In this document: positions 1-64,000 of the stretch, piece after piece
Numbering within the stretch: position 1 is the first letter of the stretch
Layout of the letters: each line of letters starts with the position of its first letter
Origin: Maylandia zebra
Taxonomy: Eukaryota; Chordata; Actinopteri; Cichliformes; Cichlidae
Reading direction: 5' to 3'
Assembly (NCBI RefSeq): GCF_041146795.1
Contig: NC_135184.1
Location: 10,096,967 to 10,160,966 of the forward strand
Length of the DNA stretch: 64,000 bases
The notes under the pieces: model-generated
Databases searched by the model: none
Seen by the model: only the letters and a program-made list of their open reading frames with translations
Told to the model about the DNA's origin: nothing
Translations under genes and position numbers: made by a program

Positions 1-14701
<14,701 letters not shown>

Positions 14702-15426
14702 TGCTCACCCACTGGTCTGAGGATGTGAAAGAGAAAGAAAAACAAACCAACAACATTTAGTCCATGACTTGCAATTTGAGTTGAGCGACTCCGAGTTAAA
14801 ACAACAACAAAAAAAACAAAACAAAAGAAGAACAATACAATGGAGGGTTTCTTGTCTTAAAACTGCGCTTCTCAACCGTGTAATTGATAGCTGACAGTGT
14901 AACAGAGGATATATTTAAAAGAACAACTCTGATGACAAGCAAGACAGTCAGGCTTCGAGTAACCTGACTCATCGCCTCACAAGATAAATTTTTTCCATGG
15001 CTGCATGACTGGCAAATCCCCTTATTATCAGCCACTGACATGCCAAGCAGTGGATCATGACACAGTTGTCCAGCTCATGTCGAACAAGCAGTCGCATCAT
15101 AAATGACTTTAATAATGACAAGGCAGACTGCTGAGATTTATGAATGAGTTAAGACCAAGCATCAACACCCAGGGCTGAAAAATAAACCTACTCTGGAAGT
15201 GGAAAACAATGCCACTCCTCTTGAATAGCACAGACGCCATGAAAAGACAGCCAGCTTCCAGCGTGAAACATGAAGCCAGTGGTAAACAGTAAAACAAACT
15301 GGTATGCATCTAATGCTATTCTACTTTCTGAGCCACAGTCACACATATTTATATTGTGGTTTTATTCTATGGCTTTAAGAGGTTTTGTTCTGACAAGTTG
15401 GATCCATGTAGCGGTGCTGTCTTTTG

Positions 15427-15445
15427 TGGCCAGCAGGGGGCGACT
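15427..15445 (+). promoter_or_regulatory. CTCF-like motif
   Basis: TGGCCAGCAGGGGGCGACT is close to the vertebrate CTCF consensus (core CCASYAGRGGGCRS). It lies in USP33 intron 1, upstream of the coding exons. A motif match alone does not show binding, and similar strings occur in fish repeats. Confidence 0.4.
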
Positions 15446-17712
15446 CGCCTAGCTGCCAAAAGACTTCTGAAAATAAAATAAAAAAGAGAACACCCCTAGG
15501 CTCCCTTCCTCTACGACTTCTGTGAACACTTTCCTGATGACTTCACAGACTTAGTCGCCAGTTTCAGGTTATACTGAATAAAACATGTAGTTATTTTAAG
15601 GCGGTTATTCTAAAAGCCAGAAACAATTATCTAGGGTATATTATTGCCAAGAACCTTTGAGTGTCTGCTGTGCCTCAGTTTTACAGCAGGATCTATCACT
15701 GGTTTGTCCCATCTGATTTCAAAACACCATAATGGAGAGTACAAAAACGTGTCTCATCCATCTGTATACTGGATTTAGGGGCAAAGGTTTAAACACCCAC
15801 ATGTAGCTGCTTCACCTCCACTAATTAAAGTCACTGAACTCAACCTCTCACTGTGTTTGCTGATGGTGCCTTTTTTAATGGAGTTATCTGAGAAATAAAC
15901 AAACACTGCTGTGTGATACAGACTGTCCAGAAAGCCTTTGCTTCAGCTGTGCTAAGTGAAATTATCATATTTTGTATGGATGTCACTTAGCATCAATTAG
16001 CAGATGCACCTGGTCATACAGCTCAAGCTAATCAAGCTTGCTTGCAAAGAAATGTCTACTGAGAAATACGCTTTGTAGAAGGGAATAAAAAAGGGTCACA
16101 TTTTCACCGACAGCAACACTGAAATGAATGACACATGTCCGACTTGCATGCCTGAAAATCGTGGATTGACAATAAACACACTAAAATGAAAGTGAAAGTC
16201 ACTCCAATGATCCCAGGCACAGGCTTTAGATCACACTCCATTACCATTAGTGATGATGGTCAAATGGACAAATTGACTGTGCTGCAGTCAGTTGATTGAG
16301 AGTCAGAGACGTTGACAGATTAAAGAGAAAACAACAACAAAAAACACCAAGATGTACTAATTAGCTGTGGCTACAAGCCTATTTCCTGCTCTGTCTGATG
16401 GATGTATACGACATCATGCACCTGAGACTTCTCATCAGTTTTCATTAGAGCTTATTGATAATTTAAGGTTTTCCCTGCAAATGAAAATGCTGGCATTCAC
16501 CAAAGAGGTTTTGCCCAGCACCAAAGGAAAATCACCAGCAAAAACAACAGGAAAATATATAGACTTCTGCTATCTGGGGTAACGTAGCCTCTTTGCTTTA
16601 ACTATAAGCAAATCAATAGTGCTTACATAGCTGATTTTGAACCAGAGGATAAACCCTTACTCATTCACAGACAATTCTGGATCCCATCTGCAACCATAAC
16701 AGGTTATAATGATTGATTATTCAGCTTAGGCAATTCAAGTTTCAGTAATATAATATACATAAGATGTATCCAGCAGTGCACCATGCTGCCAAAGTCTGCC
16801 AATAAATGACAAAAGCTCTTCCAAACTTCATCAAACACATTCTTGCACGTGCTGAAAAATTATGATGCAATTATCATTTTAGTACAAATGAAGAGCAAAA
16901 TCTCTGTACTTCCACTTTTCCGTGTGAAAAGAGGAAGCTCAACAAAGACATGAATCCCGTGCAGCGGAATGCTGAGAAACCGCTGGAACTTTCCATTATC
17001 GGGCTCCTCATCAAGAACGCAGTCGAATCCCCTACCCCGAAGAAACAAAACAGAAAAAAAAAGGCTCACACACTGACACAGATGGCCTTTAGGGGAGCAG
17101 GGGACGTGCCGATAAAAATGACAAGGGACGCTGGTGGCTCGGGGTCTGCCTATCCAGAGTGCTGTGTGTAAAGAAGCATTTCATCATAAAGCAAACGGCT
17201 GAGTGTGAGTGTTTGCCGGAATCATATTTCTCTTAAGTCACATATTACTCCATCAAACACTGGGCAACAACTGTAAGATATTAACACATCATATTTTATA
17301 AAAGGGGAAAATAGAAAAGGCTGCAAATGAACAGGTGAAGGTCACTCCAAACTTTCAGGGACATTTTGGAGTGATCTTCTTGCTGCCTTTGGTTCAAATC
17401 CAGCTCTTCACAGCAGACAAAGTTTCTCTCAGAACAGATGGCTTGCTTTAAAGTAGCTTCTTTAGCTTATTTGACATCTTGTTAGCCTGTGTTAACTCCT
17501 CCTGATAGTTTTTCCTCCTTATCTTTAAGTGGTTTTGCACAGTTTTGTCCACACCAGAACGTGATCAGTTTTACCTCCTCGCTGTCCTCCTCTCTATTAA
17601 TTAAAAAAAATTTGATGTGTACTTTCTTTAAATTTACACTTTTATATTTCATTTGTGCGCAGCTATATAAATAGTCACTGTTGTGGGCAAAGGAGCTTGC
17701 AAAGAATAGTCA

Positions 17713-17750
17713 CTGTTGTGGGGTTTTGTGAGCACAAAACCCCACAACAG
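17713..17750. repeat. Perfect hairpin, 18-bp arms, 2-nt loop
   Basis: Left arm CTGTTGTGGGGTTTTGTG (17713-17730) and right arm CACAAAACCCCACAACAG (17733-17750) are exact reverse complements separated by AG. An 18-bp direct repeat AATAGTCACTGTTGTGGG occurs at 17670-17687 and 17705-17722, the second copy running into the left arm. Confidence 0.85.
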
Positions 17751-20700
17751 GTTCTGGGTACCGTCACTGGACGGAACAGAAGCATTAAAGAAACAGAAAA
17801 CATTATTACACAGTCACACATTACACAAGTGATAACACTTTGCAGTGTTTTTCAGGAGGCACAAAAGCCAGTAATTTCACTTTTATCTGTTGTGTCCGAT
17901 ATGGACGACAACAGCCACTAAAAGGCTTAAAATAATAACTGCTTCTTTTTTTTTTTTTTAACTGAAAATACCTCTTTAGTCTTAAAACTTGTGTCCCAGA
18001 TCAATGATAGCATCATTCACCACAAAGCTCCAAAATGCAGTCGCTGGCACAGATTACAGCAGTCACATGTACTTACAGGGTGACTGAGAGTGCTTTATAA
18101 AAATATGAATGTTTTCCTTTTTATCCAGCATTGGATTTTTGTTTTCAGTTTCACTTCATTTTATTGATATACTCATGGTGTGCTTACATCTTATTTGCCT
18201 TTACTTTATGATATTTTCTCCTTTAAAACATTCTACATAGCTTATCTTTTTTTAATTACTATTCTTCTTCTTTAGTACACTGATTTCTGTCTTATCAGTC
18301 ATCTCTTATGCACTTACAACTAACCATCACAAAAGGTGCTATATAAATAAAGACTTACTGATTGATGACAGCAGATTCACTCAGCAGATTTAAACCACAT
18401 TAATGATGAAATGACTCATACAGAGTGCCACAGCATACACAATGTCTTTAAACCTATGATATACCGCTTTGGCTTGCCAACAAGCACAGAAGACACCTGT
18501 TAAGTGCAAACGTATCAGTAAAAAAAAACAAAGAAATACACACAGGATATAGCTCCATCTATTTTAGTGCAAAGAGGAAGATGTGCATCCTCAAAACAGA
18601 GGGATGTACTACAAAGTGAGAATAATGGGTTAGTGAGGTATGTTGAGCTTAAAATCCGAACTTCCAGTGTCACAACTTCTTTTTTACCTTCCTAGATCAC
18701 CACTGTGACTATTGCTGCTCAAATAACCTGGTCTGGAACAGGTTAGCTTCAGAGTTTACTTTAAAATATGTGTAATTATGCACCACATTTTCACTGATTC
18801 TCTTCAACACAACCAACAGCTCCATGGCTCTGGGCCAATAAAGTGATTGCTCTACCATATCTTATTGTTCATGATAACGCCAGTAAAAATGTTTATGAGA
18901 TATAAAAACCTCATAGCAATAAATCATTGCTGTAGCAACACCATGTGTTTATGTTCCCTGGTGCATGCAACAAGACAATACCGCATGAGCACACAAGGTA
19001 CATGTCAGCCTTCAGTGTTTTAGTAAAAAGGTACTTCAACAACTTCCAAAAAAGCACACTACTCTGGAAAATATGCAAGAAAAGTGTTCCCACCGCGGGT
19101 GAAAACAACAAATTTGTTTCACCACTCGAGGCAAAAACACAGTTGAGTACAATCAGGCTACAAAGGAGGAGATGCTAGCAGCTGGAGATGTGTTACCCAA
19201 AGGTACACAAATGTCTCCGCCAAGTGCCGCTGGAGCACTCGCTGGTTTGAATCTGCATGACAGGAATTGCAAATGATAAGTGGAATTACTGATGCAGTTA
19301 CATGCTGGAAAAGCGGGGCTTTAAGCAGCTGGTTGAAAGCTCAACTCAGGACACGAGATTCCAGTTGGAAAATATTTTTTAATTTACAAGCTTAGATTAC
19401 TTTAGCCATTCTAAAACGTACGTGTTAAGAAGTTATTTAATACTTTTACTTAACTTTGTCACAGGAAAATCTCCCTAGGTTAGTATTGCGCTTACATTTG
19501 ATTTATGCTGCATAATGGTGTGTCACTATTACTGCACTATAATGCCACTGACACTTTGTTTCAATAGATTTGCACTTTGAATAACAAACTGTGTCATCAA
19601 TGACAGTAACTCATTAGAAAAGAGGGATAGAAAATGCTCTTCATTCGCTTACACTTATAAATGCTGCTGCCTGCGAGCATCAATAAAACATTGCCCAGCA
19701 TTTTTTCCTTGTATCATCAAAATTATTGTTATGTTATTGTTGTTTCTTGGAAGTTGACCTATATCACCTTCTTCCCTAGTTTCCACTGATTAATTTCCCT
19801 CTGAAGAAACCTTGCTAAAATGAACTCTTTTTAATGACTTGTTTATTTCTTACAGTCAGTATTTTTCCATTAAAACACCAGTAAAAGTCCTTTGTAGAAC
19901 AGCCTGTCTAAATGAGAAGAGCCAGCTGTTCACCTGCCACGCCAGAACTACCTTCTCTGCTATAAATTAATCATCTAAATTATTAATCTATTAATCATTC
20001 TATATTCCGGGGGGAGGGGGGGGGGGGGTGTTACATTGTCCAAGGATGATATTGATCCTTTACTGGGGGAATTTGTTCTATTTACATGTAACCTATTCAG
20101 TCACAGCTTACTTACACTATCAAATGAAGGCCTGCAGTAAAGTTCATTTTTCTCCCAATCTCCTCCAAAGTTTGTTTAACACAGACAAAAACACTTTGTC
20201 ACCAAAAATATTCCATTTCACTTTGATCAGTCTAAGGGATTTCTACCTCTCCATCATTAAGCTGTGGTACAGAGTCAGGCGTAAACACAACGGGTTAGTT
20301 TTAATGTTTCTACAGATCCAGTTTAAAATTTCAGAGCTCAAATGTGTAGCAGTCACGTTTTTTAATAACTGTTGCGCTGAAAGTGCACTGAGTGACAAAA
20401 TAAATGACTTTCTGCAGTAATACTCTCAGCTTACTTGCAGAAAAGTCGTCTTTTTTTCATATCCTTTATAGACTTTTATCAGGAATTCCTCTGACCGAAG
20501 CAGGAGGCACTCAATCGCAGTCAAGTGAGCGTACACAGAGCCTGAAGCAGAAAACCAAGTTTAAGAGAGAAAGCTGATCATTGTGATTCCCTCCCTCTTT
20601 GATTGTTTCTTCTTTTGTTTTTTCCATTGTACAGCCCACAGACAACAACAACAGTATGAGGGGGGGGGGAAGAAACCTCAGAAGTACACACAGGACATAG

Positions 20701-22501
20701 CTCCATCTCATCAGTCGGTGTTTGTGGTTAATGACATGAAGCCAACTTTGTGTTTTGTTCCAAGTGCTGTTTGCACTAATATTACTCTTGGATGCAGATG
20801 AAAAAAAGATGCACATGTAAATGCATCATTACAAGCCAGGCCGGATCATCCAATAGCCATTCTGGGCACAAAATCACGGGTCGACAATGCTTGAGTTACT
20901 ATCCAGGTAGCACATAAATGTTTTCTCTTCAATTTGAAGTCTTCTCGTTTCTAATCACCCAAAGAAATATATAATAAAATACTCAGCGACTAAACAATTA
21001 GCTCCAGGTCTGTCTTTGAGCAGAAGATGGTAAACATTGAGTTTACCTAAGTAATTAAAAGCAATCAGTTTATTTCTGACAAAATGTGATCCTCAAAACT
21101 AGAACTGCTGATTAATCCATCATCTTAGCAGTGAGAAAACAATGATAGTCCATTAAATATCTGACATTAGATATCAGATATTATAATTGACAGCAGGAAG
21201 ATGGCAAATATTTCAGGGTTTTTCCTGCTCAGAGTGGACCTTTGGGGGACAATGCCCATAAACACAATTGCTCTGCATATTGTTAGGCAAAAGAATTAAC
21301 AGAATTGCATGCAAAGTTGTTAACATCATGTTTATCACAGTAAAGGTGGAAAGCCAAAGGTTTATTTATGCAAAAAAACAAAAAAAAAAACCTGCATCTG
21401 TGTCTGGGTTTGTAGCGTCATGATCTGGTCAAGACAACAGCTTGACTGGGAGATATGAAAAGTTCATGTTCAGTCACGTGCAAGTCAATAAGCCTGCTTC
21501 CTCCCTTCAGCAAAACCGTCTCTAAGTCGAAGTTAACAATCAATGACGCCTTTGAAACTGATTTCATTTCATACCAACGCTAAATCCCTGCAAAGTGAAA
21601 CAGGGCGAGGTTTCGTTCATCTTACCAGGCTCCTCGCAATTACCTGGACTTTGCGGCCATCCCTGCAAAAGCTGAAGTGACCTTAAACTCTGTAGTACAC
21701 ACCAGGAAAATCTGATTAGAAGCTAGTTTCACTGTCAAGCCTCGTGAGATTACGTAAAGCTGGTGATAGGAAGAGTATCTCGGCTAACAAACCTTTCTTT
21801 GCACCGTTTCACTGCCTCCGCCAGCAACGTGACAATACTACATGATATAAACTGTGCACAAAGGGGTGGCGCGGTCAGGGTGGGGCGTTAACCCGAATCT
21901 CGCACCACTAATGAAAGCAGCGATGCTGGCTGTGGCTGTAGCTGTTATCTTTAGGGAAATTTTGAAATGATAAGTAGCAACACAATAAACACCGGAAGGC
22001 GGAAAAACAACAACGCATGTAAAGCTTAACAGCTCACTTTAGCAACAGACTGTCTACAAATGGGTAGCATTGGCCACAATGTTAAAAAAAGAAGAAAAAA
22101 ACTCAGTTAAAAGGGACCATGGTTTAACTACCTTGGTTTAAAGCAGCGGGTGGTTTAGCCTCACGTAGATAAAAACAGTGAATACTACAGATGTGTGTGG
22201 CTTCGGCCTTGTCCAAAGTGAGCTGTCAAAACCAGTCGAGGCGTTGACAGCGTCACGGGCTGACTAGCACTATTTCGCTGTTAACCTTAGCATGCTAACG
22301 GCCATCCTAAGAGCATTTTATCTGACGTAATATCCACAAGGAACATATAAAAACAACAAAAGGTGAACGTATTACCCTCCAGAGAGAGTGTTTAGGTGAA
22401 ATGGTTAGCCAACTTACTGGCTAACGTTAGCTTCCTGTGATCGGGGACAATCCCACAGTGACTACGGCACAGTCAGCCGCAACGTCAGCCTTCGGCCTTA
22501 C

Positions 22502-22640
22502 CTGCTCGGTACCAAAGGACGCCGCTTCTCAGGTGGATCCGATGGTACTCCCGGTCTGCAACATAAATTCAGTCTGTACTTAGAGAAACATATTAGAGTG
22601 CAGTCCTTTCTTCACATTAACGATAACCGTCCCTGTCGCT
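22502..22640 (-). promoter_or_regulatory. usp33: USP33 non-coding first exon and promoter region
   Basis: On the minus strand a donor (GAGCAG then GTAAGG) ends an exon whose low coordinate is 22502. No ATG is seen in the proximal exon, so it is taken as 5' UTR. The transcription start cannot be fixed by eye; the upper limit of about 22.64 kb is approximate. Just upstream (about 22,668) is a GC-box-like CCCCGCCTC. The first intron would then span about 7.8 kb (14717-22501). Confidence 0.55.
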
Positions 22641-22699
22641 CAGCGTGGTTGCTAACGTTACTGCTGTCCCCGCCTCTTTTCCGGTTTAAAGAAAACATA

Positions 22700-24119
22700 C
22701 GAGCCCTCCCCATCCTGCTGCACGTTTGATTTTTAATTCTATACAGTCTATAATTTTGTTTTTTTAACAGCATTATAGCCTCACTGTAGATTATTCAATT
22801 AGTAAGTCACATAAAAGCAAATATTAATTATCTTTTGAGCCTAGTGATCCGCTCTTATCAATATTGAGGATCGGATGTGATGGGACAGTTATGGACTATT
22901 AGAGAAAAAACTGCCAGCGTCTTTAAACTTTTTTCAGTTCACTTACATGAAGGACAAAATGGGTAGCAATAAAGGAAAAAGAATGATTTGGTGATCATTA
23001 AAGACAACATGCCCTGTAATAAACCCATCCCAAGCGCCATCTAGTGTTTTCATAGTGAAGAAATCCCCTCTGCGTGGATCCAACCACCCCAGTCACCAGT
23101 AGAAAAGCTCCACTATCAGATCGCGCTCGTGTGGCACCATCTAATGTCCCAAAATGTTCTTATAAATGGATTATAAACATTAATGAGCGATTATGTTACA
23201 GTGTGATGCTCACACAGCTGGACTGCTAAGTACTTCAACTGTATTGCTGTCCACTTCTTTTTGGCTAAGCAAATGATGAAGATTGTTATTATTATTTTAC
23301 AGCTTTACAAAAATAGCAAAAAGCAAAACATGGCGATAGAAATATATGATTATACAATTGATTTAATGCAAAGATATTAACCCAAAAGGTAGAGAGTTAT
23401 TATACCACCATGTTTCACACAGCATGAATGAGAACAGATTTCTTAAAAAATAAAAATAAAAAAGATTAAACACATACCAAAGAAAATAATACATAAGAAT
23501 AAATTAATCAACAAGTTAAGAGACATTTGGAGAAACTAAACCAGAGCAAGGCTGCTTTTTCTGATGGCATCAGCCCCAAAGTTCTATCTATGATCCCAAG
23601 TCTGTGTGATAAGGCGGCCTTTTGCGGCTGGATTTACAGTGAGGAAGACCAAAAACACACTCCTTTAATCCATGGCCTCTCCTACAACCTTTAAATAGTG
23701 TCCGGATCCCAGGGAAACATTTGCCCAAACACCCTGGAGAGGACACAGAAAAGACAGGTGAGTAATCATGTCTTAGCAGCAACTTCTTTGCACCAACCTT
23801 TACCTTTAGACTTTGCACACACATTTGCTTAAGTTTTCCTCAACAGTAGACCTTATTTGCTCCCAGTAACAATTCTTTCCTCCTCACAGACAACCACCAC
23901 ACTTCTTGATGAGGAGCAGCTGTGCAGGACCTGGAACAACAGGCTGATTTTTGTGTCGTGGTCTGGTAGTATTTCTTATCTAATTTCAGTGATAATCATT
24001 CTTTAGTTTTTTCATTTATTCATCGTTCCATTTCCTCGGTTTATTCCTTTGATAGATGACTTTGAAAGGCACAACTTTTCCTTTCTATATATAATATAGT
24101 GGATACATTAAAAAGAGGA
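22700..24119. other. USP33-MIGA1 intergenic spacer, left part
   Basis: This AT-rich sequence upstream of USP33 has no supported gene. A short minus-strand open frame at 23588-23824 has no recognisable domain and no splice context, so I do not call it. Confidence 0.5.
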
Positions 24120-24272
24120 TGTTGAACATGGAGCTGCCAGGCAGGCAAAAAAGAGGAAGTTTTGTAGTTGTAGAGGGTTGGTGTGACAGAAGACCATACA
24201 GGGAGAATGAGATGGAGGCAGACTGATCCACTGTGGTGACACCTGAAGGGAGCAGCAAGAAGAAGAAGAAAA
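24120..24272 (+). mobile_element. 3' terminal fragment of a non-LTR retrotransposon
   Basis: The plus strand contains 'gagggttggtgtgacagaa', 'ggagaatgagatggaggc' and 'ggtgacacctgaagggagc' then GAAGAAGAAG. This resembles the reverse-transcriptase C-terminus (RVGVTEE..., ...MRWRQ...) and the (GAA)-type tail of a common fish LINE. Related tails in minus orientation lie at 57,898-58,150 and possibly 58,810-59,095. Confidence 0.6.
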
Positions 24273-24286
24273 TGTTCATGTTTATC

Positions 24287-24303
24287 GATTACTAATTAAT
24301 TTT
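24287..24303 (+). repeat. Target-site duplication, left copy
   Basis: GATTACTAATTAATTTT occurs here and, identically, at 26169-26185, directly outside the L1-like element. The AT-rich site and the A-tail on this side fit target-primed reverse transcription. Confidence 0.88.
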
Positions 24304-26168
24304 TTTTTTTTAAATATTTTCATTGAAAAAAGAAAACAACAGTACTTGCAGTTACCAAAATACAATCAACCTTTCTTCATTTTCCTAAGTAAATAAACAC
24401 ACATATATATGAAAAAAACCCCACAACGCCCCCCAGTCCCACACAGATCAACACAACCATCAAACATATTAGAGGAATATAACAGTAACAAAAGTAGAGT
24501 TAAACAGGCAATACCTCTAGACTAGCAAAATAAGAGATAAAGGGTTGCCACTTGTGAAAAAATTTGGCTGTGCAACCCCTCAACGTATATTTAATTTTTT
24601 CAAGTTTTAAAAAAAACATGACATCTTTAAGCCACCGGGAAATAGTAGGACACTTAACAGACTTCCAATGCAACAATATTAGACGTCTCGCTAGTAGGGA
24701 TGTGAAGGCTATAATGTCCTTTTGTGTGGAATCAAGTGTAAGTGAGCGAACAGGAATCCCAAATACAGCAATCAGAGGACAAGGATGAAGAGTTACCCCA
24801 AGAACAGTTGACAAAATAGCAAAATACCCTGTCCAGAAACCTTGTAGCTCAGGACACAGAAAAAACATGTGGCCGAGGTGACAAGGAGAACCATGGCATT
24901 TATCACATTTATTTTCCACTTCTGGATACAATTCAGAAAGTCTAGACTTAGAAAAATGCACCCTGTGTATGACCTTAAATTGAATAAGTCCAAGACGAGC
25001 ACAGGAGGTGGAAGATCGTACTCTCGCTATAGCCTGTTCCCAAGACTCCTCATGTATTCGAAATCCCAGTTCTTCTTCCCATGTACACTTAAGCTTAACA
25101 TTAGAGTGGTTACTAAAAGACAGAATAGCATCATAGAGTTTCGAAATGGTTCCTCTGTGATGAGGAATAAATGATAACGTAGTTTCCCACTGCTGTTCTG
25201 GAGGTAAAGGGGAAATTTGGGAAACACTTGGCAACAAAATTTCGAATTTGAAAATAGCGAAACAAATGGGTAATAGGGAGATTATAACGAGAAGACAAGT
25301 TGGGAAAACTATCGAAAACACCATCCACATATAAATGTTTGAACTGTTTTATACCCTTGTCACACCACACTGAAAATGTCGAGTCCAAAAGTGAAGGGGG
25401 AAACAAATGGTTGTCGCTTAGAGGACCCGAGGAAGACGGCATTACAAAATTAAAGTGACGTCTAAACTGAAACCAGATTTTGAGTGTGTTAAGAACCACC
25501 TGATTATCAGTGTACAGAGAGGGTCTCACGGGTAAAGAGGAATAGAGCAAAGCCGGTAAAGATGAGCCCTTACATGATGATAGCTCCAATTTACACCACG
25601 AGGAACCAGAAGATTTTAGCCAGTAGCAAAGTTTATGGATGTGAGCGGCCCAGTAGTAGACTAAAAAATTAGGTAACGCAAGTCCTCCACTAAATCTGCA
25701 TCGCTGCAGCAAAGTTTTAGAGACCCTAGGTGGCTTCCCTCCCCAAATGAAAGAACCAATAATCTTGTCCAGTGAAACAAAAAAATGTTTCGGCAAAAAT
25801 AAGGGAATTGACTGAAATAAAAATAAAAATTTTGGTAAGATGTTCATTTTAACAACATTAATCTTACCGATTAAAGAAAGGGGGAGATTACCTTTGAATA
25901 TCAGATGTGATCCTTGATATAAGAGGAGACAAATTTGCTGATTTAAGGCCAGCTAAAGAGCGAGTCACGTTAATCCCTAAGTACTTAAACCCAGATGGAC
26001 TGAGACGAAAGGGCAGATCAGACTGTTGAAGTTGACGTGCTGCCGTATTAACAGGAAAACACTCACTTTTCCCCAAATTTAATTTATAACCTGAAAACGA
26101 ACTGAAGTTCTCCAGAATACTTAAAACAGCAGGGATGGAGCATGCCGGGTCAGTCATATATAATAACA
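24304..26168 (-). mobile_element. 5'-truncated L1-like retrotransposon with TSD
   Basis: On the minus strand the coding remnant begins LLLYMTDP (end of the catalytic ADD region), then ILENFSSFSGYKLNLGKSE, FKYLGIN, ILPKFLFLFQSIPLFLPK, GSFIWGGKPPRVSK and LALPNFLVYYWAAHIHKL, all typical of L1-clade ORF2 downstream of the RT core. The remnant is spread over three frames (25888-26168, 25131-25847, 24500-25330), so it is frameshifted and dead. It ends in an A-tract in its own orientation (T-run at 24304-24312). A 17-bp direct repeat flanks it exactly. It lacks the endonuclease and most of the RT and sits just upstream of MIGA1. Confidence 0.9.
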
Positions 26169-26185
26169 GATTACTAATTAATTTT
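26169..26185 (+). repeat. Target-site duplication, right copy
   Basis: This is the identical 17-mer to 24287-24303. It marks the 5' truncation point of the element: the element's coding frame starts immediately inside it. Confidence 0.88.
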
Positions 26186-26439
26186 GTTTGAACGACTTTA
26201 AAACATGAATATGGGGAAACTTTGTCCATCACGGCTTAAAATGCAGTACATTTTGTAAAGATTAAAATCACACTTTTTTTTAAATTAACGTTTGATTCTT
26301 TGTTTTCCTCTTTATTTTTCTTATTTTCTTTATTGTAAAACTTTGTCTTGATATTTCTGTTAATATTTCTGATAGATATATGTAGTAATCTGTAGTGTAT
26401 ACAGGCACACCGTAAGAGGGCGCAAGGAGCCCACAGTCA

Positions 26440-26570
26440 CGTTGAGCGCGAACATGCTTTTATTATGAAAATCCAGGCTGGTGCTGGAGTCCTTCACTGT
26501 GCGGCTGCCGAGGTCAGCCCGAGGACCAAGTGAAACAGTGGAGCTGTGTCTGCGGAGGAATATTAAAAAG
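26440..26570 (+). promoter_or_regulatory. miga1: MIGA1 first (non-coding) exon and promoter
   Basis: A GC-richer island (gcgcgaac, tgcggctgccgaggtcagcc) ends at an AAAAAG donor followed by GTACCG at 26571. No ATG opens a frame that joins exon 2 in phase, so the exon is taken as 5' UTR. The start coordinate is approximate. An in-frame GTG near 26481 opens a frame here but cannot join exon 2 without a stop. Confidence 0.5.
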
Positions 26571-28465
26571 GTACCGCTGAATTCATGTATGCTTTCATGT
26601 TGTCCCATTCAGCTAAGAGATGAGCTCGAGTTTGTCTGTCACAGTGTTTATTTTCAGCTGGTTTAATAGATTTAGCTAACCCCGGTAGCCTTGTTAGCCG
26701 TTAGCTCTTCGGGTTGGCGTTTCTTAACCATGTGCTTATGTGATTATTATCGGTGTCAACGTTTTGCCCCAGTGAAAACACTTTAGATGCTCCTGGGGAG
26801 GTGGGGGGGGGGGGGGGGATCTTATGTGTCTTGTTTGCTTACTGAACTTACTGAAGAGGAAGATAAAATCCGTTAACATTTAAAATAATATCATAATGAA
26901 TATAAAAATACGCAAATGATTCAGAATAGATGAGAAATAAAGCAGTAATTAATTAAAATAAAAACAAAAATCCGTAAGGACTCTTATTAATGTGGAGTCC
27001 GAAGGCTTTTTATGTTAAACCTATATAACACTAAAGAGTTTTCCTTTGCTTACCTAGACTTTTTAAAAGTTATGGGTTGTTTTTTTTTTTCCAGAAAATC
27101 ACAAGGGTTTTTTACCTGATGTTTAAAACTGATGTTTATTTTCTTCTGCAAATTAGCAAATCTAAATATAGTTTTAGTTGAACATGAGAAAATATTTTTT
27201 GTGATGTTATGTTCTAAGTTGAAGGCATTGTATACGTTTTTGTTGTTCAAATTTAGATGATGAGGATGTAAACCTGAGGGGGTAGGGCTAAATAAGTATA
27301 TTCTTCTGCCTACTCCTTTTCAAACAACTGCATGGAAAGATTTTATGAAATGTTGGTGAATGTATATGTTTGAAATAAAAATGAACTGAACCTCTGTTAT
27401 TGCAGTTTCAGGCTCTCAGACTCTCATACTTCTGACAAACATCATAACCCTTACACAAGCAAACTTTAAACATCTACGACTAACAACGAGCACTGTATGA
27501 GGCTCAGGCTTTGCTTTAAATGGCTGGATCGTCCAGCTGTGAGTGTCTTGTGCAGACTTAGACTTGGCTGTTAGATGGAAGTGTGCATATTTAATTAAGT
27601 AATACAAACATTTTTCATTTTTTACCTCAGTTCTATTAAAATTGTTACAGTCCTCAAAGTAAACGGGGTTGATTTTTTTTAAAAATCCATGAATTTAGCC
27701 CTTATAACTTATTAAGTACAAGAGCTAAACACATGAAGCTTTCTAGGCTTAGAAACACTTTCTCAGCTTTTTAAAAGCTGTAAGAGAATCAGTTTTGCAC
27801 CCAGCCAAAGTGCACACTCAAAAGCCAAAATCAACTAATTATAGCTTCGGTGTCATGGGATATTTCATGGTTTCAACAGCAAAAGTACACAAATTCAACT
27901 TCTCAGTACTCCAAATTGTGACAATTTGACTCGGTGTAAACGTGATTTGGTGGTTGTTTTTAACCAAGCTTAGAAGGTGTTTTTCAACCCTGAGAATTTC
28001 ATGTTTCGGTCTGTTGCACTCATGTTGTGAAGGCTCCTAACTCAGAAAATATTTATAGTATGAAGATAAAGTAATTTTCCATGGCTACATGTACAAAGAA
28101 TGAGCTGATTCTGAGAGGGTCGGGATCAGATTGGACTTGTTTTGTTTTAATTAACCGACACCACTGCATCTGATACATTTTACAGGCTTTTCTTTCATGG
28201 CAATCCTCTAGTGTGTGATGTTTAAGAATGAAAGTTTGCATGTTATCAGGCTTTTTTCCCCTGACTTTTAATTATATATTATGCCGTTAAAACTGGCTGC
28301 TCACTCACTTTAAGCAAGGTATTCCTAGCAGTACATACAGAATACCAACAGCTTTGTGTATTAGTGTCATTATATCCCCTTCCTGAGCTTCCAAGGTTAA
28401 ATCCCTTAATGTCATCCTCTTCAGCTTGCACAGAGCGGTGTCGAAGATAAGGGAGCTGCCAAGTC

Positions 28466-28486
28466 ATGGGCAGAGTGTCACAATGA
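28466..28486 (+). promoter_or_regulatory. Upstream ORF overlapping the MIGA1 start (ATGA)
   Basis: A 6-codon upstream ORF starts at ATG 28466-28468, with G at -3 and G at +4. Its TGA stop (28484-28486) overlaps the main ATG (28483-28485) as ATGA. It is in the same exon, so it is present in any transcript using this exon. An effect on translation is inference. Confidence 0.6.
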
Positions 28487-31400
28487 CACATGAGACCCTC
28501 ACGAGCTCACAGCTGTCCATGAGGACTGCAGCTCTGCGTATGGTTGACTTGCCACTGTCCGTCTACAGCTCCCTGACACAGGTGAGGATGCTTTTCAACG
28601 TGCTCCTAGCAGCTATCAGAATATCCACACTGCATGGTTTACAAGAATGAATTATTTATTCACTTCATATTAGACCCTTCATATTGGAACTATATATAGA
28701 CTATTCACTTTCTTTTGACCTATATTGCCACTCTTTTTTTATTTTTATTTAATTTATTAGTGTAGTAAGAAATATTTCTATTAAGAGGAACACACTGTGA
28801 GAGGATATGGAACTGCCTTGTTTATCATTTTCCTTTAAAACCTGATGAGATGAGCCAGCAGCTGTATCTGTTTACATGTGAACGTCTACCACCTGTTTGA
28901 GCAGTTTAGTTGTTCAGCTAAAGGCTTCGTGTGATGGAGAGATACTGAGCAGCTCGGCCAGTTTTCTAGCAAATGCGTTTCAAAGCATGCTGGTTTTAAA
29001 GAAGCTCATGCAAACTTCTTTTCCTGAACTGAAAGTTCTTATAAAAACAATTTATGTAGAACTCCTTAAACAAGTTAAGAATGACTTCTGTTACATTTAC
29101 AAAAATGTGAAGTAGTAGTTTGCACGTCAGTATTTTAGGTGTTTTTCCCCCCAGTTTCACTTTCTTTCTTGGTCCTTGTGGCTGTAGGGTGTTGAATCTC
29201 TGGTATTTCTCTTCATTTACCCACATAAACACATGTTATTGTGTTTATGCAGAAGGCGACAGTGTTTGTGTGGCCTGAGTCACGTAGCAGATCTGATATG
29301 ATTAGAATATTCTGGTTGGAACATGCCTGACACGTGATGGCAGCGGTTATGAATACAGCTTGTACAAGCACTGGCAGCACTATTCAGTCATCCCAGTCCA
29401 TTTAGTGACCTTTTAAAAAGTCAATATTATGGCTGTTGTCATACCTACTGAGTTGTTGAGAATTTGCAGCAGCTACGTCTGTGTGTCTAAATATAAACGG
29501 AGAGGGCTACAAACACTATCTGAAATTGATTATTTAACATTTATGTGACAGGCGGATGGCGGGTCGTCTGCGCTGCCTCATATTACCTCAGTATCCGTTA
29601 GACTTTGAGGCATGCGTCCTCAGTTAACTTTTCATCGGGCAGACAAGTGTTGCACTGAATGCAGCTCCTTCCTTTCCATCTTTCACAAGTTGTTTAATGC
29701 TATAAGATTATGGCAAAAATTATAACGCCAATTACCTTGGGCAGTACTTGGTCAGAAAAATGTACTAATCTTTGGAAACATTTTGGATTTATTTAACTTA
29801 AAAAATGGCTAACAGAGGGTTTCCTTGAACTTTCATTAAATCAAGGATGATTGAGAAAGTAGAAATGGTCAATGGATTGGTTATTTATTTAGTAGTATGT
29901 ATTTGGGGGGGCTAAAAAAAAACAGAACAAGAACAACATTGAAGATCGTTTATCTCCATTATCTTTTTTTAATCATTTCTGCAAGCCAGAGTTATAATTT
30001 CATTCAAATTATTTTTTTCTTACAGCCCTATAATATTATTGTGACTGTTGAAACGCACAAAGAAACTTGGGATCAATTTTTAGATGTTGGGATCAGTATT
30101 CCATCTTTATGTTTTATGTTTGTTGGGGTTTTTTAAGGCTGTTCAACTGTTTGGTTTGGTGTGTCTTTATGAGAATGATTAAATGGTAAATGGCCTGTAT
30201 TTATATAGCGCTTTACTAGTCCCTAAGGACCCCAAAGCGCTTTACACATCCAGTCATCCACCCATTCACACACACATTCACACACTGGTGATGGGAAGCT
30301 ATATTGTATCCACAGCCACCCTGGTGCGCACTGACAGAGGCAAAAAACAAAGGGGAAAAATGTATTTTCACCGCAGGCTTAGTAATGTTATCTTGATTTA
30401 ATTTTGAAGAAAAACAATATACTTCATTAAAAAAAATAAACTATTCATTGTATATTCCAAAAAAAACCACTTTAAACATCGCACTGCCTTGCTTTAACTC
30501 ATTCACTGCCAGCCGTTGGCAGTGAATGAGTTAAATCCATTGACTCATTCACTGCCATTGACGGCTATAGACGTCAATGGCAGTGAATGAGTTAACTGGA
30601 CATGAACAGCTACATGTGGGAAGTACAGGAAAGTGGAACCGTGACATGATATCTGGACATTTGTCGTGGTTTTAGAATTGTAACACCCGTGACACACTCT
30701 GTTTTTTCTAAAGGGCAGTTTTACCTGTAGGGCGTAGTGTATGAAAGGCACCTGGTTGCTTTTGGTTTGGCATGGTGTCGTTGGGTGTGTTTTGATGTTT
30801 TTGCACGGTGTCTGTTTGTTTTATCTCGTTCTCCTGACTGATTGTCAGAAATGTTCAGCATGACTGTTAGACCTGGTCTTCTTACTGTAGAGGGGAAAAT
30901 ATGTTTTCACTATTATTATTTTTTTTAATATATATATAATTTTGACATTTTATTGTGTATATGATACTTTAAGATAAAGTTGTCTATAACAAAATTATAA
31001 CACAGTGCCATCTGCTAATAATGGGCAGGGTTGTATTCATGAAAACAAAGGAGGGAAATCTATCAGTTCAAACAGGACTAAAAATGGAGCATCCGCAGCA
31101 AACTAATCTATCCCTTGCATCATTTCATAATTATTTTGTCTATTTATTCATCTTTGTTTTTGTATTTTTCTTTGTTTATGTTCTTCTGCCTCCTGACATC
31201 TGACCCACGTTAAAATAATGGACTGAACATTAGGGCTGCCACGATTAGTCGACTAGTCACGATTACGTCGACTATCAAAATCGTATACGACTAATTTAAT
31301 AGTTGTCGTTTGAAGCTTTGTAATATCCCAAAAGATGCAGGAATAAGTAGTAGGATTTAAGAGTGTGATAACGGACTGAAACAGAAGATGGCAGCACTGC

Positions 31401-34400
31401 ATGTACAAGGATGCCAGCTGCCGTTAAACCCCGAAGAAGAAGAAGCTGTGTCCCAGAATTCATAGCGCGGTCCATCGTGGCCCTGCTCAGTTTTCAACAA
31501 TGGCAGCAGCTAGTTAGTTTTAATGTTACTCCTATTATTCTTTCTGGGTCACAAAATAAACGTTTAAAATATTTTCAGGCGGAAATGTAGCTGTGTAAAC
31601 TTCAAATATCTGCTCAGTTTTAATAAGACACCAAATATTTCAAAAGCGCTCCGACGTTTTCGGAGACGTCTGTTACCCACTAGCTCGATAGCTAGCCGGG
31701 GTTCAAGGCTCACTAGAGCCCGTGAGAACACCGGACTCCCGGCAAATCGTTTTCAAACCCACCGCCATCTTTCGCTACTCAGGTTAAACATGATATATAA
31801 GTAACTTAGATAACTTAAAAATGTTATTGTTTGGCTTTTTTCAGTATTTTATTTGTTCCTGAGTAAATCAGTTTGGCTGAGATTAAAGTTATAGTTTTTA
31901 CACAGCTGAATGAACGTCAAGCAGACAACTGATTATCAGAAGTGTGAGATGCTCCAGAATATACTCCGGTGTCCTGTTATATTTTAGATAGCAAGGAGCA
32001 GACGGCTGAGTTTATTAAAATAAATTGTAACATACCCACTTTTGTACCCTCATACCTATAACAGACCCATTTCTGTAATATCTATATAAATATATTATTG
32101 CTAATATATATTTTGTAATATATCTATATCATGGCTAAAGCACTGATGGATGGATGCAAACTGCATTTCGTTGCCTTGTACTTGCGACATGTGCAATGAC
32201 AATAAAGTTTAATTCTATTCTATTCTAGAGAAGGCTTTTGTCCCTGTGTTGTATATAAAGAGGTCCTCGGTATGTGTCAATTCATTTTTAATCTGTATGC
32301 TCACAAAAAAGGTTATGATTCTTTTACAAAGTACAGGATGAAAAGCTGCCGGAAAACAGACTTTAAATCATTAAAATCTGCATGTGATGCAGTGCATATA
32401 TTGACAACGTACAGAATAAAAACATTTGGGGTGTATGAAAATCTGAGTTGATGCTCTTCTTCTCTTTCTTTTCCCCAGGTGAGCGTCAGCACAGACACCA
32501 AGAAACTGGTAGTTGCCACAGCCTTTGGTGCTGTCTCCCTCCTCTTCCTCGCTCGACGTTTCCAGAGGAGGAAGGGCAGAAAGAAGGTTCATCCACAGCA
32601 CTGGGAGCAGGCTGGTTTAGAGTTTCACCCCCCAGCCGCAGGAGAGAATGGTAAGATCTCCTCACACTGATTTAATTCTTTCCTCTTCAACCAGCAGCTC
32701 ACTGGCCTGTGATCTCCATTTAGTGTCAGCCCAGTTACTGGTGTGTGATGTAACAAGACTGACGTGCGAGGCCACTCCTGTATTACTTTGAACTTTGAAA
32801 AGGCAGGCTCTAGATAAATGGTTTAACTCATTTAATCTCCTCCAGGAAAATTAGAGTCCTAAAGAGAACTTAAAAGAAACGATGAATTAAGGGAAGTCAG
32901 CTGAGCAGTTTAAGAGAGCATTTCCTTTCTTTTTGATACAATAGATTTAGTGGGTCCATAGTGTATAGCTTTACAGCATCACCCAAGACGCTAATGATCC
33001 CGGGTTTGGTCCTGGGAGGAGGAAAACGTTTCCAAATCAAACATGCAGACTTATCTGCTGTGGCCAGCCTGTTTTGAATGAGCGAGCAGCCAAAAGTAGT
33101 TTTAGGTTTAATAAAGGGAAAATGTTTACAGAGGTTTTAACAATGACAGGAGGATCTTTTCAAACCTGATTTCATTCTGGGAACATCCGCTAACCTAACA
33201 CTCGTGCTGGGTTTCTGACAGAGAAGTTGGTTGGGCTGATACATTAATTTGTGCAGTGGCACAGAAAGAATGGCGGAGCTGCTTCTGTGCTATATGAGCA
33301 CAGAGAGAGGCTTCAGGGTGTTTATTCCCCATTTATAGCATGAAGTAAAATATTGTGGAAAAACTAGGATGCATTGATTTTTATTTTCTTTAGTAACTAT
33401 AAGCTACCTGCTTGATTGTTTAGCAATGGGTCTGTTACCCTCAGCTCTGTTTATAAGATAAGATAAGATAGAACTTTATTAATCCCTCGGGTGGGTTCCT
33501 CTGGGAAATTCGATTTCCAAAAAAGCACAGCACCGACAGAAGTTACAGAGTTATACACACACACATATATAAATACAGAGACAATATAAATAAAATATAC
33601 GAAGGGGATAAATAGAATAAATAGGAATAAAAATAAAAATACAAGTGAATTGCACATTTCAAGTATTGAGTCTATTGCACCATTGACTATTTACAAAAGT
33701 ATTGCACAAAAGGTATTGCACAGTGAGGTGAAGAGGCACTACAGCTTAGTTGTTCCCTCCTTTGTCCTCCTGTTTCCCCTCCCTCTCCCCTCCAGAGAGG
33801 AGTTAAACAGTTTGATGGCGTGTGGGACAAAGGAGTTTTTAAGTCTGTTAGTTCTTGTCTTTGGGAGAAGCAACCTGTCACTGAACAGACTCTTCTGGTT
33901 GTTAATGGCCGTGTGCAGAGGATGCCTGGCATTGTCCATAATGTCCATCAGTTTCTTTAATGTCCTTTTCTCTGCCACTGTCACCAGAGTGTCCAGCTTC
34001 ATGCCGACCACAGAGCTAGCCCTCCTGATCAGTTTCTCCAGCCTGCATGAGTCCTTCTTTGCTGTGCTGCTCCCCCAGCACACCACAGCATAGAAAAGTA
34101 CTCCAGCAACCACCGACTGGTAAAACATCCTCAGGAGCTTCCTGCAGATGTTAAAAGACCTCAGCCTCCTGAGGAAGTACAGTCGGCTTTGGGCTTTTTT
34201 ATACAGGTGCTCTGTGTTGCATGACCAGTCCAGTTTATTGTCCACCCACAGCCCGAGGTACTTGTACTTGTTGACCACCTCCACCTCCTCCCCCTCTATC
34301 TGAACCGGCAGTGGACCTGCTCTAGACCTCCCGAAGTCCACAACCAGTTCCTTAGTCTTTGAGGTGTTGAGTTGCAGGTGGTTTGTGTGACTCCATGCGA

Positions 34401-37400
34401 CAAAGTTCCTCACCAGACTTCTGTACTCCTCTTCCTGATCATCCCAGATACACCCCATGATGGCTGTGTCGTCTGCAAACTTCTGAATGTGGCATAATTC
34501 AGAGTTGTAGCAGAAGTCAGAGGTGTACAGGGTGAAGAGAAGAGGGGACAGCACAGTTCCCTGTGGTGCTCCTGTGCTGCTGACCACTGTGTCAGACGTG
34601 ATGTCCTTCAGCCTGACGTACTGTGGTCTGTCGGTGAGGTAGTCGGAGATCCAAGCCACCAGGCAGGGGTCCACCTCCATCCTGTTCAGTTTTTCCTGAA
34701 GCATACAGGGCCGGATGGTATTAAAGGCACTGGAAAAGTCAAGAAACAGGATCCTGACCATGCCTTTTCCCCCATCCAGGTGTGAGTGGGCTCTGTGTAG
34801 GAGGTACAGGATGGCATCCTCCACTCCGACACCTGCCTTGTAGGCGAACTGTAGCGGGTCCTGGGCATGTTGTACCTGTGGTCGGAGGAGGTTGAGGAAG
34901 AGCCGCTCTAGAGTCTTCATAAGATGTGACGTCAGTGCCACCGGTCGGAAGTCATTCAGCTCATTGGGCCGGTTCTTTTTGGGGACCGGGACGTTGCAGG
35001 ATGTCTTCCATAGGGCGGGCACTCTCCCCAGTCGCAGACTGAGGTTGAAGACTCGTTGTAGCGGCTCCCCAAGTTCAGCAGCACATGCCTTTAGCATCCT
35101 AGGACACACCTTGTCTGGGCCTGCTGCCTTTCTGGGGCGAAGCTTCCTCAGTTGTCTCCTGACCTGATCCACTGTGACACTGGGAGATGTTTGGGAAGAG
35201 GGGAGGGGGGGAGATGTCTTGCTGCTGAGAGAGGGATTGGAGGAGGGGGATGTCATGGTGTCAGGAAGGGGGGGAAGCGAGGGAGGTAGGAGAGTGGGGA
35301 TTGGACTCTGTAGTGGGTGAGGGGGGGGTTGTGGGCTGGTCAAACCTGTTGAAGAAGTTGTTGAGTTCGTTTGCCTTCTCCACAGTCCCCCCCACTGTGC
35401 TTTTCTTGGTGTTGTGGCCTGTGATGGTTTTCACACCATTCCAGACCTCCCTCATATTGTTCCTCTCCAACTTCTGCTCCACCTTCCTCCTGTAGGTGTC
35501 CTTTGCTTCCCTCAGGCAGCGTTTCACCTCCCGCTGTACTGCCTTCATCTCCTCCTTCACTTTGCTCCTGAAATTGTAGCACGAAAGTTAAATTAAATGT
35601 TGGCATCTATCTGATATCTGGATTGTTGGCATTCACAGTCAGCTGAGTATTTGCTGCCACATCTATTTCTCTTGCAAAGACCTTTTGAACAGGCGTTTCT
35701 CAACGAGCTGCCTGTCTGATGCCTTTTCTCCACCTTTGTCCCCACTCGGACTTTCACTGTATCACTGTGTGTAAATCAAAGCACACCTTTGTTTGCTGTG
35801 TTTGAATCAAATTGGCAAAAAACGGCTTCAGCAAAGTTAATTATTAAAATACCATGGAGGCTTTCCAGAAAAAGTTACCCAGATGTTAAATTTGACATGT
35901 CCACTGTGTAATCCTGGTATTATAGTCGGATCTTTCTGTGAAACCTCATCTCTGAACTCTCATCTTTATCTTCTCAGATAATACGAGCCAAAACATCACG
36001 CTCTCCCTCAACTCCAAGAATGGCTACTCCTCTGATCTGGTTCTCATTGCAGGAGGTTACAGGAAGTTGTCTGGATCTGTCATGAGCCTGGCTTCGGTAA
36101 GATAAGAGCACGGAGTGTGTTTAGACTGCATTTAAAGATAAATTTTATCTAAAATGACATAACCAGGAGACATGATGCAAAAATATTTATGTGATACTAC
36201 CTGGAAAGCTTTGAAATTAAAGAAGAAAACTTAACTTGTTTATGTTTTGTGTCTGACATGTTTTTGTTCATATACTCCTAAAATCCACAAACCAGAGGTG
36301 GTGAATATTTACTGCCTTTAGGACTCGTGATGATTTCTTTATTCCTTAAAAAATAACATGCAGGAGTACCAAAGCAACCACTGAAAATAAAGTTTAAGTT
36401 TATTCTTTGAGTAAGCGTCAGGATCTGACAGGCATATCATCACTCAGGATTAAATAACCCTTAGTGGGCATTAATAATAAAAGCAGAAGTTAAGTGGGGT
36501 CTGTCTTCATTTTTTCATTAACTTGGTGAAAAAACAGGAAAAAAAACTGAGTGTCGTTTGTCTCATGTTCAGAAGAACAGGGAACCTTAAATTATACGAT
36601 GAACCTTTAAGTATTAGATGCTGTAAACAGTATTTACTAATGATGTGTTCTTTTTAGGTGGTGCCTATGTAGGATCATTATCTTTGTAACCAAAAACACA
36701 TTAAATTAATGTAATGTCTGTTTAATTTCATCATTTCCAGTCTTGTATTAGTAAAACTTGTTGATGTTTGTTCGACTTTGTTCTGCTTTTGTGTTTTTGT
36801 GCAGGTAAAAAGCTTGAACTCATCCAGCAGCAGTACCTGTGCAAATGACTCCACCTGTTGGGACGGAGTGGAGGATGCTGACAGTTGCAGTGTGCTCAAC
36901 CTACCTGTCACCACACCTGAGAACCTGTACCTAATGGGTAAAGAAACCTCTGTGTACTATGTACCAGTATCCAGTAATACTGTTTGAATGTACTGTAATA
37001 GTTTTTGGTGGGTTGCAGTGTTTAAAATTGGAGGTGCTGAGTCATTGATTGCTTTCGGAGACTCAGTCTGTGTGTGTTTCTCTCAGGTATGGATTTATTC
37101 GAGGAGGCCCTGCGGCGGTGGGAGGAGGCGCTGACATTCAGGAGCAGGCATGCTGAGGACGATGCGAGCTGTGCCTCAGTCAAAATTGGAGCTGGAGACA
37201 CCATTGCTGAGCAGAGCATGGAGGTGAGACAAACACTCCATACAAGTCTTATTGTAGACTGTAGCCAAAACAAGAGAAGCACAGTCTGAGTGCAAATGGT
37301 ATCAAGATGTATGTTGTTGACATGTGTACACAACAGGTGTGGTGCAAATTACTGAGACCAAAATTTCCCCCTAATTCAGAAGAATTATTCTACTGATTAC

Positions 37401-40400
37401 ATAACTATGACTGAGTAGAAAAGAGGTCCAACCATCCATTTGGGTCCATTTCGCAGAAATCCCCCAGACCTCCCTATGAGCACAGAGGTTTTTCCCAAAC
37501 CAGCTGAGAGAGACATAATCTCCTCCTTTGGCCGTGCCTTAAACGCTTCACCTAAGAAGAGTCTGAGTTAAATCCTCTTGTACCATCACTCTTCCTCACT
37601 TCTGCATCCGGCCTGCTCTCACATTGATCTTAACGAGGCCCAAGTATGCTTCAGTTTGTTTCGCCATGTCAGCTCTTTTAAGCTCCCTTGCTCTTTCTTA
37701 CATGCATTTACAGCACAGCTTGAAAGGTCCTCTTGGAGAGCACAACTAGGTTCATAATTTTATGCATGCTGTGGATTAATTGGAGCATTTTTAGAAGCCC
37801 CGATCTCAATCATGCCTCATAGATTTGTTCAGAAAGACAGCAGTTTTCCATGGAGTTGAGGAAGCGTTGGAGTTGTGTGCTTGAGCGTAGTTGGTGATCA
37901 TGCCATGTCATCATGTCATAGCGCAGAATGCAGCGATCAACCTAGTGGAAGGAGGTTAACTTTGATTAACCTCCATGCTCTGACACAGTACAGATCAGTT
38001 AGTGAGAGTCCAGACATCCTTTGGAAAAAGTAAACCAGTAAAATAAGTGGGCTCTTCATTTTTAAAATGACTTTTGTAGAATTGCCATAAAATACCTCTT
38101 TTGGCGCAACATGCAAATAGCTCATATGTGTTTTCTTTCTCAAAAAAGAAAACGGTTGCATAACATCTGTCTGATACCAAACAGTAGATGTATTGATTCA
38201 CATCCCACCAATATTTTCTGTGCTCTGTTCTTTAATACCAGAGGAAGGTAGAGTTTTAGAGATCATGCTGCCCACAGACACAATGCAGATGAGACTACAG
38301 GTCGCTAACTACCGGAATAACCAGCACTGACAGCCCACCTGTGTGTCAGAGTTTGGATTGCATAACAGCACACTAATTGGGTCTCTAACGAGATTGGAGG
38401 GGTTTTGAATCAGTAGTTAAGTCTGCACCCAAACACAGCTCTGGCTGCAGCTTTGACTTGTGTCAAGGAAAGCCAGTACGATCGAATGCGTTTTTAAAGC
38501 TACTTAGAAATGAGGTCACATGAGAGTCCCAAGAAAGAGCTGCAAATACTCTTTTAAAATAAGAAAAAATGCTATTTTCTACATTTTACATTTGGTCTAC
38601 TGAACAAATTTTCAAGAATCTGATATTTTTTAAGTCTCAAACCAGCAGCTTAACCTGATGGTTTGCACAACTCTTATCTAGTGCGCCTGAGAACTCGGTT
38701 ATCCCTACCGAAATTAAGACAAATCTTTACATTGTTAGGAGTCAAGTTTCTTTGATTGTTTGTGTGTTCAGGACGTCATCAGCGCAGAGTTCATCCACAG
38801 GCTGAAGGCTCTGCTGCACAGGGCTTACCGCCTCCAGGAGGAGTTTGAGGGAGTGTTGGGGATGTCAGAGCCCTCATCCCACAGCAGCAGCCAGGGTGAG
38901 TCACTGAAACATTATGCAGTTCTTTTTGTCCAACACAGAAAAATAGGCACAGCAGTAAAAGACAGCGTGAAGCAAAGCAGGAAGCCAGTGCACATATATA
39001 ATTTTGTGTGTGTGAGCAGGTGTGCTGGAGGACTCTTTTTTTTTTATTTATTTTTTTTATAAAATTGTAAATATATGTGTGACGATTCCTGTTCTGTTTC
39101 CCTTACACAGTGGCAGACATTTTGTCCAGAGAAGAGTTAGATGACGCCTGTCTGAGGGACAGCATCAGCATCGCCTCCACTGACTCGTTTGTGTCTGCAG
39201 CTGAGGTAACAGAAGCACCAAATCCTCCCATTAACACCTCTGGAGTTCTTCTACAGTCCTTTTTTTGTCAGTTGTTTAGTGTAAAGGGTAAAAAAATAAA
39301 TCAGTCTTGATATTTTGCTTTTGGTTGCAAGGAAAAGTATTAAAAAAATTTAAAAATACAGCATTTAAAAAAAATTAATTTTGGTTCAGTAAAAAACAAA
39401 TCTCATTTGGATTTCTTTCAAATTTACATTTCCTTCATTTTAAAGAACAAAAAAGCAGGAAGGAGTGATTCAAACATACGTTTTTGTTTATATAAATTCT
39501 GAATTGGTTTCTTTCTATTCAGAAGTTTTTCACCACCTTTGTAAAACATGAAAAACATACACGACTTGTCACAAATCAGGAGATCCTGCTTCGGTTAGTT
39601 AACCACAGCACTTTGTTCACAGCCATGTGGTTTGGGAACAAAGCACGAGGAGAGGAGGTGAAATCAGGAAAGGTCTTAAACTAAAACTGTCTGAACCTTT
39701 AAAGCTCCGACTGATTCGCAGCAGGAGTTTGACTCAGGAAGCTTTGCTCTTCCTCTGGGTTCACCACCCGGTGTTTACCAGTTCTCTGTTTATCGCCTTT
39801 ACTCATTAAGTCTCAGTGGGGGCTCAAGGTGCTACTGGCGCACTTGACCCACATATCACTAAAATAAACTGGTTCTTAAGAATCACTGGTGGTGTGTTTA
39901 CAGAGTGTACAAGCTAAGTTTACACACCAATGACTTTAACGTCCTCCCTGCAGAAAGATAACAATGCTTTACAAGGATTGTGTGTTAAACATCCTTTTAG
40001 AAATGGCAATTAAATTATTAGCAGCCTTTTGTTTTGTTTTTTCTGGCCTGGGCAAAGTTTATGCGTTAATATTAGTTTCTTAATAATAATTCTTAATAAA
40101 AATGATGTTTTTATTTCACCATTTCTTGTTTTTGGTTTCATGCAGACAATAAAACATTGTGAATAACAACATCTTATGTACCCTTCATTGTTCAGTCCAT
40201 AATGCCTTTGCTATCTGTCTCCACCTCAGATGTCCGAGCACAGAGAGCTGAGGAGTGTGTTCACTCTGGGACATCACCCTTTGTATGAGGAGGCGCTGAA
40301 GATGGCTGAGGATGGCAGTATCTCCTGCAGAGTGCTGCGGTAATCAGACATTAACACACGTCGTATAGAAGACAGTCAGGGAAACTTGTACAGCGTTGTG

Positions 40401-43400
40401 ATCGTCCCACTGTGAAATTTGATGGCATGACAGCATGAACTTTCTTATTTTGTTCTCCCGATCGTCTGCTGGCAGTTAAATGAGAGGTTTCTCTTGATTT
40501 TCACTCTCAGAACTGAGATGCTGGAGTGTCTCGGGGACTTGGATTTCCTGGCTAAGCTGCACTGTGTGCGGCAGGCGTGGCAGGTACGGTTCAGTAAGAT
40601 GGTGCTCACCAAAGACTGTATGCTAAGATGAATGATAGTCTCCACTTCTGATGCACAACAGTAAAACTAGAATATTGTGGCTGAGTTTGCCTGATGTGGA
40701 TGTTTGCTGAAGGAGGGGGGAAAAAGGGTCAGGTAGCTTTATGTTATCTGATCTGTTGTGCTTAATTCAGTTCAGTTTTATTTCACACAACAGTCGCCCC
40801 AAGGCACTTTATGTTGTAAGGTAAAGACTAGAGATGGCACGATACCACTTTTTTATGTCCGATACCGATATCATAAATTTGGATATCTGCCGATACCGAT
40901 ATAAATCCGATATAGTGTATTTTATAATCAATAAAATGTTTTTTTTTTTAAAATATCTTGCTGTGTTTTGTATAAGTTCATACTCAGGTTTAAATAAAAA
41001 ACAAAACAAAACTAAAGCTATTCTGTTATACCTGTATGCAAAAAATATACAAAATATTTCATAGATCAACAATACTGATCAATCTAATAAACTTAAACCT
41101 GCAGCATACTCCCTATTCCGGTGTTTTAAAGAGTACTTAGTGGATATATTAAGCAACCTAATTAATAGGGTCGCCAACTCCGAACACAAAAAAATAAAAT
41201 AAAATGGGGAACCACCCTCTGCCTCGTAATGCTTAACTGACGTAATCAACTTTAATTTAATACACACGTAAAAGAAAATGCATCTATATCAAATCTATAC
41301 ATTTTACATCAGATGAAAACTTTGGTTGTAAGATTCAGATAATTATTTATTAAAAGCTAGACATGACAATAAGAAAGAAAAGTATTTCTTTGTGCCCCCT
41401 TTTCACTGTTAATGCCCTACCTGCCCCCCTGACAAAACTTTGCTAGACTCTCTTTTAAGAGGAAGAAATCTCCAGCAGAACCAGGCTCACACTCACAAAA
41501 CGTAAAGAATATACTCACAGCTCATAAGACGTGTAATAGACCAGTGCTCTCAAACTACTGGGCAGATTATTAGGTGAAACTAAGGTGACAGGGTAACCCT
41601 GGCTTTGATCATGCAAACAGTCTTATTTAATTTCTTATGACTTTTATTATTTTTAGTGTATAGTTTACTGTTGTTATTCGGTATAGTGTTTATTTTGTAT
41701 AACCTGTTGTTTAAGATGTGCTATAGAACTTTGACTTGACTTGAATTAATAGGGTAAGATAAATGCTCCCAATTAAAAATATTAAGGCATTTTTCCTGAT
41801 TGCCTGTTTGGATATTTTGGCTTTATTCTCAATAGTATTTCTGTGTTGCTGTTGAATTAGCCAGAGAAACACTGCAGACCTCCTGCTCATTGAATTCCAG
41901 ACCACAGTTGTAATTTTTGAACTGTAGATTATTGTTCACTATGTATTGAAAATTAAAAATAATTAAAGAATTTTGTTTTGTCTGCAGCTCATTTTGTGTG
42001 ACAGGACAACTTGGACGTTTCTGGCCGACACAGGAAAGAAAATACTGTCTTCCATTATAGTCAAAGCACAAAAGGTAAAACTGAAAATACAGATAACGGA
42101 TTTAGAAAATAGAAATAAAAAAAAAAAATTTAATTGTATGAGCTGTTCTCCACCTCACATGTTGCTGTTCGGTTTTCAGAGCCCAAAGAGATTTGAGGAA
42201 GTGTTTGAAGAGATGATTTCCTTCCTGGAGCACACAGAGCACTGGGAAAACACAGAATTGGAACTCGCCGCGCGGGGGGTAAGTGTGATTCTCTGACCTG
42301 TGATCCAACACGACTTAAATCGGTCGAACAGCATTTTTCCTTTCTTCTCTTTGCTTGACATTCTTCACCAGGTGAAGCATCTAAACTTCTACGACATCGT
42401 GCTGGATTTCATTCTGATGGACTCCTTCGAGGACCTGGAGAATCCACCCATCTCCATCCAGAACGTGATCAACAACCGCTGGCTCAACAGCTCCTTCAAG
42501 GAGACAGTGAGTAAAACTACAAAATAGCACCTGCATATGTATACATACCACTGAGACACATGAAAGGCAAAGCAGTTAACACAAGTGAGTTTTCATTGAA
42601 TCTGACATGTATTTGTTTCACAGGCGGTGGCATCAAGCTGTTGGTCAGTGCTGAAGCAGAAGAGGCAGCACATGAAGGTACGAGTCTGAGGTCTTTTAAA
42701 ATGCACAGTAACAGGAGGGTGGCGCTGGAGGAAATATCTCTTTACCTGAAATGTGATGTAGGGTTAAAATAACTTATTTCTATAAATACAGAAATGAGCA
42801 GGTAGATCTGAACGCCTCTGTGCCGTTTGTCTCTCAGGTGTCCGACGGCTTCATCGCCCATTTCTACTCCGTGTGTGAACAGATCGGCCCTGTCCTGGCG
42901 TGGGGCTTCCTGGGGCCAAAGGGCTCCCTGCACGATTTGTGCTGCTTCTTCAAGGTTAGAACATGAGGAACATCTGCGAGTGTCCTGTTTTAAACATGGA
43001 CTGTTTTGTGTCAGTGGATGAGATTTAGACTAAATTTGGAACGAAAATGAGAATTAATCTTGTTCAACCACTGCTTTTAAACGAGTTTTTGTACTTAACT
43101 AAAAGTAAATGTAGTTGAGAAAAAAGTGTAAGTTTGAGATTTGGGATGTTTGCAGGACTGGGAGTCAGCAGCCTTTTAAAACTCTTTGTATTGTAATATC
43201 TATTCTGAGATCCTTAAATCTGCCCCTGATTTTAAAAACCATATTATGATTAGGGGAAAAGGAAAAAAACTAAAGAGCTTATACAATCTGAACCTCCCAG
43301 TCTTAACTCGTTCCCCCCTGTGGACGACATTTGACGACCTTCCTGCACCCTTAATGATGAATTTTGAGTTACTCATGAGTCCTGTTTCTCCTGCAGGACC

Positions 43401-43615
43401 AGGTGCTGCACTTCCTGAAAGACATCTTTGATCTGGATAAAGTGCGTTACTGCTCGGTGGAGAGTTTGGCGGACGACGTGCTCCAGCTGCTCCACCGACG
43501 CTCGGAACTGCTGCTCGCCTACCTGGGAGCCGACTCGCTGCGGTACCTGAATGGGTGTAACTCACCACCGGTGCACCTGGTTCCCAGTGCCCTGCTGGAG
43601 GCACGAGTGCAGTGA
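28483..43615 (+). CDS. miga1: MIGA1 (FAM73A), mitoguardin 1
   Basis: Outer mitochondrial membrane protein that promotes mitochondrial fusion, in the family model by binding and stabilising MitoPLD (PLD6). Exons: 28434-28581 (ATG at 28483), 32479-32650, 35978-36096, 36805-36937, 37087-37223, 38772-38895, 39111-39205, 40230-40339, 40511-40583, 41988-42074, 42180-42278, 42372-42506, 42624-42677, 42838-42954, 43397-43615. All junctions are GT-AG and in phase; the coding sum is 1773 bases, 590 residues. The start MTHETLTSSQ aligns with the internal human Met MSEETVSESQ. Near residues 36-56 is a hydrophobic segment (KLVVATAFGAVSLLFLARRF) followed by a basic stretch, giving an N-terminal membrane anchor. 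Conserved blocks include NLPVTTPENLYLMGMDLFEE, IASTDSFVSAAE, FYDIVLDFILMDSFEDLENP, VLAWGFLGPKGSLHDLCCFF and a C-terminal EARVQ. The length is close to the mammalian protein minus its extra N-terminus. Confidence 0.96.
30181..30340 (+). repeat. Common teleost interspersed repeat
   Basis: It begins 'aaatggtaaatggcctgta', then 'tttatatagcgctttacta', 'caaagcgctttacacatcc' and 'cattcacacactggtgatg', a layout seen throughout percomorph genomes. I cannot give the repeat-library name without a search. Confidence 0.75.
30494..30534. mobile_element. 41-bp TTAA-bounded perfect palindrome (MITE-like)
   Basis: Arms TTAACTCATTCACTGCCA and its exact reverse complement flank the 5-nt centre GCCGT. TTAA at both ends is the target site of piggyBac-type transposases, so this may be a minimal MITE; that class assignment is inference. 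Confidence 0.65.
30543..30595. mobile_element. Second, related palindrome (21-bp arms, 8-nt loop)
   Basis: ACTCATTCACTGCCATTGAC plus G (30543-30563) is the exact reverse complement of 30572-30592. It shares the CTCATTCACTGCCA outer sequence with the palindrome 9 bp to its left, and its right end runs into TTAA (30592-30595). The left end reads TTGA, one change from TTAA. Confidence 0.65.
31232..31320 (+). mobile_element. hAT-like element terminus (partial)
   Basis: 'agggctgccacgattagtcg' followed by 'actagtcacgattacgtcg' and 'actatcaaaatcg' is typical of the ends of non-autonomous hAT-type elements in fish. I did not find the opposite terminal inverted repeat, so the right limit is unknown. 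The stretch to about 32.0 kb may belong to it. Confidence 0.45.
32131..32227 (+). mobile_element. 3' end of a LINE/SINE with (TTCTA)n tail
   Basis: 'gcatttcgttgccttgtact', 'gcaatgacaataaagttta' and the terminal ATTCTATTCTATTCT tandem tail match the 3'-end style of CR1/L2-related fish elements. This is only the tail; no coding part is visible. Confidence 0.55.
33457..35585 (-). mobile_element. 5'-truncated jockey/CR1/L2-like LINE with long RT frame
   Basis: Inserted antisense in MIGA1 intron 3. A 534-codon frame (33739-35343, minus) encodes the reverse transcriptase. Visible motifs are LRPRKAAGPDKVCPRMLKAC, LNDFRPVALTSHLMKTLERL, RILFLDFSSAFNTI, TGAPQGTVLSPLLFTLYTSD, the catalytic FADDTAIM and NKYKYLGLWVDNKLDW, then SSLEGRGRGNRRTKEG and a stop. 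Upstream coding (KEEMKAVQREVKRCLREAKD, 35261-35560) is in another frame, so at least one frameshift separates them in the Pro/Ser-rich linker. The endonuclease and ORF1 are missing. The 3' end carries TTAATAAAGTTCTATCT and a TTATC-type tandem tail. It is the same family as 4719-5198. The long frame suggests a fairly recent insertion. Confidence 0.9.
40765..40827 (+). repeat. Fragment of a common fish repeat
   Basis: 'ttcagttcagttttatttca', 'acaacagtcgccccaaggc' and 'ttatgttgtaaggtaaaga' match a frequent teleost repeat. It is a short fragment inside a MIGA1 intron, directly followed by the 'cgataccgatat' repeat. Confidence 0.6.
40829..40920 (+). repeat. 'cgataccgatat' hAT-like repeat fragment
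   Basis: The string 'agatggcacgataccactt' followed by repeated GATACCGATAT units is the start of a widespread fish DNA-transposon-type repeat. The downstream 350 bp may belong to it, but its far end is not recognised. Confidence 0.5.
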
Positions 43616-45478
43616 GAGACACGGCCAAGTCTTTAAATATTACACAAGTCAGTCCCAGCATTCGTTCAGGGGTGAGTTCACACCAAATGTTGGACCAAAG
43701 GAAACTGTAGGTGTGAGCTCACCTGCAGTCTGTGAAATCAACTCATTATGTCTCCCATCATGCCAGTGTCATGATGTCCAAAGTCAGTGGATCCACGTAA
43801 ACTGAACCAGCCGTCTGTCTTCAGGCATGCTCACGGTCTCTGGTGTGGCCTCCACTTCCTCTTCTTATTCCCCTGGCCGCTTTTCAATGTGCCATAGCAG
43901 CGCTTTTAAAAGGTTCAAAGAGAACAGCAATAATATTTATTAAATATGAACTTGTGTAGTAATAAACTGAGGCAGGCTTGGAATCTGTTGCAGTAGGTGT
44001 TATGTTATGTAAATTGAGGGAATTTTAATGCCATTAAGAGCAGTTTGTGAACGAAGAGGTAATTTATTTTATTATACAGCAGACAGGTGCAGAGCTTATT
44101 TGTAGAAATAGCATCTGCATGCATTAATAGGTTAGTGATCGCTCTCACAGACGCGAGGACATGCTTTATGCCCAGAGCTGCTCTTCGCTGAACAAAGGGC
44201 CTCGGTTTAAGAGGTGGAAATGTGCTGAATAGGAGATAAAATGCAGCGATTCAGTTTCTTTACTTGAAAGGGGGAAAAGTTTTTGTTTTGGTTTTTTTGA
44301 CACTACAAGCCACAGAACTTTTATGCAATATTAAAGTTTAGCACACAAAGCTCCCAAAGCCATTATGATATTAAGTCGACACATCGCGACTGCACATCTG
44401 CCCAGCTGCTGTACAACTTGTGCCGCTCTGTTTTTCATGACGGGCAGAAACACAGAAAGCCTTATTGTAAATGCAAATATTCAAGCCTTGTGTTTGTCGC
44501 TGAATGTCAGCCCACGGTCTTCATGTTTCCAATCATCTGGGAAGTTTTTAAAAAAATACTGTAGTGTGTTAATGTCTGTCCTGCAGATCAGTTACTGTGT
44601 ACAGAATATACACTGCATGCTTGAAGCTCAAGCTCCTACAGAAGTAGAAAATGTAGAGTCAAGTCTGGGGTGTCAGTCTACTGCAATCTCCAAATGTTGT
44701 CTTAAAAGTGGACATACAGAACTGTCAATGAGCACAGTATTATTCTTGCTCCCAACTGGTGTAGCTTTGCATGATTCAAAGTTCAAAATAATCCCCATTT
44801 GTCTGGTAATTCTTAGTCATTAACTATTTATAATAATAATTTAAAAAAAGCAATACAAGCTGAACTAAGGTGAAGATCAGCAGGATTGCATCAGCAAACA
44901 TTTTGTCCTGCCTATTAAAGTCTCATTGAGCCAGCTTGGTTTCATTCCATGTCACTGCTCCACCAGCAGTCATTCCCCATCTTGGTATACTGCATTAAGC
45001 CAGATTTTATCTGATTGGCTTTCCCTCCGAGATGGGCAGGGCTGTTGTGCTCTCATCACCATGTCTCAGATGACCATGTTGAAGAGAACTGCTCTCACTG
45101 ATGACACATGGAGCTCACCGGGATTAGATAGACTTCAGTAACTTTAGCCATGATTAATGCAAAATCATCCACCACTGTAAAAAGAGGATAGGTCCACTTT
45201 CAAGTTTTGCATTTTAGGTGTTCACATACGTAATAGATCACCGTGAGCACTTATCTCTTAAGCTGTAGACTTCTGAAATTCAAACATGCGTATAGACTGG
45301 ATGGAGATTGCTTTGTTCTGATTTTTTTTTCCAGACTAAGTCCAGAAAGGTTACAAGAAACGAGTGTTTGTTGTTCAGCTGGGATCATATCATACAATGT
45401 TAAAGTGTTACCTGTTTTGACCGATTGGTGAAATAAAGTTGAATGTGTGCAAATAAAGACTGAGAATGTCCTCCTTTG
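43616..45478 (+). terminator. miga1: MIGA1 3' UTR and poly(A) signals
   Basis: Starts after the TGA at 43613-43615. Two strong AATAAA signals lie at 45432-45437 and 45452-45457; the cleavage site is estimated at about 45,475. A weaker candidate is near 43,966. No gene is seen within this 1.86 kb. Confidence 0.7.
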
Positions 45479-45484
45479 AAATAA

Positions 45485-48400
45485 GACTCCACAACAATGG
45501 TCCAGTTTATTTGTTACAACTTTAATGAACATGGCAACATTTCAAAACCAAAAACAGTTAAATTCAAGAAACAAACCAATAGATTATACACAGCACATGA
45601 AACCTTGATTACCTCTAAGGCATGCTCCTTGTTTAGTCTTCTACACCCCTCGAACTCTGTGTTGAAACACTGAGTGTCTCACGTGTACACAGCCCCAACA
45701 AACAGTGAGTGACCTTATTTTTACTACAGAAGTGTTTTAAACTGATAAACCCCAAAGTTCCTGTCCTCATCCAACTTTCTAAAGCACATTCCTGTCTGCT
45801 GAAAGTTACTCATGAAGGCATTCACAGCGATTAAAAACAACTTTCAGACAACTCTAAACAAACTATGGCATCATGGTTAAAAAGAGACAAGTCAAACCGG
45901 GCAGCAAAAACAAATCTAACCAACACTTTTTGCAATCAAAGAATTTAAATTTCATTGGGTTGCTGTTTTTTTTGGGTTTTTTACCTTATCACTGGAGCTC
46001 TTGAACGGTCTACGTTCAGCAGCAGGATAGACTCAAAGGATTCCTCCTTTTGTGTGTAGGGGGGGGGACAAACTACGACACGGGCCTGATTCTACGACCT
46101 AAGCCTGCAGCATCCTCCAACACTGTGAGCGAGAAGTGAAGGCGTTTCAATAGCAGATTTGCACTGCACTTGAGGGCAGATTCACACCACGACAGGAAAA
46201 AAAATTATTAAAAATCATGTATTGAACCGTTTCGTTTCTTTGACCTAGCAGTTTAGCATGCAGTTTTACACCAGTGTCAATCTAAAGCATCGACATACAG
46301 TCACTTTCAGACTTACCAGGGTGCAAATATAGAGGCTATTATCATATTAAGCAGATTCGACATTACCTCCTATGCAACAACCTTTTCACTTGTCAAAACT
46401 TCACATCATGCAGTTCATTCATGGGAAAAAAATGGGCTGTGAATTTCCTGGACATTTTCTTTTTGTTTAATGACACAGGTAAGCATTTGTTTGCATGTAT
46501 GTCACTGGACAAAAACACTGGTTTTCCTTAGGTTTCGCTTACCTGTGTTATTGCAGCAGAACCTAAGGTGCAAGGTCTGGGATGACACTGCAAAGATCAG
46601 ATATATATGTATGTATATATTGCACTCTTTGCCGTCAGTGAACAATGCAGTCAAAGAGATCGTTTGGACTTTAACATTAACAGCCTTTCACAGCAGTGCT
46701 CATTCATAAAAAAAATAATCATCATCAATACTGAGCTAATCAGCAGCACTTCCACTACTAGCATTCCACATGCTTATTATAAAGGACATATTAGAGAGAG
46801 ATTATCAGCAGAAACCTAAGCATGCTACGCTGGAGTTATGCAGGAGATTTCTAAGCAAATATATTGCAATGAATGGCATTTTGTTTTTAAAAAGACATCA
46901 ACTACACAATGGCAAGTTGGCAAATATTCAGAACGCAAAAAAACCCCAACATGGACATCCTTAAACAGTTCCTACCAGCAGTGTAACAGACCTCAGTTCA
47001 GAAATCCAACTACCTACACAAACAATCTACAGGAGCTGAGTAAAGAGAATCTCAGAAACATGTGGTACAAGAATCATCACATTCTGAAGCGCTAAGCCTC
47101 TCCTGAGAACATTTCATACTTACCCAAAGACAAAGGAGGGAGGGGGGGAGGGGAAAGGGCAATATTTGAGAAAAAATAAAAAAATACTACATCGTTGGCA
47201 GTTTATAAAGCGTTCTTTCTCAAAGTCAAATCACAGGTTTTTTGTACTTACATTACAGGAGGGCTCAACTGATGGATGCCGACTGCTTAACCACCCCAGA
47301 CCCTACAACATCTACCACTTTTTGTTGCATCGTTTTATACTTTTAAAAACATTCTTTTCAAAAAAAGACAAGTGTAAACATGTGAGTTCACAATTGGGCA
47401 AGACAAATGTTTCAATGCATTTTTTCTCTCCCTCTCTCCTTTTCAAAACAATTTTACCTCACTGTCCTGGAAAAAGAACAGCACAAAAGGTAGATGGATA
47501 TATAACACTAAAAATATGCATCATTTCTTAGAACCGCATGTTGAGAAGGATACTTGGCTTACCGCTTTTCTAAACTTGCCTGTGGAGGAGGAAGTGACTA
47601 TCAAGGGAGGCAGCAAAAAATAAAATATATATATATATATACAGTGCAAACTACACCTCAACAATATCAGCAACCAATGCAAAAAGTGAGAAGGAATGCC
47701 ACAGCAACGCAGGTAATGCATGAGATCACGACACACAGATACCGTCGGCTTTCTCGTGACAAACATTTTTTCTACTTGCTAGAAATAATATGAAATATAT
47801 AAATAACAAGTCTGAACCACCCGGCATCACTGCACGCAAGTAATGTGACTACGAGTCTTATAGACAGTTGGAGAGAGACAGGACAGCACAATTTGGTTTT
47901 GGACAATCAGTTCAAACTACAACGCCCACCCCACCTATCCCCCCCCCTGCTCAGCGGCCTCACGGTAAAACAAAAACAATCATACAGAAATACATCTCCA
48001 CCCCAACTTACCAACACAGGAGGTTTCAGTTTGTTTTATTGCAAAAAAACACAACAGGCAAGAGCAATTTTTAAAACTGAGATGATTTTACATGGTAATG
48101 TCTACAGTTTAATAAACATGACTTCTAACCACATTTAATGTAGATACAGGGCTGGAATGACCATATGTATAATTACCTCACTAAAAACAAAGCATTTACA
48201 AGAAAAAAAGAATAACAAAATGGAAAAAAAAAAAAAAAAGAGAGAGAAAAATCAAAGAGGACGTGTTCGCCGGGTAATCTGCCATCTATGTGAAACACTT
48301 TCAAACCAAGGAAATTTAAGATCTTCATCAAGGCGTCTGCATCCAAACATTTAACAAAGGATTTTGTTTCGACAATGTAGCATTTACTTTATGTCCACTT

Positions 48401-48634
48401 CACATTACTGGCCCTGTGCAGAAGAAATACATAGAAGATACATTGCATGTTAACAGCAGAAACAGTGGACTCAGCTTCCCAAAATAAAAAGCTAAAAAGC
48501 CTGTGTAGGAAGGAAGGTGGTTTTGGTTAAGTGTGTGAGGCTGCTGCGGTCACCGGAGCCCTGTGAAAACCTGAGGAGTGAAGCGGGTTACGGTGCAAAA
48601 CGACTGAGTGTACGTGAATGTGGACAGCGCATTA
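45485..48634 (-). terminator. fubp1: FUBP1 3' UTR and poly(A) signal
   Basis: The minus-strand AATAAA lies at 45506-45511 (TTTATT on plus), facing the MIGA1 signals. The 3' UTR is then about 3.1 kb and contains a short (TA)n at 47625-47641 and A/T-rich tracts but no gene. The exact end is an estimate. Confidence 0.6.
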
Positions 48635-49404
48635 TTATCGGGGCGGGTGTACCTGGGGAGCTTGTGGCGCCGCGCCCATCGGCTGTGGGTTGGCCGTGCC
48701 GTAATAAGCGGCCTGCTGCCGGTAGTACTCCGCCCAGGCCGCGCTGTAGTCCGGCTGGCCTCCAGGTTGAGAGGCAGCCGCTGCCGCTGTGGCCTGAGGG
48801 GCCGCTTGACCTCCAGGGGATAAAAATAATAGAGAAAAAAATAAGTTTGTACAGCCAAGAAGCTCAAGGTCAAGTCTGAAGTTTTCTCACTGCACCTAAG
48901 AGACACCATGATAAAATTCATGAATGCTTTTTATAGAACTAAAATATAAGGAACAGAAAGCCAAATATGCTTCTCTGGGTTAGTTACACAAGCCAACAAG
49001 GCAGCTATTCAACTAGGGAGGCTCCTGGTGACTCATCTGCTAGACACTCAAAGAAAATAATTTTATTTAAAAAAAAATAATAATGAGTCTTTAATATAAA
49101 TTTAAAAAAAAAAAAATCAGGCCAGTTTAACATGTTTGAAGTCATTAGTTACATTCCACAGGAATCAAATTAACTTGTACGTGTCACTGAGCGTGGCACT
49201 TTGCATTTAATGGTTATGTGGTCAGTTCATGTGGGATTTGAACATTAAATCGACCTCATAAGTGTCAAGTCAACACCCTGCCGAAAGATATCTACTCGTT
49301 TGGCTGTGAATGCCCTGTTCACTACCATGGATTCCTCCTCTGCGTTTACTTTTTTTTTTTACCAGTTTTGGAAATTAAATCAGTGAGAGAATAACAAATA
49401 TACG

Positions 49405-49450
<46 letters not shown>

Positions 49451-52400
49451 GAGAAGAAGGAGAAGAATAATAATATAAAAGTAAAGAAGTAGAAGTATAT
49501 AAAGCAGACCAGCCAGACAAGAGCACGACAAAGGATATTAACAACCATTAGACATAACACAGCTTTCCCAACATACATTCAGCTACTATTAAATAAATTG
49601 TAAAAGTAGAACAAAAAAAAATTCAGGCCACAGTAAATGCTTCCAATCTTGTCAGATTAGATTTATAAGAAGGGGAACGAACCCGCCACTGAGGTCTCTT
49701 GGTGGCGGGTCAGAAACCTTCTTCCTTTCTATTGGGCGGCTGCGAGAACAGCAACTCTACTAGCAAGAGGGCTGCTTGTGGAGGCAACCACCCTTTAACA
49801 TCAAACACACTCATACTTAGAGCTGGAGGAGCGATGAGATGTTATTTAACTAGACAAAAGCCTAACCTATGCTGTGTTAGGAGTAGTACGCTTGTTTTCC
49901 TCCATGCTAGCATCCAAAACCACAATAAAGGGTTATTACACCAGGCTTTAGTTTCTTATACTACTATACTATATACACTAAAGCATGCTGATCTTGGTCT
50001 TACTCTCGTTGAATGAATGTAAAGTCTATGATGCAGCATGTGCAAGTAAACATTTATAACTCATCCAGCTGAAGAAACAGAAGGTGGAAATGGGGAGGAA
50101 ACAAACCAGTCACATTGTTCTACAGATGTGCATGTCGGGTGGCAGTGAGAGTTACAGCGTAGGGTTTCAGACATATCTGCGGCGCGTTTTAGCACAAAAC
50201 CCTGCTCGAGCACTCACCTTGTTTCTTATAATACTCCTCCCAGGCTTTCGTGTAGTCCTGAGGTTGCTGACTCTGTTGACCTGCAGAGTGAAAAGGAAGA
50301 AACACGTTAGAGCATTCAAGCATCAAATCGAACCACAAAACATAAACAATGACCCTACATTGCTTATATGCACAACCCCACAAGTCAAACACTCATCATT
50401 TAACTCCACAAAACACACACACTCAATAACAGTAAAACATTCATAGCACATGGAAGACTGTGCCATCAGTGTGGATAAAGCCCTGACTTAGTCTAGAAAA
50501 TAATCTACTCTGAGCTGATAAAGGTGGATCTGTGTCCACAGCAGTCCTGCAGATAGTCAAAGTGTCCCAGTCTAAACAGCACAGCCGTCAAAAGTCAAAC
50601 AAAGTGGAGGCACACTTGAAAACGCTCCACGGCAGGTTAGTAATGCTCACAAATACCCAGACCTGAAAAAGAAGCTGACTAAATGGCCGAGGGCTGTTTA
50701 GACTGTCTTGTGTTAAGAGGTGTACACTGAAACTACGTTCATATACCCATTTTCTTGTAATATTCCTCCCAGGCCTTGGTGTAATCTGCCTGTCCACTCT
50801 GACCTGCAGCCTGTGGGTCACCTGTTAAAGAAAACGGTACTTGTAATTAGTCAATCATTCTCAGCAGTTTGTCCTCCACCTGCCTGGGTTGGGCTGTCAG
50901 CCTAGGGGTGGTGGAGGAAAACTACCCTGTTCCTGGGGTATTTAAAAAAATGTTAAAAAGCTGCTCTGCAAAAGCAAAGTCATTTAAAAGTTGAAACCAA
51001 ACCAATTTGTGTTTGTTAGTAACACAAATGAGACATGAGCACAGCACACTATCAGGTAAGTCTACTGAACTACACTGAGCTTGTCTGAACACTTTCCGTT
51101 TCTTCTGCTCCTCTGCTTTGCTTTAAGTGAAAAAACACTCCGGTTACCTTGGCCGTTGGCTTGACTGGTGCCGGGCGCTCCGCTGGTCGGGGTCATGGGA
51201 GCCTGCGGCTGCTGGCCGTATTGAGCGTAGTACGCTGCCCACGCTGCTGCGTTGGCATCCGCTGCTGCTTTATCTGCACGCAAGAAACAAGCTGGTAACC
51301 ACACAACAGCCAGGACTCATTCTGGCAGCAGCAATGTTGTGCCTTACTGAAGACGTGCAAAGGCTAATGCTAGCCAACTGTAATAAGACACCATGTATCG
51401 TCAAATCTGCTGATGTAATCAATACTTGTGTTTTAGCACATAAATCTCAAATGCTATAATATTTTGAAAGCAAATATTTTCAAGAAAAAAAAAACAAGAG
51501 TGTCAATAAAAGAGCATTTACTTCTGTAATTACTTTTTGTGCCTACAGGGGGCACTGCTTCTCCCCAGAGTGCAAATTCATAGTTAAAAAACAAAGCACC
51601 GAGCTCCTTGGCCCTGAAACTTCACCCTTTAGCGCTTTCCAACATTTATCCTGTTTGTTCCATTGTTTTTCATTTTGTTTCTGTTGGGTCGCTGTATTTT
51701 ATGACTAACAGATATACTTTCTAACCTCTGAGTATGATTTCAAATATTAAAATATGGCAAAGGGCTTTTCACATCAAATGCCCCCATTAGGAAATACTCA
51801 CTTGGATCAGGCTGGCCCTGCTGCCAGTGTGGGTAGCCGTTGCCCCATCCCTGAGGCTGATATGGAGCAGGAGGACCACTGAAGGAAGAAAATAAGTAAC
51901 CATCATCTCTCAGTGAGCCATGTTCAGATATTCTTACTATCAAAGAGGAGGCAACTGTACTTACTGTGGTCCGGGTGGGCCCTGATTGTATGGTCCAGGA
52001 TTGTATGGACCCATGGGAGCACCAGGGGGTCCAGGTGGTCCTGGAGGACCATGTGGACCTGGTCCTCCATGTGGGCCAGGAGGGCCATGTGGGCCACCCA
52101 TGGGAGTGACAGGTCCCTGATCAGAGAAATGGTGCGGTCAGTATAAGAGGGGTAAATAAAAAATAAATACCAGAGTCTTCACATGGAGGCTAATTATAAA
52201 AACAGTTAACTCACCCCAATTTTCTCCTCCACTAGTTGCCGGGCGTAGTCGATCTGCTGAGGAGACCCTCTGACTGTAAACATCTTAATGTTGGGGTCAG
52301 CGTTGGGCGGAGGATTCCTCTGGAGCTCGATTCTGGCTCCCGACTGCTGGCTGATGCCCTTGATTGTCTCACCACCTGGAAGAGAAACATGGTCAGAGTT

Positions 52401-55400
52401 TACAGGGAGAAAAATATTTTAACCGTTTTGGTTGACCCTTTCGTCTCTCTGATCTCTCTACCTTCAACGTGTCACTCTCTATTGTGTGTTCAGGTCTCAG
52501 ATTATAGGGTTGGGGTTATCCATCAGCTTGTCAGCGTGGTGCATGAGTTTTCATCACAGACCATACACATTTTAAACCATTATTTACTCCATAAGGTGAT
52601 TACTAAGAGTGCACTACACTCCTAAAGTTTGTTTTAATAACTGAGCTCGAGCCCCACTGCTGTTGAGGAGCGACTTACCTTTCCCAATGATCAGACCAGT
52701 CTTCATGGTCGGGACCGTAAAGGTAAACTCTTGGAGGCCACCAGGGGGGCCCATGTTCCAGTTGCCCTGACCGCGACCGCGTCCCCTGCCACCTCCATGC
52801 CCTGGAGGTCCTCCCGCCTGGACGCTCCGCAACAGGTCGGAAATGATTTCTGCCGCGTGCTGAGCCTGGTCAGGGGGACCCATGATCTGCGCTATCCTGT
52901 CTGGTGTGGTGCCATCATCTGGAGAGAGGAAGGAGGGCGATTTGAGACAACTGAATCACAATTTCAGCTTTGATTTCTATTACTGCTGTCACATTAAACA
53001 AATATATACTTTTCTAGTATTTCCTCAAATTATGCCTCTAACCAGCGATGCACTGTGCATGTGTTCAGGTCTCAGATCATAGGGTTGGGGTTATACATCA
53101 GCTTATCAGCGTGGTGCATGAGTTTTCATCACAGACCATTTTAAACTGCTTGATTTGCTTCATGAATGTCATGTTAGATGCTCACCTGGTTTGAACTGAA
53201 TCCTGACGCCTGTGTCATTCTGAATTTTCTTGATCATTTCTCCATTTCTCCCGATAACAATTCCTACTGCAAAACGTGGGACAGGAACCTGAACAATAAG
53301 AGGACAGAAAAGCAAAATTAACACGATCCAAAAACCCTGGTCAACAACGTGATGAATTAAACAAATGACAAGTACTGACATCTAAGCTGTCTCCTCCAAT
53401 CCTTGAACCGTACTCGCTCCTCTGCTCCCTGAAGCCCTGATCTCTAATCAGCTCCATCACCATCTCTTTGGCTTGCTGGGGAGACAAAGTACATATTATT
53501 ACAGTACAGTCTCCATGTGGAAGACTTGGAATTTAAAAAAAAAAAGTTTTATGACATCAAAATCCCAGCTGAAGTCTCACCTGAACTTTAAAAGGTTCTC
53601 CTGAAATGCGTAGTGGTTTGTCTGCGCCTGTGTTTTGGGGCCCATCTTGGATCATGACCATTTTCACTCCAGCTCGTTCCTGCAAATGAGAAAATAAAAC
53701 AAAAGGTGAGTCAGTAGCAATCACATCTAATTATCTCTATATTTTTTTTGTCTCACTTTGACTTGAGGCTCACCTGAAGGCTTTTGATGGTTTCTCCTCC
53801 CTTGCCAATGACAAGTCCGGCTTTAGAAGCAGGTACCATAATCTCCTGAACAGTCATTCCTGGGCCGTCGTTGTGGTGGAACGCTGGGGCCGGACGCCCC
53901 TTCTCAACGATTTCTGTTAGTAGCCTCTTTGCCGTCCTTAAGGGAGAAAAAAAATTACCATTTTGTTTAGTAACGGATAGTAGGGCTGCTCGATTACAGC
54001 AAAAATTATAATGGCAACTTTTGGACTTTGGTCAAAAATACATTGCTGCCCACACCAGCTTCCACGGGAATTCTGCATATGAAACAGGGGTGACACTTAC
54101 TGGATTGATTCTGGTAATCCTGTTAATGTCACCGACCGATCTGGCATCCCTCCGCTGTCTACAAGGGAGAAGACACTGTAAACACAAAACCCTCCAAAAA
54201 CAGTTGGTATGCTCCGACTTCTCAGCACTGGCAGCAAATCCAAACCTACCAGGGGCAATCTGTATTTTGCACCCAGACTCCTGCTGGAGACGTGATATTT
54301 GTTCACCTCCTCTTCCAATAACTAGAACAGGCAATGACAAAAAACAAGTATAAATATCAAATTCTAAGAGCACAGAAGTTATGCTTTTTGGTGGGGGGGG
54401 GGGGGGGGGTTTGTTTTGTTTTTTTAAAACAAACACTTACTGAAGCCAACCATGCCATCTGGGACCTTGAATTCTTCTGATGTTGACCTTAGGATAACGG
54501 GAGATTAATCAACATAAACTTTATAATACAATGAAGCCAAGCACAGTATGTGAACATGTTTAAATTGATAATGCCCGTTTACCTTGGGGGACCAGCCATT
54601 CCTCCAATACCTGAAAAGGCTGCAAGAAGACGACCAATTAGCCAAAAGAAGACTTAATAAAATAAAATACAATTTTGAAGAACCAAATTTCACATTCTTG
54701 CACATATTTGGCCTTTTTAAAGTAGTAAATACAACTGCACCTTCAGTTCACTTACCATCATTTGTAGCCACTTTCTTTGTCTCTGGTTGGTCTGTGAAAA
54801 AAATGACATAACCAGTGTAAGTACCTCTCATTATTCCCATGCCACATCACATTATTAGCTCCCCCCCCCCAATCAAAGAAAAAACAAACTGATTTTACAC
54901 ATCTAAAATTCATTTGTCAACACTACGTGGAATTTAAACAGTTCAGACAGCTGGATTAGACGCTCATCTGCCAGCTTCCTGCATGCATACTTGGCTTGAT
55001 ATCCTATCTGAAGATGTTTAGTCCTACTCAACGCTGATGCTAAATCCTCAGTTTTGTTTAACATAATTCAACAATACTCTGCAACACAGAGCTACACTGT
55101 AATGTTCTATCTGCCAGATTATTCAAGCAGCCAGAGTCCTTGCACTTATTAACTCAGTAATGAAGTCAATTCATTGGCTCCAAATTAGAAATAAATCACC
55201 ATTGAAGTCCCTGTATTTGTTCAGCTCTCAAAGGTTTGTTAACCCCAGTTCTGACTTGATCAGTGCCTATAACCCGATTATACCTCAATTATACCTCTCA
55301 AGCAGGATGTCAGATTTTTCAGAAGAATACCCCCAAATTGTTTTTCCAACTCAGAAATCCTGAGATGTCCCGCTAATCCCGATTTAACAATCTTAGATGA

Positions 55401-57175
55401 GGGTAGAGAACATAAGCAACAGAAAAGCTGTAAAAGTCTGTAAATCATCATTGTGGATTTGTGACTCGCTAAATAAGACATGCTGAGATCAGTGACCAGC
55501 GTCTATACAGGAACATGCTGCAACTCACTTTTTAAGTGAGGAAGAAAAACCCAAAACAAAAGTAGAACAAGAACTGTGCTGCACTGCTAGTAATGCGTTA
55601 ATAGCTCTGTCTTGCTGAGGAACAAAACAAATCCTGTTTTTCAGCCTTCGCTAGTGGAACGCGCTAAACTCAGGAGTGTCACTCCCAGCGCCAAGATCTG
55701 AGGCAAATACAAAGCAGCATTAAATCCAAGTGTCCTGAAGGTGCTTTCAGTTGCACATAAATCATACTTCCGTGCCAGAGCTACAACGTAATTATTGGAA
55801 CTCCATTTTAACCCTACGCCCCAACCTTCTACATACAACAACTACACGTCAGGTCGGCGCATACCCCAACAACTTGAATGCTGAGGAAGTTAAGAGTTAA
55901 TAACTGTGTGTGTGTTAACTGGTCTTATTTCTTTGTGAAGTACAGTTTGTTTGTTTTTTATTTTATATTAAGTTTCCAAACCCAGAGAAAGTAAATAAAC
56001 CCAGATTAAGCATTATAATGTAATTAAAACCATGATTTTTCCCCCCAATCTTTTCCAGACTTTATAATCAGTACATGTGTGAACCAAGCAAACTGGAAAC
56101 TGTCATGCTTTCATTTTGGACCACATTAACCACCAAAAAACATCTACTTAACCTGTTTATAGGCTAGTAAAGCTAATTACACCCACTCACGCCTTAACCA
56201 ATATTTGCCTCCAGTCTGGTCCACTCAATCAAAAAAAAATAATAATAATGATTTGACACATGAAAATATTTACAAGACATTAGAAGATAAGGTAAAACCA
56301 TCACCCTAAACACATGCCATGTGCAACATACTGCTGCTTTTTAACTGGTTAGTAATAATGTACAGTGTTAGATCTAAAGGTGAAAATTCACACTGAGAGG
56401 AAAAAACGATTAAAAAAAACAAAATAACTGGGTTATGGACGTTAAAACAGAATAAATGCATTTCAGCAGCTGCTAAAAAATGAAACACAAAGGCAGGCAT
56501 TAACTAGAAAGACTTGCATTGAGATCGATTTGAGCCACTGACCGATATTCAGGTTAGGCATGGGAAAATACCCACCAGCGTCCTCCAGGGGCCTTTTCTG
56601 GCCCCCGTAGCCGAACTCGTTTGTCGGGGGTGCCGCAACTCCGTCCCCGCCAATCTTTGCTGCGATCTGAAAGCAAAAAATGAAGCAACAAGAGAACACG
56701 TGAACTCCCGAGATCATGTATTTGTTGTTCGTGTCTCTTAAGGTGCGTTTGGAGAGGAGAGGCGTGCTGCCTGCGGCCTACTGTCCTAGCCGGAAGTCCA
56801 ACAAAGGGGAGCTTCAGGTTTCACTTTAGCAAATCGGTTAATTTTGCTACAACACAAAAACACCAGCTTGCATTTAACTTATACAATTATTATCTTATTT
56901 TTTAACCACTCTAAGCTGCGATCTGTTGTGTTTTCCCGTCTGTTTTCGTTTTCAGAGTAACGCAACGTTAGCTTAGCTCAGCTACCTTCAGAGCACAACG
57001 ACAGAAAGCGCCGAAAACTCGCAATTCGTTCCCGGCCTGCGGGATATTTTTAGCCCGAGTGATTCCGTAGTCGTCTTCTCACCTGTCGTGCTCGTTGCAG
57101 AGCGTCTTTAAAAGCGTCGTTCATGCCGCCACCGGCGTTTGAGGACGGGGGAGCCACGTTGCTGTAGTCTGCCAT
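48635..57175 (-). CDS. fubp1: FUBP1, far upstream element-binding protein 1
   Basis: Single-stranded DNA/RNA-binding regulator of MYC transcription and of splicing, acting in the nucleus. Exons in gene order: 57083-57175, 56576-56666, 54756-54791, 54583-54619, 54441-54487, 54250-54321, 54101-54158, 53774-53936, 53581-53679, 53380-53475, 53186-53288, 52679-52918, 52215-52375, 51965-52116, 51802-51878, 51148-51273, 50747-50821, 50218-50280, 48635-48810. All are in phase; the total is 1965 bases, 654 residues. It starts [13 protein letters not shown]. An amphipathic N-box ([20 protein letters not shown]) precedes four KH domains with GXXG loops GRGG, GKGG, GRNG and GKGG. A Gly/Arg linker ([20 protein letters not shown]) leads into KH4. 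Then come a Pro/Gly-rich region and repeated Tyr motifs ([23 protein letters not shown] twice, [13 protein letters not shown]). The last exon reads to VHPPR and stop; mammals end APQGQ. Confidence 0.97.
49406..49447 (+). repeat. (TAA)n microsatellite
   Basis: About 13 AAT/TAA units in a FUBP1 intron, followed by an AGG/AAG-rich segment. The leucine/isoleucine-rich open frame across it is an artefact. Confidence 0.95.
52492..52563 (-). ncRNA. Candidate C/D-box snoRNA, copy A (FUBP1 intron)
   Basis: On the minus strand, in host-gene sense, within the intron 52376-52678: C box GTGATGA (52551-52557), D' box CTGA (52531-52534), C' box TGATGGA (52519-52525), D box CTGA (52497-52500), and a terminal stem GGTC/GACC (52559-52562 with 52493-52496). 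The layout and size of about 72 nt fit an intron-encoded box C/D snoRNA. The guide before D' is CTCATGCACCACG. The 3' end is about 115 nt from the host 3' splice site. A near-identical copy lies in the upstream intron. No expression evidence is available. Confidence 0.8.
53067..53138 (-). ncRNA. Candidate C/D-box snoRNA, copy B (FUBP1 intron)
   Basis: Minus strand, intron 52919-53185: C box GTGATGA (53126-53132), D' CTGA (53106-53109), C' TGATGTA (53094-53100), D CTGA (53072-53075), terminal stem GGTC/GACC (53134-53137 with 53068-53071). It differs from copy A at only about three positions, all outside the D', D and C boxes and outside the D' guide. The intron sequence further away is unrelated, which argues for a duplicated functional unit. 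Confidence 0.8.
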
Positions 57176-57204
57176 ATCTGCCTGCTGCTGCTCTTCTCCT
57201 CCTC

Positions 57205-57290
57205 GGCGCGATAAGATGGCGGCTCGGTCTCACAAACGGGAGGTGGTGGGAGACACGAGAAACTCGCGGGCCAGTGTTTGCTCTCGCGAT
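57205..57290 (+). promoter_or_regulatory. fubp1: FUBP1 core promoter elements (YY1-like, TCTCGCGA)
   Basis: AAGATGGCGGC at about 57212-57222 matches the YY1 consensus found near starts of housekeeping genes, and TCTCGCGA at 57282-57289 matches most of the TCTCGCGAGA promoter element. Both lie within about 120 bp upstream of the FUBP1 start codon in a GC-rich island. The start of transcription is not determined here. Confidence 0.5.
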
Positions 57291-57897
57291 AACGGCCTCA
57301 CGTGTGTCACCAGAGGAGATTTGGAGCAGGAATCAGTATCAGACGACCTTTGAAATGTACTGCTGTAGAAATACTTCTTTTGAAATTTTACTTGAGTAAA
57401 AGTGCAAAAAATATGAACATAAAAGCGAAAAAATTAAACATTCTTATCGTGTTCAACAGCATGTTTCAGAAGATCACTTTTAACACTGGTTTGTAATAAC
57501 TGATAGATAATTGGGGCTGATTTTAAGCTTCAGTTTAAAAAAAAAAAGCAAACTGATTATATTTATTTTCATTAATTTCACTTTGTAATTAGTTACTACA
57601 TTCATTGTAGTGAAGAAAAAAAACAATATTCCCCTGAAAGGTAGTATTATTTGCTTCTATTCCACCACATATACGTGATAAATAAATAAATGTAAACTTC
57701 TGGGTTAAATATGCTATTTTATAAAGAGTTTCCGCATTTTACAGGGATACAAATCTAATTTTACACGTGCAATAGACCTGCTGCAGCTCATCATTTGTGT
57801 TTGACTGTGTGCAAAGGTTGCAGCGAGGGGATGTCAAATTATGCTTTGCAGGAGAATCAGCCCACCAGACGGCCCATTTTGTGTAACAATTATAGTC

Positions 57898-58150
57898 TTC
57901 TTTCGACTACTCCCTTTAGGGGTTGCTCTCCTATCCACCCCCAGTATCCTCCTCTGTTACACCAACCCTCTCTATGTCCTCCTCCTCCGCATTCACAAAT
58001 CTTCTGTGTGGTCTTCCTCTTTTTCTCTTGTCTGGCAGCTCCACATTCAAAGTCCTTTGTCCAGTATATTCCCTATCCCTCCTCTGCACATGTCCAAACC
58101 ATCTCAGTTTTGCCTCCCTAACTTTGTCAGAGTCCAACAATTGCACTTAA
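57898..58150 (-). mobile_element. Non-LTR retrotransposon 3' end (RT C-terminus)
   Basis: On the minus strand: VREAKLRWFGHVQRRDREYT, then ELPDKRKRGRPHRRF and ERVGVTEED, followed by CCCTAAAGGGAGTAG and GAAAGAAG. The segment KLRWFGHVQRR...RRRGRP..RF is the standard C-terminal end of reverse transcriptases from a common fish LINE. It is 5'-truncated and dead. It lies in the spacer between FUBP1 and the carrier gene. Confidence 0.75.
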
Positions 58151-58809
58151 ATCAGTAATAACTTTATAATAATATTTCTTTAGTAACATGCAGTGCTGTC
58201 TTTTGTTTATGAAGACAAGTTGCTTGAATCTTCATGGCATAAAATACTATTATCTAATATTCAGTAAGGTTGAGGTTCTGTGCCAGCTATAACGAAATCC
58301 CAATGAATCCCAACGAAATCTCAGAGGAGAAGCTCTTTGCACTATAAACACGGATAAAATGTCCCATGGAGTTTGTTGGTCACGTCGAAATCTTATAACC
58401 TGAGTGCGATGGATCAAAACTTCACTGTGCTCATCTTTTTTTTTGTGACATATGAAATTTTATTTTATATATTAGCATTGTTGTTGGTGAGTATATTGTT
58501 TGCTCTGTGCGGCTTTACTATTTCCCTCAATAAGGATGATCTCACAAAGAATTCACTTGGCCTATGTGACCCTTAATGACTCACACGATCAAGGCATGGA
58601 TCAGCGACTCTCAACGACCACTTCAGCGTGACAACGGCACTACGGGTTAAATATTTGAGACTGACTTTTAGAGCTGAAGAGTCCTTTCAGGTAAATGTCT
58701 TCAAAACCTGAAAAAGATTTATTCCAGAAGACTTTCACTCCTAAATCTTTATTTTAAACATGACATTAAATCTGTTACTCCTGAGATTCACACACTTAAA
58801 TTGAAAATG

Positions 58810-59095
58810 ATCACTTTTGTAAATGTATAGAAATGTAGATATCTCATTATCCCCATCGCTACCATCCTCCTCTGTCACACCAACCCTAAGCAGGTCCTTC
58901 ACTACATCACTGAATTTTCTCTCTAGCCTTTCTCTTTTCCTCCATCCTCCTCTCTCGCTGCTTCCTAACATGCCTTCCCCATCGCCTCTTCCTTTGTCTT
59001 TTCCCAACAGTAGCACAGTTTCTATCAGCATGCTTTTGGCCAGCAGGACCAGAGGTGATCGTTGTTAACCCCGGCCCCAGTGCGACCTCCCCCAT
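58810..59095 (-). mobile_element. Possible second, decayed LINE 3' fragment
   Basis: The minus strand reads FSDVVKDLLRVGVTEEDG, resembling the RT C-terminus next door, preceded by Lys/Arg-rich sequence in several frames. It is too degraded to define limits and could be a different repeat family. Confidence 0.4.
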
Positions 59096-59164
59096 TCATC
59101 CAGGCTCAGCACTGACACTAGGGTTACAGATGAACACTATCTGATTCATGCTATGAAGTATCAT

Positions 59165-59435
59165 TTTATTATACAGTCAACACAACAACATATTTTCTTA
59201 TTTTAAAAGAGCATGTCGAGTAGCCAGCTGTTACTCTTGGTTATTACATATTTAAAGTCAGTCAGATTATGGTTCCATGCTCGTGGTCAACAGAAAATAT
59301 AACAAAGCAAATCCTGCAGAGTTAACCATAACTTCGTGATTGACCTCATTTCACATCTCAGGCATTTTTTTCAGACATGTGTTTGGATAATTAACAAAAA
59401 TAAAACTCACAGCTTTTGCTTTTTTTCTAATTTCC
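59165..59435 (-). terminator. Carrier gene 3' UTR with candidate poly(A) signal
   Basis: Follows the TGA stop (59436-59438, read on minus). A minus-strand AATAAA is at 59165-59170. The UTR is about 270 bases and shows nothing else. Confidence 0.5.
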
Positions 59436-62400
59436 TCAAGACTCCAAGGAGGAAAAAACATTTTCAAATTTTCTAGTCAGAGTGTAGTTCATTAAGGCAC
59501 ACGGTATCGCCCTGACGAAGCTGGCTCCCATGCCATTATAATATCCTTTAATTCCATATCTTTCATATATCCCAATCAGTCCCGGTAATACACCCGAGGC
59601 TGGCCGTGAATCTGATCTGAAAGCTGAAGAACAAGACAAACAAACATGAGTAAAACATTCCCACATAAAAGCTTCATATGAAACTGTAAACTGTGCCGAA
59701 TGAATGAGAGCCGATACCCTGCGCTTGCTGCTGAGTTCGGATCACCGCCAGCGGGTAACTGGTGATTTGTCCAGAAGCGAACGCCACAAAGCTGAAGAAA
59801 AACAGTTTGGAGTCACTGTTGTAGGCGGGATCGCTTTTTGCCCAGCTCATGATTGACTGCAATTACAAAATAAGCAATTAGCATCTTTTCAAAATAAAAG
59901 TTCACTTGATCTCTGTTGTCTTCTGGCCCACCTGATGAACAGCACACTCCACACCTGCATAGGGGATCATACAGAGGATGCTGGGCTTGAATCCTCTGTA
60001 AAAGGAAGACAAAGACTCGCTTCTATAAATGGATCGGGCACACACTGCAACACCATGGTAAGTGCCAGCCTGCTGCAGGTTCAGCCTCACCTTCAGCACC
60101 TGTAGAGAAAACAAGAGGAGAGTGAGACTGCTAAAAGAGATCCCCACTAATAAATTAAAGTGGGTCTATTAGTCTCAATTCTTGGACTCTACTAGAGCAG
60201 CTTTGAGTGATTCAACAAATTTTACATTATCATACAGTTTAGCTAATGCTGAACTTTGGTGAAGCCTGTCAGTTCATCTATTGTCTGAAACAAGACTCCT
60301 TAATTCCTCAGCCTCTAAACCAGCTTTCTTCAGGTTTGCTTTGAGTAGCAGTGGGGCTTCACAGCCACAGAGATCACAACCTTTTTTCCCTCACCTAATT
60401 CTCCAGTCACATGTTTCCATTGTATAACTATTCTCCAAACACTTGTCTGGCAGTAAATTTTTGCTTTTGCTTGTTTCCTACCTCATGTTTTTTTCTTTTG
60501 GTTCCTTATGGTTGCTACGTAAAATGCATATTCCCCAACTGGCAACTGGTTGCTGGCTCAAAACCCTCGTTGTGATTGCTTTGGTCATTAACAGGTTCAA
60601 ATGGAACATGCCAACTTGTTTGCAGACACTGGCCACTTACTCTGTGAGTTTAAGCGGCACTTTAAAAAGTGCAGCTCAAACCAGAAACAGAGAATATTCA
60701 CCATTAAAAGGAAAGCTGTGCCTTATTGCTGCAACAAACATATCTCAAAAAGCACACATTTTACATTAAAAGGGAACAGTTTCCCTTCTTAAAAAACTTC
60801 ACCACTTAGAGAGTAGTTTGCAACTGTTTGGAGACAATTCAGGATCTTCTTGTGATACAAACAATTGCAAGGAGTTTTTCAGTGCAGCATTGTGTAACTG
60901 TTTGCAAACATTTACTCACTATGGATGGCTAGCAGCCTCCACTAACCACTCTCCAACAGCTGCAGAAGAAATGCTTTTTCCTAGCAACTGGTTGCTGACT
61001 GGTCTCTAGGCATGACTGGAGCCCTAACCTGCCATGTTGGTAATAATTTGGGGATTTTGGGCTTTTACATTTCTGTTAACTAGACTTCTACAGGGGAAAA
61101 AAAGTTTATGTAGCACATAGTAATTCAGAAAAGATACATGTCCTGAAATAAGAGGGGATATGAATATATACCATTTTACCCATTTGCTGTGCTATCAACT
61201 GTTTATGATTCAGAATACCTGCTGTATAATTCATCAAACTCAAGATGACCTCATGCTCAAAACACCAGAAAACCAGAAAGATTAAAATATGTAGTGAAAT
61301 ACAAAGAGAAAGGTTAGTAGTTAGAGGAACAGGGGTTTGCTATCGACCGTGCATCTTTTTTGTATTTATTCACGTGCTCTGTGTGGGATGGGAGGAAGAG
61401 TTTGTGCATTTTGGTTTTATGATGCTCGTTTGTTTTTGTTTTTAATAAAAAAAAAAATACATTTATTGTTGATAAGATGGTGTTGACATGATGTTGATAT
61501 CATCAGTGGTAACATTTTTGCTTGTATTTGGGCTGCTGACTGTGGAGGGGTTATTTGAGACTTTAGTGTGACGAACGCAAACAAAGGAGAGCCTCTAAAA
61601 ATATCAGAGCACGCTGGCCTCAGTACAGAATGTTAGTTTAATGTTGTTATAGCATAAAGGGGAAAAACTGAGTTGAATAACACAGTATCCTCCAGTTTCT
61701 CATAATGTAAGAAGCAAAAGCTCAGTTTTAGTATTTTCCTCACCTGTTTACTCCACATTGCCGTGGCGATTTATCAGCCTCAAAGTAATACAGAATACAG
61801 TTATTCACGGCCATGAGATTACAGATGAAGATCACTGTTTCCCAGCATCTAAAGTATTTGTGTGGTTGTTCACGCACTTCCTCATGGTGATTGTTTAATA
61901 TTAATATTGGAACATGTGTTGTTCTCTTTGGAGATACTGTAGAGACTGACTCATTTGTTTATGATAATAAAAAGGCTTTATAATGAGTCTAACAATGACA
62001 TAGTAACAATTAAAACAGTCAGTGATCTGCACTTCAGGACAGAAATGTTAAAGTACTCAGATCTGCCACTGATCTGACCTCTAAGGGGTAGAAGACAGCG
62101 TGAGCCACAGCTCCAGAGATGCAGCCCAACCCGAAACGCTGCTGCACTGTCAGAGTCTGCTGGGTCCTGTTTTGGGTGTAGACCTTCATCTAAACGGAGC
62201 AGAGGACATCTGAGTGTGCTAATCAATCGGAAAAAAATAAACTGTACACCAACAGCTCAATGCTCAGCCTCACCTGGGCGTAGATAAGACACTGAAGTGT
62301 CGACTGTGGCGTTCCTTTCAGCACGTTGACAGCATTGCCTTGCCACATTGACCGCAAACCACCTCCTCTCATCTCCTGAAAACCCTGGGAGAAGGCCTTG

Positions 62401-64000
62401 GATCCATACACCTATTGTGGAGACAGGAAGTCATTTTCAGTGAGGTGCAGGTGTGCAGTGATGTGGAACAGTCACAACAGCAACACTTTTAGGATAAATA
62501 TAGGTACATAAAGTTAAAAGCAAGATAAAAGCAACATTTTGAACGCAGGTCATAAAAATAAGGCAGGCAAGCTGATAACAGACTGTTTTTAGAGCCAGAG
62601 ATACTAATGTAAAACTAGGCCGGGCTCACAGCCAAAACGAAACATCCATCCATCGTCTTCTGCTTACCCATATCAGCGCCACAGGGGAGCTGGAACCCAA
62701 AAATTTACATTATCTTAAAATGCTAAATAGCTTTAATGTTTTTTTCTGTCTCTCTTTGTTAGCCCTGTGACAGACTGGTAACCTGTCTGTGGTGTACATC
62801 TAGGATAAGCTCCAGCTCTCCTGCAACCTTGATAAGCAGTTAAGAAAATGGATGGATGGACAAAAGAAGCATATTTGCTTATTAATCTATACTGTGACAC
62901 GATGTTAAAACATGAGTGGCTCTTTTACAAAATGATTCAAACCTTTATTTAAGCATTTCTTAGAGCCATTTCTTTGCAGCAGGAACAGCTTTGACTCTAC
63001 AGGCTTTGTGCACCTGGGCTTTGGTAGTTTATCTAATTCTTCCTGACAGAATTTGCGAGTCTTCCAGGGCCACATAATAGTTACGCTGAGTGATGTAGTC
63101 AGAAACTCTGTAAAACCGCTGAGCTTGAATAATTATTACATAATTTGTGTGATGTTTCTGAAACATTTTCCTTTTCCTTTTGTCTGCAGTGCCTTGTGAT
63201 AGTGGAGCTGACCTGAAGTTGTGTTTTAAGGCGGTCTATGGGTGCCGTCATGGTCCGGGACACAGCATCCGCCAGTCCTGCTGACATAACAAATGTCCTC
63301 CAAGCACTGAAGCCTGACGCTTCTTCAGGGAACTCAATGGGGATCCCGCGGCTCTCCCCGACATCAAACACCTGCAGGAGTACAAACAGGAGGACTTAAC
63401 TGATCACCTTTTGAGGAGACATTTTAATCGCTGTGTAAATGTAAAGCATAATGGGAATGATCATACCAAACTGTGTTTCCATGAGGACACTAGCTCCCCG
63501 ATGTTATCCACAGGGTTGAGGATGATGTGGTGCAAGAATTCATCCCAATCCACCGTCATCGAGTTGTCCTTATCCATCCTGATGTTGCCAAAGACAACGA
63601 CACTTGTCAAGTTTCAGGAAATAAAGCTTTCACATCCCGTATTAACATCACATCATTTGTCCATTTTCAAAACAGCAAGCTGAGTAATAATCATTTATAA
63701 TTCAGAGATACAACAAGTTCAGGTTAGCCAGGTAGTGAGTCCATACTGAGGGATCCTTTTAACCATTCGTTTAATCTGGCAACCCAAAATAATCACGATT
63801 ATGCCTTAAATATATTTTATTTAATGCTAATTATGCTAATTATTTTAAACCTATATGCCAAGTATAAATGCATATATACTCAAAAACAATAATGAATCTA
63901 TGAGGTAGTGGGCAAGAAAATCTTACATTTGTATAATTTTTTTTGCATTCGGCTTTGAAATGACCACTCCTAACTCCTTAAACAAACATATGATGTCCTC
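59436..64000 (-). CDS. SCaMC-type calcium-binding mitochondrial carrier (SLC25A23/24/25 group), 5' partial
   Basis: Members exchange ATP-Mg for phosphate across the inner mitochondrial membrane under control of cytosolic calcium (family knowledge). Exons in gene order: 63927->64000, 63467-63578, 63213-63371, 62274-62411, 62079-62189, 59932-60099, 59718-59856, 59436-59623; 362 residues in the window, all in phase. The first two visible exons hold part of the EF-hand domain (EDIICLFKELGVVISKPNAK, then the loop DKDNSMTVDWDE with ligands at positions 1, 3, 5, 9 and 12). Three carrier repeats follow with signature motifs APIDRLK, YPLEVLK and YPLAVIR. The second-half motifs MWQGNAVNVLKGTPQST and GFKPSILCMIPYAGVECAV are diagnostic of the group. 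It is diverged from mammalian SLC25A24 (e.g. SAGLADAVSRT in helix 1), so I give no symbol; a teleost-specific paralogue is likely. The N-terminal EF-hands lie outside the window. Confidence 0.88.
60100..62078 (-). other. Carrier gene intron, probable repeat inside
   Basis: This 2-kb intron has no supported exon. From about 60,530 to 61,020 it has the string CAACTGGTTGCTG at both ends and several 'aactgtttg' units, which suggests an interspersed repeat that I cannot name. Confidence 0.4.
62644..62860 (+). repeat. Teleost interspersed repeat ending in (ATGG)n
   Basis: 'catccatccatcgtcttct', 'ctgtgacagactggtaacct', 'aggataagctccagctctc' and 'gataagcagttaagaaaat' then GGATGGATGGA follow the well-known fish repeat layout. 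It lies in a carrier-gene intron between exons 62274-62411 and 63213-63371. Confidence 0.7.

Follow-up and report, generated by a model that had tools for sequence, protein, structure and literature searches.

The window analysed here is the whole stretch of 64,000 nucleotides from Maylandia zebra, and on its minus strand eight exons at 52215..54322, running from VIGRGG to EEKIG, encode four KH_1 stretches. The 331 residues from the joined exons show 98% identity to FUBP1-named proteins of spiny-rayed fish (among the best 120 of 2299 matches), and the top match for them among solved structures is a FUBP1 (FUSE binding protein) chain. A FUBP_C motif is found in a later exon of the same gene and, judged by these matches, the host gene is FUBP1. 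Upstream of FUBP1, also on the minus strand (59439-60165), the translations of open stretches resemble by eye a mitochondrial solute carrier of the SLC25 type.

Two introns of FUBP1, both flanked by these exons and separated by a single 240-nt exon, each contain a sequence of 72 nt on the minus strand, in host sense. Copy A (52492..52563, with a GGTC...GACC core at 52493-52562) lies in an intron of 303 nt (52376..52678) and copy B (53067..53138, core 53068-53137) in an intron of 267 nt (52919..53185), both introns being of the GT-AG type on the minus strand. Copy A has box C GTGATGA at 52551..52557, the D' guide TCATGCACCAC at 52536..52546, box D' CTGA at 52531..52534, box C' TGATGGA at 52519..52525 and box D CTGA at 52497..52500, all on the minus strand. 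In copy B, on the same strand, box C GTGATGA lies at 53126..53132, box D' CTGA at 53106..53109, box C' TGATGTA at 53094..53100 and box D CTGA at 53072..53075, and the alignment places a D' guide equal to that of copy A at 53111..53121. The first-pass annotation had proposed a pair with these positions, strand, C, D', C' and D boxes and GGTC/GACC stem, and all of this agrees with the sequence.

Sequence of the twin copies

Both copies have the RUGAUGA box C, the CUGA box D and the terminal stem that are expected of a box C/D snoRNA; of the internal boxes, D' CTGA is exact, and C' appears in the relaxed forms TGATGGA and TGATGTA. A rule that combines the four boxes C, D', C' and D with a terminal stem of 4 bp, drawn up after the pair had already been seen and applied to both strands, finds two sites in the 64-kb window, namely copies A and B. 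When the window was simulated 60 times with a first-order Markov model, every simulation gave 0 sites.

The two copies are identical at 69 of 72 positions, in line with the initial estimate of about three differences in about 72 nt; the mismatches are located in the D'-C' spacer, in box C' and in the D-side stretch. It had also been claimed that the D' box, the D box and the guides are identical; this is correct for the D' guide, but the antisense stretch on the D side differs by one base (A/G, the third before box D). Similarly, the description of the surrounding intron DNA as unrelated does not clearly hold, since upstream about 35 nt align with 26 of 32 bases in agreement, with gaps, and the 8 nt directly downstream of the two copies are identical. 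Among 1000 dinucleotide shuffles per flank, 6 reach the upstream match score and 428 reach the downstream score, so that the likeness of the upstream flank alone goes beyond easy chance. As this flank aligns beside the nearly identical core, the unit that was duplicated to give the pair was probably a little longer than the RNA itself. A core that changes more slowly than its flank is consistent with selection, in what is a small sample, and gene conversion could be an alternative cause of the slower change.

Family assignment and the probable 18S target of the D' guide

A comparison with Rfam, proposed as a check in the first-pass annotation, gave 0 matches in the window at gathering scores, but at E-values up to 5 the best matches were to C/D snoRNA families. 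In a search of a 1,001-base region at this level, nine of 12 matches lie on the host strand and belong to C/D snoRNA families, and the lowest E-values are those of both copies against RF00300 (snoZ221_snoR21b), a C/D snoRNA family: 35.1 bits with an E-value of 1.5e-5 for copy A and 34.9 bits with 1.7e-5 for copy B, both below the curated gathering score of 44 bits for membership. RF00133 (SNORD32/33) is absent among these 12 matches. The plant snoR21/snoZ221 family of RF00300 resembles the fish RNA in UCAUGCACCAC before D', which is letter-identical, in the D' guide, which occurs as the same string in the plant family consensus, and in similar C, D and stem elements; it differs in length, with a model of 91 positions against 70 nt for the fish RNA, and the score of the fish copies of ~35 bits remains under its gathering score.

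Bases 2-12 of the D' guide form 10 Watson-Crick pairs and one G-U pair, the final one, with 18S GUGGUGCAUGG. The fifth base from D' pairs with a G, which precedes UGCAUGG in 18S and is position 1280 of the SSU consensus, and no other offset gives 9 or more pairs in the 34-nt piece of 18S tested. At least 10 pairs with the fifth base on the target, as in C/D antisense elements, are therefore found on the 18S of other eukaryotes, since the rRNA used comes from two eukaryotic contigs (L001 and L002) and the Rfam SSU consensus and not from this fish; the target stretch is identical in all three. Guide base 1, which adjoins D', is mismatched to the rRNA, and we count this against the guide reading proposed below. 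The string and its register are those of the snoR21b model, as expected of a guide for 18S Gm1328. As GGUGGUGG is repetitive, the equation of this G with Gm1328 rests on the register common with snoR21b, and the human number 1328 is carried over from site tables and not from a count along full-length 18S.

The IMG/VR contigs L001 (3600-4543) and L002 (4050-4305) bear eukaryotic 18S rRNA (RF01960), perhaps by contamination or because the contigs are misclassified. In the viral contigs, scans with the guide pattern and with four 28S patterns gave 0 matches each. The long form of the guide pattern had 0 matches in the genome contig collection; three matches of the short form lie in bacterial contigs with no gathering-level snoRNA match and were taken as chance.

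Human U32A/B (SNORD32) carries its guide beside D rather than D', and its host gene is RPL13A. A search of the fish genome with PF00572 gave three matches on C11, in surroundings that are not recognisable as RPL13A. U32A/B shares the target Gm1328 (PMC5597630, PMC3511168) but is a double guide that is also listed for 28S A1511 (PMC3511168, PMC2653536). According to PMC8817022, yeast Gm1271 with snR40 corresponds to human Gm1328 (guide printed as 'U232A') and to Arabidopsis Gm1272 with AtsnoR21, and a single table row in PMC3511168 joins AtsnoR21, U32 (RF00133) and snR40, with the yeast site numbered 1269. With snR40 the fish RNA has its proposed target in common (Gm1271; PMC8817022).

Related copies in KPNB1 introns

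A DNA search of the fish's own 962-Mb assembly found three places, which are both FUBP1 copies and a third (82% identity, E-value 1.8e-8) in KPNB1 (importin beta-1; G000:C4). Three introns of KPNB1 hold three copies, all in host sense. Copy 2 (L008 1499-1567) has kept C, D', C' and D, with a stem of only 3 bp (GTC/GAC); in the copy at L008 2400-2469 box C is altered to GTGAAGA, and in the copy at L008 775-835 box C is lost. Box D and the 3' splice site are 70 nt apart in KPNB1 copy 2 and 101 nt apart in KPNB1 copy 3, and the introns adjoin the exons for residues about 702-876. Because only one of the three KPNB1 copies came up in the DNA search, the family total is to be read as at least five. 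An RNA model (R1) was built from four copies and recovers those four by construction; it also detects KPNB1 copy 1 (34.3 bits, E-value 1.2e-7). On the window R1 gives three further weak matches (best 16.2 bits, E-value 0.026), and over L008-L010, which cover 18,559 bases around KPNB1, its matches are these three KPNB1 copies and none besides. Another KPNB1 intron contains SNORA79 (RF00600) at L008 1862-1999, where the score of 76.2 bits exceeds the family cut-off of 55.

Across the five copies from FUBP1 and KPNB1, all 10 columns of the CATGCACCAC part of the D' guide and all 4 of box D' are invariant, as are 7 of 8 in box D with its stem side, 5 of 7 in box C' and 3 of 7 in box C; the D-side stretch has 7 invariant columns out of 17, and the spacer none out of 5. 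Leaving aside the copy that lacks box C, these values rise to 6 of 7 for box C and 9 of 17 for the D-side stretch. This column conservation suggests that selection acts on the D' guide, and it offers no hint that the D side has a function.

In chicken, GGgCD25 has two isoforms, in introns 4 and 7 of KPNB1, with a 12-nt 5' antisense for 18S-G1286 and with snR40, snR21 and U32A/B listed as functional homologues (PMC2653536). The same source describes U32A/B as a double guide in human, whose functions are split in chicken among single guides. GGgCD25 and the fish pair are alike in their 5' (D') antisense, in the 18S site by way of the listed homologues and in having two isoforms per host, and they are unlike in host, which is KPNB1 and not FUBP1; the link is one of target, guide side and the fish KPNB1 relatives, as the chicken RNA is represented here by a table row and not by sequence. 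Since GGgCD25 lies in KPNB1 introns (PMC2653536), the KPNB1 form was already known. FUBP1 as a host of such a snoRNA was not found in the titles and abstracts that searches of a CC-licensed library gave; FUBP1 is unmentioned in PMC10234308, PMC12309372, PMC2653536 and PMC2832892, as is FUBP in PMC3349704. The RNA family is known, and the new part would seem to be its location in FUBP1.

Proposed function and alternative explanations

The view that these are duplicated intron-encoded box C/D snoRNAs, already taken in the first-pass annotation, is supported by the Rfam matches, by the register of the guide on 18S and by the KPNB1 paralogues, in which the boxes and guide are retained while the spacer drifts. 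Based on the sequence, the pair is very probably a guide of the 18S Gm1328 type, of the family listed in chicken as GGgCD25. We are highly confident in a reading of the pair as paralogous C/D snoRNAs of FUBP1 introns that would both act on one rRNA site, and we infer its steps, from transcription and processing to snoRNP assembly and methylation, from the family. The snoRNAs would be freed from the spliced FUBP1 introns and their ends trimmed to the GGTC/GACC stem, followed by snoRNP assembly, and the shared D' guide would then bring fibrillarin to the 18S counterpart of human G1328 for 2'-O-methylation. As duplicates, the two copies would supply one and the same ancient guide twice over, probably redundantly. 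A KPNB1-type copy may have reached FUBP1 by trans-duplication, with a later duplication within FUBP1.

Another option, which we regard as improbable, is that the FUBP1 copies are silent pseudogene duplicates that are not processed, the working guide being KPNB1 copy 2 or U32 in RPL13A. In splicing-coupled C/D snoRNAs box D usually lies about 70 nt from the 3' splice site. The distance from the end of box D to this site is 121 nt in copy A and 153 nt in copy B, which exceeds the usual value and counts for silent copies and against processed ones; moreover, one KPNB1 relative combines a retained set of boxes (C, D', C', D) with the 70-nt spacing, and the loss of box C in one other means that decay occurs in the family. 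Yet neither FUBP1 copy shows damage in boxes C, D' and D, in the stem or in the D' guide, and the two differ from each other solely in the D'-C' spacer, in box C' and in the D-side stretch, whereas the stem of KPNB1 copy 2 is itself just 3 bp long. Longer outer stems are also predicted for both FUBP1 copies by cofolding of 10-15 nt flanks (-9.5 kcal/mol for A, -6.6 to -8.4 kcal/mol for B), and these may compensate for the long spacing to the 3' splice site.

It is very unlikely that the pair is no snoRNA and instead an element of similar look that was duplicated within the introns and serves regulation or splicing; two closely alike copies within one gene would suit such an element, but the C/D geometry, the Rfam match, the rRNA guide in register and the relatives of the same geometry in KPNB1 introns, also in host sense, all speak against it. 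We give almost no credence to the pair being a local SNORD127, the snoRNA listed for 18S Gm1447 (PMC5597630): this site and the paired stretch do belong to one region of 18S, but the identity is contradicted by the guide register, the target G at SSU-consensus position 1280 is well upstream of the UUCUUAG near 1410 that pairs by eye with the U61 model guide (U61 guides Um1442, 5 nt from 1447; PMC5597630), and the chicken guide for G1402, placed in PRPF39 intron 10, named SNORD118 there and directed to a position 5 nt away from U1397, the U61 site, has an entry separate from GGgCD25 (G1286; PMC2653536).

Read as paralogous snoRNAs of the Gm1328 type, the FUBP1 pair enlarges the guide family of an rRNA methylation that is common to yeast, plants and human (PMC8817022) by two copies and one host gene. 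Rfam-based annotation would miss copies of the family in this fish, since they score below the Rfam cut-offs. A wider and rather speculative interpretation is that a host switch is in progress, in which an ancient guide for a single 18S site would have left KPNB1 for FUBP1 and the two clean copies would carry most of the dose; their shared D-side antisense AACCCCAACCCTAT, which is not kept in KPNB1, may have gained a target of its own. With two hosts in one genome, and with stages in which the boxes are kept, box C is changed or box C is lost, the family offers a natural test, on a small scale, of the way in which snoRNAs change host genes.
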